Assembly (NCBI GenBank): GCA_017410265.1
Contig: JAFQRC010000004.1
Location: 1 to 64,000, forward strand
Length of the DNA: 64,000 nucleotides
Reading direction: 5' to 3'
From: Ruminococcus sp.
Lineage (GTDB): Bacteria; Bacillota; Clostridia; Oscillospirales; Acutalibacteraceae
Part shown: piece by piece, positions 1-64,000 of the stretch
Position numbering within the stretch: the stretch's first letter is position 1
How the letters are laid out: every line of letters starts with the position of its first letter
Notes under the pieces: generated by a model
What the model saw: the letters and a program-made list of their open reading frames with translations, nothing else
What the model was told of the DNA's origin: nothing
Databases searched by the model: none
Program-made: the position numbers and the translations under genes

Positions 1-464
1 ATGAATTAAACAAATACATTTATTACTACAACAACGAAAGAATTTCCTTAAAACTAAAAGGAATGAGTCCGGTACAATACCGAACTCATTCACTATCAAT
101 TTAATATTTTATTTTGTCTAAACTTTGGGGTTCACTTCATTACGGGTACAGCTTTTTTATATAAAGTTTTGAGTAAATTAGCCTTGAGAACAAACCGCTA
201 TGAAAGCAGGTTTTGTTAATATTAACTAATTTTTTCTTGGTGTTTTCATACAGATTTACTGTAGAGAAAAAGTTCAAAATGTAGTACAATTCTATTGTAT
301 TTTAAATTTTTCTTATTTGTTACAGGTCAGTAAGTGGCATCGGAAAAATATGTGCCTGATGTCATCGTCAAATGGCTTATTAATCGGATAAATCATATGT
401 TTACAGAGGCTACAACCTGTATGCGTATGTTATTATTACTCTATAGATTAAGGAGAAAACCAAA
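1..464. other. Intergenic region upstream of the first dockerin gene
   Basis: No coding sequence is supported here. It holds a hairpin at 61-91, a 12-bp perfect palindrome (GTTAATATTAAC) at 215-226 and AT-rich DNA. A TACAAT hexamer at 285-290 could be a -10 box but has no convincing -35 partner. The ribosome site AAGGAG lies directly before the start at 465. Confidence 0.6.
61..91. terminator. Hairpin, probable terminator of a gene left of the window
   Basis: The arms GAATGAGT and ACTCATTC enclose a second stem CGGTA/TACCG with a 3-base loop and one mismatch between the stems. The T-tract is weak on both sides, so it may be a terminator or a processing structure. Confidence 0.45.
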
Positions 465-3400
465 ATGAAAACATCTAGAATTTTAAGAACACTGCTATCT
501 TTGGTGCTGGCACTGTGCATGATGTTAACATACATCGTGATACCTGCAAATGCTGAAGAAGCGGATACATTCAATTATGTATCCCTGGGTGCTTCGAATA
601 CCAACGGTTATGGTATGCGTGGCTACATCACCGAGGAGGAGCTTGCACTGCTTCTTAGCGGTCAGGTTGACAAGAATGATGTTAACGTTTACGGATATGA
701 AAGAACCCCTGAGGGCGCATATCCTGACCTCATCAGAGATCACTACTCTGAGATTTACGACAATGTAACAGTTCATCAGCTGGGTATCAGCTCAATGCGT
801 GTTGAAGAACTCCGTATCCTTCTGGACGATACCTACATGGGTGATGACTACTCCTCATGGAGATTCACAGGCAGTGACGGTTGGTTCAGATCTGCTGAAC
901 CTGGCGGTATTGATGCACTCCGCGTTGCATACAAAGAGAATATTACAAACGCAGATTTAGTTACAGTTGACATCGGTTGGAACAACTTCGGTGTTTATGT
1001 GTGCAACCAGCTGGTTGACTACTTAAGCAACGGCAAATTCAAGTGGACCACCGACATCAACACTATTTTTGATACAGATGAAGAAAAAGCTGCTGCTGCA
1101 CAGGCTAAGGCTATCATCGGCTCTTACATCGTAAATTATGTTGGCGAGGGCGAAATGGCTACTGCACTTACTGATATCTTTGCTTACAGTATCTTAGGCT
1201 ATATCCACAACTTTGATATCGTTATGGAGAAGATTTACGAGCTCAACCCTGACGCTACAGTTGTTGTTCTGGGTATCCAGAACCTGCTCCACGGTGTAAA
1301 TGTTGATATCGGCGAAAACACATTGCCTCTGGGCGATATCTTCGGCAACTTTGTCAATATGGCAAACTACTATGCTTCCGCATGTTCTCCATATCAGACA
1401 AAATATAAGTATGTTAAGGCAGGCATCAATGAGCATGTTACAATCTTCATGGACTATATGAAGGACTACGACGGCGATGCTGAGAACCTCGACCAGAATG
1501 TCAAGGATTGCTTCGACTACTATGATGACAACCTGTTTATCCAGACAAGAGTTGACTATATGGCAGCTGAAATGGTTAAGAGTAATTTCGGCACATACCT
1601 GCCACAGCTTGGTTATGATGACCCACAGGCCTTTGTTGCAGACGGCAAACAGGGCAAGCTTGGTTCAATGCAGGAGATCTTTGACCTCATGTACTGGCCA
1701 GCACTCAACGCTGCATACGACACACTGGCAGTCCTGGTTAAAGAAATTGCAAATTATGAATCTGTAGATGGTAACGGACTTTTGAGCGGCGGTCTCGATA
1801 TCGGTGCTATTGAAGAAAACCTTATGAAAGCACTGGAAGCAGAAGTTCAGGAGAACGCTCTTTTAGCAACTCAGGGTCAGCCATACACTGTTGATCTTGA
1901 AAAGATTCTTCCTGATAGTAACACAAAGGTTGTTGCTGCTATGTACATCCGCTACTACATGGGCAACAGCTTCTTTGCACATCCTAACGCTACAGGCCAT
2001 GAGGAGGTCAAGGATGCTGTTATCGGCGTTATTGACAACCCTGAAACAGAAAAGGATCAGGCTCTGTCTGACTATCTGATCGAAAGCGTAAAGCAGATCC
2101 ACAAGCTGCTCTGCGCTGCTTCAGGTCACAGATACGACATTGTAGTTACTGCTCCTACCTGTGAAGAACAGGGCTATACAACATATACATGTACATCATG
2201 TGGCGATACAAAAGTTGACGACTATGTAGACGCACTCGGTCATACTGAGGCTGTTGACGCAGCAGTTGAGCCTGATTGTGAAAACACAGGTTTGACAGAG
2301 GGCAAGCATTGCTCAGTTTGCGACAAGGTGCTCGTTGCTCAGGAAGTTATAGACGCACTCGGTCATACTGAGGTTGTTGACGCTGCGGTTGAGCCTGATT
2401 GTACAAACACAGGTCTTACAGAGGGTAAACACTGCTCAGTTTGTGACAAGGTACTGGTTGCTCAGGAAGTTGTAGACGCAAAGGGTCATACACCTGGCGA
2501 TGACGCTGACTGTACAACAGCTCAGGTTTGTACAGTATGTGACGCAGAGCTCAAGCCTATGCTTGGCCACGATTACAAAGCAGTAGTTACACCTGTTACA
2601 TGTACAGAAAACGGCTATACAACATACACATGTACCCGTTGCGGTGATTCTTATATTGACGATGTTGTACCACATGTTGGTCACAAGACTGTTGTAGATG
2701 AAGCGGTAGACCCTGATTGTGAAAACACAGGTCTTACACAGGGTATGCACTGTAGTGAGTGTGGCGAAGTGCTCGTTGCTCAAGAAGTTGTTGCTGCTTT
2801 AGGTCATAAGCACGTAGGCGTTGTAACAGACCCTACTTGTGAAGATAAGGGATATACAACCTACACATGTACAGTATGTGATGACACATATGTTGACGAC
2901 TATGTAGATGCACTCGGTCATACTGAGGTTGTTGACGTAGCTGTTGCACCTGATTGTGAAAACACAGGTCTTACAGAAGGTAAACACTGTTCAGTTTGTG
3001 AGAAGGTACTGGTTGCTCAGGAAGTTGTAGACGCACTCGGTCATACTGAGGTTATTGACGCAGCTGTTGCCGCTGATTGTGAAAACACAGGTCTTACAGA
3101 AGGTAAGCACTGCTCAGTTTGTGACAAGGTACTGGTTGCTCAGGTAGTTGTAGACGCACTTGGTCATACTGAGGTTATTGACGCAGCTGTTGCACCTGAT
3201 TGTGAAAACACAGGTCTTACTGAGGGTAAACACTGCTCAGTTTGTGATAAGGTACTGGTTGCTCAGGTAGTTGTAGACGCACTTGGTCATACTGAGGTTA
3301 TTGACGCAGCTGTTGCACCTGATTGTGAAAACACAGGTCTTACTGAGGGCAAACACTGCTCGGTTTGTGATAAGGTACTGGTTGCTCAGGAAGTTGTAGA

Positions 3401-3851
3401 CGCACTTGGTCATACTGAGGTTATTGACGCAGCTGTTGCACCTGATTGTGAAAACACAGGTCTTACTGAGGGCAAACACTGCTCAGTTTGCGATAAGGTA
3501 CTGGTTGCTCAGGAAGTTGTAGACGCACTTGGTCATACTGAGGTTGTTGACAAGGGCTACGAGGCAACATACGAAAAAGAAGGCTTGACAGACGGTTCTC
3601 ACTGTTCAGTTTGTGACAAGGTTCTTGTACCACAGGAGATTATCCCAATGCTTATCAAGATAGGCGATGTTGACGGCGACGGCAACATTAGCGTATTGGA
3701 TGCAACTCTCGTTCAGCGTCATGTAGCTCAGATCAGTGCTATCAGCAATGAAAGATTTGTTGTTGCAGATGTTGATAAAGATAACAATATCAGTGTTCTG
3801 GATGCTACAATTATCCAGAGATTCGTTGCACAGATTATTTCCAAGTTCTGA
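465..3851 (+). CDS. Secreted SGNH-like protein with 13 Cys/His repeats and a C-terminal dockerin
   Basis: 1128 residues. A signal peptide ends near residue 30 (ANA). Residues about 36-540 look like an SGNH/GDSL hydrolase: GASNTNGYG resembles block I, DIGWNNF block III, and HPNATGH the C-terminal His block. The Asp normally three residues before that His is not visible, so esterase activity is uncertain. From residue 554 to about 1063 come 13 units of 27-41 residues, each starting GH and carrying a CxxC pair. Nine are of the type with [11 protein letters not shown], three of the type with GYTTYTC, and one is short. They may bind zinc or form disulphides. Residues about 1065-1128 are a type I dockerin with two calcium loops ([18 protein letters not shown]). 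It probably docks onto an extracellular cohesin scaffold encoded elsewhere. A bidirectional terminator follows. The substrate is unknown. Confidence 0.85.
2916..3530 (+). repeat. Five near-identical 123-bp tandem repeats inside the dockerin gene
   Basis: The unit starts GGTCATACTGAGGTT and recurs at 2916, 3039, 3162, 3285 and 3408, exactly 123 bp (41 codons) apart. The copies differ at only a few positions. More divergent units lie upstream from 2124 and one downstream at 3531. The period keeps frame, so gain or loss of copies would change protein length only. Confidence 0.95.
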
Positions 3852-3890
3852 TTTATTCAACTAAATAACTAACTTAAGAGCCTAAAAATA

Positions 3891-3918
3891 AAAACGACCC
3901 CGATTTCGGGGTCGTTTT
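3891..3918. terminator. Bidirectional terminator between the dockerin gene and ychF
   Basis: AAAACGACCCCGA pairs with TCGGGGTCGTTTT around a 2-base loop. T-runs on both strands let it serve both converging genes. Confidence 0.9.
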
Positions 3919-3944
3919 GCTATATAAATAGTAGTTTGTTTGTT

Positions 3945-5039
3945 TTACACATTGAATCTGAAAAGAACGATGTCGCCGTCTTTCATAACATACTCTTTGC
4001 CTTCGCTACGCACTAGACCTTTTTCCTTAGCTGCTGCCATTGAACCGCATTCAACAAGGTCATCAAAGGCGATAACCTCGGCGCGGATGAAGCCACGCTC
4101 GAAATCGGTGTGGATTTTTCCTGCGGCACCCGGTGCCTTTGTCCCCTTTTTGATAGTCCACGCTCTGACCTCAGGCTTGCCTGCTGTGAGGTAGGAGATA
4201 AGGCCTAAAAGTGAGTAGCATTCGTTTATTAGTCTGTCAAGACCGGACTGCTCCAGTCCCAGTTCAGATAAGAACAGTTCTTTTTCTTCCTTGTCCATTT
4301 CAACAATCTGTTCTTCAAGACCTGCACAGATAGGGAGCACGGCGGCGTTTTCGGTAGCAGCGAGCTCTTTCACGGCTTTGAGTCGTTCATTTGAGTCAAT
4401 ACCGTTTTCAAAATCGCTTTCGCTCATATTAGCGGCGTAGATAACAGGCTTGTTAGTGAGCAGAGCAACCTCTGAAAGAAGCTTTTTCTCGTCATCATCA
4501 CATTCCACAGAGCGTGCTGTTCTGCCTTCGTTCAAAGCAGCCTCGACACGCTTGAAGAAATCAACTTCAGCCTGATATTTTTTGTCAGCCTTTGTCATTT
4601 TCTGTGCTTTATCGATTCTTCTCTGAATGAGCTCAACGTCTGATAAAATAAGCTCAAGGTTGATAGTGTCGATGTCGCGGATAGGGTCAACACTTCCCTC
4701 GACATGAATGATGTCATCGTTGTCAAAGCATCTGACAACATGTACAATAGCGTCGCATTCGCGGATATTTGAAAGAAATTTGTTTCCAAGTCCCTCGCCT
4801 TTTGAAGCACCTTTAACCAAACCTGCGATGTCAACAAATTCGATAGTAGCAGGGGTGTATTTGTCAGGGTCGTACATTTGAGCCAGCTTGTCAAGTCGCT
4901 TGTCAGGGACAGCGACCACGCCGACATTAGGCTCGATAGTACAGAAAGGATAGTTCGCAGACTGAGCTCCCGCGTTAGTGATAGCGTTAAAAAGTGTACT
5001 CTTGCCGACATTCGGCAAACCGACGATTCCGAGTTTCAT
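3945..5039 (-). CDS. ychF: Redox-regulated ATPase YchF (Obg-family)
   Basis: 364 residues from the ATG at 5039, which has GGAG just upstream; the open frame extends 43 codons further but without homology. The protein starts [20 protein letters not shown] with the G1 P-loop (GLPNVGKS) and continues with [17 protein letters not shown] as G3. The C-terminal TGS-type domain ends AEVIAFDDL...[10 protein letters not shown]. YchF/OLA1 proteins prefer ATP over GTP and bind ribosomes; they take part in stress and translation quality control. Length and motifs are normal. It stands alone on the minus strand and converges on the first dockerin gene. Confidence 0.97.
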
Positions 5040-5085
5040 AGTATTCTCCAATCTTTGAGTGTTGCTCAAAACAGAAATTTGTAGT

Positions 5086-5091
5086 ATTATA
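5086..5091 (-). promoter_or_regulatory. Possible extended -10 box for ychF
   Basis: On the minus strand the sequence reads TGATATAAT, an extended -10 element about 47 bases before the ychF start. No good -35 hexamer is visible. Confidence 0.4.
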
Positions 5092-5151
5092 TCAAAGGAC
5101 AGTATAACATATTTTGTTTTTAAAATAAAGACATTTTTTAAGGAGACGAAA

Positions 5152-5802
5152 ATGCACAGGTACGACATAGCACTTTTTGACCTCGACGGAACGATTTCCG
5201 CGTCTGCAGAGGGTATAAAATATTGTCTGATGAAAACGCTTGATGAAATGGGGAAGTCCCACCCTGATTTGTCTGATTACTCTAAGTACATCGGACCGCC
5301 GTTACTTTTCACTTTTCAGAAGCTCTGTGGATTGAGCGCTCAGGAAGCTCAGCAGGCGGTCGAAATTTATGTAAAGCTCTATGATGTTGACGGACTAAGA
5401 CAGAATAAGCTCTTTGACGGGATTGAAGAAGTGCTTTCGTCGTGTAAGGAAAACGGAATAAAAATCGCCGTTTGTTCATCAAAACACGAGGCTATTGCGA
5501 CGCAGGTTGTGAAACTCCTCGGAGTGTACGACTATTTTGACGAAATCTGCGGTTCAACCATCGACGGCTCACGAAAAGAAAAAGAAGAGCTTATCCCGTA
5601 TGCGCTGAAAAAACTCGGTGCGAATGGAGAACAAAGGGTCGTTATGATAGGCGATACAAAGTTTGATGCGAAAGGTGCTGTGCACTGCAACGTTGATTTC
5701 ATCGGAGTCACCTACGGCTACGGAAAGCTTTCTGATATGAAAGAAGCCGGCGGAAAAGTTTTTGCTGAAACTCCACAAAAACTTCAAAAACTTCTGGTTT
5801 AA
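5152..5802 (+). CDS. HAD-family hydrolase, phosphoglycolate phosphatase-like
   Basis: 216 residues from the ATG at 5152, chosen because AGGAG lies at 5141-5145 and the HAD motif follows at once. Motif I is FDLDGTIS near residue 8, motif II the VCSSK segment, motif III a Lys in the SRKEKEEL stretch, and motif IV GDTKFDAKGA. The cap lies between motifs I and II. This is the Gph/PpaX-like subfamily, which hydrolyses phosphoglycolate or similar small phosphates; the exact substrate cannot be read from sequence. It is divergent from ychF and leads towards the rsuA-type operon. Confidence 0.85.
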   Translation: MHRYDIALFDLDGTISASAEGIKYCLMKTLDEMGKSHPDLSDYSKYIGPPLLFTFQKLCGLSAQEAQQAVEIYVKLYDVDGLRQNKLFDGIEEVLSSCKENGIKIAVCSSKHEAIATQVVKLLGVYDYFDEICGSTIDGSRKEKEELIPYALKKLGANGEQRVVMIGDTKFDAKGAVHCNVDFIGVTYGYGKLSDMKEAGGKVFAETPQKLQKLLV

Positions 5803-5865
5803 TAATTACAGCATACTTGATAGTTTTTATTCATATATTTAGGACAGGTTAGAAGAGGTGATGCA

Positions 5866-6366
5866 ATGTTTGCGATATCAATAGATTCAAAAATAAAAGG
5901 TAAAAAGGGAAGGACAGTGCTCGTAGTGATAATTCTGGCACTCGTGCTGTTTTTAGGTATTCTTTGCGTTTCAAAGGTCTCACACACTCCGAAAAAAGAA
6001 GTGAGTATTGATGGCAAGGGCGAATACTCTACGGTGTTTATGTCCGACGATGAGGTAGAGCAGTTTGCTAAGCAATTTTCTTACGAGATTGATAAGCTTT
6101 ACAGCTTGCAGGAAGTGTATGTTCCTATCGAATTCAACGAAAGATACGAGCAATACAACGAGCTTCAGAAAAAGCAGGGCTTTGATTTAGAGCCGTATAA
6201 GGGCGAAAAATGCAGACTCTACATTTATCAGCTCAAGGACTACACCATAGAGGATAAGACAGCCTATATGTCTGTGATTGTGCTGGGAGAAAATGTCATC
6301 GGCGGGCATATTTCCAACCAGTCAGAGGGTGGAGAGGTTTACACCTTCTTCGGAGAAACGCTATGA
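5866..6366 (+). CDS. Membrane-anchored DUF4830-like protein
   Basis: 166 residues. One transmembrane segment (about residues 18-36, VLVVIILALVLFLGILCV) follows a basic N-terminus; the remainder should be extracytoplasmic. The C-terminal part (RYEQYNELQKKQGFDLEPYKG, then VIVLGENVIGGHIS) matches my recollection of the DUF4830 family, whose function is unknown. The ATG at 5866 follows GAGGTG by five bases; the ATG at 5861 is out of frame. Its stop overlaps the next start by four bases (ATGA), so it is translationally coupled to the pseudouridine synthase. Confidence 0.75.
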   Translation: MFAISIDSKIKGKKGRTVLVVIILALVLFLGILCVSKVSHTPKKEVSIDGKGEYSTVFMSDDEVEQFAKQFSYEIDKLYSLQEVYVPIEFNERYEQYNELQKKQGFDLEPYKGEKCRLYIYQLKDYTIEDKTAYMSVIVLGENVIGGHISNQSEGGEVYTFFGETL

Positions 6367-7085
6367 ACGAGTCAGAGCGTTTGGATAAGGTTATCTCGAC
6401 CCAGACGAGCTATTCAAGAAAAGATATAAAGCGTATGGCAAGAAGCGGAGAAATTCTCGTAAACGGAAAGATATGCAAAAACAGCGATGTAAAAATCAAT
6501 CCTGAAAAAGATGTAATCACCATCGGTACCGATAAAATTTCCTACAAACGCCATGTTTACTATATGATGAACAAGCCAAAAGGAGTGCTCTCGGCAAGTA
6601 ACGACAAAAACGCTACTACGGTTGTTGATATACTACCGCCACAGCTTAAGCGCAAAAATCTTTTCCCTGCAGGAAGACTGGACAAGGATACCACAGGACT
6701 ACTGATAATAACTGACGACGGGGATTTTGCTCACCGTATGCTCAGCCCGAACAAACAGGTGTACAAGCACTATATAGCAACACTTGACAAAGAGCTTGAT
6801 GATACAGTGAAAGAGCGTTTTGAAAGCGGCATAGTTTTATCAGACGGTACAGTGTGTCAAAAAGCGTATTTTGACAAGCTGTCGGAAAATACCGCTCTTG
6901 TGAAAATCTGCGAGGGCAAGTTTCATCAGGTCAAGAAAATGTTTCTTTCCTGCTCTTACACAGTTACGGAGCTTAAAAGAGTGCAGATAGGAAACCTCAG
7001 ATTAGACGAAGAACTCGAGCCGTCAGGTGTACGCGAGATGACTCAAGAGGAGATAAATAGTGTTTTTGACGGAAAAATATACTAA
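6363..7085 (+). CDS. RsuA/RluB-type pseudouridine synthase
   Basis: 240 residues. An S4 RNA-binding domain occupies roughly residues 4-60. The catalytic domain carries GRLDKDTTGLLI with the nucleophilic Asp at about residue 107 and KPKGVLS before it. This is the family of rRNA pseudouridine synthases; length and order fit the RsuA branch (16S rRNA position 516), but RluF/RluB cannot be excluded from sequence alone. It overlaps the DUF4830-like gene by four bases. Confidence 0.9.
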   Translation: MNESERLDKVISTQTSYSRKDIKRMARSGEILVNGKICKNSDVKINPEKDVITIGTDKISYKRHVYYMMNKPKGVLSASNDKNATTVVDILPPQLKRKNLFPAGRLDKDTTGLLIITDDGDFAHRMLSPNKQVYKHYIATLDKELDDTVKERFESGIVLSDGTVCQKAYFDKLSENTALVKICEGKFHQVKKMFLSCSYTVTELKRVQIGNLRLDEELEPSGVREMTQEEINSVFDGKIY

Positions 7086-7177
7086 AATCGACCTGTATTT
7101 TTTATCATATGGGAATATTATATAAAAAACCGGTCAAATATTTAGTGAAAAAATAGGTGGTATTGTTGATTCGTTTG

Positions 7178-7186
7178 TGATACAAT
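7178..7186 (+). promoter_or_regulatory. Extended -10 promoter element for the ABC ATPase gene
   Basis: TGATACAAT fits the extended -10 pattern (TG, one base, then a -10 hexamer) about 55 bases before the start at 7241. The -35 position is weak. Confidence 0.5.
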
Positions 7187-7240
7187 ACTCATTGGATATA
7201 TGTAGTTGTGTATTCGCACGCTATTATTGGAGGTTATAAT

Positions 7241-8359
7241 ATGGCAAAAGTATCATTACAACACATTTACAAAATTTATGATGGCGGTGTAACCGCAGTT
7301 ACAGACTTTAACCTTGAGATCGAGGATAAAGAATTTATCATCCTCGTTGGTCCTTCAGGTTGCGGTAAGTCTACTACTCTTCGTATGATCGCTGGTCTAG
7401 AAGATATTTCAAAGGGCGAGCTCTACATCGGCGACATGCTCGCTAATGACGTAGCTCCTAAGGACAGAGATATCGCGATGGTTTTCCAGAACTACGCTCT
7501 TTATCCACATATGACAGTTTACGATAACATGGCTTTCGGCCTTAAGCTTAGAAAGATGCCTAAGGAAGAAATCAACAGAAGAGTTCAGGAAGCTGCTCGA
7601 ATCCTCGGTATCGAGGAGTACCTCGACAGAAAGCCAAAGGCTCTCTCCGGCGGTCAGAGACAGCGTGTAGCGCTCGGTCGTGCTATCGTTAGAGATCCTA
7701 AGGTATTCTTACTTGACGAACCTCTCTCAAACCTCGATGCTAAGCTTAGAGCTAACATGAGAACTGAGATTTCTAAGCTCTACCAGAGACTCGGCACAAC
7801 ATTCATCTATGTTACTCATGACCAGACTGAGGCTATGACAATGGGTACAAGAATCGTTGTTATGAAAGACGGTTTCATCCAGCAGGTTGACACTCCTCAG
7901 CATCTTTATGATATGCCATGTAACGAGTTCGTAGCCGGCTTTATCGGCTCACCACAGATGAACTTTGTTGACGCTACTCTCGTTAAAGAGGGCTCAAAGT
8001 TTGCACTCAAGTTTGACAACTACACAGTAGTTTTACCTGAGTCAAAGAATAAGAACAACTGCCTCGAGCCATATGCAGGCAAAGAAGTTAGATTTGGTAT
8101 CCGTCCTGAGCATGTTCACGACGAGCCTGAGTTCCTCGCTAAGTGTGAGGGCGGCAACGGCGTTGTTAAAGCTAATGTTGATGTTACTGAGCTTATGGGC
8201 GCTGAGATTTACCTGTATGTAAACATCGGCGGTATCCCAATCACAGCTAGAGTTGAGCCTACATCACAGGCTAAGCCTGGCGACAACATCGAAATCGCAT
8301 TTGACCTCGAGAAGATTCACATCTTCGATAAGGAAACAGAGTGCACAATTACTAACTGA
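7241..8359 (+). CDS. msmK: Sugar ABC transporter ATPase, MsmK/UgpC/MalK type
   Basis: 372 residues from the ATG at 7241 with GGAGG at 7229-7233. Walker A is GPSGCGKST (about 37-45), followed by the signature LSGGQRQR, Walker B with LLDEPLSNLDAKLR, and the switch His in VTHDQ. The last 130 residues form the OB-like regulatory domain typical of carbohydrate importers. No permease or binding protein lies nearby, which fits the shared MsmK-type ATPases that energise several sugar importers encoded elsewhere. It is a monocistronic unit with its own terminator. Confidence 0.9.
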   Translation: MAKVSLQHIYKIYDGGVTAVTDFNLEIEDKEFIILVGPSGCGKSTTLRMIAGLEDISKGELYIGDMLANDVAPKDRDIAMVFQNYALYPHMTVYDNMAFGLKLRKMPKEEINRRVQEAARILGIEEYLDRKPKALSGGQRQRVALGRAIVRDPKVFLLDEPLSNLDAKLRANMRTEISKLYQRLGTTFIYVTHDQTEAMTMGTRIVVMKDGFIQQVDTPQHLYDMPCNEFVAGFIGSPQMNFVDATLVKEGSKFALKFDNYTVVLPESKNKNNCLEPYAGKEVRFGIRPEHVHDEPEFLAKCEGGNGVVKANVDVTELMGAEIYLYVNIGGIPITARVEPTSQAKPGDNIEIAFDLEKIHIFDKETECTITN

Positions 8360-8473
8360 TTCTGACAAATTTGCGGTATTTATTCATAGTTACTAAATTG
8401 TAATTTTAACCGCTTTTCTGACAAAATCTGACATTACCTTTTCGTAGTTGTTAGTATACTTTTTGTTTAATTT

Positions 8474-8515
8474 GCCCTTTGCAAACGGGGAAAACCCGAT
8501 TGCAAAGGGCTTTTT
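8474..8515 (+). terminator. Terminator of the ABC ATPase gene
   Basis: GCCCTTTGCAA pairs with TTGCAAAGGGC, with a nested CGGG/CCCG stem, followed by TTTTTGTTT. Confidence 0.9.
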
Positions 8516-8637
8516 GTTTGCTGATTGTGCATTATGCCGAGTGTTTTGTGCAATTTACCATTGTGAAATATTTATGAATATTTTGTTCATTTTTTGTGTA
8601 TAAATATCACTTTATGGCGTCAGATTTTAAAAAAAGG

Positions 8638-8666
8638 TTGATTTTTGCTTTCTTTTTGTGTAAAAT
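8638..8666 (+). promoter_or_regulatory. Promoter of the PucR-type regulator
   Basis: TTGATT and TAAAAT are separated by 17 bases. The predicted RNA has a leader of about 70 bases. Confidence 0.7.
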
Positions 8667-8744
8667 GTATATGATAACGTGGGATTTTTATGAGAAGTCC
8701 CAAATCGTTCGGTAAATTGACTATTATTTTTTCGGAGGCTACTT

Positions 8745-9830
8745 ATGTCTAACAGATTATTTCAGGGTGTAATCCATCAGATGAAAGATGCTATCGACAG
8801 AACAATCGGAGTTGTTGATGAAACTTCTGTAGTTATCGCTTGCTCAGAGCTTGGCAGAATCGGCGAGGTCAACGAGAACATCAATTCAGAAACTTTAGCT
8901 GCAACTGTTCCGTTTGTCATCAACGGTCATACTTTCAAGTCTTTCGGCTCGAGTGCCAGAGCAGAGTACGCTGTTTTTGTACAGGGTAACGACGAGGTTG
9001 CTCAGAAGTATGCTCAGCTGCTCGCGGTTTCTCTTTCTTCAATTAAGCAGTACTACGACGAGAAATACGACAGATCTAACTTTATCAAGAATGTAATTCT
9101 CGACAATATTCTTCCGGGCGATATTTATCTCAAAGCAAGGGAGCTTCGTTTCAACAGCGAGGTAACCAGAGTCTGCATGATTATCAAAATCACATCAAAG
9201 ACAGATATCTCTGCTTTTGATATTGTCCAGAATCTTTTCCCTGATAAGTCAAAGGACTTCGTTATCAATATCAACGAAACTGACATCACCCTTGTTAAGG
9301 AAATCAAGCCGGGTATCGACAGCAAAGACCTAGAAAAGCTTGCAGGCTCTATCGTTGATACACTCTCAACAGAGTTCTATACACACTGTGTTGTCGGTAT
9401 CGGTACAACAGTAGTTGGTATCAAGGACCTCGCTCGTTCATTCAAGGAAGCTCAGGTAGCACTTGAAGTAGGCAAGGTGTTCGATACAGAGCGCACTATC
9501 ATCAGCTACGACAACCTCGGTATTGCTCGTCTTGTTTATCAGCTTCCTACAACTCTTTGTGATATGTTCTTAAAGGAAGTGTTCAAGCGCGGTTCTATCG
9601 AGAGTCTTGATCAGGAAACACTTTTCACTATCCAGAAGTTCTTTGAAAACAACTTAAATGTTTCCGAAACATCGAGAAAGCTCTTTGTTCACAGAAACAC
9701 TCTGGTGTACAGACTTGAGAAAATCAAGAAAATCACCGGTCTTGATTTAAGAGAATTTGAGGATGCTATCGTATTCAAAGTAGCTTTAATGGTTAAGAAA
9801 TACCTCACATCAAGCCCTACAAAGTTCTAA
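8745..9830 (+). CDS. PucR/CdaR-type transcriptional regulator
   Basis: 361 residues. The C-terminal 50 residues (NLNVSETSRKLFVHRNTLVY then RLEKIKKITGLDL) are a PucR-type helix-turn-helix. The middle section matches the GGDEF-like region of CdaR/PucR regulators (ARSFKEAQVALEVGK). The N-terminal 130 residues should sense a ligand, which is unknown; family members respond to sugar diacids, purines or amino acids. A start ATG follows TTCGGAGG. The gene has its own promoter and lies before ftsE, but about 90 bases and a possible second promoter separate them. Confidence 0.85.
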   Translation: MSNRLFQGVIHQMKDAIDRTIGVVDETSVVIACSELGRIGEVNENINSETLAATVPFVINGHTFKSFGSSARAEYAVFVQGNDEVAQKYAQLLAVSLSSIKQYYDEKYDRSNFIKNVILDNILPGDIYLKARELRFNSEVTRVCMIIKITSKTDISAFDIVQNLFPDKSKDFVININETDITLVKEIKPGIDSKDLEKLAGSIVDTLSTEFYTHCVVGIGTTVVGIKDLARSFKEAQVALEVGKVFDTERTIISYDNLGIARLVYQLPTTLCDMFLKEVFKRGSIESLDQETLFTIQKFFENNLNVSETSRKLFVHRNTLVYRLEKIKKITGLDLREFEDAIVFKVALMVKKYLTSSPTKF

Positions 9831-9868
9831 TACATATTAGACTTAAGCTAAGCGTGCATATTGCGGTT

Positions 9869-9896
9869 TTGCACATAAGCATACCTATATTATAAG
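9869..9896 (+). promoter_or_regulatory. Possible promoter of ftsEX
   Basis: TTGCAC and TATAAG with a 16-base spacer, just before the ftsE ribosome site. Confidence 0.4.
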
Positions 9897-9918
9897 CGGT
9901 TATTTAAGGACGGTTAAT

Positions 9919-10605
9919 ATGATTGAATTTCGTAATGTTTCTAAAACATATCCAAACGGCACCCACGCCCTGCATGATGTAAGTCTTCATGTAGACAAGG
10001 GTGAGTTTGTTTTCATCGTTGGTGCATCAGGCGCCGGCAAAAGTACATTTTTGAAGCTTATCATGCACGAGGAAACTCCGAGTAGCGGAGCTATCGTCGT
10101 AAATGGTATGCATCTTGAAAAAATGAAAAGAAGAAAGGTACCGTATCTCAGACGTACTATGGGTATCGTATTCCAGGACTTCAGACTCATCGGTAAGATG
10201 TCTGTTTACGACAATGTTGCGTTTGCGATGCGCTGTATCGGTAAAAAAGGAAAAACCATCAAAAAGAGAGTTCCGTATATTCTCGACCTCGTAGGACTCA
10301 AGGATAAAGCCCACAACAAGCCAAGTGAGCTGTCAGGTGGTGAGCAGCAGCGTGTAAGTCTTGCTCGCGCGCTGGTTAACAACCCTGCGATGATTATCGC
10401 GGACGAGCCGACAGGTAATATCGACCCTGAGTTATCATACGAGATTATCGAGCTTCTTTCCGAAATTAACAAAAGAGGTACTACAGTGCTTGTTGTAACA
10501 CACGAGCACGAGCTTGTTGAGAGCTTTAACAAGCGAGTAGTAAGAATCGAAGGCGGTAGAGTTGTCAGCGATACCAAAGACAACGATACAATGGTCGCTA
10601 TCTGA
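9919..10605 (+). CDS. ftsE: Cell division ATP-binding protein FtsE
   Basis: 228 residues. Walker A is GASGAGKS (35-42), the signature is LSGGEQQR, and Walker B is followed by ADEPTGNIDP and the switch His in VTHEHE. These are FtsE features. With FtsX it forms a membrane ABC complex that couples septal division to activation of peptidoglycan hydrolases outside the cell. ftsX begins 17 bases downstream, and the likely effector hydrolase follows ftsX. Confidence 0.97.
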   Translation: MIEFRNVSKTYPNGTHALHDVSLHVDKGEFVFIVGASGAGKSTFLKLIMHEETPSSGAIVVNGMHLEKMKRRKVPYLRRTMGIVFQDFRLIGKMSVYDNVAFAMRCIGKKGKTIKKRVPYILDLVGLKDKAHNKPSELSGGEQQRVSLARALVNNPAMIIADEPTGNIDPELSYEIIELLSEINKRGTTVLVVTHEHELVESFNKRVVRIEGGRVVSDTKDNDTMVAI

Positions 10606-10622
10606 TTCGGAAAGGAGTAAGT

Positions 10623-11528
10623 ATGAATTTCAGTAGTTTAGGCTATTTAATAAAAGAAGGCTTCAAAAATATCTGGTCAAACAGAATGATGAGCCTTGCG
10701 TCAGTCGGCGTGCTTATTTCCTGTCTTATCCTCACAGGCTCGGCGCTGATGCTTTCAGTAAATGTATCCTCTATCGTGGCATCTGTCGGTGACTCCAATG
10801 TTACCACGGTTTACCTCGAAGACGAGTTGTCTGAGCTTGAAGCTGTTTATGTAGGCAAATCGCTTCAAAAGGTTGAAAATGTCACAAGCGCAACTTTCTA
10901 TCCTAAGGACGAAGCTATCTTAGCTTACAAGGAAGTTTTAGGCGAAGAAGTTTTTGCTAACATGTCGGGTGATGACAACCCGCTGCCTCACGCTTATCAT
11001 ATCGTTATGGCTGATTTGTCACTTTACGACCAGACAGTCGACGAGCTGATGAAGGTTGAGGGCGTTAACTCTGTTTCATCGCGAAGCGATGTCGCTGAGA
11101 AGTTGACAAGCCTTAATACTCTGGTTACAATGATGAGCTTCTGGATTATCTTAGCTCTTGCTATCATATCCCTGTTCATTATTTCCAATACTATCCGTAT
11201 GACAATGTTCTCGCACCGTTTTGAAATCAGTATTATGAAATCTGTCGGTGCTACCAACTCGTTTGTCCGTACACCATTTATCATCGAAGGTGTTATCATC
11301 GGACTTGTATCTGCGGGTGTGTCAGTTGGTTTGCTGACATTGTTGTATGACGCGGTTGTAAAAGCAGTTCAGAGCATTCTCCCGTTTGAGTGCGTACCGT
11401 TTACGGACGTAGTGTGGGTGATTGCTACAGCCTTTGTTGCGGCAGGCGTAGTAGTTGGTGCTCTCGGTAGCTGGCTTTCTATCCGTAAATATCTCAAAAA
11501 AGAGGGTAACGAAATACTCGGTTGGTAA
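10623..11528 (+). CDS. ftsX: Cell division permease-like protein FtsX
   Basis: 301 residues. A transmembrane segment (about 27-50) is followed by an extracellular loop of roughly 120 residues, then three more transmembrane segments (about 172-195, 222-248 and 268-290). This is the four-helix FtsX layout. The large loop is the part that contacts coiled-coil hydrolases such as PcsB or CwlO in other Firmicutes. AAAGGAG precedes the ATG. The next gene encodes exactly such a hydrolase. Confidence 0.96.
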   Translation: MNFSSLGYLIKEGFKNIWSNRMMSLASVGVLISCLILTGSALMLSVNVSSIVASVGDSNVTTVYLEDELSELEAVYVGKSLQKVENVTSATFYPKDEAILAYKEVLGEEVFANMSGDDNPLPHAYHIVMADLSLYDQTVDELMKVEGVNSVSSRSDVAEKLTSLNTLVTMMSFWIILALAIISLFIISNTIRMTMFSHRFEISIMKSVGATNSFVRTPFIIEGVIIGLVSAGVSVGLLTLLYDAVVKAVQSILPFECVPFTDVVWVIATAFVAAGVVVGALGSWLSIRKYLKKEGNEILGW

Positions 11529-11570
11529 TGTTATCTTACATTTCACGACCCTAATGCAAAGGAGAAAAGT

Positions 11571-12794
11571 ATGATTAAACGTATCCTATCATGTATTATC
11601 TGCCTCAGTATGGTAATTGGCTGTGTACTAACAGCTGCTGCGACAGACATTGATGAAATCAAAGACCAGCAGGCTGCTCTTGAAGAGAAGAGTGCTGAGT
11701 ATCAGGCTATTTTAGACGAGAAAAACGCTGAGGTTGCACAGCAACAGGAATATGTCGACGCACTTGTCGGCAAGGTTGAAACCGTAACTCAGGAAATTCA
11801 GCTGAGCCATCAGAAAATTCAGGCACTCGACGAAGATATTGCCGAGAAAACTGAACAGATAAATCAGAAAAACGCAGAGATTGAGGAGAATATGGATATT
11901 CTCCGTCAGCGTATCAAAACTATCTACATAGCAGGTGAAGTTTCTTCTCTTGAAATCATCATGGGCGCAAAGAACTTCTCCGACTTCCTTGATAAGGTTC
12001 AGCTTGTAAAGAGCGTTTCCGCTCACGACGAGGAACTCATCAACGAAATTCAGGCTCAGCTTGACCAGATCAGCGCTGAAAAAGAAGAGCTCCAGCTCGA
12101 TAAGGTGGAGCTTGAGGAAGAGGAAAAGAACCTCAAGGCTAAGCAGGACGAGTTAAATGTTCTGCTCAAAGAAAACGAGCAAACTCTCGCAACACTTCAG
12201 GAAGAAAGCGACGAGTTGCTTGCTCAGCTCACACTGACAGAAGACCAGATCAGTCAGCTTGACGAAGAGCTTCAGGAATACTACAGACAGCAACAGCAGC
12301 AACAGCAACAACCGCAGCAACAGCAGGGCGGAGGTTCAGCTGTCATAATACCTCCGATTGATGTACCTGCAGGTGGCGGTTATGTATGGCCTTGTCCTGG
12401 TTTCTACAACCTTACCTCTCAGTTTGAGGAGTGGCGTGGCTACTATAACCACGGTGCTATTGATATCGCAAGTGGCGGTATTATGGGTGCTGCAGTAGTT
12501 GCAGCTGCAGGTGGTACAGTAGTTGCAACCTGCACTTCTTGTCCTCACAACTGGGGTAAATATTACTCCTGCGGTTGTGGCGGTGGCTACGGCAACTATG
12601 TCTGGATTAACCACGGCAACGGCAAAGAAACCGTTTACGCTCACCTTACATCTGTCGCTGTTTCAACAGGTCAGTATGTATCAGCAGGTCAGCTTTTAGG
12701 TACAGTTGGTTCAACAGGCCACTCAACAGGTGCTCACCTGCACTTTGAAACCCGTTACAACGGTGTTAAGTACGACCCGATGAGCGAGTACTAA
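11571..12794 (+). CDS. FtsEX-associated coiled-coil M23 peptidoglycan hydrolase
   Basis: 407 residues: signal peptide (1-24), long coiled coil (about 25-235), a glutamine-rich linker of some 15 residues, and a C-terminal LytM/M23 domain. Zinc ligands are visible as HGAIDIA and HLHFE, with YAHL between. The coiled coil plus its place after ftsEX matches the PcsB/EnvC/CwlO logic: FtsX moves the coiled coil to expose the active site at the septum. Unlike PcsB the catalytic domain is M23, not CHAP. A loop in the domain has an unusual Cys pattern (CTSC, then SCGC), perhaps a disulphide or metal site. Confidence 0.92.
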   Translation: MIKRILSCIICLSMVIGCVLTAAATDIDEIKDQQAALEEKSAEYQAILDEKNAEVAQQQEYVDALVGKVETVTQEIQLSHQKIQALDEDIAEKTEQINQKNAEIEENMDILRQRIKTIYIAGEVSSLEIIMGAKNFSDFLDKVQLVKSVSAHDEELINEIQAQLDQISAEKEELQLDKVELEEEEKNLKAKQDELNVLLKENEQTLATLQEESDELLAQLTLTEDQISQLDEELQEYYRQQQQQQQQPQQQQGGGSAVIIPPIDVPAGGGYVWPCPGFYNLTSQFEEWRGYYNHGAIDIASGGIMGAAVVAAAGGTVVATCTSCPHNWGKYYSCGCGGGYGNYVWINHGNGKETVYAHLTSVAVSTGQYVSAGQLLGTVGSTGHSTGAHLHFETRYNGVKYDPMSEY

Positions 12795-12813
12795 TTTAAT
12801 ACTAAAATGATAA

Positions 12814-12851
12814 ACCCCTTGCATATACTGTAAAAAGTTTATGCAGGGGGT
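12814..12851 (+). promoter_or_regulatory. Hairpin that contains the ribosome site of the next gene
   Basis: ACCCCTTGCATA pairs over all 12 positions (one G-U) with TATGCAGGGGGT. The 3' arm holds AGGGGG, the only ribosome-site candidate for the start at 12857. It may terminate the M23 transcript and also mask the ribosome site. No strong T-run follows. Confidence 0.7.
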
Positions 12852-12856
12852 ATTTT

Positions 12857-13690
12857 ATGCTTACTTCATTATATATAGAAACACCGCAGTATAATTCAAA
12901 ACTGGGGAGAATGCTTGGCAGGCTTATGTTTGATACAATGAGAGTCGAAATAAGGAGTGCTGAGGATATTAATGTAAAATGTATTGAGTACATTAACCGT
13001 AGCGGCAAAGTGAACTTTTCTAAAATCGACAAGGAAGTCGGTGCTCAGCGCAACCGCCTTTTATGTAAGGCGGATTTACAGTTACCCGAAAATTCAGGTT
13101 ACCGTCGCTTTTACAGCCTTGAATTCAAAGCTCGGCTTTGTACAAATCTCGCTATCGGCCTGTTGGCATCTCTGAGTGAATATAACCTTTCTGTAGGGTT
13201 GATTGATGAGCACGCTTCGTTTACTACTCTCCCAAAATACTTGCTTTCTTACACCGATAGCGTTGTTGTGGTGACTAAAGAAAGCGAGATTTATCGCGAA
13301 TTAAACGAGAGTCTGCTTCATGATATCGGTGCCCCGATAAGAATCTCAAAGTCTAAAAATTCGCTTTATACCTGTGATTTGATTTTAGCACCTGCTCCGA
13401 TTAAGGATAGCATAGGGTTTAATAACCACGCGCTGATTCTGACAGCACAGAAACCTGAAGTCAGTGTTGATTCAACGGTGATTTATGATTACCATCTCGA
13501 GCTTAGTGATGACCTTTTGAGCATCAAACCAAAGGGATTAAGCGATACATATTTTGCAGGTGCTTTGTATACACTTTTGAAAGTGTATCGTCTTGGCTCG
13601 AAATTGCCCGATTTATGTATCAGCGAAAACAAGGTACATACACCAGAGTCACTGAAAGCATTACTTAAGAATATCCACGATAAAACTTGA
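12857..13690 (+). CDS. Unrecognised cytoplasmic protein downstream of ftsEX
   Basis: 277 residues, no signal peptide or membrane segment. I do not recognise the family. The N-terminal half has few motifs. The middle (residues about 110-190) alternates hydrophobic strands and helices (NLSVGLIDEH, SVVVVTKESEIY, CDLILAP), which suggests a Rossmann-like fold, but no glycine-rich nucleotide loop is evident. Translation starts at an ATG whose ribosome site is buried in the hairpin at 12814-12851. Codon use resembles its neighbours, so it is a resident gene rather than a recent arrival. The -35 box of greA overlaps its stop codon. Confidence 0.8.
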   Translation: MLTSLYIETPQYNSKLGRMLGRLMFDTMRVEIRSAEDINVKCIEYINRSGKVNFSKIDKEVGAQRNRLLCKADLQLPENSGYRRFYSLEFKARLCTNLAIGLLASLSEYNLSVGLIDEHASFTTLPKYLLSYTDSVVVVTKESEIYRELNESLLHDIGAPIRISKSKNSLYTCDLILAPAPIKDSIGFNNHALILTAQKPEVSVDSTVIYDYHLELSDDLLSIKPKGLSDTYFAGALYTLLKVYRLGSKLPDLCISENKVHTPESLKALLKNIHDKT

Positions 13691-13714
13691 CATAATGCCG
13701 ATAAATGCTATAAT
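13687..13714 (+). promoter_or_regulatory. Promoter of greA
   Basis: TTGACA (overlapping the previous stop codon) and TATAAT with a 16-base spacer and an extended -10 (TGCTATAAT). One of the strongest promoters in the window. Confidence 0.85.
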
Positions 13715-13767
13715 ACTAACTATGCGCAGACAATTATTCCTAGTTTTAATGAAAGGATACCTATAAT

Positions 13768-14241
13768 ATGGCTAAACCGGTTATGCTTACAGCTGAAGGT
13801 TTAAAACAGCTGGAAGAAGAACTCGATTTCTTGAAAGGCGAAAAACGAAAAGAAATCGCAGAGAAAATCAAAGTCGCTCGTTCATACGGCGACCTTTCCG
13901 AGAACAGCGAGTACGACGACGCTAAAAACGAGCAGGCAATACTCGAAGCTCGAATCGTCACTATTGAAGCTACTCTCAAAAACGCAGTTCTCATCGACGA
14001 AAACGAAATCAATAACGAGCAGATTCACATCGGCTCAAAAATTAAAGTTGAAAACATCAAGATGGGCAAGACTTTTGAATACAAGATCGTTGGTTCAAAC
14101 GAGTCTAACCCAAGAGAAGGCAAAATCTCTGACGAGTCACCAATCGGTGTAGGCTTACTGGGCAAAAAAGTCGGCGATGTTGTCGAGGTTGAGGCTCCTG
14201 CGGGAGTTATCGCACTCAAGGTGCTTGAGATTTCAAAATAA
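13768..14241 (+). CDS. greA: Transcription elongation factor GreA
   Basis: 157 residues, the normal GreA length. The N-terminal coiled coil (about 10-75) has the tip motif [19 protein letters not shown] with the acidic pair that activates RNA polymerase transcript cleavage. The C-terminal FKBP-like domain includes [14 protein letters not shown]. GreA rescues backtracked RNA polymerase by stimulating cleavage of the RNA 3' end. GAAAGGA precedes the ATG at 13768. A terminator separates it from lysS. Confidence 0.98.
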
Positions 14242-14248
14242 GTTTTTT

Positions 14249-14276
14249 GGGCGACTCCTCATAGTCGCCCATTTTT
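14249..14276 (+). terminator. Terminator after greA
   Basis: GGGCGACT and AGTCGCCC with a 6-base loop, followed by ATTTTT. Some read-through into lysS is likely because no separate lysS promoter was seen. Confidence 0.85.
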
Positions 14277-14300
14277 AGGTTTATTGAAAGAGGGATTTTT

Positions 14301-15800
14301 ATGGCAGAGAATCAGAACAAGAATCAGAATACGGAAAATCTATCTGAGATTTTACAGATCAGACGCGACAAGCTCACAGCGCTTCAGGAGGCAGGACAAG
14401 ACCCGTTCCTCGTTACTACTTCTGACAGAGATATTATGTCAAACGAGGTTATCGAGCGCTTTGATGAACTCGAGGGCAAGGATGTCTGCGTAGCTGGTCG
14501 TATTATGTCTAAACGCGGTAAGGGCAAGGTTATGTTTATGGATATCCACGACCGCGGTGGCAAAATCCAGATTTTTGCTAAATTCGACGATTTAGGCGAA
14601 GAAGTATACAAGGGACTCAAAAAGTGGGATATCGGCGATATCATGGAGGTCAAAGGCTTTGTGTTCAAGACTCAGATGGGCGAAATCAGTATCCACGCAA
14701 CCGCAGTCAAGCTTTTATCAAAGTCACTTCTTCCACTGCCTGAGAAATATCACGGTCTTACTAACACAGACCTTCGTTACCGTCAGCGTTATGTTGACCT
14801 TATTATGAATCCTGATGTCAAGACTACTTTCATCAAGCGTAGCGCTATCATCAAGTCTATCAGAGAATATCTTGATAATAACGGTTACATAGAGGTTGAA
14901 ACACCTATCCTCAATACTATTCCCGGCGGTGCTTCAGCCCGTCCTTTCACAACTCACCACAACACTCTTAATCTCGATATGTATATGCGTATCGCAACAG
15001 AGCTTTACTTAAAGCGACTCATAGTTGGCGGTATGGAGAGAGTTTACGAAATCGGTCGTAACTTCAGAAACGAGGGTATGGATGTTAAGCACAACCCTGA
15101 GTTTACCTGTATCGAGTTTTACGAAGCATACACAGACCTTTATGGTATGATGGACCGCACTGAACAGCTTATCAACAAGGCTTGTGTTGAGGTGAACGGC
15201 ACAGACCAGATTGTGTACCAGGAAGAAAAAATCAGCCTTGCGCTTCCGTTCAAGCGCGTTACTATGATTGATGCTGTCAAAGAGCACACAGGCATCGACT
15301 TCAACGAGTTCTACTGTGACACTGAAAAGGCTAAGGAGGTTGCTAAAGAGCTCCACCTAGAGGTTAAGTCTACAGACACATGGGGCAATATCTTAAACTC
15401 TGCATTCGAAGAGTATGTTGAGGATAAGCTCGTTCAGCCTACATTCGTTTGCGACTATCCTGTTGAGGTTTCTCCTCTTACAAAGCGTAAGCAGGACAAG
15501 CCTGAGCTTGTTGAGCGTTTTGAGCTCTTCTGCAAAATTGGTGAGCTTGCTAACGCATACACAGAGCTCAACGACCCGATTGACCAGAAAAAGCGTTTCG
15601 AGCATCAGTTGATGCTTCGAGAAGCTGGCGACGACGAGGCTAATATGATGGACGACGATTTCGTTACATCTCTTGAATATGGTATGCCACCGACAGGCGG
15701 TGTAGGCATCGGTATCGACAGACTCGTAATGTTGCTGACAGACTCAGCATCAATCCGCGATGTTATCCTCTTCCCAACAATGAAACCTATCGAGAAGTAA
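14301..15800 (+). CDS. lysS: Lysyl-tRNA synthetase, class II
   Basis: 499 residues. An N-terminal OB fold (about 55-160, VAGRIMSKRGKGKVMF) binds the anticodon. The class II core shows motif 2 (FRNEGMDVKHNPEFT) and motif 3 (GIGIDRLVMLL). The enzyme charges tRNA-Lys in the cytoplasm. The start ATG follows a GAGGG site. Length and motifs are normal. It is downstream of greA, as in many Firmicutes, and ends with its own terminator. Confidence 0.98.
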   Translation: MAENQNKNQNTENLSEILQIRRDKLTALQEAGQDPFLVTTSDRDIMSNEVIERFDELEGKDVCVAGRIMSKRGKGKVMFMDIHDRGGKIQIFAKFDDLGEEVYKGLKKWDIGDIMEVKGFVFKTQMGEISIHATAVKLLSKSLLPLPEKYHGLTNTDLRYRQRYVDLIMNPDVKTTFIKRSAIIKSIREYLDNNGYIEVETPILNTIPGGASARPFTTHHNTLNLDMYMRIATELYLKRLIVGGMERVYEIGRNFRNEGMDVKHNPEFTCIEFYEAYTDLYGMMDRTEQLINKACVEVNGTDQIVYQEEKISLALPFKRVTMIDAVKEHTGIDFNEFYCDTEKAKEVAKELHLEVKSTDTWGNILNSAFEEYVEDKLVQPTFVCDYPVEVSPLTKRKQDKPELVERFELFCKIGELANAYTELNDPIDQKKRFEHQLMLREAGDDEANMMDDDFVTSLEYGMPPTGGVGIGIDRLVMLLTDSASIRDVILFPTMKPIEK

Positions 15801-15813
15801 TCAAACATAAATT

Positions 15814-15852
15814 AAGGACTATGGCGTTTTTTGTGCCGTAGTCCTTTTATTT
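15814..15852 (+). terminator. Terminator after lysS
   Basis: AAGGACTATGGC pairs with GCCGTAGTCCTT, followed by TTATTTTTT. Confidence 0.9.
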
Positions 15853-15879
15853 TTTCTCTCCTTATGGTTAAAAGTTTTC

Positions 15880-15908
15880 TTGAATTTCAGAGAATGTTGT
15901 AGTACGAT
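15880..15908 (+). promoter_or_regulatory. Promoter of the nucleotidyltransferase gene
   Basis: TTGAAT and TACGAT with a 17-base spacer, about 30 bases before the start. Confidence 0.5.
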
Positions 15909-15936
15909 AAAATTATAGATTTTTGAAGGTGATATT

Positions 15937-16713
15937 ATGGTAGAAAAATTATTTAGTGAGCTGATGCAGCTCCCTCAGATTGAGGCTATTGCATTGGGCG
16001 GTTCTCGTGCTGGCGAAAACTTTGATGAAAAATCCGACTATGATGTGTATCTGTATTTGACAGCTCCCGTTAACGAAGAAGTGCGCCGCAAGATTCTCAC
16101 AAGGTACTGTGACTATATGGAGCTAGGCAACCATTTCTGGGAGCTTGAAGATAACTGCACACTAAAAAACGGGATTGATATTGATATTCTGTATCGTAAT
16201 CTGGATGATTTCACTGCTGATGTGGCATCTGTTGTGGAGGAGTGTAATCCAAGAAACGGCTACACAACCTGTATGTGGCATAATCTTCTGACCTGCAAAA
16301 TTATTTGCGATAAGAAAGGCAGGCTCAAGGCGTGCAAAGAGAGGTTTTCTGTACCGTATCCCGAAAAGCTCAGAGATAACATTATCGACCAGAATATGCG
16401 ACTTTTATCCGACAACCTGCCATCCTATGACGGTCAGATTAAAAAGGCATTGGATAGAGTCGATTTAGTCAGCATCAACCACCGCACATCTGCTTTTCTA
16501 GAGTCGTATTTTGATGTGATTTTCGCGCTCAATCGCCTGACTCACCCGGGCGAAAAAAGGCTTGTACAGCTGTGTCTGAAAAACTGCGAGATACTTCCCT
16601 CTGATTTCGAGGAGAATTTAAGCGCACTTTTTGCTCATTTGTTTACTCAGCCTGAGCTCGTCTGTGACGATTTAGATCGGATTTTATCTGAGCTTAAAGC
16701 CAAAGTTTGCTGA
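15937..16713 (+). CDS. DUF4037-like nucleotidyltransferase
   Basis: 258 residues. The N-terminus has the polymerase-beta-type nucleotidyltransferase signature GGSRAGENF...SDYDVYLY (residues about 21-38): a GS motif followed by two metal-binding acidic residues, with a third candidate in IDIDILY. The C-terminal part is helical, as in the DUF4037 group and aminoglycoside adenylyltransferases. Substrate unknown; resistance should not be assumed. AAGGTG precedes the ATG. It is a plus-strand single gene between lysS and the lipoprotein pair. Confidence 0.75.
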   Translation: MVEKLFSELMQLPQIEAIALGGSRAGENFDEKSDYDVYLYLTAPVNEEVRRKILTRYCDYMELGNHFWELEDNCTLKNGIDIDILYRNLDDFTADVASVVEECNPRNGYTTCMWHNLLTCKIICDKKGRLKACKERFSVPYPEKLRDNIIDQNMRLLSDNLPSYDGQIKKALDRVDLVSINHRTSAFLESYFDVIFALNRLTHPGEKRLVQLCLKNCEILPSDFEENLSALFAHLFTQPELVCDDLDRILSELKAKVC

Positions 16714-16795
16714 TTTTGTGTTGTTTCAGCTATTATTTGACAAGCTTTTTACGGCAATATATAATGAGTTTATCTTGTTTTGGGAGGATAATGCA

Positions 16796-17311
16796 TTGAA
16801 GAAAATTTTTGCACTTTTATTATCGATTCTGATGCTCTCTTTTGTTGGCTGTGACAACACAGCACAGGAAGCTACTATTGATGAGATTCCTACACAGCCA
16901 CAGACAACCATCACTGAGCACACACTTTCTCTCAACGCGTTTACTAACAACGGTGTTGAATACTTTTTTGATATTGAGAACAGTAACAGCGTCCCTGATG
17001 AGCAGAAAGTTAATAATATCACCTTCGTTGCTTTTACAGGCGATAAAGTTGCTGATGTTTTTGCAAATAACGGGTACTCAAATCTCCGACCCGATGAAAC
17101 ATTTGATAAATTTTTGGGTTTTATGGAGTACAAGGTTGATGTAGTCACTGACGAAAACGGTATTGAAATTGCTACCTACGAAAAGCTTTCGGGGGATACA
17201 CTCTATTCTGTAGATGAAATTATGGAAAAAGAGATAACCGACTATTCAGTTGCCTTTGTTGCGAGATGGGAGAGTCTTACTGACGATTATTATGCAGCAT
17301 TTGGGTATTAA
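16796..17311 (+). CDS. Lipoprotein, first of a paralogous pair
   Basis: 171 residues from a TTG at 16796. This start is chosen because GGGAGG at 16782-16787 is correctly spaced and the protein then begins with a lipoprotein signal (LKKIFALLL...FVGCDN, Cys near residue 19). A longer frame from 16718 would bury this signal. The mature part is about 150 residues of mostly beta prediction and resembles the next gene product: both have an N-terminal LEAF/LNAF-like stretch and a C-terminal FVARW/FVAKW. Function unknown. The end pattern (GW/GF ... LY ... AKW) recalls the Listeria-Bacteroides InlB-type repeat, an inference only. Confidence 0.75.
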   Translation: MKKIFALLLSILMLSFVGCDNTAQEATIDEIPTQPQTTITEHTLSLNAFTNNGVEYFFDIENSNSVPDEQKVNNITFVAFTGDKVADVFANNGYSNLRPDETFDKFLGFMEYKVDVVTDENGIEIATYEKLSGDTLYSVDEIMEKEITDYSVAFVARWESLTDDYYAAFGY

Positions 17312-17342
17312 ATAGAAGCCAAATTTATTAAGGAAGTTTACT

Positions 17343-17843
17343 ATGAAAAAGATTATTGCACTTATTTTAGCACTTTTAATGATGATGACACTTTTTGTCG
17401 GTTGTTCAGGTGATGATATAATCACTGATGCCGAGGAGGAGGTTTACTATAATCTCCAGCTTGAAGCTTTCTACGACGACAACGGTGAGCGTCATTTCAC
17501 AGTTGACGAGACCTTTGAAGAAGAGCCGATGACTGTTGAGTACAACAACATTGCTTGTATAACCTATACTTCAGGAAATACGGTCAAAGAGGTATTGGAA
17601 GAAAACTATATGATTAATCTTCAGATTATTGATGAGAATGGCACATTCATGGGTTGGCTCAAGCATGAGTACGAGTCTGAAATTGACGAGTTTGGCAACG
17701 ATATGGGCACTTATAAAAAGGTTGATGATACTTTATATACAACAGAAGAGATGCTCAATATGGAGATTGTTGATAAATCTCTTTGCTTTGTTGCTAAGTG
17801 GAGCGATATCGAAGATTCATATTACGCTGAAAACGGATACTAA
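17343..17843 (+). CDS. Lipoprotein, second of the paralogous pair
   Basis: 166 residues. Lipoprotein signal MKKIIALILA...FVGCSGDD with the lipid-carrying Cys near residue 22. The mature part is acidic. It parallels the previous gene: the segment FMGWLKHEYE...YKKVDDTLYTTEE aligns with its FLGFMEYKVD...YEKLSGDTLYSVDE, and both end with a W followed by DDYYAAFGY or EDSYYAENGY. The two genes are 31 bases apart and probably co-transcribed. They are likely a tandem duplication that has diverged. Function unknown. Confidence 0.75.
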   Translation: MKKIIALILALLMMMTLFVGCSGDDIITDAEEEVYYNLQLEAFYDDNGERHFTVDETFEEEPMTVEYNNIACITYTSGNTVKEVLEENYMINLQIIDENGTFMGWLKHEYESEIDEFGNDMGTYKKVDDTLYTTEEMLNMEIVDKSLCFVAKWSDIEDSYYAENGY

Positions 17844-17858
17844 TAAATGCACCTTTGA

Positions 17859-17890
17859 GGCACCTTCTGAAAGGAAGGTGCCTTGTTTTT
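17859..17890 (+). terminator. Terminator after the lipoprotein pair
   Basis: GGCACCTTC and GAAGGTGCC with a 6-base loop, then TTGTTTTT. Confidence 0.92.
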
Positions 17891-17911
17891 AAAAAATAAT
17901 GTAAAGCATAC

Positions 17912-17940
17912 TTGACATTTAAATGATACTATGCTAGTAT
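17912..17940 (+). promoter_or_regulatory. Promoter of the XRE regulator gene
   Basis: TTGACA and TAGTAT with a 17-base spacer. The predicted transcription start falls at the edge of the palindrome at 17945-17960. Confidence 0.85.
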
Positions 17941-17944
17941 ATAT

Positions 17945-17960
17945 GTAAAGTTAACTTTAC
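17945..17960. promoter_or_regulatory. Perfect 16-bp palindrome, probable operator
   Basis: GTAAAGTTAACTTTAC is perfectly self-complementary and sits on the expected start of transcription. A half-site GTAAAG also occurs at 17901-17906 before the -35 box. It is well placed for autorepression by the XRE protein. Confidence 0.7.
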
Positions 17961-17980
17961 ACTATCTTATAGAGGTGAAT

Positions 17981-18178
17981 ATGAAAAACAAGGTTGAAGA
18001 GTTGAGAAAACAAAAGGGTATAAAACAAGAGGAGCTTGCGAAATCACTCTGCGTTTCGCGACAGACGATAAGCTCACTCGAGAGGGGAAAGTACAACCCG
18101 TCGATTATGCTCGCGTATAAAATAGCGAAGATATTTGATTTATCTATCGAAGAAGTTTTTATTTTTGACGAAGACTAG
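17981..18178 (+). CDS. Small XRE-family transcriptional regulator
   Basis: 65 residues from the ATG at 17981; a GTG at 17975 is in frame but lies inside the AGAGGTG ribosome site. The protein is little more than one helix-turn-helix domain (EELRKQKGIKQEELAKSLCV, SRQTISSLERGKYNPS, then the acidic tail IFDED). Such stand-alone regulators usually control a neighbouring membrane protein, here the gene 9 bases downstream. The palindrome at its own promoter suggests autoregulation. Confidence 0.92.
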   Translation: MKNKVEELRKQKGIKQEELAKSLCVSRQTISSLERGKYNPSIMLAYKIAKIFDLSIEEVFIFDED

Positions 18179-18187
18179 GAGGTAACT

Positions 18188-18598
18188 ATGAAAAGCGATA
18201 AAGCCATGAGAAGAATGATTTTGAGTATCGCGTGGATTCTTGTCGGCGCGGTGATATCTGTGTTGAGTATTTTTGAGATGCTGGACAGCTTTTGGAGCGG
18301 ATTCGGCGGAGCTCTCGTCGCGGTGGGAATTTTACAACTTGTAAGACATATTCGTTATCGCACAAATGAGGATTACAAAGAGAAAATAGACACAGAAGTA
18401 AACGATGAGAGAAATAAGTTTATATCAAGTCAGGCGTGGGCTTGGACAGGATATATCTTTGTCTTGTGTGCTGCTGTCGGAGCGATTGTTTTCAAAATTA
18501 TGGGCAAAGATGAGCTGTGCTCTCTGTGTGCAACAGCGATTTGCCTGATGGCAGTTATTTACCTTGTATCTTATATGATACTAAAACGCAAATACTAA
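18188..18598 (+). CDS. Four-helix membrane protein paired with the XRE regulator
   Basis: 136 residues with four predicted transmembrane segments (about 11-29, 35-52, 83-103 and 111-131) and a charged loop with NDERNKFIS between helices 2 and 3. This loop and the XRE-plus-membrane layout are common in Clostridia, but the role is unknown. GGAGG ribosome site; nine bases after the regulator stop, so one operon. A terminator follows directly. Confidence 0.8.
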   Translation: MKSDKAMRRMILSIAWILVGAVISVLSIFEMLDSFWSGFGGALVAVGILQLVRHIRYRTNEDYKEKIDTEVNDERNKFISSQAWAWTGYIFVLCAAVGAIVFKIMGKDELCSLCATAICLMAVIYLVSYMILKRKY

Positions 18599-18602
18599 CG
18601 AT

Positions 18603-18645
18603 AAAGGGGGCAACTTTTCAGAGTGATGCCCCTTTTATTTTTTGT
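18603..18645 (+). terminator. Terminator after the XRE-membrane operon
   Basis: AAAGGGG..GCA pairs with TGCCCCTTT with one bulge, followed by TATTTTTT. Confidence 0.85.
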
Positions 18646-18691
18646 GCTTTGAGTGTATAATCTTATATGTAAATAATTTGAGGTGAACTCT

Positions 18692-18820
18692 ATGAAAAAG
18701 AAAATTATAGTTTTTGCACTTTTGATTTTGCTGTGTATTTCACTTTTCGGTTGCAGTAAGAGCGTCGAAATAATCGGCGGAGCAGACGGAGAAACGAATA
18801 TATTTGTCGAGAAAAAGTAA
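18692..18820 (+). CDS. Tiny lipoprotein with an IIGGADG motif
   Basis: 42 residues, too short for most gene callers. It has a clear ribosome site (GAGGTGAA), a lipoprotein signal (MKKKIIVFAL...LFGCSK, Cys at 21) and a mature part of about 22 residues containing IIGGADGETNIFVEKK. The motif resembles the IGGADGPTAIF stretch of sodium-pumping decarboxylase beta subunits, but the remaining protein is missing, so no pump activity is possible. Similar short lipoproteins occur in Clostridia as far as I recall. It is nine bases upstream of the YjbR-type gene, probably in one transcript (TATAAT at 18656-18661). Function unknown. Confidence 0.75.
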   Translation: MKKKIIVFALLILLCISLFGCSKSVEIIGGADGETNIFVEKK

Positions 18821-18829
18821 GGGATTAAT

Positions 18830-19186
18830 ATGACTCAAGCTCAAGGGATAATAGAATATATTGAAAATGAATACAAAGACAAAGCAGAATATCTCTTTGA
18901 AACAAGTGACACAGCGGTTTTTCGAAAAGGTGAGCGTAAAAAGTGGTACGCTGTGATTATGACGATTTCAAAAAGAAAGCTCGGGTTAAACAGCGATGAT
19001 ATGTCAGAAGTGCTCAATGTCAAGCTCAATCCGAACGAGATAGCTTTACTCACAGACAGAGTATCGTATTTTCCTGCGTATCATATGAACAAAAAACACT
19101 GGTGTACTATTTTACTTGATGGCACGCTTGAAACTGATGAAATCTGTTATAGAATAGGTCAAAGCTATAATTTAGTTAAAGGATAA
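18830..19186 (+). CDS. MmcQ/YjbR family protein
   Basis: 118 residues, the typical size of the YjbR double-wing fold. Visible family features are KWYAVIM in the middle, LNVKLNP, and the C-terminal FPAYHMNKKHWCTILLDG with the conserved HMNK/HW. Members are presumed DNA-binding or scaffold proteins without a defined biochemical role. AAGGGA precedes the ATG, nine bases after the tiny lipoprotein. Confidence 0.88.
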   Translation: MTQAQGIIEYIENEYKDKAEYLFETSDTAVFRKGERKKWYAVIMTISKRKLGLNSDDMSEVLNVKLNPNEIALLTDRVSYFPAYHMNKKHWCTILLDGTLETDEICYRIGQSYNLVKG

Positions 19187-19235
19187 AATCTTTTATTTTG
19201 ATTAAAATAATACTAAAAATTTATTGGTGGTTTAT

Positions 19236-20171
19236 TTGATTTTAGTTTCTTTATTACTTGTTAGTATAGCGGTGCTTTGTGCCGCTTACTATGTGTACCG
19301 CGTAGCTTTTTACTCTCGTAAAAAGGGGCAGGGAGATGTTTATGCTATTCCGCCCGGTGAGCAGTATCAGCCACATAAAAGTGATATGCTTAGTCTTATT
19401 GATAAGATTGTTGAAAGAGAATATGTTGATGTTTACACTACCTCGTTTGACGGCTTAAAGCTTCACGGAAGATACTACCATGTAAAAGACGGTGCTCCGC
19501 TTAATATCGGCTTTCACGGCTATAGGGCTACTGCTTTGCGCGATTTTTGTGTGGGAGCAAATGAGAGCTTGAAAAGAGGGCACAACCTGTTGCTTATAGA
19601 CCAGCGGGGTCAGGGAGGTAGCGAAGGACATACTATCACAATGGGAATAAAAGAGCACCGTGATGTGCTAAGCTGGGTAGAGTTTGCGAATGAAAAATTC
19701 GGCAGTGATACAAAGATTATCCTCTACGGGGTGTCTATGGGAGCAGCGTCTGTTGTTATGTCAACTGCACTTGATTTACCACAGAATGTTTCAGGAGTTA
19801 TCGCAGATTGCCCGTACAATGCGCCTAAGGATATTTTACTGAGCGTTGCTAAGCAGGATATGGGTATCAGTAAAAAACTCGCCTATCCGTTTATATGGCT
19901 GGCAGCACGGATTTTCGGCGGATTTGATGTTAACGCAATTACCTGTAAAGATGCAGTGAAAAACTCGAAAATCCCTGTGCTGATTCTCCACGGAGAGGAC
20001 GACCGCTATGTGCCGTGTGAAATGAGCGAGGAGATTCAGCGTGCCAATGAAGATAAAGTTGAGCGCTATACTTTTCCTCTGGCGGGTCACGGAATTAGCT
20101 TTTTTTCTGATAAGGAGCGATACCGCGAAATAACCGAGGAGTTTTTTGAGCTGTGTTCTAAAGACAAGTGA
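19236..20171 (+). CDS. Membrane-anchored alpha/beta hydrolase
   Basis: 311 residues from a TTG at 19236, preferred because GGTGG (19226-19230) is the only ribosome site; starts at 19224 or 19227 lack one. One N-terminal transmembrane helix (about 1-22) anchors the domain. Catalytic residues are visible: nucleophile Ser in YGVSMGAAS, Asp in HGEDDRYVP, His in AGHGISFF; an oxyanion-type HGYRA comes earlier. This resembles the BAAT/YqkD-like hydrolases whose substrates are unknown. A terminator follows. Confidence 0.85.
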   Translation: MILVSLLLVSIAVLCAAYYVYRVAFYSRKKGQGDVYAIPPGEQYQPHKSDMLSLIDKIVEREYVDVYTTSFDGLKLHGRYYHVKDGAPLNIGFHGYRATALRDFCVGANESLKRGHNLLLIDQRGQGGSEGHTITMGIKEHRDVLSWVEFANEKFGSDTKIILYGVSMGAASVVMSTALDLPQNVSGVIADCPYNAPKDILLSVAKQDMGISKKLAYPFIWLAARIFGGFDVNAITCKDAVKNSKIPVLILHGEDDRYVPCEMSEEIQRANEDKVERYTFPLAGHGISFFSDKERYREITEEFFELCSKDK

Positions 20172-20183
20172 ATATAAAATAAG

Positions 20184-20216
20184 AAGACAGCGAGATAAAT
20201 TTTCGCTGTCTTTTTT
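20184..20216 (+). terminator. Terminator after the alpha/beta hydrolase gene
   Basis: AAGACAGCGA and TCGCTGTCTT with a 9-base loop, followed by TTTT. Confidence 0.9.
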
Positions 20217-20315
20217 GCTATATAAACCTAAAGTGCTTTTGTTAGTTTTGTATATATGCTTGTTAGTTTTGCACAAAGTGGGTGTTGTAGAATTATTCAA
20301 TCGGTCGAACTTTTG

Positions 20316-20343
20316 TTGAGGGGTATCATTTTTATTGTATAAT
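20316..20343 (+). promoter_or_regulatory. Promoter of the EF-G-like gene
   Basis: TTGAGG and TATAAT with a 16-base spacer; leader about 95 bases. No other structure was seen in 20217-20444. Confidence 0.6.
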
Positions 20344-20444
20344 TTGTCCATTTATAATATAATTAAAAGGTGTTCACGGGTTAAGTTGTGTAAAATGACC
20401 GAAAAGGCATTTTTCAGCACCCATAATGAAAGGAGTTGTTTTTT

Positions 20445-22520
20445 ATGAAACAATATGACGCTAAACACATTTTAAATATCGCTATGGCAGGTCACTCGGG
20501 CGCAGGTAAGACCTCTGTTGCTGAGGCTATGCTTTATCTTGCTAAGGCTTCTGACAGACTCGGTAAGATTTCAGACGGAAACACAATGCTCGACTACGAC
20601 GCTGAAGAAATAAAGAGAAAGGTATCAGTACTTACAGCAATCGCTCCTGTAGAGTGGAAGAATATGAAGATTAACCTCATCGACACTCCTGGTCTTTTCG
20701 ACTTTGAGGGTGGTATCTGCGAGGGTTATCGTGCCGCTGAAACTGCTATGATCGTTGTATCTGCTAAGGACGGCATCAATGTTGGTACAGAAAAAGCTGT
20801 TAAAGCTGCTAACAAAGCCGGTCTTACTAAGATTTTCTTTGTAAACGGTGTTTGTGACGAGGATGCTCGTTTCTACCGTGTTCTTGAGGACTTAAAGTCT
20901 ACATTCGGTCCATCTGTATGTCCTGTTATCGTTCCTCATATCGAGAACGGTCAGGCTAATACATACATCAACCTTTTTGAGTACAAGGCTTACACATATG
21001 ATAAGTCAGGTAACGCTACTCCATCTGATATTTTACCTGAGATGGGTGACAGACTTGAGGGTTTGAGAGAAGCTATCAAAGAAGCTGTTGCTGAAACTTC
21101 CGAAGAGCTTATGGAAAAGTTCTTTGAAGGCGAAGAGTTCACACCGGACGAGATTATCCTCGGTGTTGCACAGGGTGTAAAGGACGGCACTCTCTGTCCT
21201 GTATTCTGTGGTGACGCTCATTCTACATTCGGTATTGAGCAGTTCTTGAATTCTCTTTCATGGCTTGCTCCTACTGCTGCTGACAAGGGTGCAGAAGTTG
21301 CTGTTGATGTAAACGGCGACCCTGTTGATATCACTGTTAACGAAGCTGGTGCTACTGCCGCTGTTGTATTCAAGACAGTTGCTGACCCATTCGTTGGTAA
21401 GCTTTCATACTTCAAGGTTGTTTCGGGTAAGGTTTCTACCGAAACTCCACTTGTTAATATGCGTACAGGCAAGGAAGAGCGTATCACTAAGGTATTAACA
21501 GTCAAGGGTAAGAAGCAGGAAGACGCTTCATACATCGGCGCAGGTGACATCGGCGCTATTCCAAAGCTTTCTTCTACTATCACAGGCGACACACTTTGTG
21601 CTCCTACCCGTAGAGTTATCTTAGAGGGCGTAGCTTATCCTGCACCATCTTTCTCAATGGCTATGTATCCAAAGAAGAAGGGCGAGGAAGATAAGGTTGC
21701 TCAGGGTCTCGTCAGACTAGCTGAAGAAGACCCTACTATCAAATTTGTAAACAACGCTGAAACTAAGGAAATGGTAGTTTCAGGTATGGGCGAACAGCAT
21801 CTTGATGTTGTTGTTTCAAAGCTCAAGAATAAATTCAATGTTGAAGTTGAGTTAAAACAGCCAAAGGTTGCATACAGAGAAACTATCCGTTCAACATCCG
21901 ATGTTCAGGGCCGTCACAAGAAGCAGTCCGGCGGTTCTGGTCAGTTTGGTGATGTATGGATTAAGTTTGAGCCATGCGATTGCGATTCACTTGAATTCGA
22001 AGTTCAGGTTGTCGGCGGTTCTGTTCCAAAGCAGTTCTATCCTGCAGTTGAAAAGGGTCTCAGAGATTCTATCAAGAAGGGTCCTTTAGCTGGCTATCCG
22101 GTAGTAGGCGTTAAGGCTATTCTCCACGATGGTTCTTCTCACCCTGTTGACTCTAACGAAATGGCGTTCAAAATGGCAGCTCAGATTGCGTTCAAGAACG
22201 GTATTCCACAGGCAAGACCTACTCTGCTTGAGCCTATCGGTGCACTCAAGGCTAATGTTCCTGATGCTAACATGGGCGATATCATGGGCGAGGTTAACAA
22301 GCGCAGAGGTAGAGTGCTCGGTATGAATGTGGGCGAAGACGGTATGCAGATTGTTGAAGCTGAAGTTCCAATGGCTGAGATGGCTGACTTCTCCGTTTAT
22401 ATGCGTCAGGTAACTCAGGGCAGAGGCTCATACAGCTTTGAATTTGAGAGATATGAGGACGCTCCTGCTCAGGTATCATCAAAGGTTATCGAAGAAGCAA
22501 AAGCAAATATGGAAGATTGA
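20445..22520 (+). CDS. EF-G-like translational GTPase with degenerate G motifs
   Basis: 691 residues from the ATG at 20445, nine bases after AGGAG; an in-frame TTG at 20436 lies within that site. Domain order follows EF-G (G domain, II, III, IV, V). G1 is intact (GHSGAGKTS, 15-23). G3 reads DTPGLFDF, so the catalytic His of canonical DTPGHVDF is Leu. Where NKxD should be, the protein has NGVCDED (134-140), so the guanine-specifying Lys and Asp are absent. It belongs to the EF-G paralog group (EF-G2-like) rather than the housekeeping EF-G. It may bind nucleotide differently or act in ribosome maintenance. Strong own promoter and terminator. Confidence 0.9.
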   Translation: MKQYDAKHILNIAMAGHSGAGKTSVAEAMLYLAKASDRLGKISDGNTMLDYDAEEIKRKVSVLTAIAPVEWKNMKINLIDTPGLFDFEGGICEGYRAAETAMIVVSAKDGINVGTEKAVKAANKAGLTKIFFVNGVCDEDARFYRVLEDLKSTFGPSVCPVIVPHIENGQANTYINLFEYKAYTYDKSGNATPSDILPEMGDRLEGLREAIKEAVAETSEELMEKFFEGEEFTPDEIILGVAQGVKDGTLCPVFCGDAHSTFGIEQFLNSLSWLAPTAADKGAEVAVDVNGDPVDITVNEAGATAAVVFKTVADPFVGKLSYFKVVSGKVSTETPLVNMRTGKEERITKVLTVKGKKQEDASYIGAGDIGAIPKLSSTITGDTLCAPTRRVILEGVAYPAPSFSMAMYPKKKGEEDKVAQGLVRLAEEDPTIKFVNNAETKEMVVSGMGEQHLDVVVSKLKNKFNVEVELKQPKVAYRETIRSTSDVQGRHKKQSGGSGQFGDVWIKFEPCDCDSLEFEVQVVGGSVPKQFYPAVEKGLRDSIKKGPLAGYPVVGVKAILHDGSSHPVDSNEMAFKMAAQIAFKNGIPQARPTLLEPIGALKANVPDANMGDIMGEVNKRRGRVLGMNVGEDGMQIVEAEVPMAEMADFSVYMRQVTQGRGSYSFEFERYEDAPAQVSSKVIEEAKANMED

Positions 22521-22551
22521 TAATATATTGTTAAGCAATTAATTTCCTATA

Positions 22552-22590
22552 AAAGCACCCGAACTGTAAAAGCTCGGGTGCTTTGCTGTA
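22552..22590 (+). terminator. Terminator of the EF-G-like gene
   Basis: AAAGCACCCGA pairs perfectly with TCGGGTGCTTT. Confidence 0.88.
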
Positions 22591-22598
22591 CATAAAAA

Positions 22599-22627
22599 AC
22601 CGCGTGTGCTGAGTGAGCACACGCGGT
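22599..22627 (-). terminator. Terminator of the glycolytic operon
   Basis: ACCGCGTGTGCT and AGCACACGCGGT form a perfect 12-bp stem. On the minus strand it is followed by TTTTTT. It lies about 170 bases beyond the gpmI stop, with the repeat at 22640-22813 in between. Confidence 0.85.
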
Positions 22628-22639
22628 AAATTGTTGTGT

Positions 22640-22813
22640 TTATTGGTACTGCGTACGGGGATATCACGCTTCGCTTACCTACGCAACTCTTACGATTTTC
22701 TACTGTTCCTCTGTCTCTTGCTAAAATCAAGGAATGAATTAAATTCTTGATTTTGTAACGCGAGACCTCGATCACTTTGAAAATCGTAAGGCTTCGGTAC
22801 TCAGCGCTTAATA
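22640..22813 (+). repeat. Imperfect-palindromic repeat element, copy 1
   Basis: It begins GGTACTGCGTACGG and ends GGCTTCGGTACTCAGCGC then TTAATAA. Inside, CTTACGATTTTC (22689-22700) and GAAAATCGTAAG (22779-22790) are a perfect 12-bp inverted pair enclosing a second stem AAAATCAAG/CTTGATTTT. The ends match the copy at 63175-63327. The right end includes the last codons and stop of gpmI. Confidence 0.8.
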
Positions 22814-24318
22814 AGTGACTTACCTGTCATTTCTTCAGGCTGAGGAAGCTCTAAAATCTCAAGCATGGTAGGAGCAATATCAGCAAGACAGCCGCCACTT
22901 CTTAACTCGCAATCTTTACCAACCACAACGAAAGGAACAGGGTTAGTTGTATGAGCAGTGAACGGTGAACCGTCTACATCGTACATTCTGTCAGCGTTGC
23001 CGTGGTCGGCTGTAATGAGCGAAATACCGCCCATTTCAGAAACTGCATCTGTGACAGCCTGGACGCCCTTGTCAACAGCTTCAACAGCAGCAACTGCTGC
23101 TTCAAAAATACCTGTGTGACCAACCATATCGCAGTTAGCAAAGTTTAAGATAACAACATCGAATTTGCCGCTCTTTATAGCTTCAACGCATTTGTCGGTA
23201 ACCTCGTAAGCGCTCATATGAGGCTGGAGGTCGTATGTTGCAACCTTCGGAGAAGCGACTAAAATTCTGTCCTCGCCCTCGTACTGTTTCTCAACACCGC
23301 CGTTGAAGAAGAATGTTACATGAGCGTACTTCTCTGTTTCAGCGATTCGAAGCTGAGTTTTGCCCATCTTTGAGAGATACTCGCCTAAGGTGTTAGTAAG
23401 GCTCTGTGGCTTGAACGCAATCTCAACATTAGGCATAGTAGCATCGTACTGTGTCATACAAACATAGGTGAGAGGGAAGAAGCCGTTTCTTCTCTCAAAG
23501 CCTGAGAAGTCAGGGTCTACGAATGTACGGGTGATTTCTCTCGCTCTGTCAGGGCGGAAGTTGAAGAATACAACCGAGTCACCTGCAGAGATTCTCTTTG
23601 TGCCATCGATAACAGTAGGGATAACGAACTCGTCTGTTACATCGTTTTCGTAAGACTTAGCGACAGCGTCAACAGCGCAAGCATTGTGTTCGCCCTCGCC
23701 GTAAACCATAGCGGCGTAAGCTTTTTCTACACGCTCGAAGCGATTATCTCTGTCCATAGCGTAGTATCTGCCCATAACTGAAGCGATTTTACCAACGCCA
23801 ATCTGAGCCATTTTCTCGATACACTCTGCGACGAAGTCCTTACCACTTGACGGAGGAACATCTCTGCCGTCTAAGAAAGCGTGAACAAAAACATCAGTTA
23901 AGCCCTTCTTCTTCGCCATCTCGAGAATGCCGTAGAGATGAGTGTTGTGTGAGTGAACACCGCCGTTAGAAAGCAGACCGAAAAGGTGAAGTGAAGTACC
24001 GTTATTAAGCGCGTTATCCATAGCGAGGTTAAGTGCCTCGTTGTTAAAGAAATCACCGTCGTTGATAGACTTAGTGATTCTTGTTAACTCCTGATAAACG
24101 ATACGACCAGCACCCATATTGGTGTGACCAACCTCAGAGTTGCCCATCTGACCATCTGGCAGACCAACATCCATGCCTGATGCACCAATCTGTGTGATAG
24201 GATTCTCAGAGAAAATCTTATCAAGAGCAGGAGTGTCGGCAGCAGCGATAGCGTTACCGTCAACAGGCGCTATGCCGAAGCCGTCCATAATAATTAAAGC
24301 AAGTGGTTTCTTAGCCAT
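22801..24318 (-). CDS. gpmI: Phosphoglycerate mutase, cofactor-independent
   Basis: 505 residues from the ATG at 24318 (GAGGAT upstream); the longer open frame runs antisense-free into tpiA but has no homology. The catalytic Ser lies in GNSEVGHTNMGAG, with metal ligands in LITADHGNADRM and the N-terminal IMDGFG. It interconverts 3- and 2-phosphoglycerate with manganese, without 2,3-bisphosphoglycerate. Last gene of pgk-tpiA-gpmI. Its final codons (IKR, stop) fall within the end of a repeat element, so the element may have replaced the original 3' end. Confidence 0.97.
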   Translation of the reverse strand: MAKKPLALIIMDGFGIAPVDGNAIAAADTPALDKIFSENPITQIGASGMDVGLPDGQMGNSEVGHTNMGAGRIVYQELTRITKSINDGDFFNNEALNLAMDNALNNGTSLHLFGLLSNGGVHSHNTHLYGILEMAKKKGLTDVFVHAFLDGRDVPPSSGKDFVAECIEKMAQIGVGKIASVMGRYYAMDRDNRFERVEKAYAAMVYGEGEHNACAVDAVAKSYENDVTDEFVIPTVIDGTKRISAGDSVVFFNFRPDRAREITRTFVDPDFSGFERRNGFFPLTYVCMTQYDATMPNVEIAFKPQSLTNTLGEYLSKMGKTQLRIAETEKYAHVTFFFNGGVEKQYEGEDRILVASPKVATYDLQPHMSAYEVTDKCVEAIKSGKFDVVILNFANCDMVGHTGIFEAAVAAVEAVDKGVQAVTDAVSEMGGISLITADHGNADRMYDVDGSPFTAHTTNPVPFVVVGKDCELRSGGCLADIAPTMLEILELPQPEEMTGKSLIKR

Positions 24319-24343
24319 TTTTTTATCCTCTCGAAATGTGTAA

Positions 24344-25111
24344 TTAAACGCTTGCGGCTTTAACGATAGCAGCGAATTTCTCAGCAACGAGTGAAGCACC
24401 GCCGATGAGACCGCCGTCAACATTCTCTTTTGAGAGAAGCTCAGCGGCATTTGCGTCGTTCATAGAACCGCCGTACTGGATAGTAACAGCCTGAGCACAT
24501 TTTTCACAGTAGAGGTCAGCGAGTACATTTCTGATGATAGCGCAAACTTCCTCAGCCTGGTCTGCTGTAGCTGTAAGACCTGTGCCGATAGCCCATACAG
24601 GCTCGTATGCGATAACGATTTTAGAAAGCTCTTCTGCTGTTACGCCCTGAAGTGCAACCTTTGTCTGGAGAGATACTGTTTCAGCAGTGATGCCCTGCTC
24701 ACGCTCACAAAGGAGTTCGCCAACGCAGAGGATAACTGTTAAACCTGCATCAAGTGCAGCTCTTACTCTCTTGTTAACTGTAACATCAGTCTCGCCGAAA
24801 TACTGTCTGCGCTCTGAGTGACCGATGATAACATACTCGATACCCATAGCTTTGAGCATTTCTGCAGAGATTTCGCCTGTGAAAGCGCCACTCTTTTCCC
24901 AGTGGCAGTTTTCAGCACCGATTTTAACATTAGTGCCCTGAGTAGCTTCAAGTGCAACCTGTAAATCTACATATGGAACGCAAGCGATAACCTCGCAATC
25001 AGCGTCTTTTACGAGTGGAGTAATCTGAGAAAGAAGCTCTTTAGCTTCTGCTGGTGTTTTGTTCATTTTCCAGTTGCCGGCAATGATAGCCTTTCTTACT
25101 GCTTTGTTCAT
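24344..25111 (-). CDS. tpiA: Triosephosphate isomerase
   Basis: 255 residues. The catalytic His is in IGHSERRQYFGE and the catalytic Glu in AYEPVWAIGTG; the N-terminal KMN supplies the active-site Asn-Lys, and the phosphate-binding GGS/GGAS motifs end the protein. It equilibrates dihydroxyacetone phosphate and glyceraldehyde 3-phosphate. GAGGTAAT precedes the ATG. Middle gene of the glycolytic operon; gpmI begins 25 bases downstream. Confidence 0.98.
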   Translation of the reverse strand: MNKAVRKAIIAGNWKMNKTPAEAKELLSQITPLVKDADCEVIACVPYVDLQVALEATQGTNVKIGAENCHWEKSGAFTGEISAEMLKAMGIEYVIIGHSERRQYFGETDVTVNKRVRAALDAGLTVILCVGELLCEREQGITAETVSLQTKVALQGVTAEELSKIVIAYEPVWAIGTGLTATADQAEEVCAIIRNVLADLYCEKCAQAVTIQYGGSMNDANAAELLSKENVDGGLIGGASLVAEKFAAIVKAASV

Positions 25112-25151
25112 TTTTATTACCTCTTTATCTGAATATAGTTTTTCAAATTTA

Positions 25152-25173
25152 AGGGCGGAACTAAGTCCGCCCT
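25152..25173 (-). other. Intercistronic hairpin between pgk and tpiA
   Basis: AGGGCGGA and TCCGCCCT form an 8-bp GC-rich stem with a 6-base loop. On the minus strand only TTAAATTTG follows, so it is more likely an mRNA processing or partial-attenuation site than a full terminator. Confidence 0.6.
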
Positions 25174-25189
25174 ATCGTGTGAATATAAA

Positions 25190-26398
25190 TTATTTGTCGC
25201 CGATAGCTGCGATACCAGGAAGAACTTTACCCTCAAGGTATTCAAGAGAAGCGCCACCACCAGTAGAGATGTGGCTCATCTTGTCAGCAAAGCCGAGGTT
25301 GATAACAGCAGCAGCAGAGTCACCGCCACCGATGATTGTTGTAGCGTCTGTCTCAGCGAGAGCCTGAGCAACAGAGATAGTACCCTTAGCAAAGCACTCG
25401 TTTTCGAAAACGCCCATAGGACCGTTCCATACAACAGTCTTAGCTGATTTTACAGCGTCAGCGTAGATTTCCTGAGTCTTAGGACCGATATCAAGACCCA
25501 TGATGTCAGCAGGAATTTCGCCTGTAGCGAAAACTTCTGTATCTACAGGAGCGTCGATTGGGTCAGGGAAGTTCTTTGTGCATACAGCGTCAACAGGGAG
25601 TAAGAGCTGCTTGCCTAAATCTTCAGCCTTCTTGATCATCTCGCGGCAGTAGTCGAGCTTAGTGTCATCAACGAGAGAAGTACCAACTTCCTTGCCGAGC
25701 GCCTTAGCAAATGTGTAAGACATACCGCCACCGATGATGAGTGTGTCACACTTGTCAAGGAGGTTAGAGATAACATTGAGTTTATCAGCAACCTTAGCAC
25801 CGCCAAGGATAGCAACGAATGGTCTTACAGGAGCTTCAACAGCGTTGCCGAGGTAGTCGATTTCCTTCTGCATGAGGTAACCAACAGCAGTTTCTTTGAT
25901 GAGCTCTGTAACACCAACAGTTGAGCAGTGAGCTCTATGTGAAGAACCGAAAGCGTCCATTACAAAGCAGTCAGCTAAAGATGCAAGCTCTGACTTAAAT
26001 GGCTCGAGGTTCTTTGTTTCTTCTTTTCTGAAACGTGTGTTCTGAAGGAGAACTACATCGCCGTCTTTCATTTGAGCGACAGCCTTTTTAGCGTTCTCGC
26101 CAACAACCTCATCATCGTTAGCAAAAACAACCTCTTTGCCTAAAAGCTCAGAGAGTCTTACAGCAACAGGAGCTAAAGAGAACTTCTCTTCAGGGCCGTT
26201 CTTTGGCTTGCCGAGATGTGAACAGAGGATAAGCTTACCACCATCTGCTAAAATCTTCTTGATTGTGTCGAGAGCAGCAGTGATTCTGTTATCGTTAGTG
26301 ATAACGCCGTCTTTGAGTGGTACGTTGAAGTCGCAACGGCAGAGAACTCTCTTACCGCTAAAGTTGATGTCGTCAACAGTGTACTTGTTGAGTTTCAT
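25190..26398 (-). CDS. pgk: Phosphoglycerate kinase
   Basis: 402 residues. The N-terminal signature [15 protein letters not shown] binds 3-phosphoglycerate, LCSHLGKPK follows, and the C-terminal nucleotide half has GGDSAAAV and [13 protein letters not shown]. It makes ATP from 1,3-bisphosphoglycerate. First gene of the minus-strand glycolytic operon with a promoter at 26470-26498. GAPDH and enolase are not in the window. Confidence 0.98.
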
Positions 26399-26469
26399 AA
26401 GTAATCATCCTTTCAGAATATATTGAAATTTTGAAAAATATTGCCAAATTTCTACATGTTAATTATATA

Positions 26470-26498
26470 ACAATAATATACGCGTTTTCAATAGTCAA
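26470..26498 (-). promoter_or_regulatory. Promoter of pgk-tpiA-gpmI
   Basis: On the minus strand TTGACT and TATTGT are 17 bases apart; leader about 65 bases. Confidence 0.65.
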
Positions 26499-26598
26499 AA
26501 ACACTAATATTTTACCCATAATTTCATACAATTATATCACAATAAGAGTGAATGAAAAACTTTGACTAAATACAGGCTGATATAACGGTAAATTGTAG

Positions 26599-26617
26599 GG
26601 GCGACCACTGGTCGTCC
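26599..26617. other. Short hairpin downstream of trmL
   Basis: GGGCGACC and GGTCGTCC around ACT form an 8-bp stem (one G-U). There is no T-run on the minus strand; it may be a short dispersed repeat or trmL mRNA end. Confidence 0.4.
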
Positions 26618-26656
26618 ACAGTTGAAAAACAGGCTTAAATTAAAGAAAAAAACATC

Positions 26657-27154
26657 TCACCAAGTGTGATTGTGGAGCTGTCCTTCTCCTAGAAGTGACG
26701 GATATTCCCACTGTCTGAGCACTTCGTAGGTAGCGATAGCGACTGCGTTTGAAAGGTTTAGCGAACGCGCTTCTTCTATCATCGGAATTCTTACACAGCT
26801 TTCGCGGTTTTGAAGCAACAGTTCTTCGTCGAGCCCCTTGGTTTCTTTTCCAAAGACAAGATACGCCCCGTCAGGGTAGCTTACATCTGAGTGGCGGTGC
26901 AGTGCTTTTGTTGTGAAAAAGAAAAACTGCTTGCCCTTATTTTTTTCGAAAAACTCCTCCTGATTTTCGTAGTATGTGATGTCTAAATACTGCCAGTAGT
27001 CGAGTCCTGCGCGTTTTAAGTGTTTGTCGTTTATCTCAAAGCCGAATGGTTTCACAAGATGAAGTCTTGCGCCCGTTGCAGCACAGGTACGGGAAATATT
27101 GCCCGTGTTCTGCGGAATTTCCGGCTCTATGAGTACGATATTTAATTCTGCCAA
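26657..27154 (-). CDS. trmL: tRNA (cytidine(34)-2'-O)-methyltransferase TrmL
   Basis: 165 residues from a TTG at 27154, seven bases after GAGGTG. SPOUT-fold signatures are visible: PEIPQNTGNISRTCAATG at the N-terminus, LVFGKETKGL, and RIPM...RSLNLSNAVAIATYE forming the knotted SAM site. It 2'-O-methylates the wobble base of tRNA-Leu species. Length is typical. Divergent from the small gene at 27229. Confidence 0.95.
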   Translation of the reverse strand: MAELNIVLIEPEIPQNTGNISRTCAATGARLHLVKPFGFEINDKHLKRAGLDYWQYLDITYYENQEEFFEKNKGKQFFFFTTKALHRHSDVSYPDGAYLVFGKETKGLDEELLLQNRESCVRIPMIEEARSLNLSNAVAIATYEVLRQWEYPSLLGEGQLHNHTW

Positions 27155-27228
27155 AAGTTATCACCTCTAACTTATTTTAAAATGGAGATAGTATTATTGC
27201 AAGTCTTTTTTGAAATGGAGGTATTATT

Positions 27229-27414
27229 GTGGCGAAAGGCAACGCTATGGGAATCGCGAAAGGTGTGGCAGTCGGTATGGCAACAGGAATGGTTGCAGGT
27301 TACGTCGGCAAAAAAATGATGGACGACGGCAAGCACAGTATGAAGAAAAAAGCAACCCGTGCGATTAACACTATGGAAAACATCGCATCAACCGCTAAGT
27401 ATATTTTCAGATAA
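27229..27414 (+). CDS. Small glycine/alanine-rich membrane-type protein
   Basis: 61 residues from a GTG with GGAGG six bases upstream. The first half is Gly/Ala/Met rich (MGIAKGVAVGMATGMVAGYVG) and could form one hydrophobic helix; the second half is basic (MKKKATRAINTMENI). It resembles small YtxH-like or phage-shock-type proteins only in style. The terminator directly downstream supports an expressed gene. Function unknown. Confidence 0.7.
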   Translation: MAKGNAMGIAKGVAVGMATGMVAGYVGKKMMDDGKHSMKKKATRAINTMENIASTAKYIFR

Positions 27415-27431
27415 ATAAAGTAGATAGAAAC

Positions 27432-27467
27432 GCCCCTGAAAGATTTATATTTTCGGGGGCACATTTT
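27432..27467 (+). terminator. Terminator after the small membrane-type gene
   Basis: GCCCCTGAAA pairs with TTTCGGGGGC (one G-U), followed by ACATTTTG. Confidence 0.8.
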
Positions 27468-27503
27468 GTGCCGAAATAAAAACAACAAACAGCTAAGTAT
27501 ATG

Positions 27504-27532
27504 TTGACAAAAATTATAGCAGGTGATAAGCT
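27504..27532 (+). promoter_or_regulatory. Promoter of the LRR dockerin gene
   Basis: TTGACA, 17 bases, then TAAGCT with an extended TG motif (TGATAAGCT). Confidence 0.55.
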
Positions 27533-27578
27533 ATAGTTGTCTACAAATTGTATACACAAAAAACAAAGGAGTAGTATT

Positions 27579-29084
27579 ATGAAAAAAGTATTGTGCCTTT
27601 TATTAAGTTTTTTGATGATAGTATCACTTGCGGCTACTATCAGTGCGAGCATTACTGTTAACAGATACAACTACAATGCTACATACGACGAGGCTGTACT
27701 CGACGGCATTTTACCTGAGGGTTACACACAGCACGGCAGATGCGGTGAAGATGTCTACTGGGGTTACTACGAGGACTCAAAAACTCTCATCATTGGCGGT
27801 GAGGGTAAACACGAAAGCAGAGATTCGTATAATCTAAAATACGAATATGAAGAACTTCCTTTTGAGAAAGTTGTTGTGCAGGAAGGCATAACAGAGCTTG
27901 ATGCCTTTGCCTTTAATAACTGCAAGAATATGAAGGAGGTTTCACTTCCTGACAGCCTTATAAAAATTGACAGCAGTGCCTTTGTTAATTGTAAAAGCTT
28001 AGTTAGTATTACAATTCCGAAGAATGTAAGCTTTCTAGGTTTAAACTTATTCTACTATTGTGAAGCTCTTGAGGAGATAAAGGTTGACCCTGAGAACACC
28101 ACCTTTGACAGCAGAGATAACTGTAATGCTATTATTGCTACTGAAATCAATCAATTGAGATGCGCTTGCAAAAACACAACGATTCCTCAGAGCGTTACTA
28201 GTATCGGTCCCTTAGCATACAGAGGAATAACAGGGGTAACAGAAATCATAATACCAGAGCATATCACAAGTGTTTTTGGTCAGGCTTTCGAAGAGTGTGT
28301 TGATCTTAAGACTGTGAGATTGCATCCTGAGGTTGAGATGTATCCGTCAGGTATATTCAGCAAATGCACAAAGCTTGAAAATGTATATATTCCTGAGGGG
28401 ATAACTGCAATTGGTATGCAGGATTTCAGTGGATGTACAAGTCTTGAAAGCATTGTGATTCCTTCAAGTGTCGAGTGGATTTCTCAATCTGCTTTTCTTG
28501 ATTGTACAAACCTAAAAACAGTTACCATAAAAAATGGTGTACAAAATATTGGTCCCGGTGCATTTAGTGGATGCACAAGCCTCGAAGAAATTGTAATCCC
28601 TGAGTCAGTTGCTAATATTCAGATAGCTGCTTTTAAGAATTGTACAGCTCTGAAAAGCATAACTATTCATAATCCTGAGTGTGTTATAGGTGATATGGAT
28701 ATTACTATCCCTGAAAACGCTGTTGTTTACGGCTATAGTAATTCCACAGCTGAGGCTTATGCTAAGAAATACGGCAGAGAATTTGTAGCATCATTGGGTG
28801 ACTATAAACCTGCATCACCTGACCAACCAGCCACCCCGGATCAACCAGCTACTCCAGACCAGCCGACAGTGCCATCGACTCCTGATGAGTGGATTCTTGG
28901 TGACGCTGATGAAGACGGCGAGGTTTCCGTAATGGATGCGTCACTGATTCAGATGTACTTAGTTGGTAAGAAGAACATTGTAGGTGATGCTCTTCTTGCG
29001 GCTGATGCTGATAAGGACAGCGAGGTTTCCGTTATGGACGCTTCTCTGATACAGATGTACTTAGTCGGTAAGAAAGAACTCTGA
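27579..29084 (+). CDS. Secreted BspA-type leucine-rich repeat protein with dockerin
   Basis: 501 residues from the ATG at 27579 with AAGGAG upstream. Signal peptide to about residue 24. Residues about 65-395 carry BspA-type (LRR_5) repeats of about 23 residues, such as AFSGCTSLEEIVIPESV. A PDQPATPDQPATP linker leads to a C-terminal dockerin (about 437-501) with two nearly identical halves, EVSVMDASLIQMYLVGKK. That recognition helix differs from the DATLIQRH type in the other dockerins here, so it may bind another cohesin. LRR proteins of this type usually mediate adhesion or protein binding; no catalytic motif is visible. Confidence 0.88.
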   Translation: MKKVLCLLLSFLMIVSLAATISASITVNRYNYNATYDEAVLDGILPEGYTQHGRCGEDVYWGYYEDSKTLIIGGEGKHESRDSYNLKYEYEELPFEKVVVQEGITELDAFAFNNCKNMKEVSLPDSLIKIDSSAFVNCKSLVSITIPKNVSFLGLNLFYYCEALEEIKVDPENTTFDSRDNCNAIIATEINQLRCACKNTTIPQSVTSIGPLAYRGITGVTEIIIPEHITSVFGQAFEECVDLKTVRLHPEVEMYPSGIFSKCTKLENVYIPEGITAIGMQDFSGCTSLESIVIPSSVEWISQSAFLDCTNLKTVTIKNGVQNIGPGAFSGCTSLEEIVIPESVANIQIAAFKNCTALKSITIHNPECVIGDMDITIPENAVVYGYSNSTAEAYAKKYGREFVASLGDYKPASPDQPATPDQPATPDQPTVPSTPDEWILGDADEDGEVSVMDASLIQMYLVGKKNIVGDALLAADADKDSEVSVMDASLIQMYLVGKKEL

Positions 29085-29103
29085 TTTTAATCTTAGTTAA
29101 AGA

Positions 29104-29142
29104 AAAAGAGCACCGTGTGATAAAAATCACGCGGTGCTTTCT
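29104..29142. terminator. Bidirectional terminator between the LRR gene and luxS
   Basis: AGCACCGTGTGAT pairs with ATCACGCGGTGCT; T-rich tails occur on both strands. Confidence 0.9.
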
Positions 29143-29147
29143 GCTTC

Positions 29148-29612
29148 TTATTCACTGTAGTCGTAGCTTAGCTTTTTGACATTCCAGTCTTTGATAGCTT
29201 CATAGTATTTACAGAGCTCTTCGTGAGCCTTAGGTGCATTGTGCGCGAGGTAATTTCCGCACTCAATCTTTGAGTTACCCGGAATATCTCCCTCGTGGTC
29301 ACGACATTTTTTGACGATATCCTTGATGAGTGAAAGTGCAGTATCAAACTCTAAATCACGGGTGAGAAAGTAAAATCCCGTCATACAACCCATCGGTCCG
29401 AAGTAGATAACATTGTCACTAAATTCACTGTTTCTTGCGTAAGTTGCGAAAAGATGCTCGATAGTGTGCATAGCGAAAGGCTCTAAAAACGGAGGGGTAT
29501 TCGGCTTTATAAAACGCAGGTCAAAGGTGGTGATGTCACCGTCGATTCGCGAAATATATACTCCGACATCAAGTTTGTTGTGGTCTACTGTAAAGCTTGC
29601 GATTTTCTTCAT
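29148..29612 (-). CDS. luxS: S-ribosylhomocysteine lyase LuxS
   Basis: 154 residues. The metal site HTIEH is at 49-53, and the loop GPMGCMTGFY holds the Cys at about residue 76 in the family position. It cleaves S-ribosylhomocysteine to homocysteine and DPD, the autoinducer-2 precursor, so it serves methyl-cycle recycling and possibly signalling. GAGGATATT precedes the ATG. It follows a GH25 gene by 11 bases, an unusual operon partner. Confidence 0.97.
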   Translation of the reverse strand: MKKIASFTVDHNKLDVGVYISRIDGDITTFDLRFIKPNTPPFLEPFAMHTIEHLFATYARNSEFSDNVIYFGPMGCMTGFYFLTRDLEFDTALSLIKDIVKKCRDHEGDIPGNSKIECGNYLAHNAPKAHEELCKYYEAIKDWNVKKLSYDYSE

Positions 29613-29623
29613 AATATCCTCAC

Positions 29624-30565
29624 TTAGTAATTCTTCATACAGATGTTCATATCGACATTGCCCTCTATTCCGTCTACCTGACCTTCGATATCATACTGCC
29701 ACATTGTGAAGTTGTAGTACATCGACGGGTGCTCTTCGTAGTCAGCCACCCAGAAATCTATGTCCTTTAACTCCTCGAGATTGTACTTGTAGTACATAAG
29801 ATAGGTGTTGGAGTAGATAATAGCAGTGTTACCGCTTTCTTTTATTGTATCACAGAACGCGATAGCTGCCGCGGTTAAGTCCTCGCTTGAAACATTGTCT
29901 GTTCTGGCTGAGTCACCCTCAATAGTCTCCCAGTCGAAAGCAACAGGATAGTCAAATTCGAGTCCCTTTGTCTGCTTGAGAAAATAATTTGCTTCCTCAA
30001 CTGCTTCTTCGGCATTTTTAGCCTGTGAGAAGAAATATCCGCCGACTCTCAGCCCTGCGTCCTTTGCACCTTCAAAGTAGTCATAGAATTTTGAATCCAT
30101 GTAGAAGTCGCCTTCTTCGCCGTAGTATCTTCCGCCTAGTCTGAGCATAACAAAGTCAAAGCCTTGCGCTTTCACTTTGTTAAAGTCAACATCGCCTTGA
30201 TACTCCGACAGGTCAACACCCATGCAGGAAGCAACCTCATTATCAATATAGTAGGTCATCATGCCTTTGTCGTCGATGATGAAGTTGTCGTTTTCATAGA
30301 CATTTTTTGCGAAGCCTGCGACAGCATCTATTTCAATCATGCCTAAAGATGGGTCATTGATAGTAATTTTCTCGCCCTTTTTGATTTTCTCTGTTTCGTG
30401 CTCGACAAATTCGGTAGGACGAATTTGTTGTTCATCGTCGTTATTGTTCATAGTGGTGATTAAAACGGTAGCGCCCACAGCAACCACAAGCACTAATGCT
30501 ATTACTAAGGGAAGTATGTTAAACCCTTTTTTAGCGTGTTTACCGTTGTTTCCAAAAATAGCCAT
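29624..30565 (-). CDS. Membrane-anchored GH25 lysozyme-like muramidase
   Basis: 313 residues. A basic N-terminus and one transmembrane segment (about 18-40) anchor it, followed by an acidic linker and a GH25 domain (about 115-313). Catalytic acidic residues are in GVDLSEYQG and AFDWETIEG; FWVADY and MWQYDIEG are further family marks. It should cleave the N-acetylmuramic acid to N-acetylglucosamine bond of peptidoglycan at the cell surface. It heads the operon with luxS and has its own promoter. Confidence 0.93.
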   Translation of the reverse strand: MAIFGNNGKHAKKGFNILPLVIALVLVVAVGATVLITTMNNNDDEQQIRPTEFVEHETEKIKKGEKITINDPSLGMIEIDAVAGFAKNVYENDNFIIDDKGMMTYYIDNEVASCMGVDLSEYQGDVDFNKVKAQGFDFVMLRLGGRYYGEEGDFYMDSKFYDYFEGAKDAGLRVGGYFFSQAKNAEEAVEEANYFLKQTKGLEFDYPVAFDWETIEGDSARTDNVSSEDLTAAAIAFCDTIKESGNTAIIYSNTYLMYYKYNLEELKDIDFWVADYEEHPSMYYNFTMWQYDIEGQVDGIEGNVDMNICMKNY

Positions 30566-30596
30566 AAAGTTCTCCTTTTCAGCATTTTATGCTACG

Positions 30597-30625
30597 AGGA
30601 TACCACAAAACGACGATAAAGTAAA
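30597..30625 (-). promoter_or_regulatory. Promoter of GH25-luxS
   Basis: On the minus strand TTTACT and TATCCT are 17 bases apart, with an extended TGG before the -10. Confidence 0.6.
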
Positions 30626-30653
30626 CAAATTTAACAGTAAGTTTACTTTTGCC

Positions 30654-30682
30654 TTGAAAATATTCACACTTTCTTTTATAAT
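30654..30682 (+). promoter_or_regulatory. Promoter of the 81-residue gene
   Basis: TTGAAA and TATAAT with a 17-base spacer, divergent from the GH25 promoter. Confidence 0.75.
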
Positions 30683-30709
30683 GTAAAAAAAGCTGAAAGG
30701 GGATACGCG

Positions 30710-30955
30710 GTGCAGGTTCTGGGTTACAAGAAGAAAACTAAAACACAGCTGCTCAGAGCAGTCGACGAGTGCGTGTCCATCAGCCAGCTTTTTGCGCTTG
30801 TCCAGCACGAGGGGCTTGTACTGCAGATGCAGTCTTTACCCGGTGCGTCTAACATTTCTCCTAAAAAGCTACCTACTGGAGATGTGGTTATGAAGTCACC
30901 GCTTGAAAACCTCAAAGACAGAGTGAAAACGGCGATCGTGTGTCAGAGAATATAG
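30710..30955 (+). CDS. Small unrecognised protein
   Basis: 81 residues from a GTG preceded by AAAGGGG. Charged N-terminus (GYKKKTKTQLLRAVDECVS), then a helical section and a C-terminal LENLKDRVKTAIV. No signal or membrane segment. A good promoter upstream and terminator downstream support a real single-gene unit. Family not recognised; a helical DNA- or protein-binding role is only a guess. Confidence 0.65.
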   Translation: MQVLGYKKKTKTQLLRAVDECVSISQLFALVQHEGLVLQMQSLPGASNISPKKLPTGDVVMKSPLENLKDRVKTAIVCQRI

Positions 30956-30963
30956 TTTTAGTT

Positions 30964-30993
30964 AAAGTACAGGCAACTGTACTTTTATTTTTT
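30964..30993 (+). terminator. Terminator after the 81-residue gene
   Basis: AAAGTACAG and CTGTACTTT with a 4-base loop, followed by TATTTTTT. Confidence 0.92.
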
Positions 30994-31025
30994 GCATTTC
31001 TTTGTATATTTTTACTATATTTTTC

Positions 31026-31053
31026 TTGAAAAATCACTCTTTAGTGTTATAAT
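31026..31053 (+). promoter_or_regulatory. Promoter of the metallophosphoesterase dockerin gene
   Basis: TTGAAA and TATAAT with a 16-base spacer and extended -10 (TGTTATAAT). Confidence 0.8.
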
Positions 31054-31090
31054 TGTAGTGTAAACTATATTAACAAAACAGGAGGTTAAT

Positions 31091-34000
31091 ATGAAAAAGT
31101 TATTATCTATCATTTTAGCTTTAGTGATGCTTTTTAGTGTTATGCCGTACACGGTATTTGCTGAAGAAGTAAGCACACTGAGCTATGAATTTACAGGCAC
31201 TAACGCTGATGACCCGGGTTATGCAGAAGGTACGATTACTTTCAGTGCAGCTTCCACAGCGAAATACTACCTGTACTGGGGCGATGAAGAAAAGGCGCTC
31301 GAGCAGTATTTTGAAATCGCTTCGTTTACTGTAGAAAAAGGTAGCTTTGCTACATACAAATTCCCTGCTCAGACAGCTATTCCTGCTGATGCAGAATGTG
31401 TATTTGTATCAAAAGCGAGCTCATGCGAAAATGCATATGTAAGCGAAAACATCGCAAAGTTTGATATTCCTGACAGCAAGAAGCTCTTTGATTCTTCTTC
31501 TGAGCGTCAGTACAGATACGCTGCACTTTCTGATATCCACATTGATATGCAAAACGGCAATGAAGCAGGCTACTATGTAAACGCTGTTGACCACTGGGCA
31601 CAGACTCTGGATGTCTGCGTTGACAGAGAGGTTGACTTTATCATTTCAGCAGGAGACCAGGTAACAAACGCTTGGGGCGCTACTCAGGAATGGCTGACAT
31701 ATCAGAAGGTTTTAGCTGAGTCTGACTATGTTAACCCGATTTACGAATCAGACGGTAACCACGAGCCTAGAGGTAGCGCAAACAGTAACTGCGACACAGC
31801 TTGCTCAAACGAAGAGTTTTCAATCGGCACAGGTCTTGATGCTGATGCTCAGTCTATAGTTGACGGCAAGGATTACTACGAAGTAACAGAGCCTAATACA
31901 GGCGACCACTTCATCTTTATGAGTGAAGTTAACGCTCACCCTGGTGAGAATGATAACTTCTCGAAAGAACAGCTCGATTGGCTCGAGGGCTTGCTCGATA
32001 AATACGAGGGCGACGGAAAGAAAGTATTCCTTATTCAGCACGCTCTGCTTCAGGGCTACGGCGCAGGTGACGATACTTTTGACCCGGGTTATCAGGGCGG
32101 TATCAGAATGGCTCATGCTGAAACAGGAGAGCAGTTCCCTAACAACCAGAGATTCAAAGCTATTATAGAAGACCATCAGGAAATTATCTGGTACTCAGGT
32201 CATACACATATTGATTTCACAGAAAACCAGAACTATTCTTCAGAAAACGGCAAATCCTGCCATATGGTGCACATCCCGTCAGCGTGCAATACTACACGCT
32301 ATCAGAAGGACGAAAACGGAGTGAAATACTTAGGCACCAGCACAGACTACACCTTCTTTGATGACACAACACAGGGTTATGTTGTTGATGTTTTCGAGGG
32401 TGCAACAGTGCTTTATGGTACAAACCTTCACTACAACAAGGTTTACCCTGCGTATACATACATAATCGAAGAGGGCGTTCCTGAAGAAAGACCAACAGAA
32501 GAAACTCAGCCTCGCCCAACAGTTCCAGTTCCAACACAGCCTGATATCGAAAACGGCACGGTTGTTTACTGTGTCAATTCAGCTAACTGGGCTGATGTTT
32601 ATGTTCACGCTTGGCCGACCGGTTCTACAGGTACAACATGGCCTGGCTATCCGATGACTAAAACAGGAGAAACCGTAAACGGTTTTGATGTATACAAAGC
32701 AACAATCGAAGCTGACTACACAGGTGTTATTTTTAACAACATGGGCAACGGCTCAAAGACTCCTGACCTCACAGTTATGGAAAACCAGTACTATGATGTA
32801 AGATCAGGTGCGTGGTACGCAACACTAGCAGAGGTTCCTGAGGTTGAAGCGCTTTCCACTGACCGCTATCTTGTTGGTGAATTCAACGGCTGGAGCACAG
32901 TAGCTAATGAGTTCAAGCTCAACGCTGAGGGTGACTCCACAGCTTATGTCACAATGACTTTAGACGCTAACAAGACATATCAGTTCAAGGTTGTCAGAGA
33001 GGGCACATGGACCAGCTGTTCAACACCTATTACAGAAAGCGTAGAAGGTCTTACTTTCTCTAAATCAGTCAGCGGTAACGCTACAATTACTACTCAGGCA
33101 GCAGGCGACTATGTATTCTCGTTTGGTATTGCTAGCTCACAGCTTGGCGTAGTTTATCCCGAGCCGTCAGAAACTCCGACAGAGGCTCCGACAGATAAGC
33201 CAACTGAAACTCCGACTGAAGTTCCTACAGACAAGCCAACAGAAACTCCGACTGAAGTTCCTACAGACAAGCCTACAGAAACTCCAACTGAAGTTCCGAC
33301 AGATAAACCGATTGTTGATATCATCTACGGTGATGTCAATGGTGACGGTGAGGTGGCCGTAATAGACGCTACTTTGATTCAGCGCCATATCGCAAAGATT
33401 ATTACACTCACAGAGGAACAGCTTGAGAGAGCTCTCGTCAGAGGAGATGCAGAGCTGACAGTAATGGACGCAACTCTGATTCAGCAGAAAGTTGCTAAAA
33501 TTATAGAAAAATTCCCTGTTGAAGTTGAAAGCAAAGATGTTGCTACAACATCAGCTGATGATGCAGTAGCAAGTGATGATATCTTTACAAAAGCTACTGA
33601 GTATCTCTCATATTACTTCCAGTATGCTTCGTATGACGACTACCAGGCATTAAAGAAGGTTGTCTATAAGTACAAGGATACTGACACAACATCTCTTACA
33701 GCTTCTGCACAGGCAGAGCTTGAAGAGGCTATTGCTGATTTTGATGCTCTACGTGAAAAGGTACATCAGCAGACAGTATACTTCACTGACGGCAACAGCC
33801 TTGGTAACATTAGAGCATACTACTTCAACAGTGCTTCAAATACTGAGGTTGAAGCTTGGCCGGGACAGATTGGTTCTTACATCCAGACTAATTCCTACGG
33901 CCAGAATGTTTACGCTGTTACACTGAACTTCTCAAAGTTTGATACTATCGTATTCAGCAGCAACGGCAATAATAAGACAGCTGACATCACCTTAGATGGT

Positions 34001-34429
34001 TGCTCAGGCAAGCTCTACTACCCGACAGAGCAGGATGCTGAGGGAGCATGGGGCGTAGCCGAAACCACCTTCAAGCAGATGTGGTGCGGCGAAAAACAGG
34101 ACGAAGTCGGCGACGATGTAGCCGAAGATGTCACCATTTACTTCACAGATACACTAGGCTGGTCAACTGTTAACTGCTACTACTGGTTAGGCTCTAAGAA
34201 CAACTCCTGGCCTGGTCAGCAGATGACCTATGTCAGAAATAATTCGTCAGGACAGCCGATTTACACAATTACTCTTCCTGCAGGCGCATCAGTTGTATTC
34301 AACAATTTTGTCAACGATGCAGGTCTACAGAGCGTTGATGTCACAGGTGTCACAGGCGGTTGCGGATATTATCTGACAACTCAAAGTGCAGGTAAATATC
34401 TGTATGAAACCTATGTTTACGGCGAGTAA
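31091..34429 (+). CDS. Secreted metallophosphoesterase with starch-binding modules and an internal dockerin
   Basis: 1112 residues. Signal peptide (1-24); a beta-sandwich of purple-acid-phosphatase style (about 25-125); a calcineurin-like phosphoesterase (about 140-440) with LSDIHID, AGDQVTN, SDGNHE and HTHID metal motifs. Then a CBM26-like module (about 487-580, DVYVHAWP...WPGYPM), a second carbohydrate-binding-like domain (about 593-690, YLVGEFNGW), a Pro/Thr linker of repeated TETPTEVPTDKP, an internal dockerin (about 746-808), a helical segment (about 820-893) and two more CBM26-like modules (about 894-1112, each with WPGQ). The second dockerin loop (RGDAELTV) lacks the usual calcium-binding Asp series. 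It may release phosphate from starch-bound substrates, an inference. Confidence 0.88.
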   Translation: MKKLLSIILALVMLFSVMPYTVFAEEVSTLSYEFTGTNADDPGYAEGTITFSAASTAKYYLYWGDEEKALEQYFEIASFTVEKGSFATYKFPAQTAIPADAECVFVSKASSCENAYVSENIAKFDIPDSKKLFDSSSERQYRYAALSDIHIDMQNGNEAGYYVNAVDHWAQTLDVCVDREVDFIISAGDQVTNAWGATQEWLTYQKVLAESDYVNPIYESDGNHEPRGSANSNCDTACSNEEFSIGTGLDADAQSIVDGKDYYEVTEPNTGDHFIFMSEVNAHPGENDNFSKEQLDWLEGLLDKYEGDGKKVFLIQHALLQGYGAGDDTFDPGYQGGIRMAHAETGEQFPNNQRFKAIIEDHQEIIWYSGHTHIDFTENQNYSSENGKSCHMVHIPSACNTTRYQKDENGVKYLGTSTDYTFFDDTTQGYVVDVFEGATVLYGTNLHYNKVYPAYTYIIEEGVPEERPTEETQPRPTVPVPTQPDIENGTVVYCVNSANWADVYVHAWPTGSTGTTWPGYPMTKTGETVNGFDVYKATIEADYTGVIFNNMGNGSKTPDLTVMENQYYDVRSGAWYATLAEVPEVEALSTDRYLVGEFNGWSTVANEFKLNAEGDSTAYVTMTLDANKTYQFKVVREGTWTSCSTPITESVEGLTFSKSVSGNATITTQAAGDYVFSFGIASSQLGVVYPEPSETPTEAPTDKPTETPTEVPTDKPTETPTEVPTDKPTETPTEVPTDKPIVDIIYGDVNGDGEVAVIDATLIQRHIAKIITLTEEQLERALVRGDAELTVMDATLIQQKVAKIIEKFPVEVESKDVATTSADDAVASDDIFTKATEYLSYYFQYASYDDYQALKKVVYKYKDTDTTSLTASAQAELEEAIADFDALREKVHQQTVYFTDGNSLGNIRAYYFNSASNTEVEAWPGQIGSYIQTNSYGQNVYAVTLNFSKFDTIVFSSNGNNKTADITLDGCSGKLYYPTEQDAEGAWGVAETTFKQMWCGEKQDEVGDDVAEDVTIYFTDTLGWSTVNCYYWLGSKNNSWPGQQMTYVRNNSSGQPIYTITLPAGASVVFNNFVNDAGLQSVDVTGVTGGCGYYLTTQSAGKYLYETYVYGE

Positions 34430-34448
34430 ATCTGTATAAAAACAATTG

Positions 34449-34474
34449 AAGGCTCCCTTTCGGGAGCCTTTTTT
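34449..34474 (+). terminator. Terminator of the metallophosphoesterase gene
   Basis: AAGGCTCCC and GGGAGCCTT around TTTC, followed by TTTT. Confidence 0.93.
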
Positions 34475-34501
34475 GTGTCAGCTGTTTGTGGTTTCGCATA
34501 T

Positions 34502-34536
34502 CATTTTTCCCTAGTGGTCGGTTATGTGTTTTCCGC
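34502..34536 (-). pseudogene. Remnant of the pdaB 3' end
   Basis: 35 bases match 35638-35672, the 3' end of the PdaB-like gene, at 31 positions and in the same orientation. Translated on the minus strand it reads GKHITDH, a stop, then GKM, against GKYITDHEGKM in the intact gene. With that gene it brackets the acetyltransferase cassette. Confidence 0.7.
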
Positions 34537-34555
34537 AAAGATGTTAACTAAACAC

Positions 34556-34584
34556 TTTATTTTATAGGATAAATGAAGTATAAT
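34556..34584 (+). promoter_or_regulatory. Promoter of the GNAT gene
   Basis: TTTATT and TATAAT with a 17-base spacer. Transcription would begin near 34591. Confidence 0.5.
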
Positions 34585-34591
34585 CTAAACA

Positions 34592-34680
34592 ATGGATAAG
34601 AATTTCTCGGGTTAACAACAACTTACGCAAAAAACATAAAGCCGAGCGTTGCTGTGTGCTGGTTTTATCCATCAAGGAGG
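34592..34680 (+). promoter_or_regulatory. Structured leader of the GNAT gene
   Basis: ATGGATAA (34592-34599) and TTATCCAT (34665-34672) could close a stem just before the AAGGAGG ribosome site. The first arm is also the start of an 8-codon open frame (MDKNFSG, stop) that would be almost leaderless. Inner CTCGG/CCGAG can pair as well. Confidence 0.4.
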
Positions 34681-34686
34681 ATACTC

Positions 34687-35541
34687 GTGATAAAAATAAC
34701 AGATACATACAGTTTAAAGGAAATTTTTACTTTTCAATTGGGTTTTAAAACGCCCTATTTTTTTGATGTGGATTTTGAATCCTGGAAAAAATCTTTTGAA
34801 GATGATATCGACGGTGAGGTTAGGACGCTATTTAAGAAACTTTTCACAATAGTTGCTTATGACAGCGATGAACTTTTAGGATTTATTCAATACGGTAATA
34901 CTGCATTTGGATTTGATAATAACGGTGAGATTTCAAGTGCTATTTCATACCCTGTTATTCGCAATCTGTATTTTGCAAAAGACAGAGTAGATGTGGGCAA
35001 ATTGCTCATGAATGAAGCAAAGAAAAAACTGGGAGAGAATGAACGAATATATGCGTTCTTCCATTATTTTGGTATGAGCTGTTTTGCGCGACACGGCAAG
35101 CTCTTTGAAAATCACGCTCATATTGATGCTTTACTTAAAGAAAATGGCTTTGAAATTGAGCATGAAAATGTGTACTATTCATCTACAATTAATGGAGATG
35201 TAAGTTCAGAGGTAACAATCACCCCGAGCGATTTGACAAAGGGCAATCAGCAGTATATTGACTTCAGAATTGGCAGCAATCAGGTTGGTGGATGTGAAGT
35301 GCATTATCTGAATGAAAGCATAGCATACCTCCGTTGGATATATGTCAACGGCGATATAGTTGGCAAAGGTATCGGCACAAAATGTATGAATGCATTAAAA
35401 GCTTTCCTTTATATGAAAGGTGTAAAACGTTTTGATACTGACACTGCTATCGATAACAGAGTGGCTCAACATTACTATGAGAAAAATGGTTTTCTTCGTG
35501 AGGGTGTTACAAGGAGTTACTATACAAAACAGGAGAAATGA
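34687..35541 (+). CDS. GNAT-family acetyltransferase with long N-terminal extension
   Basis: 284 residues from a GTG at 34687 with AAGGAGG at 34674-34680; an upstream in-frame ATG lacks a ribosome site. The C-terminal half (about 185-284) is a GNAT domain: IYVNGDIVGKGIGTKCMN carries the acetyl-CoA loop (GKGIGT) and HYYEKNGF the C-terminal signature. The first half has a second, degenerate GNAT-like pattern (LGFIQYG, NLYFAKDRVDVGKLLMNEA). Substrate unknown. The gene sits in a cassette flanked by repeats of the pdaB 3' end. Confidence 0.85.
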   Translation: MIKITDTYSLKEIFTFQLGFKTPYFFDVDFESWKKSFEDDIDGEVRTLFKKLFTIVAYDSDELLGFIQYGNTAFGFDNNGEISSAISYPVIRNLYFAKDRVDVGKLLMNEAKKKLGENERIYAFFHYFGMSCFARHGKLFENHAHIDALLKENGFEIEHENVYYSSTINGDVSSEVTITPSDLTKGNQQYIDFRIGSNQVGGCEVHYLNESIAYLRWIYVNGDIVGKGIGTKCMNALKAFLYMKGVKRFDTDTAIDNRVAQHYYEKNGFLREGVTRSYYTKQEK

Positions 35542-35575
35542 TTTTCTTGTAAATTCTAATCTAACCAATAATAAA

Positions 35576-35611
35576 AGAGATATGAGAGGATTCTTTTTCT
35601 CTCATATCTCT
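35576..35611. terminator. Bidirectional terminator between the GNAT gene and the pdaB-like gene
   Basis: AGAGATATGAGAG and CTCTCATATCTCT are a perfect 13-bp stem, followed by TTTT on the plus strand. Confidence 0.9.
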
Positions 35612-35616
35612 TTTTG

Positions 35617-36390
35617 TTACTCGCATTCAGATAGGTACATTTTACCCTCGTGGTCGGTTATATATTTTCCGCTTGGTAAAAGCTTGCTGATTGGCACAAT
35701 TTTGTAGCCTTGTGCTTTGATAGCTTTTATTATCAGCGGAAGTGCTTCAGGTGTGTTTTTTGCTCCGTTGTGTAAAAGTATTATCGAGCCTTCGCAGAGT
35801 TTACTTTCAATGCGACTGACCATATCCTGAGGTGTCGGGTCTTTCCAGTCGAGAGAATCGATGTTCCACTGCGTACAGTACATAGAAAGGCCGTTGCACA
35901 CTTCAACAACCGAGTTATCGTACTCGCCATATGGAGGTCTGAAAAGAGTGACCTCTTTTCCTGTGATTGCGGTGATTTTCTCGTTGCACTGCGTTATTTC
36001 GCTTTGCTGTTCTTCTCTTGAGATTTGAGTCATATGAGCGTGGGTGTTCGAGTGATTTCCAACATCGTGACCGCGGGCATCAATTTCTTTCACTGACTCG
36101 GGATATTTATCCACCCACTCGCCAACCAAAAAGAATGTCGTCTTGACTTCGTTTTCGTCGAGTATGTCAAGCAGTGTTTGAGTTTGTTCGTTGCCCCACG
36201 CGGCATCAAAGGAAATTGAGCACACTTTTTCCTGCGTGTCAACATAATATATCGGAATCAGCCTTTCGGTATTTGCTGTTTGTATCGCCTGTGTAGCTGT
36301 TCGTGTGGCGACTGTAAGCATCAGAGCACCTATCAGCACGCCCGCAAACATCGACAGCATGCCTTTTTTAGTAATAGTATAAACTCTCAT
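35617..36390 (-). CDS. PdaB-like polysaccharide deacetylase
   Basis: 257 residues. One N-terminal transmembrane segment (about 11-31) and a NodB domain. Motif 1 is SFDAAWG, the PdaB-type variant of TFDDG that lacks the second Asp; the zinc pair is in GNHSNTH and the later motif is RPPYGEYD. LLHNGAKNT ends the fold. PdaB-like proteins act on cell-wall or spore peptidoglycan and may be weakly active because of the altered motif. The ATG is six bases after AGGGGG, which lies inside the hairpin at 36394-36428. Its 3' end is duplicated at 34502-34536. Confidence 0.9.
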   Translation of the reverse strand: MRVYTITKKGMLSMFAGVLIGALMLTVATRTATQAIQTANTERLIPIYYVDTQEKVCSISFDAAWGNEQTQTLLDILDENEVKTTFFLVGEWVDKYPESVKEIDARGHDVGNHSNTHAHMTQISREEQQSEITQCNEKITAITGKEVTLFRPPYGEYDNSVVEVCNGLSMYCTQWNIDSLDWKDPTPQDMVSRIESKLCEGSIILLHNGAKNTPEALPLIIKAIKAQGYKIVPISKLLPSGKYITDHEGKMYLSECE

Positions 36391-36393
36391 AAA

Positions 36394-36428
36394 AATCCCC
36401 CTGTAAAGCCTATGCTCACAGGGGGATT
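36394..36428 (-). promoter_or_regulatory. Hairpin after cysS that contains the pdaB-like ribosome site
   Basis: AATCCCCCTGT and ACAGGGGGATT form a perfect 11-bp stem with a 13-base loop. On the minus strand the 3' arm supplies AGGGGG and is followed by TTTATG. It can act as the cysS terminator and also sequester the next ribosome site. Confidence 0.75.
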
Positions 36429-36450
36429 AAAATTACACTTTGCTACTAGG

Positions 36451-37869
36451 TTAAGCCTGAATTTCCCAAGTAATTCCGTCTTTAGAATCCTTGACTACAA
36501 CATGCATAGCAGTAAGCTCGTCGCGGATAGCGTCAGCAGTTGCCCAGTCTTTGTCAGCTCGAGCCTGTGTTCTTTTTGCGATGAGCTCTTCTATTTTAGC
36601 AACATCGACATCAGAGGTTTTTTTCTCGTTCTGGGCCTTGACTTTTCCTGCTTCTTCAATGAGATTGAGGCTTAGCACCTTGTCGAAATCATCGATGAGG
36701 TAGAGCTTAGTCTTATCGTTAGTTTTAGCTTTGAGTACATCATAAACGCTGGTAAGACCGAGAGAAGTATTCAGGTCGTTGTCCATGTTCTCTTTGAATT
36801 TTGCGATGTACTGAGAAGCAGTTTCCATATCAACTTCGCCGTCGTCTTTGAGGTTAGCGATACGGGAAACGAGCTTGTTGTACGCAGTGACTGTGTTGTC
36901 TAAAATATCAAAGTCGAACATCAGCGGTTTTCTGTAGTGTGACTGTAAGCAGAACATTCTGTACGCAAGCGGGTTGTAACCCTTTTCCTCGAGCAGAGAA
37001 ACGGTGAGAAACTCGCCCTTAGACTTGCTCATCTTGCCTCGTCTGTCTAAAAGATGGAGTACGTGGAACCAGTATTTGCACCACTGGTGGCCAAGGTACG
37101 CTTCAGACTGTGCGATTTCGTTTGTATGGTGAGGGAAAGCATTGTCAACACCACCGCAGTGAATGTCGCAGTATTCACCTAAGTGCTTGATAGAAATAGA
37201 GCTACACTCGATGTGCCAGCCCGGATATCCCAAGCCCCAAGGTGAATCCCATTTTAATTCCTGGTCGTCGAACTTTGATTTTGTAAACCAGAGTACAAAG
37301 TCGGTTTTATTCTTCTTTGAGAGGTCTTCTTCAACATCGTCACGAACGCCAACCTCGAGGTCTTCCTCTTTCTGGTTGCCAAAAACATAGTATTTATCAA
37401 GCTTTGATGTATCAAAATAAACATTACCACCGCTAATGTAAGCGTAGTCCTTTTCGAGCAGTACAGACACCATATCGATGAATTCTTCGATACAGTTAGT
37501 AGCAGGCTCGACTACATCAGGGGTTTTGATGTTGAGCTTTTTGCAGTCTTCAAAGAAAGCGTCTGTGTAGAATTTCGCGATTTCAAGAACTGTTTTCTTC
37601 TCACGCTTTGCACCCTTGAGCATCTTGTCTTCGCCTGTGTCAGCGTCAGAGCTGAGGTGACCGACATCAGTGATATTCATAACTCTTGTTACATCATAGC
37701 CACTGTAACGAAGATACTTCTCGAGAACATCTTCCATAATATATGTGCGGAGATTACCTATGTGTGCGTAGTGATACACAGTAGGGCCACAGGTGTACAT
37801 ACGGACACGCTTGCCTTCAAAAGGAATAAATTCCTGCTTTTCGTTTCCTAAAGTATTGTAGAGAATCAT
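36451..37869 (-). CDS. cysS: Cysteinyl-tRNA synthetase
   Basis: 472 residues from the ATG at 37869 (GGAGG upstream). HIGH-type motif HIGN in CGPTVYHYAHIGNLR, zinc ligands including CGG and HHTNE, and KMSKS in GKMSKSKGEF. It charges tRNA-Cys. Start overlaps the cysE stop by four bases, giving translational coupling. Expression is governed by the Cys T-box ahead of cysE, so both the amino acid supply and its charging respond to uncharged tRNA-Cys. Confidence 0.98.
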   Translation of the reverse strand: MILYNTLGNEKQEFIPFEGKRVRMYTCGPTVYHYAHIGNLRTYIMEDVLEKYLRYSGYDVTRVMNITDVGHLSSDADTGEDKMLKGAKREKKTVLEIAKFYTDAFFEDCKKLNIKTPDVVEPATNCIEEFIDMVSVLLEKDYAYISGGNVYFDTSKLDKYYVFGNQKEEDLEVGVRDDVEEDLSKKNKTDFVLWFTKSKFDDQELKWDSPWGLGYPGWHIECSSISIKHLGEYCDIHCGGVDNAFPHHTNEIAQSEAYLGHQWCKYWFHVLHLLDRRGKMSKSKGEFLTVSLLEEKGYNPLAYRMFCLQSHYRKPLMFDFDILDNTVTAYNKLVSRIANLKDDGEVDMETASQYIAKFKENMDNDLNTSLGLTSVYDVLKAKTNDKTKLYLIDDFDKVLSLNLIEEAGKVKAQNEKKTSDVDVAKIEELIAKRTQARADKDWATADAIRDELTAMHVVVKDSKDGITWEIQA

Positions 37870-38495
37870 TGTTTTTCCTCCAGTTTCTTTTTGAGTTCGT
37901 CGATTTGAATCTGCATTCTGCACAGCTCTTGTGCGACAGGATCAGAGTAGTGAATCTGGTCGAGATAGTCAAGCTTCTGACCGTTGATTTTGACAATTCT
38001 CGCGGGTACACCGACAGCGGTAGCGTTATCAGGTACTTCAGTGAGCACCACGGCACCTGCGGCGATTCGCGCGTTATCGCCAACCCTGAACGGACCGAGC
38101 ACCTTAGCTCCGGAGCCGACCAGCACATTGTCACCAAGAGTCGGGTGACGCTTGCCGTGTTCTTTACCTGTACCGCCGAGGGTTACATTCTGGTAAAGTG
38201 TGCAGTTATCACCGATGATAGTTGTTTCGCCAATAACCACACCCATACCGTGGTCGATGAAAAGTCCCTTGCCGATTGTAGCGCCCGGGTGAATTTCAAC
38301 ACCCGTTTTGTGACGACAGCGCTGAGAAATCCATCGAGCGATAAACTTCATATTATGATTGTAAAACCAGTGAGCGCGTCTATAGCTCCTGACAGCCTTG
38401 TAGCCCGAATACAGGAAGAAAACCTCCATTCTGCTCCTTGCCGCAGGGTCACGCTCCATAACGGAGTTTAAATCCGCTATCAAAGTCTTGAACAT
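37866..38495 (-). CDS. cysE: Serine O-acetyltransferase
   Basis: 209 residues. The left-handed beta-helix hexapeptide repeats are plain (IHPGATIGKGLFIDHGMGVVIG, split here by function: IHPGA, GKGLFIDHG, GVVIGETT), with the catalytic His in IDHGMG and TLGGTGK in the acetyl-CoA loop. It makes O-acetylserine from serine and acetyl-CoA, the first step of cysteine synthesis. First gene of cysE-cysS; the arrangement matches Bacillus cysES. Confidence 0.97.
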   Translation of the reverse strand: MFKTLIADLNSVMERDPAARSRMEVFFLYSGYKAVRSYRRAHWFYNHNMKFIARWISQRCRHKTGVEIHPGATIGKGLFIDHGMGVVIGETTIIGDNCTLYQNVTLGGTGKEHGKRHPTLGDNVLVGSGAKVLGPFRVGDNARIAAGAVVLTEVPDNATAVGVPARIVKINGQKLDYLDQIHYSDPVAQELCRMQIQIDELKKKLEEKQ

Positions 38496-38530
38496 ATATA
38501 TTCTCCTAGTCTGAAAATTAGAAAGATAAC

Positions 38531-38828
38531 AAAAAATGCGCCATCCCGAAAGGGACGACGCAGTCGTGGTTCCACCCAGATTCAGTTAAAGCCTTCCCCT
38601 TGAGGGGGGAGGAGGACCGCTTGGCGGTGGAGGAGGTGTAAATACACAAACCTACCCTTTAACCCTTTGTGCTTTGTAACGGAAGCTCCCGTGTGAAGAT
38701 ACTTATTTTCCCCTCACAAGCTCACAGGTGCATTTCACAAAAATCAGCTAAAGGAAATTTCAGCAGCTATTCCTCTCTCTGCTAGCGTCAGTTTTGCTAC
38801 TTCTCCTGCTCAACGCCTTTTTATATCA
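38531..38828 (-). ncRNA. T-box leader, tRNA-Cys specific
   Basis: On the minus strand the leader contains an AGAGAGGA stem I segment, a candidate specifier TGC (Cys) in GAAATGCACC, a stem III (CACAAA/TTTGTG), the T-box core GGGTGGAACCACG, and a terminator GCGTCGTCCC/GGGATGGCGC followed by ATTTTTT. Uncharged tRNA-Cys should stabilise the antiterminator and allow cysE-cysS transcription. The core differs from the usual GGAACCGCG by one base. Confidence 0.92.
38590..38637 (+). repeat. Hairpin-rich segment inserted in the T-box leader
   Basis: On the plus strand this purine-rich stretch has two small hairpins, CCCCTTGAGGGG and CCGCTTGGCGG, followed by GGAGGAGGTG. It lies between stem III and the T-box core, where leaders are usually short. 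The style recalls small dispersed hairpin repeats of Clostridia. No second copy was seen in the window. Confidence 0.5.
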
Positions 38829-38833
38829 CTAGT

Positions 38834-38862
38834 ATTATATACATTTATTATAAAAATTGCAA
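38834..38862 (-). promoter_or_regulatory. Promoter of the cysE-cysS T-box transcript
   Basis: On the minus strand TTGCAA and TATAAT are 17 bases apart. Confidence 0.85.
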
Positions 38863-38865
38863 TAC

Positions 38866-39453
38866 TTACATTTCGCTTATGGTATCTTTGTTGTCAAGCA
38901 CATATTTCACACCTGAAATAACAGCGAACAAAACAGAAATCCACATCATAACTTCGCCTGCGATATAGAAAATATAAGCCAAATTGTAGTAATCGAAGTT
39001 TATAAGAAGATATTGTTCAAAAATTCCAAGCAAAATCTGTAACACAAATACGCCGATTATCGCGATTATCTGAGAAACAGTTTTAGCCTTGCCCCAGATA
39101 TTAGCGGCAACGACCTTGCCCTGTGATGCTGCAGAAAGTCTGACAGAAGTTACTACGAACTCTCTGAAAAGTACAATCAGAATGATGATAGGGTCGCACA
39201 GTCCCTTTGCTAAAAAGCAAACTAATGCTGAGATAACTAAAATCTTGTCAGCAATCGGGTCAGCAAATTTGCCGAAATTTGTGATAAGATTACGCTCGCG
39301 AGCGATTTTTCCGTCGAAGTAGTCAGTGATTGAAGCCGCACCGAAAATCAGTCCTGCGACTAAATAGTGAAATGGAAAATCGATTAACATAGCCGCTACC
39401 ATAAACGGAACGAGGATAATCCGAAGAACTGTTAACTTGTTAGGTAAATTCAT
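38866..39453 (-). CDS. pgsA: CDP-diacylglycerol-glycerol-3-phosphate 3-phosphatidyltransferase
   Basis: 195 residues with several membrane helices. The CDP-alcohol phosphotransferase signature DGKIARERNLITNFGKFADP ends with DK, giving the DG-AR-G-D-D metal and substrate residues. It makes phosphatidylglycerol phosphate at the membrane. Its ribosome site lies in the end of rimO (GGAGGTATAAAATG), so the two are coupled. Last gene of recA-recX-rimO-pgsA. Confidence 0.96.
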   Translation of the reverse strand: MNLPNKLTVLRIILVPFMVAAMLIDFPFHYLVAGLIFGAASITDYFDGKIARERNLITNFGKFADPIADKILVISALVCFLAKGLCDPIIILIVLFREFVVTSVRLSAASQGKVVAANIWGKAKTVSQIIAIIGVFVLQILLGIFEQYLLINFDYYNLAYIFYIAGEVMMWISVLFAVISGVKYVLDNKDTISEM

Positions 39454-39454
39454 T

Positions 39455-40786
39455 TTATACCTCCATTTCGCCCACTAAATCGCAGTCGAGATAGTCGTTA
39501 ATCTTAACTTTAACGATGTCGCCCTGCTTTGGCTTATCTTCGTTTATAGTGAAGAATACGCACGGGTCAACCTCAGGCGCGTCAAGTACGCTCCTTCCGA
39601 AATAACACTCAGCATAGCGGTCAAATCCGTCAACTAAAACATCGAGAGTTTTGCCGATGTATTTTTCGCAGTTATTCTGCATGATGATAGCCTGCTGTTC
39701 GTTTATAATCTGCGCGCGCTTAGCTTTCACATCTTCATCGAGCTGGTCATCATAGTCGCCTGCTTTTGTATCCTCTTCCTGAGAGTACGCAAAACAGCCC
39801 AGTCGCTCAAATTTCATGTCTTTCACAAACTGAGAAAGCTCAGTAAACTGCTCCTGTGTTTCACCCGGGAAGCCTGCGATTAAGGTAGTGCGCAAAGTGA
39901 TGTCAGGAATCTCAGCTCTTATCTTATTGATAAGGGCAGTGAGGGTTTCCTTATCGCCCTTGCGGTTCATCCTTTTTAGCACCTCGCCGTTACAGTGTTG
40001 CAAAGGTAGGTCGATGTATTTAACGATTTTGTCTTCGGTTTTTATTGTATCTATCAGTTCGTCAGTGATTCTGTCAGGGTAGCAGTAAAGAATTCGTACC
40101 CACTCTAAACCCTCTATTTTGCACAGTTCTTTTAAAAGCTCAGGTAGCATCAGCTTTGAGTAGATATCTTCACCGTAACGGGTGGTATCCTGAGCGATAA
40201 CATTGAGCTCTTTGACTCCGTTTTGAACTAAAGTCTTAGCTTCTTCTAAGATGTTTTCTATTTTTCTGGAGCGGAACGAACCTCTAATCAGCGGAATCGC
40301 GCAGTATGTACAGCAGTTATCACAACCGTCAGCAACGCGCAAGTATGCGTAATGCTGTAGGGTAGACTGCACGCGCTTTCCGTCAAGTGGCATAAGCTCT
40401 TTTTTTGGAAAGCTTTCAACGATTTCATCTTCCATAGCTTTTTCTAAAGCGGAGCAGATATCTCCGTTTGCGCCTAGTCCTAAAACAACATCAACCTCCG
40501 GAATAAGTTCGCGGATTTCTTCTGCGTAACGCTGAGCAAGACAGCCTGTGACAACGATTTTTTTAATTTTACCCTCTTCCTTGAGCTTGGAGAGTTCAAG
40601 AATTTCGTTGATGCTTTCCTGCTTAGCGGATTCAATAAATCCGCAGGTGTTGATGATAGCGATATCTGACATAGCGGCGTCTTCAATAAGCCTGAATCCG
40701 CCATCTCTTACTTTGCTCATCATCATTTCGCAGTCAACTCTGTTCTTGGCACAACCCAAGGACACAAAACCAACAGTAGTAGACAT
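39455..40786 (-). CDS. rimO: Ribosomal protein uS12 methylthiotransferase RimO
   Basis: 443 residues from the ATG at 40786; the TTG at 40798 forms part of the TTGGAGA ribosome site. The N-terminal UPF0004 domain has conserved Cys (SLGCAKNRVDCE, INTCGF, VTGCLAQRY), the radical SAM domain has GCDNCCTYCAIP (CxxxCxxC), and a C-terminal TRAM domain ends the protein. It adds a methylthio group to an Asp of ribosomal protein S12. Grouping with recA and pgsA is common in Clostridia. Confidence 0.97.
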   Translation of the reverse strand: MSTTVGFVSLGCAKNRVDCEMMMSKVRDGGFRLIEDAAMSDIAIINTCGFIESAKQESINEILELSKLKEEGKIKKIVVTGCLAQRYAEEIRELIPEVDVVLGLGANGDICSALEKAMEDEIVESFPKKELMPLDGKRVQSTLQHYAYLRVADGCDNCCTYCAIPLIRGSFRSRKIENILEEAKTLVQNGVKELNVIAQDTTRYGEDIYSKLMLPELLKELCKIEGLEWVRILYCYPDRITDELIDTIKTEDKIVKYIDLPLQHCNGEVLKRMNRKGDKETLTALINKIRAEIPDITLRTTLIAGFPGETQEQFTELSQFVKDMKFERLGCFAYSQEEDTKAGDYDDQLDEDVKAKRAQIINEQQAIIMQNNCEKYIGKTLDVLVDGFDRYAECYFGRSVLDAPEVDPCVFFTINEDKPKQGDIVKVKINDYLDCDLVGEMEV

Positions 40787-40805
40787 TTTGTTCTCCAATT
40801 ATGTA

Positions 40806-41423
40806 TTAGTCGCAGTAGTCGATATCAGTGTATTCACTCAGCACAGCTTTGATATCAGAATAGCTGTAGCCAAGTCTGACAAGTCCGTTTACACATCTTC
40901 TGCGACCTTTTTCGTCAAATAGATTTTTAGAGTATTTTTTGTTTATCACAGCTCTGATGTTTTCATAAATGTCAACATCGAGCTCGTCAACCGTATCGCG
41001 TGCTAAATCGCGGTCAATTCCTTTGTCGCAAAGTTTGCGAACAGCGGCACTTTTTGAAAGGTGCTTTAAACTGAGCAAATCTGTTGCGTAGCGTTTAGCG
41101 TAACGCTCGTCGTTTATGAGTCCGAGTTCCTGTAGCCGCTCAACGGCTTTTGTTGCAGCTTCATAGCTACTGTCCTTAGCAACCTTATCGATAAGCTCTT
41201 TCTTTGAATGGTCACGATAGGAGATAAGCCACATCGCCTTGTCTTTAGCGCGTTTGATGTTAGATGCGTCTATGACTTCTTTGAGCTTCTCATCATCAAT
41301 TTCATCGCCGACATCAATGCGGTAGGAAAGCACAGTTTCTGTGTCAATCTTCAGTGCAAATTCGCCGTCGATATAAAGCGCCGACAGCCCTTTTTTCTTG
41401 GGCTCAATAGCAGTGATTTTCAT
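40806..41423 (-). CDS. recX: Regulatory protein RecX
   Basis: 205 residues of three-helix repeats: ALKIDTETVLSYRIDVGDEI, RAKDKAMWLISYRDHSKKEL and RLQELGLINDERYAKRYATD are characteristic. RecX binds RecA filaments and limits recombinase activity. Its start overlaps the recA stop by one base (TGATG), so synthesis is tied to recA. Confidence 0.94.
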   Translation of the reverse strand: MKITAIEPKKKGLSALYIDGEFALKIDTETVLSYRIDVGDEIDDEKLKEVIDASNIKRAKDKAMWLISYRDHSKKELIDKVAKDSSYEAATKAVERLQELGLINDERYAKRYATDLLSLKHLSKSAAVRKLCDKGIDRDLARDTVDELDVDIYENIRAVINKKYSKNLFDEKGRRRCVNGLVRLGYSYSDIKAVLSEYTDIDYCD

Positions 41424-42526
41424 CAGTCTTCAACTAAAATATCGATGTTAGACTTAGAGCTCTTTGCAGGGGTAGCCTTGGTTTCGGTGGCAGGCTTTGA
41501 AACAAGAGTAGCCTTAGCAGGCTTTTTGACTCTGGTGCTTAGTTTATCGATATTCTGCCAAAGCAGTGTCTCGATTTCCTGTCTGAGCTCGTCGTTGTTC
41601 TCGAGCAACTCCTTGACATTGTCACGGCCCTGACCGAGTCTTGTTTCGCCGAAGTTGAACCAAGCACCTGATTTCTGGACTACATCAGCTTTTACAGCCA
41701 GGTCTAGTAACTCACCTGAACGAGAGATACCCTTGCCATACATGATGTCAAATTCAGCCTCTTTGAACGGAGGAGCTATTTTATTCTTAACAACCTTGGC
41801 GCGGGTACGAGAACCAATCATCTCGCCGTTTTGCTTCAAGGTTTCAACTCTTCTGATGTCAATACGGACAGAGCTGTAGAACTTCAGCGCTCTACCGCCA
41901 GGAGTAACCTCAGGGTTACCGTATACAACGCCGACTTTCTCTCTGAGCTGGTTGATAAAGATAGCAACGCAGTTTGATTTAGAAATAGCACCTGCGAGCT
42001 TTCTTAAAGCCTGTGACATAAGTCTTGCCTGAAGACCAACATGGGAGTCACCCATTTCGCCTTCAATTTCAGCCTTTGGAACGAGAGCTGCAACAGAGTC
42101 GATAACGATAACATCGATAGCGCCACTGCGGATAAGAGCCTCAGCAATTTCGAGCGCATCTTCGCCTGTGTCTGGCTGAGAAACTAAAAGCGAGTCAACA
42201 TCTACACCGAGAGCCTGAGCGTAAACAGGGTCTAAAGCGTGCTCAACGTCGATGAAAGCGACATTACCGCCGTCTTTCTGACCCTCAGCGATACAGTGGA
42301 GTGAAAGTGTAGTTTTACCTGAAGATTCAGGTCCGTAGATTTCGATAATTCTGCCTCGTGGCAAACCACCGATACCAAGTGCGATATCGAGAGATAATGA
42401 GCCTGTAGAAACATGACCGACATTGAGCGCCGAGTCCTGACCCAGGCGCATAACAGCACCCTTACCAAACTGTTTTTCAATCTGACCCAGAGCGGTCTCA
42501 AGAGCTTTATTCTTATCAATAGCCAT
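41423..42526 (-). CDS. recA: Recombinase RecA
   Basis: 367 residues. Walker [10 protein letters not shown], Walker [12 protein letters not shown], the L2 loop region and the [12 protein letters not shown] segment are all standard. It forms the nucleoprotein filament for homologous recombination and triggers LexA self-cleavage. The C-terminal 30 residues are Lys/Ala/Thr rich. Promoter at 42572-42600 with a LexA-like box upstream, so SOS control is likely. First gene of the recA-recX-rimO-pgsA run. Confidence 0.99.
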
Positions 42527-42571
42527 AAAAATTCTCCTTTTGGGGCTTTGCCCGATAAATATTACATAGAA

Positions 42572-42600
42572 ATTATACCACGAAATCTGACAGATTTCAA
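42572..42600 (-). promoter_or_regulatory. Promoter of recA
   Basis: On the minus strand TTGAAA and TATAAT are 17 bases apart, with TGG before the -10 hexamer. Confidence 0.85.
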
Positions 42601-42609
42601 CAAAATTTC

Positions 42610-42621
42610 GAAAATATGTTC
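42610..42621 (-). promoter_or_regulatory. LexA (SOS) box-like site
   Basis: Minus-strand GAACATATTTTC differs by one base from the Firmicute GAAC-N4-GTTC box and sits 10 bases upstream of the recA -35 element. Confidence 0.55.
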
Positions 42622-42636
42622 TAATTGTAACCTTGG

Positions 42637-43485
42637 TTACGGATTGTAAATAGCGCTTAATGCACGGATGGTACCGCCTAAATCGAGATAGCCTCTGATG
42701 TCAGTAAAGCCCGCTTTTTTTAAAAGCTCTCTGACATATTCAAACTGACCTTCTCCAAGCTCAAAGGCGATAAAGCCATTTACTTTGAGCTTCCTTGACC
42801 ACAAAGAAATGATTCCTTTATAAAAGTCGTAGCCGTCTTTTCCACCGTCTAAAGCAAGCGTTGGCTCAAACTGAACTTCCCTTTGAAGTGTCGGAATTTC
42901 ATCACTTTTTATATACGGAGGGTTTGATACCAAAAGGTCGAGAGAGCCGTCCTCAAATTCATCAACACAGTCGTACAAATCAGCGTGGATTGCTTTGATA
43001 AAAGCATCGTTGAGCTGTGCGTTTTTAGTAAGGTACGAGTATGCTGTTTCACTTTTTTCAACAGCGCAAACATAAGCATTTTCAAAGTGTTTTTTCAGCG
43101 TGATAGCGATGATTCCCGAGCCTGAGCACAAATCAACTATTTTTGCACTTTTTCTGTTTTTGAGTAAGTTAAGACATGCGTTTACTAAAACCTCGGTGTC
43201 ATCCCGCGGAATGAGCACTCCGGGAGCTACCTCAAAAGTGTTTCCCATAAAGTACCACTTGCCGATGATGTACTGCACAGGCTCGCCCTCTGTTCTTCTT
43301 TTTACGCACTCGCTGAGCTCATTTAGCTTGCTTTCATCAGCTACTTTATCACCGTATACGGTGATGTCAGTGCGTGAAAGAGAGAAGATATGTTCAAAAA
43401 GATATACAGTATCAAAGGCGGGGTCGCTAACTCCCGCCTTTTGTAGTTTTTGTTTTGTGAGATTAAACGCTTCTTTGATGTTCAT
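42637..43485 (-). CDS. prmC: Peptide chain release factor N5-glutamine methyltransferase
   Basis: 282 residues. An N-terminal helical domain is followed by the SAM domain with [14 protein letters not shown] and the substrate motif SNPPYI. It methylates the Gln of the GGQ motif of release factors RF1 and RF2. Its start overlaps the DUF1385 stop by one base (TAATG); this pairing is common in Firmicutes near prfA. Confidence 0.96.
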
Positions 43486-44471
43486 TATTTATCACAGCAG
43501 TTTGATACAATGTCAGAGCCGTCATCAGGGATAACAGCGGTCATAGCCTCTATTGCAACCTCAATCATTTTCTTGTCAGGCTCTTTTGTAGTGATGTGCT
43601 GAGCCCACATACCCGGTTTAGCTAAGATGCGGGTGAATTTGTTGTCGTATTTACCGCAGAGCTTGATAGCTTCGTATCCGATACCAATCATAATAGGTAA
43701 GAGTAAAAGCTTGAACACAGGGCGCAGAATGCTGATGCCGAAAGGCTGAGCAGGAATAAACAGACCGAGCACAACTCCGATTAAAAGTGTGATTACCAGA
43801 AAGCTTGTTCCGCATCTCGGGTGGAATCTAGACTGCTTTTTGATGTTTTCAACAGTGAGTTCGAGTCCTTCTTCGTAGCAGAAAATAGTTTTATGCTCTG
43901 CGCCGTGATACATAAACACGCGCTTCATTTCTTCCATCTGTGAACAAAGAATGATGTAGCCTAAAAACAGCGCGATTTTAAGTACACCCTCGAAAACTGA
44001 TTTAGCAAGCACAACATCTGTGATAGAAGGAAATATAAGTGCGAGCAAATCGTAAAGCAGAGAAGGTAAGAAGAAAAACAAACCTACAGCAAGCAGTACA
44101 CCCAGTACTGTAGCTATAACCATAATGACCTTCATCAGGTTGTCGCCGAGCTTTTCTGTGAGCCATTTTTCAAACTTAGATGGCTCCTCCTCTTCAACAA
44201 GACCTGCTTCGAGAGCCTTATCCGCAGAAACAGAGAGAGCTTTGTAGCTCAGTCGCATTGAGTCAATAAGACCACAGATACCTCTGATTATAGGGAGTCT
44301 GAAAAACTTGCTTTTTGAAGTGATTGAAGGGAAGTTGATGTCTTCAGTATGTATTTCGTTTTCACCTGTGCGGACAGCAACAGTAGTGCGCTTTGGCCCG
44401 CGCATCATAATACCTTCGATAAGTGCGCTGCCGCCGATAGAGGTGATTTTTCTTTCGTTAGTGTTTGCCAT
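43485..44471 (-). CDS. DUF1385 membrane protein (YqhQ-like)
   Basis: 328 residues. The family begins GGSALIEGIMMRGPKR, seen here at residues about 13-28. Several transmembrane segments follow (about 110-140, 165-182, 225-250), and a conserved core has YHGAEHKTIFCYE and RFHPRCGTSF with possible metal-binding His/Cys. Function unknown, though the family is widespread in Firmicutes next to prmC and prfA. Its ribosome site lies in the end of the histidine kinase gene. Confidence 0.9.
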   Translation of the reverse strand: MANTNERKITSIGGSALIEGIMMRGPKRTTVAVRTGENEIHTEDINFPSITSKSKFFRLPIIRGICGLIDSMRLSYKALSVSADKALEAGLVEEEEPSKFEKWLTEKLGDNLMKVIMVIATVLGVLLAVGLFFFLPSLLYDLLALIFPSITDVVLAKSVFEGVLKIALFLGYIILCSQMEEMKRVFMYHGAEHKTIFCYEEGLELTVENIKKQSRFHPRCGTSFLVITLLIGVVLGLFIPAQPFGISILRPVFKLLLLPIMIGIGYEAIKLCGKYDNKFTRILAKPGMWAQHITTKEPDKKMIEVAIEAMTAVIPDDGSDIVSNCCDK

Positions 44472-44474
44472 AAT

Positions 44475-45941
44475 TTAGTCCTTTGCAATAGAGTTGTTTT
44501 CCGCAAGGATAGGTGGAGCGTTCTCCTCCAACTGGTTTTTGTAGATAGGAATACCGACAGTAACGGTAGTTCCGACATCTAAGCTTGAGTCAATGTCGAG
44601 ATGGCCGTTGTGGAGTTTGACAATCTCGTCAGCAACCGCAAGTCCGATACCTGAGCCGTTGACTTTCTGGTTGGCTTTGTAGAATTTATCCTTAATTTTA
44701 GGAAGGTCATCCTGTGATATACCGCAACCGTTATCAGCAACGATGATTTTAATCATATCTTCCTTGAAATCCTGATAAACCTGAACGCCGACCATACCGC
44801 CCTCAGGAGTATATTTGAGCGCATTATCCAGCACATTGATAAACACCTGCTTTAATCTGTTACGATCACCGTAAACCGGAGGCATGATTTCAGGCTCGTC
44901 GTAGAGCAGATGTTTTCCCTCAGATAAAGCACGTTCTTTGTACATATAAATCGCTTCGTCAACCTCAGCGAGTATATCGATTTTTTGCATTTGCATAACC
45001 ATTCTGCCTGATTGAAGCTTTGAGAAGTCGAGCAGTTCCTCAACAATTCCCGTAAGACGAGAGCTTTCGGAAACGATAACAGACATACCTTTTTCTAAGG
45101 TGATTCTGTCAGGCACTCCGTACTGCATGGTTTCAGCCCAGCCTTTGATAGCGGTCAGCGGAGTTCTCAGCTCGTGAGAAACTCTGGAGATAAAGTCGTT
45201 TTTGAGCTTTTCGGATTCGTCGAGCTCTTTTGCCATATCGTTGATGGAATCGCACAGCTCACCGATTTCGTCGTCGTACATCTTAGTGAGTTTCTGGTCA
45301 AAATTACCCTGTGCGATGTTTTTAGCGGTTTCGCTCATTTCTCTGACAGGGTTAACGATAGAGCGGATAAAATAGCTACCCGAAAAGGCTACACAGCCGA
45401 CGATGATGATTCCGATAAATATAGCTATCAGGATAGAAATCAGCGTGTATAGGTTAGCTTTTCTCAAAGATACAACATAGCGTATAGCGCCGACTGGGGT
45501 GGAGTTAGAGTTCTTTATGATGTGAGTGGTCGCCATGACTTTTTCGCCTGAGCTCAGTTTTCCTGTCCATTGTGAAAAACCGTTGTCCTGCTCTAAAGCG
45601 TTTTCGTAGTCGGGCATAACAACTCCTTCTTCAGGCTCAAAGCCTGTTGAAGTTACGGTGACTCTGCCACTTGAGTTAATCACCATCAGCTCCATACTCT
45701 CTTTGTAGACAAATTCTTCGACATATTTCGAAGCTGTACTCTGAAAATCCGCTGTGTTTTCGCACTTATATCCCGGAAAAACCGCCGAAAGTTCGCTGTT
45801 GCGATTGAGTAGTGCCTGCTCGATAGAAGAATAGGAAAGGGATTGTACCGAAACGCCAAGGCACACTATGAGCAAGGTTATGACAGCGACAATAACACCG
45901 AAGGTGTTGATTATCCATCGTTTTGTGATACCTTTGAACAT
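44475..45941 (-). CDS. Sensor histidine kinase, WalK/PhoR-like
   Basis: 488 residues. Two transmembrane segments (about 10-33 and 163-190) bracket an extracellular sensor of about 130 residues. HAMP follows (about 190-240), then the dimerisation helix with the phospho-acceptor His at 256 in SRVSHELRTPL, and an HATPase domain with DNALKYT, DNGCGIS and GSGIGLAV. There is no PAS domain, unlike classical WalK. It should phosphorylate the response regulator encoded just upstream. The VCBS lipoprotein in the same run may tune sensing, an inference. Confidence 0.92.
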   Translation of the reverse strand: MFKGITKRWIINTFGVIVAVITLLIVCLGVSVQSLSYSSIEQALLNRNSELSAVFPGYKCENTADFQSTASKYVEEFVYKESMELMVINSSGRVTVTSTGFEPEEGVVMPDYENALEQDNGFSQWTGKLSSGEKVMATTHIIKNSNSTPVGAIRYVVSLRKANLYTLISILIAIFIGIIIVGCVAFSGSYFIRSIVNPVREMSETAKNIAQGNFDQKLTKMYDDEIGELCDSINDMAKELDESEKLKNDFISRVSHELRTPLTAIKGWAETMQYGVPDRITLEKGMSVIVSESSRLTGIVEELLDFSKLQSGRMVMQMQKIDILAEVDEAIYMYKERALSEGKHLLYDEPEIMPPVYGDRNRLKQVFINVLDNALKYTPEGGMVGVQVYQDFKEDMIKIIVADNGCGISQDDLPKIKDKFYKANQKVNGSGIGLAVADEIVKLHNGHLDIDSSLDVGTTVTVGIPIYKNQLEENAPPILAENNSIAKD

Positions 45942-45995
45942 TTCACCCCTCCTTTATTCTAAGTTTAGAAAATGCAAAAAGGTAAACTTAAGTTA

Positions 45996-46697
45996 TTATG
46001 TGTCCCACTTGTAACCTAAGCCCCATACTGTTACGATGAACTTAGGATTAGATGGTTCGTCTTCGACTTTCATTCTTAGTCTTCTGATGTTAACATCGAC
46101 AATCTTTTCTTCGCCGACATAAGCCTCGCCCCATACATGGTTTAGGATGTCAGTTCTGTCGAGAGCAACGCCAGGGTTTGAGAAGAAGTATTCCATAATC
46201 TGGAACTCAACCTGAGTCAGTTCAATCATTTTACCGTTCTTCATCAGAGCGCGGTTTCTGAGATTGAGAGTGAAGATGCCTGATTTGAGTTCCTCTTTGA
46301 AGTTATTCTCAGCTTTCTGCTCAGCAAGCGCAACTCTTCTGTAAAGAGCATCAACTCTGGCTGTCAGCTCACTAGGTGAGAAAGGCTTTGTGATGTAGTC
46401 GTCTGCACCGAGCATAAGACCTGTTACCTTGTCCATCTCTTGAGTTCTTGCACTGAGCATAATGATACCGATGCCCGAGTTTTTATTTCTTAGCTCCTTG
46501 CAAACCTGCAAACCGTCGATACCCGGCATCATAATGTCGAGGATAGCAACATCAAAATCGCCGCCGCTTTCCTCATACTTTTGCAGAGCCATCTCTCCAC
46601 AGTCGGCCTCTACAACTTCATAGCCTGCTCGTCTGAGGTTAATAACCACGAAATCGCGGATAGCAGCCTCGTCTTCGCAAACAAGAATCTTTTTCAT
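45996..46697 (-). CDS. OmpR-family response regulator
   Basis: 233 residues. Receiver domain with acidic pocket EDE (8-10), phospho-acceptor Asp54 in AILDIMMPG and Lys in YITKPFSP; the C-terminal winged helix (about 130-232) has RRLRMKVEDEPSNP and VWGLGYKW. It acts with the kinase gene 54 bases downstream. WalR- or PhoP-like; wall or phosphate stress control is possible but cannot be read here. Confidence 0.94.
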   Translation of the reverse strand: MKKILVCEDEAAIRDFVVINLRRAGYEVVEADCGEMALQKYEESGGDFDVAILDIMMPGIDGLQVCKELRNKNSGIGIIMLSARTQEMDKVTGLMLGADDYITKPFSPSELTARVDALYRRVALAEQKAENNFKEELKSGIFTLNLRNRALMKNGKMIELTQVEFQIMEYFFSNPGVALDRTDILNHVWGEAYVGEEKIVDVNIRRLRMKVEDEPSNPKFIVTVWGLGYKWDT

Positions 46698-46727
46698 ACA
46701 AAAAACCTCCGTTTATTTGTTTTGTGT

Positions 46728-48044
46728 TTATTGGTTAACGAGCGAGAAATGTGATGAAATTTCATCGCCCGAAACAGACAGAAAGTTATCGGCTGTGCCG
46801 ATTGAGTAAGCGTATACGGTAGACCCTGAGCGCAAAAACTCGGTGTAACCTGAGCTGTCTTTGTCAAAATCTTCGTCAAGATACGCTTTGATTGTGACGA
46901 TTTTGTCGAGTAGCTTAACGGTATTTTGTGAGTACTCGTACATATAGACAGTTGTTGTTCTCTCTTTTTCGTTATATCGCGCTGTGACTAAATCCTTCCA
47001 CTTGTCAGGCATTGTGAAAACATAGCCGTCCTTAGGACAGATGATAGCCCTCTCTGCAGTTTTCAGTAAATATGACTCGGTGTCAAAATTCGACCAGCTG
47101 ATTTGTCTTGATAACGTGTTCACATCTTCACCTTCAGCGTGAGCCATCAGCGAGCATACAGGAATGTCGATAAGCTCATCTTTATCAAAGTCGGTTGAGC
47201 ACACCTGAGTTGTACGGCGGGTTGAGCTGTAGCCTGAATATGTATAAAGCGGATTGAGTAGTGCAGGAGTTGACGGGTTAAAGAACACTACCTGAGTAGT
47301 GTAGTCACCTGCTGAACTGATGCCGTCGATAACAGCACCGTAGGTGCCGTAGGAAATCTGACCGTACTGAGTAAGCGCAAGACTCTTTACATCTGAGTCG
47401 AGATCTGCTGTGCCGACTTCCGAAAGACTACCGCTAAGGTTACCAGTCATCAGCTTTGCCTGAGCGGAAACATCGCCCGAGTAAAGTGATATCAGCAGTA
47501 TATCGTCTTTTTTATCCGAGTTGAAGTCGCCTGATACTAAACTTGAGTATGTATAGGAAACATCAAGTGGAATTATTTCGTCGCTGTATGTGTACACATT
47601 CAGAGTGTTAAGAGAAGAGGTGGAAACGGAATATCCGATGAGAACCTCACTTACCTTGTCGCCGTCGATATCCGCAAAGTCAACTCTGTCGATGCTACTC
47701 GCTTCCAAAATGATATCGCTGAGCACGCGGTAATCACCGTTTTCACTTTCTACAAAAAGTGCGTGTATATGTTCACCGTTTTTGTCTGAGTAAAAAGCAA
47801 TCGCCTCTTCATCTTCGTCTGAGTCTATATCCTGAGTGACAATTGAACTGCGATTAGACCCGTTTTTAGGATATTTCAGCGTATAGTCGCCTGTGGTCTG
47901 CTTGTCAATCAGCTTTTGGATATGCGCTTTGTTTCCTGTTGCTTTCGGGGGACTCATGATATCGGTGCCTTCAAAACTCAGCGCAGAGCAGCCTGAAAGC
48001 AAAATCACCAGAAGAATCGCCAGAGCGATTTTCAGTCTTTTCAT
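46728..48044 (-). CDS. VCBS/FG-GAP-type repeat lipoprotein
   Basis: 438 residues. Lipoprotein signal MKRLKIALAI...LLSGCSAL with the modified Cys near 19. The mature part holds FG-GAP/VCBS-like beta-propeller blades with calcium-loop patterns (DIDSDEDEEAI, DIDGDKVSEV, DFNSDKKDDI, DFDKDELIDI). GGAGGGG precedes the ATG. The response regulator gene follows 30 bases later, so it is likely a surface partner of the two-component system, standing where many Firmicutes have YycH or YycI. That analogy is inference. Confidence 0.85.
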   Translation of the reverse strand: MKRLKIALAILLVILLSGCSALSFEGTDIMSPPKATGNKAHIQKLIDKQTTGDYTLKYPKNGSNRSSIVTQDIDSDEDEEAIAFYSDKNGEHIHALFVESENGDYRVLSDIILEASSIDRVDFADIDGDKVSEVLIGYSVSTSSLNTLNVYTYSDEIIPLDVSYTYSSLVSGDFNSDKKDDILLISLYSGDVSAQAKLMTGNLSGSLSEVGTADLDSDVKSLALTQYGQISYGTYGAVIDGISSAGDYTTQVVFFNPSTPALLNPLYTYSGYSSTRRTTQVCSTDFDKDELIDIPVCSLMAHAEGEDVNTLSRQISWSNFDTESYLLKTAERAIICPKDGYVFTMPDKWKDLVTARYNEKERTTTVYMYEYSQNTVKLLDKIVTIKAYLDEDFDKDSSGYTEFLRSGSTVYAYSIGTADNFLSVSGDEISSHFSLVNQ

Positions 48045-48059
48045 TATGTCCCCTCCTTT

Positions 48060-48716
48060 TCACATCTTCTTTGCCTTGAGATGTTTTATCTTTATACCCT
48101 CGTTTGTGAACATGATTTCATGCTCGGTCTGAATGTTGTTCTTGATTTCGCTGTTGTGTAAATCGCGGGTGAGATAAGTGATTTCATATCCGCTTTCCTC
48201 AAAATATGGAATGCTTTCTTCAAACAGCTCGTCGTTGTCGGTTTTAAAGTTGATTACAGCACCCTGTTTTAAAAAGGTGTTGTACTTGCTTAGTTTTGTT
48301 GTGTGGGTGAGTCGGCGTTTTTTGTGCTTTTCTTTAGGCCACGGGTTACAAAAATTTATGTACATCGTTTTGATGTCATCATCTACACTTATCAGCTCAT
48401 CAATGTTTTCGACATTAAACGCAACAAGTGCGATGTTATTGACTTCTCTGTTGTTTTCAGAAAACAGACTTTCGATGTTTCTTCTGCCGACACCCAGCAT
48501 ATCGCTCTTTATGTCAACGGCGATGTAGTTTTTGTCTGGGTTAAGCAGAGCTTTCTGTGCAACGAAACTGCATTTACCGCAACCTACTTCGAGTTCAATG
48601 TCGTTATCGTTTTTGAAAAACTCTTTCCACCTGCCGAAGTAGCTTTTCGGCTCTTTTACAAAATACGGACACTTATCAAGCTCAGGCTGTGCCCATTTCT
48701 TTTTTCTGATTCTCAT
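48060..48716 (-). CDS. trmB: tRNA (guanine-N7)-methyltransferase TrmB
   Basis: 218 residues from the ATG at 48716 with AAGGTG just upstream; the frame extends to 48767 without homology. SAM motif ELEVGCGKCSFV, INFCNPWPKEKHKKRRL as the catalytic and tRNA-binding motif, and the late FKTDNDELFEES. It makes m7G46 in tRNA. First gene of the run trmB, VCBS lipoprotein, two-component system, DUF1385, prmC. Confidence 0.96.
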   Translation of the reverse strand: MRIRKKKWAQPELDKCPYFVKEPKSYFGRWKEFFKNDNDIELEVGCGKCSFVAQKALLNPDKNYIAVDIKSDMLGVGRRNIESLFSENNREVNNIALVAFNVENIDELISVDDDIKTMYINFCNPWPKEKHKKRRLTHTTKLSKYNTFLKQGAVINFKTDNDELFEESIPYFEESGYEITYLTRDLHNSEIKNNIQTEHEIMFTNEGIKIKHLKAKKM

Positions 48717-48789
48717 AGTCACCTTTTTCGGCTTCATTTTGTGGTTCAAAAAACCACATATTACCACATATAGTTATTTACATTACAAT

Positions 48790-48818
48790 ATTATAACAAA
48801 GAATACTACTCATTGCAA
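48790..48818 (-). promoter_or_regulatory. Promoter upstream of trmB
   Basis: On the minus strand TTGCAA and TATAAT are 17 bases apart with an extended TGT; it likely drives the six-gene run to prmC. Confidence 0.8.
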
Positions 48819-48901
48819 TTGTTTTTTTACATATATAATACAAATTTTTTATTTTTAATACAAAAGGGATATATTTTAGCAGAAAAGTTACCGGAAATGC
48901 A

Positions 48902-48947
48902 ATAAAAAAAGCGGAAAATCGGCATTTTTGAAACCGATTTCCCGCTT
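48902..48947 (-). terminator. Terminator of the DUF1858-trmK-nif3-like operon
   Basis: A 14-bp stem (AAGCGGGAAATCGG with CCGATTTTCCGCTT) is followed by TTTTTATT on the minus strand. Confidence 0.92.
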
Positions 48948-48963
48948 TGAAAATTAGAATTAT

Positions 48964-49716
48964 TTACGCAAATTCCACCATATCGGTGAGTGCCTTCGAT
49001 TTTACAAAAGTAACATCAGAAAATTGCCCTGCCAAGAGGTCTCTCAGAGGGTCTATAACGATGTCTTCTGTGCAGAAATGTCCCGCTTCAACAGCGCAAA
49101 GGGACTTTTCCTTTGCATACAGGAAGTGGTGGTGCTTGAGCTCACCCGTTACAAACGCATCAAAGCTGTATTTGTCAGATAGTGTTACGCCTTCGCTTCC
49201 TGCACCCGAGCTTACAGCAACAGTTTTTACGACCTTGCCTTTAGTGTAGCGTACACCTTTGCACGAAAGAGCATTCTTAACAAAGAGAGCAAATTCTCTG
49301 TCCGTCATCGGAGAGCTAAGCTCTCCGACGCAGAGGAATTCGTCAGGATAAAGCGCGGTGTTTTGAAGACCAAGCTTTTTTGCGAGCACAGCGTTGACTC
49401 CGATATTCTCGGCTTTGTCAAGGTTAGTGTGTGCACAAAGAGCAGAGAGTTTTGAAGAGATGAGGTTGTAAACCACGCTGTCAGTTTCGATGCTCCTAAG
49501 CGGTGAGAAGATGACAGGATGGTGGCTTAATATAAGCTGCGCGGATATGTCCTTTGCTTCTTCAATCACCTTTTGAGTGATGTCTAAACACATGAGCACT
49601 TTGCTTACTTTGGTGTCCATATCGCCGACTAAAAGTCCGCAGTTATCAAACTCTGCCTGAGTTTCAAACGGAGCAATAGTGTCTAAATATTCGTAGATGT
49701 CCTTGATGAGTGTCAT
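48964..49716 (-). CDS. Nif3-like dinuclear metal centre protein
   Basis: 250 residues from the ATG at 49716; GGAGAG is eight bases upstream, whereas the GTG at 49725 would be too close to it. Metal ligands are visible in LILSHHPVIFSP, CAHTNLD and the C-terminal EAGHFCTED. Members may be GTP cyclohydrolase-like hydrolases, but the true role is not settled. Overlaps the trmK stop by four bases, a pairing conserved across Firmicutes. Confidence 0.94.
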   Translation of the reverse strand: MTLIKDIYEYLDTIAPFETQAEFDNCGLLVGDMDTKVSKVLMCLDITQKVIEEAKDISAQLILSHHPVIFSPLRSIETDSVVYNLISSKLSALCAHTNLDKAENIGVNAVLAKKLGLQNTALYPDEFLCVGELSSPMTDREFALFVKNALSCKGVRYTKGKVVKTVAVSSGAGSEGVTLSDKYSFDAFVTGELKHHHFLYAKEKSLCAVEAGHFCTEDIVIDPLRDLLAGQFSDVTFVKSKALTDMVEFA

Positions 49717-50369
49717 GAGCAGCACTCTCCTTTGATTTTTTCGATAACAGGAAGTAGCGATTTGTCAGAAATAGCGCGTTTTTCAAGGTGGGAGAGAAGG
49801 TGAAAAATATAATTTTTTGACTCGCTGTCGCTAAAGTCGAGCTTTCCGACATAGCAAAAGCTGTCTTCAACTTCACTTACTTCTCCTGTGTAGTGCACAA
49901 GCATGACGGTGTAGTGCTTGTTGCCACAAGCACACGCTTTCTGCTTCATAATCTCAAAACCGTTTTCGTAAAGATAACGGATGAGCACTTCGCATTTAGT
50001 CATCGGTTGCAAGATAAAATGCTTGTCCTTATTCTTAGCCCACATACATTCGCTCAGAATTTTGACTATCAGCTCACCGCCCATACCTGCGATAACGATA
50101 TCATCTGCCTCGTTTTCTTTGACTTCTTTTAGCCCGTCAGAGAGTCTGAGAGTGATAGAGTCTGAAAGACCGTAGCTTTGCACATCAGCTCTGCCAGAAT
50201 TTAGAGGACCTTCGTTTATGTCGCATGCAAGAGCTTTCTCAATAATCCCGTTTTTAATAAGCCAGATGGGCAGATATGCGTGGTCTGTTCCGATGTCAGC
50301 TAAAGTCGCGTTTTTTCTCACAAATGACGCGCATAAGCTAAGCCTGTTATCAAGAGAAAAAAGTCGCAT
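49713..50369 (-). CDS. trmK: tRNA (adenine(22)-N1)-methyltransferase TrmK
   Basis: 218 residues. The SAM site begins LADIGTDHAYLPIWL, followed by the Asp/Glu of ACDINEGPL and DDIVIAGMGGELI. It methylates A22 of tRNA-Ser and others in the cytoplasm. Coupled to the Nif3-like gene by a 4-base overlap and to the DUF1858 gene by a 4-base gap. Confidence 0.95.
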   Translation of the reverse strand: MRLFSLDNRLSLCASFVRKNATLADIGTDHAYLPIWLIKNGIIEKALACDINEGPLNSGRADVQSYGLSDSITLRLSDGLKEVKENEADDIVIAGMGGELIVKILSECMWAKNKDKHFILQPMTKCEVLIRYLYENGFEIMKQKACACGNKHYTVMLVHYTGEVSEVEDSFCYVGKLDFSDSESKNYIFHLLSHLEKRAISDKSLLPVIEKIKGECCS

Positions 50370-50373
50370 ATTC

Positions 50374-50568
50374 TCAGATAGCAGAGTTAATTTTGTTGAC
50401 TAAAGAGTCACAGTCAGCACCATGTACCTGACAAGCCTCTTCGATTGTCTCGCCTCTGGCTGAAGGACAGCCTAAGCAGTGCATACCCATCTCAAGGAAA
50501 AACTGAGCAGTAGTAGGGTACTTATCGAGCACATCACCGATGATACAATTTTTAGTAACCTTATCCAT
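50374..50568 (-). CDS. DUF1858 protein
   Basis: 64 residues from the ATG at 50568 with GGAGG upstream; the ORF start at 50583 has no ribosome site. The fold of DUF1858 is seen in IIGDVLDKYPTTAQFFLEMG followed by MHCLGCPSARGETIEEAC. The CxxC can be redox-active or bind metal. It resembles the N-terminal part of ScdA/RIC iron-sulphur repair proteins and hybrid-cluster partners. Role unknown. Its promoter carries a 9-bp inverted repeat. Confidence 0.92.
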   Translation of the reverse strand: MDKVTKNCIIGDVLDKYPTTAQFFLEMGMHCLGCPSARGETIEEACQVHGADCDSLVNKINSAI

Positions 50569-50581
50569 AATAAAAACCTCC

Positions 50582-50609
50582 AAGTGTAATTCAAAATTTT
50601 ATTACACTT
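50582..50609. promoter_or_regulatory. Inverted repeat at the start of the DUF1858 transcript
   Basis: AAGTGTAAT and ATTACACTT are perfect 9-bp arms 10 bases apart, just downstream of the -10 box and ending at the ribosome site. It fits a repressor site or a leader hairpin. Confidence 0.55.
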
Positions 50610-50638
50610 AATATATCACAAAAAAGTCTAAAAAACAA
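50610..50638 (-). promoter_or_regulatory. Promoter of the DUF1858-trmK operon
   Basis: On the minus strand TTGTTT and TATATT are 17 bases apart with an extended TGA. Confidence 0.55.
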
Positions 50639-50640
50639 CT

Positions 50641-50672
50641 AAAAAGCAAAAGGCGCCCGAAATTCGGGCGCC
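50641..50672 (-). terminator. Terminator after the zinc-ribbon gene
   Basis: A 21-base near-perfect palindrome (GGCGCCCGAA and TTCGGGCGCC) is followed by TTTTGCTTTTT on the minus strand. Confidence 0.93.
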
Positions 50673-50713
50673 GTGAGAAAACGATATTATAGTGTTATGT
50701 ATAAATCTAAAGC

Positions 50714-50992
50714 TTATTCTGCTTCTTTTCTCTTTGCAAAGCAATCGCTACAATAGTAGTCTTTGCCTTCCATTGGCTTGAAAGGAATAGTAGCTTCGCC
50801 ACCGCAATCAGCGCAAGTTGTAGTGTGCATCTCTCTAGCTGACTTAACAGCATTCTTGCGAGCAACTCTGCATGCCTTGCAACGCTGTGGTTCGTTTACG
50901 AAACCTTTTTCTGCGTAGAATTCCTGTTCGCCTGCTGTGAATACAAATTCAGCACCACACTCTTTGCAGGTCAGAGTCTTGTCTTCGTACAT
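50714..50992 (-). CDS. Double zinc-ribbon protein
   Basis: 92 residues. The N-terminal half matches the zf-trcl type (CKECGAEFVFTAGEQEFYAE, then CKAC), the C-terminal half is a second ribbon (CADCGGEATIPF, YYCSDC). Four Cys pairs should bind two zinc ions. Such proteins occur widely in Clostridia without a defined role; nucleic acid binding is possible. GAGGTTACACT precedes the ATG. It follows the sigma-factor gene at 75 bases and is ended by a strong terminator. Confidence 0.9.
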   Translation of the reverse strand: MYEDKTLTCKECGAEFVFTAGEQEFYAEKGFVNEPQRCKACRVARKNAVKSAREMHTTTCADCGGEATIPFKPMEGKDYYCSDCFAKRKEAE

Positions 50993-51066
50993 AGTGTAAC
51001 CTCACTTAAAAAATATTTATCTCATCCCGCGACGGAATTGCACCGCCTGATACTTTTCGGGACATA

Positions 51067-51660
51067 TTACTTGGATAGCTTTTTGCGGATACGGCAAAGC
51101 GCGTTGTCGACAGCTTTCTCAGTAACATCGAGTGCGGTTGCGCACTGCTTGTACGAGTAGCCTGAGAGGTAAAGCGACAGCACACTTTTTTCAAGAGGGG
51201 AGAGCGTCTTCTCGATTTTTTGGTAGACGGATTTTATGTATTCCTTGCTCTCGAGAGTCTCCTGCATATTCATCGCGTTGAAGTCTTCTAAATAGCTTTC
51301 CGTTTCATCGATAGGAATGATGTTGTTGGTAGGGATTTTAGCTTTTGAATTTAAGTGCCTTAAAATCGAGCGGAAGCGATTTTCAACGCACAGCATAGCG
51401 AAGTTTTTGAAGCTCGTCCCTCCGTTTGAATCAAACGATTTGCACGCTGAAAGCAAGCCGATAAGTCCCTCCTGCATAAAGTCGGAAAGCTCATAACCCT
51501 CGCTACAGTAGCGGTACTTCGAAGAGATAGTAGCGATAAGTCCCATATATCGAGCACACATCGTTTCAAATGCATCGTCAGCTTTGCAGAAATCGCTTCT
51601 TACAAACCCTGCTAGAATCTCGTCACAACACTCTTCGAAAGCTATCGGCTTCTCGCTCAA
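51067..51660 (-). CDS. SigH-like RNA polymerase sigma factor
   Basis: 197 residues. Two adjacent TTG codons (51663 and 51660) can start; the second is seven bases after GAGGTGG and is preferred. Region 2 has DFMQEGLIGLLSACKSFD with the aromatic-rich promoter-melting segment SFKNFAMLCVENRFRSIL, region 4 has LSPLEKSVLSLYLSGYSYKQ and an HTH. Size fits the Firmicute SigH/Spo0H group, suggesting stationary-phase or sporulation control. It is divergent from yifB. Confidence 0.85.
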   Translation of the reverse strand: MSEKPIAFEECCDEILAGFVRSDFCKADDAFETMCARYMGLIATISSKYRYCSEGYELSDFMQEGLIGLLSACKSFDSNGGTSFKNFAMLCVENRFRSILRHLNSKAKIPTNNIIPIDETESYLEDFNAMNMQETLESKEYIKSVYQKIEKTLSPLEKSVLSLYLSGYSYKQCATALDVTEKAVDNALCRIRKKLSK

Positions 51661-51697
51661 CAACAGTCCACCTCACATATATACATATCTACAGTAT

Positions 51698-51726
51698 ATG
51701 ATACAATCAATTTGATGAAAAGTCAA
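51698..51726 (-). promoter_or_regulatory. Promoter of the sigma factor gene
   Basis: On the minus strand TTGACT and TATCAT are 17 bases apart. Confidence 0.7.
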
Positions 51727-51833
51727 TAAAAATTCAGTTTTTCTAAACAAAAAAGCAAAAGATGATAAAAAATATTGTGCAAAATTCACAAGAATATGTC
51801 GGTTATTTTTACTATCTGTCGAAGTGAGTCGCG

Positions 51834-51842
51834 TGGTATAAT
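51834..51842 (+). promoter_or_regulatory. Extended -10 promoter of yifB
   Basis: TGGTATAAT about 50 bases before the start; the -35 region is weak. Confidence 0.55.
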
Positions 51843-51889
51843 AAAATTTAGTAATATATTTTCAAAAACAGTGCAGGAAGGAACAAATT

Positions 51890-53416
51890 ATGGTAGTTAA
51901 GTGTAACAGTCTGGGGCTGTTTGGTATAGATAGTTTTTGTGTTGAAGTTGAAGCAGATGTCTCTAAGGGAGTGCCTGCTTTTGATATAGTCGGTTTGCCT
52001 GATACAAGTGTGAAAGAAAGCAAGGACAGGGTGCGCTCAGCTCTCAGAAACTGCGGATTTAATTTTCCTATAGTCAGGATAATAATAAATTTAGCTCCTG
52101 CAGATATTAAGAAAGAGGGACCTGTGTATGATTTGCCGATTTTAGTAGCACTGCTTCAGGCGACATCCCAGATAAACACAGATTTGTCCGACTGCGCGTT
52201 TGTCGGAGAGCTTTCTCTGTCAGGAGAACTAAGACGAATAAACGGCGTGCTACCAATGGCGATAAAAGCTAAGCAAAGCGGGATAAAAAAGCTGTTTGTG
52301 CCTTTTGAAAACGCTAACGAAGGTGCAGTGGTAAAGGGAATAGAAATATACCCTGTTAAGAATGTTTACGAGCTTGTCGACCATTTCAAAGGGAGAGCTC
52401 AGATAGAGAAAACAGAGTATGATTTTGAGGCTCATAAAGAGGATTTTAAGGCACTTGATTTTTCTCAGGTCAAGGGTCAGTTCGAAGCAAAGCGCGCACT
52501 CGAAATCGCCGCCGCCGGAGGACACAATGTTCTGCTCATCGGCCCTCCCGGTTCAGGTAAAAGTATGCTCGCAAAGCGTATGGGAACGATACTTCCTGAA
52601 ATGACTTTTGATGAGATGATAGAAACCACGAAAATTCACTCTGTAGCAGGACTTCTTCCCGAAAATCAGGGGCTTATTTCAACTCGTCCTTTCCGTTCTC
52701 CGCACCACTCGATTTCAGCGGTTGGACTCTCAGGTGGTGGTACTGTTCCAAAGCCGGGCGAGATTTCTCTTTGTCATAACGGCGTGCTGTTTTTAGACGA
52801 GCTTCCCGAGTTTTCACGCAGTGCGCTTGAAGCTTTGCGCCAGCCGGTGGAGGACGCTAGCGTTACTATCAGCCGAGCTATGGGAAGGCTTACTTATCCG
52901 TGCTCTTTTACGCTTATTGCGGCAATGAACCCGTGTCCGTGTGGTTTTTATAATCACCCTGTGAGAAACTGCACCTGTAGCGAAGATCAGGTCAGAAGAT
53001 ACTTAAGCAGAATTTCAGGTCCATTACTCGACAGAATCGATATTCATGTCGAAGTGCCTGCTGTTGACTACGATGACCTGACTACAAAATCTCAGGAAGA
53101 AAGCTCCACAATTATCCGTGAAAGAGTAAATAAAGCAAGGGGAATTCAGATAGAACGATACAAGGGTACTTCTATCAGCTGTAACGCTAATCTAGATGCC
53201 TCACAGTTTGAAAAGGTGTGCGTGGTTGATGAGAGGGCTAATATGCTGCTCAAAAACGCTTTTGATAAACTGGGGCTTACCGCACGAGCTTATGACAGAA
53301 TTCTGAAGGTTGCCCGCACTATTGCTGACCTTGATGGTAGTGAGATTATCAGGAGTAACCATATTACGGAAGCTATTCAGTATCGCTCGCTTGATAGAAA
53401 ATATTGGGGCAGATAG
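51890..53416 (+). CDS. comM: Magnesium chelatase-like AAA+ ATPase YifB/ComM
   Basis: 508 residues. N-terminal Lon-like domain (about 1-165, VEADVSKGVPAFDIVGLPDT), AAA+ core with Walker A GPPGSGKS and the family signature FRSPHHSISAVGLSGGG, Walker B LFLDELPEF, and a C-terminal lid. ComM is a hexameric helicase that promotes branch migration during integration of transforming DNA. No competence genes are adjacent. AGGAAGG precedes the ATG. Confidence 0.95.
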   Translation: MVVKCNSLGLFGIDSFCVEVEADVSKGVPAFDIVGLPDTSVKESKDRVRSALRNCGFNFPIVRIIINLAPADIKKEGPVYDLPILVALLQATSQINTDLSDCAFVGELSLSGELRRINGVLPMAIKAKQSGIKKLFVPFENANEGAVVKGIEIYPVKNVYELVDHFKGRAQIEKTEYDFEAHKEDFKALDFSQVKGQFEAKRALEIAAAGGHNVLLIGPPGSGKSMLAKRMGTILPEMTFDEMIETTKIHSVAGLLPENQGLISTRPFRSPHHSISAVGLSGGGTVPKPGEISLCHNGVLFLDELPEFSRSALEALRQPVEDASVTISRAMGRLTYPCSFTLIAAMNPCPCGFYNHPVRNCTCSEDQVRRYLSRISGPLLDRIDIHVEVPAVDYDDLTTKSQEESSTIIRERVNKARGIQIERYKGTSISCNANLDASQFEKVCVVDERANMLLKNAFDKLGLTARAYDRILKVARTIADLDGSEIIRSNHITEAIQYRSLDRKYWGR

Positions 53417-53728
53417 TTTTATATTCTTTAATCGAATTATCTTCATAATAATTACAGACTGGAAAAATAAATATAAAAAACGACTTGCTAAGTTTTATCT
53501 TTTACATACAACTTGACCAAAAATTATTATGAAAGCCGATTTTGGTTGACTTTGAGCTGTGTTTGTATTATCTTATACATAGATAATGGAATTTTGTGCC
53601 TCGATATATTTCAAGGCGGGGGAGAATTTCCCCGATGTTTCTGTTATTTTTTCTCAGAAAGTCCACGCTTTCTGAGGTTTTGATTCAGATTTATATCCAT
53701 ATATATAAAATATAGGAAGTGTACAGAT
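53417..53728 (+). other. Intergenic region with a structured murA leader
   Basis: No coding sequence is supported. A promoter candidate (TTGACT near 53547, TATACA near 53574) would start an RNA of about 140 bases before murA. No yifB terminator was seen. Confidence 0.5.
53598..53676 (+). promoter_or_regulatory. Three stem-loops in the murA leader
   Basis: In order: GCCT/AGGC (53598-53617), GGGGA/TCCCC (53619-53633) and CTCAGAAAG/CTTTCTGAG (53653-53676), the last followed by GTTTTGATT and so terminator-like. The layout resembles an attenuated leader, but I do not recognise a known riboswitch. Confidence 0.5.
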
Positions 53729-55024
53729 TTGGAGAAATTTGTAGTTAACGGTGGCAATCCGCTCTTTGGTGAAGTAACCGTCAGCGGCGCAAAAAACGCG
53801 GCTGTTGCGATTATCCCTGCGGTTATTCTGTGTGACGAGCCTTGCCGTATTGAAAATATACCTAATATCAGCGACGTAACTCTTATTGCAACTATACTTC
53901 AGGAGTTAGGCGCTGTAGTAAAAAGAGTTGACAAGTCAACTTTAGATATCGACCCTAGACCAATCAACACCTATGTTGCTACTCAGGATTCTGTAAGAGG
54001 AATGAGAGCATCATATTACTTGCTTGGTGCGTTGCTTGGCAGATTCCACAACGCTAAAGTGGCTTTGCCTGGTGGCTGTAATTTCGGTGTAAGACCGATT
54101 GATCAGCACTTAAAGGGTTTTGCCTTGATGGGTGCTAAAAACGAGCTCATAAACGGTGCGATTATTGAGTCTACCTCAGATAGACCGCTTCACGGAGCTA
54201 GAATCTACTTTGATACAGTTTCTGTCGGTTCTACTATGAACATCATTTTAGCAGCTGTAAAAGCTGAGGGACAGACTATCATCGAAAACGCTGCTAAAGA
54301 GCCTCATATCGTAGACTTAGCGAACTTCTTGAACTCTATGGGTGCTAATATCCGTGGTGCCGGTACTGATGTTATCAAAATCCGCGGTGTTGAGTACTTA
54401 AAGGGCATCACTTATTCGATTATCCCTGACCAGATTGAGGCAGGAACATATATGGCAGCTGCCGCTGCTACACGAGGCAAGATTACTGTACGAAATATCA
54501 CTCCTAAGCATCTTGACAGTATCTCATCAAAGCTTCAGGAAATGGGCGTTGAGATTGAAGAGTACGACGAGGCTGTAGTAGTAGATGCGACGAAGCGTCC
54601 GCTAAGTCGCGTTAACATCAAGACTATGCCTCATCCCGGTTTCCCGACTGACTGTCAGCCTCAGTTTGCGGCATTGCTCACTTCTGTCAACGGCACTTCC
54701 ATTATGAACGAAAGCGTGTGGGATAACCGTTACCAGTATGTTGCAGAGTTAGTCAGAATGGGAGCTAAAATCTCCGTTGAGGGCAGACTCGCTATCATTG
54801 AGGGTGGCACAACTCTCACAGGTGCTCCTGTAAAGGCTACAGACCTTCGAGCAGGTGCTGCTATGATTATCGCGGCACTTATCGCGGAGGGCACAACCTA
54901 CATTTCAAGTATCAGCTATATCGAGCGTGGTTACGAGGATGTTATCAACAAGTTCACAGCCTTAGGTGCTGACATCAAGAAGATTTACATCCCTGACAAC
55001 GACGAGGTAGCTACAACAGCATAA
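53729..55024 (+). CDS. murA: UDP-N-acetylglucosamine 1-carboxyvinyltransferase
   Basis: 431 residues from a TTG nine bases after AGGAAG. The active-site Cys117 is in ALPGGCNFGVRP; the uridine and PEP sites include GAKNAAVAIIP, RGMRASYYLLG and FPTDCQPQ. It commits UDP-GlcNAc to peptidoglycan synthesis. With Cys, not Asp, at the active site it should be fosfomycin-sensitive. Firmicutes often have two murA copies; this one precedes the walJ-like gene. A hairpin-rich leader lies upstream. Confidence 0.97.
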   Translation: MEKFVVNGGNPLFGEVTVSGAKNAAVAIIPAVILCDEPCRIENIPNISDVTLIATILQELGAVVKRVDKSTLDIDPRPINTYVATQDSVRGMRASYYLLGALLGRFHNAKVALPGGCNFGVRPIDQHLKGFALMGAKNELINGAIIESTSDRPLHGARIYFDTVSVGSTMNIILAAVKAEGQTIIENAAKEPHIVDLANFLNSMGANIRGAGTDVIKIRGVEYLKGITYSIIPDQIEAGTYMAAAAATRGKITVRNITPKHLDSISSKLQEMGVEIEEYDEAVVVDATKRPLSRVNIKTMPHPGFPTDCQPQFAALLTSVNGTSIMNESVWDNRYQYVAELVRMGAKISVEGRLAIIEGGTTLTGAPVKATDLRAGAAMIIAALIAEGTTYISSISYIERGYEDVINKFTALGADIKKIYIPDNDEVATTA

Positions 55025-55031
55025 CAGTTAC

Positions 55032-55061
55032 AAAGGGTACAGTCAGTACCCTTTTGTTATT
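55032..55061 (+). terminator. Terminator after murA
   Basis: AAAGGGTAC and GTACCCTTT around a 5-base loop, then TGTTATTT. Confidence 0.88.
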
Positions 55062-55073
55062 TAAGAGGATTTT

Positions 55074-55862
55074 ATGGCAAAAATTGTTCCGCTTTTTTCA
55101 TCAAGTTCGGGCAACAGCTATTACATCAGCGGCAACAGCGAAGGAATACTCGTTGATGCAGGAAGAAACTGTAAACAGCTTGAACTTGCACTCATGCAAA
55201 ATGAAATAGACACAAAAACAATAAAAGCAATATTCATTACTCACGAACACATTGACCATTGCGCGGCACTCAGAGTTTTTGCAAAAAGATATGAGCTTCC
55301 TATTTATGGTAGCAAAGGTACACTCGACGCACTCAGAAAATCGGACAAGGTTGACTCAAACGCGAAGCTTTTTGTGATTGAAGACGAGATAATACTCGGC
55401 GATACGCTGATAAAGCGCGTGACTACTTCTCACGATGCGAGTGAGAGCTGTGGGTATCACATCACAACCGCTGATAACCGCAGATGTTCTGTCGTTACCG
55501 ATACGGGTTTTCTCACAGCATCTGCAATGTCTGCACTCAAAAACAGCAACGCTGTTGTTATTGAGTCAAACCACGATGTTGAAATGCTCAAAAATGGTCC
55601 GTATCCATATGTGCTCAAAAAACGAGTCCTTTCTATGACGGGACATTTGTCAAACATAGATTGTGCAAAGGTGCTCCCTGAGCTTGTAGAGTGTGGAGCT
55701 ACCCGCTTTATGCTCGCGCATTTAAGTCAGGAGAATAACACCCCGCGTCTTGCTCTGGATACAGCAGTTTCTGTGCTTAAGAGCGCAGGTATTAAAAAAG
55801 ATAGCGACTATACTATTATGACCGCACCTGTTGAAACAAATGGAAAATCAATCGTGTTTTAA
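55074..55862 (+). CDS. WalJ/YycJ-like metallo-beta-lactamase-fold hydrolase
   Basis: 262 residues. The N-terminus PLFSSSSGNSYYI and the metal motif THEHIDHC are typical of YycJ/WalJ; later ligands include the Asp in VVTDTGFL, and His in ESNHD and GHLS. In Bacillus the gene belongs to the walRKHIJ cluster and takes part in DNA repair and wall-related processes. Here it is separated from the two-component genes at 44.5-46.7 kb and instead precedes rlmH. Confidence 0.92.
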   Translation: MAKIVPLFSSSSGNSYYISGNSEGILVDAGRNCKQLELALMQNEIDTKTIKAIFITHEHIDHCAALRVFAKRYELPIYGSKGTLDALRKSDKVDSNAKLFVIEDEIILGDTLIKRVTTSHDASESCGYHITTADNRRCSVVTDTGFLTASAMSALKNSNAVVIESNHDVEMLKNGPYPYVLKKRVLSMTGHLSNIDCAKVLPELVECGATRFMLAHLSQENNTPRLALDTAVSVLKSAGIKKDSDYTIMTAPVETNGKSIVF

Positions 55863-55873
55863 AGGATTTTACT

Positions 55874-56353
55874 ATGCTTAATGTCAACATAATCTGCATC
55901 GGCTCACTAAAGGAAAAGTTCTTTTCTGACGCTGTGAATGAGTACAAAAAACGACTTCAAAGATACTGCAAATTCAATATAATAGAGCTTAGTGAAGAGA
56001 AGATTACAGACCAGCAAACGCAGGCTCAGATTGATAAAACACTCTCTAAAGAGGGAGAGAAAATTCTATCGAAAATCGGAAAGAGTGACTTTGTTTTTGC
56101 GATGTGTATTGAGGGCAAATTTTTGAGTTCAGAAGAACTGTCGCAGAAATTAAACGATGTGTCGCTAAGCTATGGCACAGTTGATTTTGTCATCGGTGGT
56201 TCGTGGGGGCTGAGTGATGAAGTCAAAAAAAGAGCTGACTTTAAATTATCGGTGTCTAAAATGACATTCCCTCACCAGCTTTTCAGAGTGATGCTGAGTG
56301 AGCAGATTTACCGCGCTTTTACAATCAGCGCAAATGCAAAATATCATAAATAA
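55874..56353 (+). CDS. rlmH: 23S rRNA (pseudouridine(1915)-N3)-methyltransferase RlmH
   Basis: 159 residues, typical length. SPOUT knot motifs FVIGGSWGLSDEVKKRAD and the C-terminal MTFPHQLFRVMLSEQIYRAF are diagnostic. It methylates pseudouridine 1915 in helix 69 of 23S rRNA on the 70S ribosome. Eleven bases after the walJ-like gene, the same partner as in many Firmicutes. Confidence 0.97.
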   Translation: MLNVNIICIGSLKEKFFSDAVNEYKKRLQRYCKFNIIELSEEKITDQQTQAQIDKTLSKEGEKILSKIGKSDFVFAMCIEGKFLSSEELSQKLNDVSLSYGTVDFVIGGSWGLSDEVKKRADFKLSVSKMTFPHQLFRVMLSEQIYRAFTISANAKYHK

Positions 56354-56375
56354 AGAATAAAAGGAGGTTAATAAA

Positions 56376-58082
56376 ATGGCACTTGACGGAATGATGCTAA
56401 GTTTAATAAAAGACGAGCTTTTACTTGAACTGAAAGACGCGCACATAAATCAGATACACCAACCGTCAAAGGACGAAATTGTTATTAACTTCCGCACAAA
56501 ATCGGGTAGTAAAAAACTTTTTTTGAGCTGTAGAGCGGACTGTGCAAGAGTGCATTTTACTGAAAATGCACCCGAAAATCCGCCGACACCTCCGATGCTT
56601 TGTATGTTGCTTAGAAAGCGTCTTTGTGGTGCAAGGCTACTCAGCATCCGCCAGATAGAATTCGAGCGCATACTTTTCTTTGATTTTGAGGCGACTAACG
56701 AGATAGGCGACAGAGAGCGCCTTACTCTGTGCATTGAGATAATGGGCAGATACTCTAACATCATCCTGATTGATGAAAATGGTCTGGTAGTTGATGCTAT
56801 AAAACGCATTGATATCACTATGACTAAAGACAGAGTAGTGCTCCCGAAAATCGAGTACACTATTCCTCAAAAGCAAGATAAGCTAAATATAGTTAGCGAC
56901 AGTATTGATGATATAGTCAAAGCTGTAGAAAATAGTGAAAAATCGCTTGAAAAGGCGGTTCTCTCCAGCGTTCAGGGTATATCTCCGATTATATGTCGTG
57001 AGGTTGAACACAGAGTTTATAAGGGAAGCACGCTTCAAAATGAGCTTACTGATATCGCACAGATTTTGAATGATAAAAACAGCACACCGACTATGGTGCT
57101 GAAAGACGAGAACACTCCGTTTGATGTCGCTTTTATGCCGATTACACAGTACGGTGACACACTAATCACAAGAAAGTTTGAAAGTTACTCGAAACTTCTT
57201 GACAGCTTCTACTATCAGCGCGATATGGCGGTGAGAATGAAGCAGAGAAGTCAGGATTTGCACAAGCTCGTATCAAATTTAATAGAGCGTTTTTCTAAGA
57301 AAATCAATATTCAGAAGCAGGAGCTCAGAAAGTGCGAGGACAGAGAGAGTCTTCGAATCAAAGGCGACTTGCTTCAGGCTAATCTCTACAAAATCAGCAA
57401 GGGCGCGATGTTTGTCGAGGTGGAAAATTTCTACGAGGAAAACTCGCCATTGTTAAGAATTGTTCTTGACCCGAGTATAACTCCCGCGCAGAATGCCCAG
57501 AAGTTTTATAAAGCATACGCTAAGGCTAAAACTGCCGAGCAAATGCTCAAAATTCAGATAGAAAAAGCAGAGCTCGAGCTTTCATATATGATGTCTGTTC
57601 AGGACTTTTTGAGTCGTGCCACAAGCGATAAGGAGCTAACTGGGATAAGGCTTGAGCTTGTTGAACAGGGCTATATCAAGGAACACAAAAACCAAAAGCA
57701 AAAAGCACCGAAAGCTCTGCCTCCGCTTGAGTTTATTACCTCTGACGGATTTACGGTTTTAGTCGGTCGCAACAATAAGCAGAATGACCAGCTTACTTTA
57801 AAAACCGCATCTAAATTTGACTACTGGTTTCATACGAAAAATATCCATGGTTCACACACTATAGTGCTCACTGAGGGTAAAGAAATTACAGATACCGCTA
57901 TACTAGAGGCGGCTCAGATTTGTGCTTATCACAGCAAAGGCAGGGATAGCTCTCAGGTACCCGTTGACTATACAATAGTCAAAAACGTATCTAAACCAAA
58001 TGGAGCAAAACCCGGCAAGGTGATTTATGTCAGCTACAATACAGTTTATGTAACACCGAAATTACCCGAACAAAGTGAATAA
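56376..58082 (+). CDS. rqcH: Rqc2-type ribosome quality control factor RqcH (NFACT)
   Basis: 568 residues. N-terminal NFACT-N (MALDGMMLSLIKDEL), helix-hairpin-helix region, long coiled coil (about 290-430) and NFACT-R domain with GRNNKQNDQLTLKTAS and WFHTKNIHGSH. RqcH recognises obstructed 50S subunits and recruits tRNA-Ala to add C-terminal alanine tails. Older annotations call it a fibronectin-binding protein. AAAGGAGG precedes the ATG. Confidence 0.96.
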   Translation: MALDGMMLSLIKDELLLELKDAHINQIHQPSKDEIVINFRTKSGSKKLFLSCRADCARVHFTENAPENPPTPPMLCMLLRKRLCGARLLSIRQIEFERILFFDFEATNEIGDRERLTLCIEIMGRYSNIILIDENGLVVDAIKRIDITMTKDRVVLPKIEYTIPQKQDKLNIVSDSIDDIVKAVENSEKSLEKAVLSSVQGISPIICREVEHRVYKGSTLQNELTDIAQILNDKNSTPTMVLKDENTPFDVAFMPITQYGDTLITRKFESYSKLLDSFYYQRDMAVRMKQRSQDLHKLVSNLIERFSKKINIQKQELRKCEDRESLRIKGDLLQANLYKISKGAMFVEVENFYEENSPLLRIVLDPSITPAQNAQKFYKAYAKAKTAEQMLKIQIEKAELELSYMMSVQDFLSRATSDKELTGIRLELVEQGYIKEHKNQKQKAPKALPPLEFITSDGFTVLVGRNNKQNDQLTLKTASKFDYWFHTKNIHGSHTIVLTEGKEITDTAILEAAQICAYHSKGRDSSQVPVDYTIVKNVSKPNGAKPGKVIYVSYNTVYVTPKLPEQSE

Positions 58083-58090
58083 CAAAAAAG

Positions 58091-58119
58091 AAGGTGACAA
58101 CCGTTTTGGTTGCCACCTT
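58091..58119. terminator. Bidirectional terminator between rqcH and the HTH gene
   Basis: AAGGTGACAACC pairs with GGTTGCCACCTT, with T- or A-runs on both sides. Confidence 0.9.
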
Positions 58120-58122
58120 TTT

Positions 58123-58323
58123 TCAATCTTTTATATATTCAGCAATATCTTCGAGTTTGCATTCAAGTGCATCACATAGCTTGCTCAGAGTTTTTGTCTC
58201 TATGTTCTCGTTAGCTTTTAGTCTGCGGACAGTTTTGCTGTCTATTCCGCACTTTTCACGCAGAGTGTAAGTGCTGACTTTCTTTTTTTTCATTGTTATC
58301 CATAACTTATCGAAAACTATCAC
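58123..58323 (-). CDS. Small HTH (HTH_26-type) regulator
   Basis: 66 residues from a GTG at 58323; AAGGTGG lies upstream and VIVFDKLWITMKKKK is the usual family start. The Cro/C1-like domain has YTLREKCGIDSKTVRRLKAN and LSKLCDALECKLEDIAEY. Family members act in conjugative or accessory loci as well as in resident regulation. It is divergent from the FIVAR-type dockerin gene, and the shared region holds GGGGAT-type repeats that may be its sites. Confidence 0.9.
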   Translation of the reverse strand: MIVFDKLWITMKKKKVSTYTLREKCGIDSKTVRRLKANENIETKTLSKLCDALECKLEDIAEYIKD

Positions 58324-58337
58324 AATTAATCCCCACC

Positions 58338-58366
58338 TTGACAATTAATATTATGGGGATTATAAT
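58338..58366 (+). promoter_or_regulatory. Consensus promoter of the FIVAR-type dockerin gene
   Basis: TTGACA, 17 bases, TATAAT: both hexamers match consensus exactly. Confidence 0.85.
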
Positions 58367-58393
58367 CTTAATTATTAAGGGGATATAATCCCC
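58355..58393. promoter_or_regulatory. GGGGAT repeat cluster, candidate operators
   Basis: GGGGATTATAAT overlaps the -10 box and GGGGATATAATCCCC (58379-58393) follows it, with a further ATCCCC at 58329-58334 region upstream. Binding would block transcription of the dockerin gene. Confidence 0.5.
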
Positions 58394-58495
58394 ATACAAG
58401 GAGTGGTTATGGTGTGCAAAGTATGACTGATGTTTTTGTTTTTATTGATCTTAGAATAGCTATTAGTATGATTTGCTTATGGAGGGAATGATTTT

Positions 58496-59749
58496 ATGAA
58501 AAAGTTAATTAGTTTATTTCTCATCTTAGTTATGATGCTATCGGTAACATCAATTTCACTTTTTAATGCGTCGGCTATTGAGGCTAATGTGTTTGTTGAT
58601 GTTAGTGCGGTTATTACAGGAGATGAGGGTTTCTGGGCTTGGATATGGGACGATAATACAGAAGGTCACTGGGTGCCGATGAATACAAGTGAAAATGAAA
58701 CAGGATATTTTGTCGTTACAATGAGTGTTGGACAAAACGTTGTATTTGCTCGTATCAGAAGTGGCGAACAGCCTGACTGGTCGTTAGTTTGGAACCAAAC
58801 TGAAGATACACAATACACAGGTGAGTATAACTGTGCAGTTTTAAGTTACTCTGATACTATTGGTGGCAAGATGCCTATTACATGGAAAAACATAAATGCT
58901 ATTGATAAGAACGCTATGGTTAAAGCCATGCGTGAAGCCGAAAAGTATATATACGAGCAAGCAGATAAATATACAGCAGATTCTATAACTAAGCTACAAG
59001 GTGCTTATTTTAACGCACAATCTTGCTATGAAAGTGCAACTACACAGGTTGAGGTTGACGAGGCTACAGAAAAGCTGAATACTGCGATAAGTCAATTGGT
59101 TTTAATAGATGAACCTGTCACAATAGATAAAACTATGTTACGAGTAGCCATCGACGATGCCACATCTTACTATATGTCATTGGATAAGTTCACAGACAAA
59201 TCTTGGAATGCAATGGAAGAAAAGCTTGAGAATGCTTACGAAGTATATGAAAACGAGAATGCTACACAAGCGGAAGTTGATTTAGCTACACAGGAGCTTT
59301 TAGATGCTATCGACGGGTTGGTAATAGATGAACCTGAAATAGTAGATAAAACAATGTTGCGAGTAGCAATTGATACAGCTACATCTTACTCTATGTCATT
59401 AGATAAGTTTACAAACGAATCTTGGAACACAATGGAAGAAAAGCTTGAGAATGCTTACGAAGTATATGAAAATGAAAATGCAACACAAGCTGAAGTTAAC
59501 TTAGCTACACAAGAGTTGCAGGATGCTATTGATGGTTTAGAAAGAGTCAAAGAGTTAATTGGCGATGTTGACGGTGATGGCGTTGTCAGTATTACAGACG
59601 CAACTTTCATTCAGTGTCATTTGGCTCAGCTTAATACAATTGATGAGGCAAGACACAATTATGCAGATACTGATAAAGATGGTAGAATTTCTATTGCAGA
59701 TGCAACAATGATTCAGAGATTTTTAGCTCAGATTATCCCTGAACTGTGA
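58496..59749 (+). CDS. Secreted protein with FIVAR-like helical repeats and dockerin
   Basis: 417 residues. Signal peptide to about residue 26. Residues about 31-133 form a beta-type domain (FWAWIWDD, GHWVPM, VFARIRSG) often seen in dockerin proteins and possibly sugar-binding. Three helical repeats follow (about 137-202, 208-275, 281-350); the last two are almost the same (SWNAMEEKLENAYEVYENEN against SWNTMEEKLENAYEVYENEN) and fit FIVAR-type spacers. The C-terminal dockerin (about 352-417) has DVDGDGVVS and DTDKDGRIS loops. No catalytic domain is visible, so a structural or adhesive role is likely. Confidence 0.87.
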   Translation: MKKLISLFLILVMMLSVTSISLFNASAIEANVFVDVSAVITGDEGFWAWIWDDNTEGHWVPMNTSENETGYFVVTMSVGQNVVFARIRSGEQPDWSLVWNQTEDTQYTGEYNCAVLSYSDTIGGKMPITWKNINAIDKNAMVKAMREAEKYIYEQADKYTADSITKLQGAYFNAQSCYESATTQVEVDEATEKLNTAISQLVLIDEPVTIDKTMLRVAIDDATSYYMSLDKFTDKSWNAMEEKLENAYEVYENENATQAEVDLATQELLDAIDGLVIDEPEIVDKTMLRVAIDTATSYSMSLDKFTNESWNTMEEKLENAYEVYENENATQAEVNLATQELQDAIDGLERVKELIGDVDGDGVVSITDATFIQCHLAQLNTIDEARHNYADTDKDGRISIADATMIQRFLAQIIPEL

Positions 59750-59815
59750 TGCAACAGCTATTGAGTTGAAATTAACAAAGCTAGAGCAACACAAATATAT
59801 AATCCCCTAAAAAAC

Positions 59816-59850
59816 AGAAAGAGCCCTGAATGAACTTCAGGGCTCTTTCT
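59816..59850. terminator. Bidirectional terminator between the dockerin gene and mutS2
   Basis: AGAAAGAGCCCTGAA pairs perfectly with TTCAGGGCTCTTTCT. Confidence 0.95.
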
Positions 59851-59861
59851 TATGTTTGTGT

Positions 59862-62210
59862 TTACTTCAATTCAACAATTGTTACGCCTGCTTCGCCCTC
59901 GCCAAAGGAGCCAAGACGGAATTTCTTGACCGCTTTGTGAGTTTTCAAGTGGCGGTGGATTTCAGCGCGCAGTACTCCCGTGCCCTTGCCGTGAATAACG
60001 GTTAGGTTGTGGGTGTTTGTGAGTATCGCGGTATCAATCGCTTGGTCGACTGCGATGATAGCCTCAATCGCTGTCTGACCGCGTAAATCGATTTCTGTTT
60101 CAGCTCTGGCTGATATATTCTTTGTGACCTTTCTTTCGGGGCGTTTAGGTACGGTGACTTTTTCGTCGTTTAAAAGTCTAAGATTGGAAAGCGGAACTCT
60201 GGTTTTGATGATACCCGCTTGCACGAGCACCTGACCTTTTTCAGGAAGCTCGAGCACTTCCGCTTTTTTATCTATGTCGAAAATGAGTACTTTGTCGCCG
60301 ATTTTTAAGTCACGCGGGAGCTTATACGAACCCTGTTGCGCTGTTTTTACTGGGTCGGCAGTGTCCTCTAAATTGCGCATATTTTTCTTGAGTTTTGCTC
60401 TGTCCTCAGCGGACATAGACTTCGCTTTCTGAGCTTTTTCGAGTTCGTCAATTAGAGCGTAAGCCTGAGCCTTTGTCTTTGATAAGATAAGAGAAGCTTC
60501 GTGTTTAGACTTTTCAATTTCACGCTGGGCGTCACGCTTTGCACGCTCAAGCTCGGTTTTCGCTTTTTCTCGGTCAGCTTTTGCCTTTTCTAACTCTTCT
60601 CTGGTCTTAGTTAACAGCTCGTCCAAAGACTGTCTGCGTTCTTCGAGTGTTTCAACAACATCTTCAAACTGACGGCTTTCAGCGGATACGAGCTCTCTCG
60701 CTCTGTCTACAACATCGTCTTCCATTCCAAGTCGCTTTGAAATAGCAAAAGCGTTACTTTTACCGGGTACACCGATGAGAAGTTTGTATGTCGGGCGGAG
60801 TGTTTTTACATCGAATTCACAACAGCCGTTTTCGACATTTTCTGTTTTGAGCGCGTATTCTTTAAGCTCAGCGTAGTGAGTGGTGCTGGCAATTTTCGCA
60901 CCTTTACAGCGCAGCTTTTCAAGGATAGATACTGCGAGTGCCGCACCCTCAACAGGGTCAGTGCCCGCACCGAGCTCGTCAATAAGTGCGAGCGTTGAGC
61001 GGTTAGCAAGCTTTAGTATTCCTATGATGTTTGTCATATGAGCAGAGAAGGTAGACAGCGATTGCTCGATAGACTGCTCATCGCCGATATCGACTAAAAC
61101 CCTTCTGAAAGTGGAAAGCTCAGAGTTTTCTGCACACGGCACCATCAGTCCGCACATCGCCATAAGGGTTAGTAGTCCGATAGTTTTCAAGGATACTGTC
61201 TTACCGCCTGTGTTAGGACCGGTGATAACTAAAGTGTCAAAGGTCTTGCCGAGTGTTATGTCAGTAGGCACAACGCTTTTGGGGTCGATAAGCGGATGGC
61301 GCGCTTGCCTTAAATCTATTTCGCCTTTGTCGTTCATCTTAGGTTTCACGGCTTTCATTTTGAACGCAAGCTGTGCTTTAGCGAAGATGATGTTGAGTTC
61401 AACAGTGAAGTTGTAGCTTTCGATTATTTCGTCCGCGTGAGTGCCGCAGGAAGCGGATAGCTCGTAGAGTATGCGCTCGATTTCTGCTTGCTCCTTTGAT
61501 TCTAAAACGCGGATGTCGTTGTTAGCCTGTACGACTCCCATTGGCTCGATAAATACTGTTGAGCCCGATGAAGAAGTGTCGTGGACTAAACCTGCGACAT
61601 TTCCTCTGCATTCCGCTTTTACAGGAACGACATATCTTCCGTCACGCTGGGTAACTATTGCGTCCTGAAGATATTTCTGGTATGTAGAAGAGTGTATAAT
61701 CTTGTCAAGCACTTCTCGTGCTTTTGACTGAGCCACTCTGATTTTGCGTCTGATGTCATAGAGTGTAGGGGAGGCGTTGTCGCACAGCTCCTCCTCGCCT
61801 ATAATACAGGTGTTGATTTTTTCTTCCAGAAACTTGTTTGTCGATAAAGATTCAAAGTGGTTGTCAAGCGAGGTTTGAATAGATGCTGACTTATTACGCC
61901 ACTCCTTTATACCTCTTATAACTCTCAAATCCTGAGCGATTTTTAAAAGTTCGCTTGTAGTGAGGCAACCACCCGCCTGAGCTCGTCTTAGAGAATTCGC
62001 TACATTTGAAATTCCGCCAAAGGACGGCGCGCCAAATCTACCGATGAGCATATATGCATCATCAGTTTGTTTTAGAAGTTCTTCAACCTCGAAAAGTCCC
62101 CACGCGGGCTCGATTTTGAGCGCGAGTTCGTAAGCATCGGGGATGGTGGTTTCCTTTGCGAGTAAAGTAAGTATTTTGTCTAGTTCAAGTGCTTTAAAAT
62201 GTCTGTTCAT
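59862..62210 (-). CDS. mutS2: Endonuclease MutS2
   Basis: 782 residues from the ATG at 62210; an in-frame GTG at 62219 is possible and neither has a strong ribosome site. Core and clamp regions, then the ATPase with Walker A TGPNTGGKT and Walker B ALIDELGAGTDP, a long charged coiled coil (about 515-620) and a C-terminal Smr nuclease domain with IDLRGQTA and HGKGTG. MutS2 suppresses recombination and, in Bacillus, resolves collided ribosomes. It starts at the end of recO. Confidence 0.97.
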   Translation of the reverse strand: MNRHFKALELDKILTLLAKETTIPDAYELALKIEPAWGLFEVEELLKQTDDAYMLIGRFGAPSFGGISNVANSLRRAQAGGCLTTSELLKIAQDLRVIRGIKEWRNKSASIQTSLDNHFESLSTNKFLEEKINTCIIGEEELCDNASPTLYDIRRKIRVAQSKAREVLDKIIHSSTYQKYLQDAIVTQRDGRYVVPVKAECRGNVAGLVHDTSSSGSTVFIEPMGVVQANNDIRVLESKEQAEIERILYELSASCGTHADEIIESYNFTVELNIIFAKAQLAFKMKAVKPKMNDKGEIDLRQARHPLIDPKSVVPTDITLGKTFDTLVITGPNTGGKTVSLKTIGLLTLMAMCGLMVPCAENSELSTFRRVLVDIGDEQSIEQSLSTFSAHMTNIIGILKLANRSTLALIDELGAGTDPVEGAALAVSILEKLRCKGAKIASTTHYAELKEYALKTENVENGCCEFDVKTLRPTYKLLIGVPGKSNAFAISKRLGMEDDVVDRARELVSAESRQFEDVVETLEERRQSLDELLTKTREELEKAKADREKAKTELERAKRDAQREIEKSKHEASLILSKTKAQAYALIDELEKAQKAKSMSAEDRAKLKKNMRNLEDTADPVKTAQQGSYKLPRDLKIGDKVLIFDIDKKAEVLELPEKGQVLVQAGIIKTRVPLSNLRLLNDEKVTVPKRPERKVTKNISARAETEIDLRGQTAIEAIIAVDQAIDTAILTNTHNLTVIHGKGTGVLRAEIHRHLKTHKAVKKFRLGSFGEGEAGVTIVELK

Positions 62211-62211
62211 A

Positions 62212-62958
62212 TCAGTCACTCATCATTTTAAAAAATTGTAGTGTTAAATAGTCTTTTTCTGTGATTGAACTCAGATACGCTTCTGAAATCACATTGAGTA
62301 GTTTAAGCGAATCTTCGTTCAGGTTAAATGAAAAAAGCTTTTCAAAGTCGGCGTAAAAGGTGTGGCGTAAAGCGGTGATGACACTTATCGGGGCGACTAT
62401 TCCCAGAGCCCCGTTTTTGCGCGAACAACTCTCGCAGAAAAGCTTTCCTGTTTTCGGGATAAATGTCATGAGAGGAGCTTCGTATTCTCCACAGCAGTCG
62501 CACATAACAAGGTCGGGCATATATCCGCACAACCCCATTAGTCGCATTTCGACACACGCTTTTAAAAGCCAAGGGTCTTTTTTATTGTTTGACAGCAGAA
62601 AAAGTGCGTTTAAGATTAGTCTTAAAAACTCGTCCGCTTCCTGCTCTTTGGGGCAAAGGTTGAGTGAAAGTTCACAGAAATACTGAGCTAAACTCATATT
62701 TCTGACATCTTTTCTCAGTCCCATAAACATCTCGATACTTTTCGCTTCGTCGATAGAATATGTACCCTTGTTTTCAAAAATTGAAAGCTGTGAAAAACAC
62801 AAAAGCCCGGTGGATGCACACTTCGGGCTTTTGATATTCTTAGCACGACGCACAAACGCACGGATAACACCGTGAGAAGAGGTGAGTACAGTCACGAGCT
62901 TATCCTGCTCATGTATACTCTGCTCCTTTAGTATCAGTCCGTTTGTCTTGAATTTCAT
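62212..62958 (-). CDS. recO: DNA repair protein RecO
   Basis: 248 residues from the ATG at 62958 (TGGAGGATAAAG upstream); the longer open frame has no homology. N-terminal OB fold (FKTNGLILKEQSIHEQDKLV), helical domain, and a C-terminal zinc site of four Cys (CDCC, CESC). RecO loads RecA onto single-stranded DNA with RecF and RecR. The upstream YqzL-like gene overlaps its start by 50 bases. Confidence 0.96.
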   Translation of the reverse strand: MKFKTNGLILKEQSIHEQDKLVTVLTSSHGVIRAFVRRAKNIKSPKCASTGLLCFSQLSIFENKGTYSIDEAKSIEMFMGLRKDVRNMSLAQYFCELSLNLCPKEQEADEFLRLILNALFLLSNNKKDPWLLKACVEMRLMGLCGYMPDLVMCDCCGEYEAPLMTFIPKTGKLFCESCSRKNGALGIVAPISVITALRHTFYADFEKLFSFNLNEDSLKLLNVISEAYLSSITEKDYLTLQFFKMMSD

Positions 62959-63073
62959 CTTTATCCTCCAAAGCCTTCGGGTCTTTTTTTGCGTTCTGGA
63001 TAGATTTATACTGCAGGTAGTCAAGTACACTGCCACTCATCAAAAAAGAGTTCCACGCATCTGTTTCGTTCAT
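62909..63073 (-). CDS. Short YqzL-like protein between era and recO
   Basis: 54 residues starting MNETDAWNSFLMSGSVLDYLQYK. GGGAGG precedes the ATG. The N-terminal W-x-x-F...G-x-x-x-D-Y-L pattern is that of the small YqzL-like proteins found between era and recO in Firmicutes. The charged C-terminus lies in another frame over the first 50 bases of recO. Function unknown. Confidence 0.75.
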   Translation of the reverse strand: MNETDAWNSFLMSGSVLDYLQYKSIQNAKKDPKALEDKDEIQDKRTDTKGAEYT

Positions 63074-63174
63074 ATTATCTGCCTCCCTGAAAAGTGGGGA
63101 TAACCCCGTGTAAGGTTATTATACCTGAGAGGAGTGCAGATATAGTGGGAAAAATGTAGAAGCCAAAAATTGCA

Positions 63175-63327
63175 TTATTAAGCGCCGAGGTGCGGAGCCT
63201 TCGAAATAATGACGGACGAGCAAAACCGACCAAAAGACACTAAGTGTCTGACGGAAGGGTTTCGAGTAGGAGTTATTTGAAGGAAAGCGCAGCACAACGA
63301 GGCGTGATATCGCCGTACGCAGTACCC
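63175..63327 (-). repeat. Imperfect-palindromic repeat element, copy 2
   Basis: On the minus strand it begins GGTACTGCGTACGG, then GATATCACG, and ends GGCTCCGCACCTCGGCGC then TTAATAA, as in copy 1 at 22640-22813. The interior differs from copy 1 but again has paired arms (CCTTCAAATAACT with a near-complement CCTTCGAAATAAT on the other strand) and a central palindrome AGACACTAAGTGTCT. It lies directly after era. Confidence 0.8.
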
Positions 63328-63347
63328 ATAACAAGCGCCTTAGACGC

Positions 63348-64000
63348 TTAGTTGTCAAAATCTTTCTGGTTAAAGCCGAAGTTATTGAGGAGAGCTTCTC
63401 TGTTTCTCCAGTCCTCTTTGACCTTCACCCAGGTCTTAAGGTTCACTTTGCAATCAAAGAACTTCTCCATATCCTGTCGAGCATAGGTGCTGATTTTCTT
63501 GAGCATTGAGCCACCCTTGCCGATGATGATGCCTTTGTGAGTTGAGCGCTCACAGTAAATGGTAGCGTCGATATCTAAAATCTCACTGTCTTCTCTTGTC
63601 TTCATTCTCTCGATAACAACAGCGGTGCCGTGAGGGATTTCCTTGTCTGTTAAACGCAGGATTTTTTCTCTTATCATCTCAGCGGCAAGCACCTTTTCAG
63701 GCTGGTCGGTGAGTGCGTCTTCTTCGAAGAAATGTCCGCCTTCGCTACACAGCTTTTTGAGCTCATCAAGCAACTCGTCGACACCTTTACCGTCCACTGC
63801 ACAAACAGGCACAACGGCTTCAAAATTGTAGAGATTTGAGTAAGAGAGTATCAATTCGAGCAACTGCTCCTTGTCTTTTAACATATCGATTTTGTTGATA
63901 GCTAGCACAACGGGAGTGTTGCTCTTTTTAAATTTTTCTATCAGCATAAGCTCGGTTTTACCGACTTCTTTGTCAGCTTCGACAACTAAAACGCACGCGT
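63348..64000 (-). CDS. era: GTPase Era, 5' end outside the window
   Basis: Open to the right edge: about 217 C-terminal residues are present and the N-terminal P-loop is missing. NKID (G4) is in LAINKIDMLKD, and the KH domain follows with IIGKGGSMLKKIS. Upstream residues VVEADKEVGKTEL continue the G domain past the internal Met at 63947. Era binds 16S rRNA during 30S assembly. It heads era, YqzL-like, recO, mutS2. Confidence 0.95.
   Translation of the reverse strand, partial: ACVLVVEADKEVGKTELMLIEKFKKSNTPVVLAINKIDMLKDKEQLLELILSYSNLYNFEAVVPVCAVDGKGVDELLDELKKLCSEGGHFFEEDALTDQPEKVLAAEMIREKILRLTDKEIPHGTAVVIERMKTREDSEILDIDATIYCERSTHKGIIIGKGGSMLKKISTYARQDMEKFFDCKVNLKTWVKVKEDWRNREALLNNFGFNQKDFDN

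Follow-up and report, generated by a model that had tools for sequence, protein, structure and literature searches.

A secreted, starch-targeted metallophosphoesterase (MPE) that docks into an amylosome of the Ruminococcus bromii type is the function we favour, with somewhat better than even confidence, for the protein encoded at 31091–34429 on the forward strand of the window, i.e., the whole stretch of 64,000 nucleotides that was analysed. The open reading frame starts with ATG and encodes a single predicted secreted protein of 1112 amino acids. The sequence-only reading had described a metallophosphoesterase, three CBM26 modules and a dockerin in one protein, and this is borne out by Pfam, by motifs and by the fold match of an AlphaFold2 model. 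The work is based throughout on computation with assembled genomes, most of them MAGs.

In its N-terminal half, the protein consists of a signal peptide, a beta-sandwich, the MPE domain, a CBM26 and a further module; the C-terminal half comprises a PT-rich linker, a dockerin, a helical module and two more copies of CBM26. All of these lie on the forward strand. The signal peptide, MKKLLSIILALVMLFSVMPYTVFAEE (31091–31165), is read from the sequence, and the relatives begin alike. The beta-sandwich (residues 27–135; 31169–31495) is modelled by AlphaFold2 as strands with a pLDDT mostly above 90. The PT-rich linker (33173–33310) contains a PF04886 stretch at residues 708–741, and in the AlphaFold2 model of the C-terminal half both the linker and the dockerin are of low confidence. 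The helical module (SYDDYQALKK..., residues 813–893; 33527–33769) carries no Pfam name. Our own HMM detected it in 77 of the best 80 relatives, and the three without it are truncated; it is kept from Ruminococcus to the relatives in Lachnospiraceae. The beta-sandwich, the helical module and the module at residues 587–694 had been absent from the sequence-only reading. Matches to a streptogramin lyase and an immunoglobulin-blocking protein (NCBIfam, PDB) were weak, far below the cut-off, and were rejected.

The gene is probably transcribed as a single-gene unit, because a promoter-like site precedes it and terminator-like hairpins are found on both sides. The former, TTGAAA-16-TATAAT with a TG before the second hexamer (31026–31053, +), scored 11/12 in a consensus scan, a score that is no proof of function. 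The hairpins, also from the consensus scan, lie at 30964–30985, 5' of the gene, and at 34448–34471 (+), 3' of it. An 81-aa ORF with a GTG start (30710–30955, +) also separates the genes for the GH25 and the MPE; the first of these hairpins follows it, and six orthologous loci share its conserved DNA. The neighbouring genes for a GH25 lysozyme, a polysaccharide deacetylase and cysS were considered as a clue to the substrate and set aside, as they are conserved around the gene and look like plain synteny.

The MPE domain (residues ~138–462; 31502–32476) is recognised by its motifs and by its fold. The Pfam profile PF00149 gave no match in the protein itself; it matched 46 of the 51 aligned sequences at E values of up to 1 and was above the cut-off in several. 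The motif set of the calcineurin-like superfamily, DxH, GD, GNH(D/E), H and GHxH, is found complete as D148-x-H150, GD189, GNH222–224, H317 and GH371-x-H373. These motifs are invariant or nearly so in both alignments (A1 and A2), with the exception of H150 in one branch. A conserved loop specific to the family, GxGxGD, surrounds D327. The AlphaFold2 model of the domain has a pLDDT of 92.5 and a pTM of 0.92, and its best structural matches are all metallophosphoesterases. The closest solved fold is the glycerophosphodiesterase GpdQ (Z 24.9, rmsd 2.5 over 246 residues), and Rv0805, the fish dimetal phosphatase 2nxf and animal purple acid phosphatases all come within about 1 Z of it. The domain is thus taken as a binuclear metallophosphoesterase that is probably active, and such modelled fold similarity does not distinguish a monoesterase from a diesterase. 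In a paralogue branch (e.g., L114:3042-5795, L094, L095 and L096), the first metal motif reads DPQ instead of DIH, a change that may alter the use of metal.

The targeting of the protein to starch is well supported, as four of its modules have starch-binding relatives. Pfam finds CBM26 in three stretches (E 1.6e-29), and the PF16738 scores of all three copies exceed the cut-off of 28.1 bits. Copy 1 (residues 490–577; 32558–32821) scores 48.3 bits, with its best Pfam stretch at 492–561. Copy 2 (residues 894–981; 33770–34033) scores 35.7 bits and matches the CBM26 of R. bromii Amy10 (E 1e-8), while copy 3 (residues 1014–1098; 34130–34384) scores 46.9 bits and matches R. bromii Amy16 (E 3e-10) and Amy10 (E 3e-8). 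The copies resemble modules of Amy10, Amy16, E. rectale Amy13K and Sas6. The fourth, starch-binding-like module (residues 587–694; 32849–33172) is of an X25/CBM48/SusF/CBM69-like kind, as judged from its model and weak sequence matches. The model is closest to the N-domain of a maltohexaose amylase (9us3, Z 10.9), followed by SusF (Z 8.0) and the starch-binding domain of AmyP (Z 7.8). By sequence, it gives a weak Pfam match to X25 (E 0.025), and its homologue in L198 matches CBM_48 (E 0.0015).

The dockerin (residues 745–804; 33323–33502) is internal, of type I by Pfam and loop comparison. Dockerin_1 (PF00404) matches residues 746–801 with two loop-helix repeats (E 1.3e-8; 35.4 bits against a cut-off of 22.9). 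Its first loop, DVNGDGEVAVID (33332–33367), is canonical, with the calcium ligands complete. The second loop, LVRGDAELTVMD (residues 782–793; 33434–33469), has L and R at positions 1 and 3, where the ligands are lost; positions 5 and 12 remain D, so that two of the four ligands tested are kept. The earlier statement that this loop lacks the Asp ladder therefore holds for two of these four positions. A type I dockerin is recognised by calcium ligands in both loops, and here they are complete in loop 1 only; the module is best called dockerin-like with one intact loop, and its cohesin binding putative. Among the 55 dockerins parsed in its genome, no other has lost two ligands of loop 2, the parser having skipped dockerins whose helix did not fit its pattern. 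Within the MPE family, the loss recurs: in nine of the 37 dockerins parsed, at most two of the four ligands of loop 2 remain, L116 being counted among them through a one-residue deletion that shifts the parse. On the tree, these nine fall in the branch of the present protein or in that of the paralogue, except for L097, which has no position there. In the orthologue L138, loop 2 is intact. The decay may reflect relaxed constraint or may be a trait of a one-loop sub-type or sub-family, and it could weaken cohesin binding.

That the dockerin is internal rather than terminal, as the sequence-only reading had noticed, is confirmed by the 307 residues that follow its match. In the same genome, more than 100 residues likewise follow about one in four of the parsed dockerins. 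For amylosomes, CBM26 after an internal dockerin is nothing unusual, because the same arrangement is present in R. bromii Amy10, Amy12 and Amy16 (PMC5814915; PDB 9qf8, 9qfa, 9qf9).

In every feature that can be read from sequence, the genome itself, that of a gut bacterium specialised in starch, encodes an amylosome. It holds 77 dockerin, 39 CBM26 and three cohesin matches. At C2:245-251 kb, genes for cohesin and CBM26 proteins lie in a cluster, and the C-terminal ends of these proteins resemble membrane anchors. The cohesins are located at C2:246-251 kb and C1:1.3 kb. A comparison of the match lists shows about 15 dockerin frames that carry CBM26, and six GH13 frames also bear both dockerin and CBM26 (on C13 and at C2:67.7 kb, C10:63 kb, C5:50.6 kb, C4:48.4 kb and C9:257.9 kb). 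The protein combines a dockerin with a starch-binding module, and its genome encodes cohesins as well as GH13 enzymes with dockerins; this is how a component of an amylosome is recognised. It is most likely such a component, because amylases of the GH13-dockerin-CBM26 kind and cohesins are encoded alongside it. Two further dockerin proteins are encoded in the window. One (465–3851, +; 1128 aa) has about eight cysteine-rich repeats that match zinc-finger and laminin-EGF profiles. The other (27537–29084, +) is a BspA-type leucine-rich-repeat protein with a terminal dockerin, and it resembles R. bromii Doc1 (SP LRR LRR Doc, PMC9112005).

The MPE family is widespread in the genus, being matched in 61 of 100 sampled genomes with the own genome included, and in 57 of the 99 others when three weak matches are left out. 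A collection of 84,980 genomes yielded 204 relatives. Most of the best 80 belong to Oscillospiraceae of herbivore guts or to Lachnospiraceae, and the nearest ones are from goat, deer, sheep and cattle samples. A dockerin is present in 40 of the best 80, each of which also has CBM26, and a further 17 have CBM26 without a dockerin. Six carry CBM41; PF03714 was tested on five of them and matched with E values between 1e-18 and 1e-20. The rest are three with another C-terminal module only, eleven with the MPE and helix only, and three truncated ones. The profiles for dockerin, CBM26, helix and CBM41 were self-built; those for dockerin, CBM26 and CBM41 agreed with Pfam in the members that were tested. 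That one MPE family is joined to the unrelated CBM26 and CBM41 is the best evidence for work on or near an alpha-glucan. The tree requires at least nine changes between architecture states, which suggests that modules were reshuffled while glucan binding was retained. The eleven relatives that lack a recognised CBM are mostly from Lachnospiraceae, and they indicate that the family does not need starch binding.

The chromosomal position of the gene is shared by orthologues with as little as 51% identity, which argues that the gene has been kept vertically. The own genome also has an MPE paralogue with dockerin and CBM26 on C16, and on C10 a third, distant MPE whose dockerin is N-terminal. The Lachnospiraceae MPE loci examined share no common neighbour except a cupin/AraC-like regulator, which lies directly downstream of the MPE gene in three loci (L150, L151 and L173). 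In L182, a record titled Candidatus Gastranaerophilales, the MPE-dockerin-CBM26 gene is nearly identical to that of the Clostridia locus L189, and its placement is probably a binning error of a public MAG.

In the favoured reading, the CBM26 modules would hold the enzyme on starch granules and the dockerin would place it beside amylases. The MPE would then hydrolyse phosphate esters borne by the granule, by which phosphate would be freed and groups that hinder amylases removed. The earlier suggestion of action at starch thus holds for the targeting, through the four modules, the CBM26 and CBM41 found across the family and the amylosome of the same genome. Its proposal of phosphate released from or near starch is reasonable as a supposition about the substrate. 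Our guess for the preferred class is starch-bound phosphorus, with the glucosyl phosphomonoester first and amylose-bound lysophospholipid second; starch phosphomonoesters are a plausible substrate. Tuber starch carries phosphomonoesters, whereas in most cereal starches the phosphorus is present as lysophospholipid (PMC10178128). The diets of goat, deer, sheep and cattle may offer either form.

This cereal phosphorus opens the way to another reading, namely a starch-bound phosphodiesterase that attacks amylose-complexed lysophospholipid, perhaps together with esterases of the amylosome, and so loosens amylase-resistant amylose-lipid complexes. Such a role is unlikely, though it survives best among the alternatives. 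GpdQ is the top fold and acid sphingomyelinase-like enzymes come next, but the top rows are tied within 1 Z and likeness of this kind cannot separate the two activities. A gene for an esterase is also found two genes from the C16 paralogue, in an arrangement kept in five relatives. It encodes 495 aa with a signal peptide, dockerin, CBM26 and a CE1-like esterase domain (L114:7562-9049, -; ~18.6–20.0 kb on C16; PF00756 E 3.5e-17). However, this esterase adjoins the paralogue and not the present gene, its PDB relatives are CE1 feruloyl-type esterases, and the neighbourhood may be mere synteny. The esterase, which is of the amylosome type, does show that the genus joins starch modules and dockerins to enzymes beyond its amylases; an accessory role for the MPE thereby gains in credibility but is not demonstrated.

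Slightly less probable again is phosphate scavenging on plant particles, in which the starch modules anchor the surface complex to the grain and the enzyme acts as a general phosphatase on nearby phytate, nucleotides or sugar phosphates. Counting against the favoured reading as well, CBM26 is present in all 100 sampled genomes of the genus, so that on a secreted protein it may mark membership of the surface complex and not the substrate. The presence of the MPE correlates strongly with the raw CBM26 count across these genomes (p 9e-6), and the relation is not significant when the three modules that each MPE itself contributes are taken off the count (p 0.10). Many secreted proteins of the own genome bear dockerins, including the CBM26-bearing frames counted above, and the structural matches include plant purple acid phosphatases and phytases. 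Against this, the purple acid signature DxG...GDxxY with its metal-binding tyrosine is missing, the protein having DIH and GDQVT. Moreover, the relatives exchange one glucan-binding module for another, and none for recognised modules of other targets. Very improbable is an accessory role in starch adherence, in which the MPE fold would be retained chiefly for binding or as a scaffold; the four starch-binding-like modules do recall the R. bromii Sas proteins (through the Sas6 match) and one branch has DPQ for DIH, but the metal motifs are all intact here and close to invariant in the 51 sequences.

The starch-targeted, amylosome-docked phosphoesterase that we favour may belong to a wider scheme. 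It is possible, with the balance tilting against it, that amylosomes carry a dedicated de-decorating set, in which phosphoesterases and esterases on a CBM26-dockerin chassis strip starch granules of their phosphorus, be it glucosyl phosphate or amylose-bound lysophospholipid. If so, the protein would be a bacterial, MPE-type counterpart of the plant glucan phosphatases and would supply a missing step in how starch is broken down in the guts of herbivores. The plant enzymes SEX4 and LSF2 are cysteine-based dual-specificity phosphatases; the reaction would be the same if starch phosphomonoester is the substrate, while the fold is unrelated. GpdQ, Rv0805, 2nxf and the purple acid phosphatases share the fold and the metal motifs at 12–18% identity, whereas the present protein is secreted, modular and starch-targeted and has the GxGxGD loop.

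Amylosomes have been described in terms of amylases, pullulanases and binding proteins. In the open-licence PMC literature, no description was found of an amylosome with a phosphoesterase or of a metallophosphoesterase with dockerin and starch; amylosome with phosphatase returned unrelated papers only, and for starch dephosphorylation in R. bromii there were none. Like Amy10, Amy12 and Amy16, the protein is secreted and has an internal dockerin followed by CBM26, and Amy16 and Amy10 are the best PDB matches of its dockerin and two of its CBM26 copies. It differs from them in having an MPE instead of GH13, a decayed second calcium loop and an extra helical module. The R. bromii proteins Sas6 and Sas20 (PMC9112005) are likewise non-amylase amylosome proteins with CBM26-like starch-binding modules, and the Sas6 structure matches the CBM26 copies at Z 10.4. 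Unlike the present protein, they have no reported phosphoesterase domain, and the string 'phosph' is absent from the Sas20 paper (PMC9112005). The new point is, thus, an MPE on the chassis of the amylosome, a combination kept in many related gut bacteria that suggests an undescribed step of starch digestion. A phosphoesterase kept so widely on this chassis would add a chemical step, the removal of phosphorus from granules, to the known systems and could help to explain which starches resist digestion.
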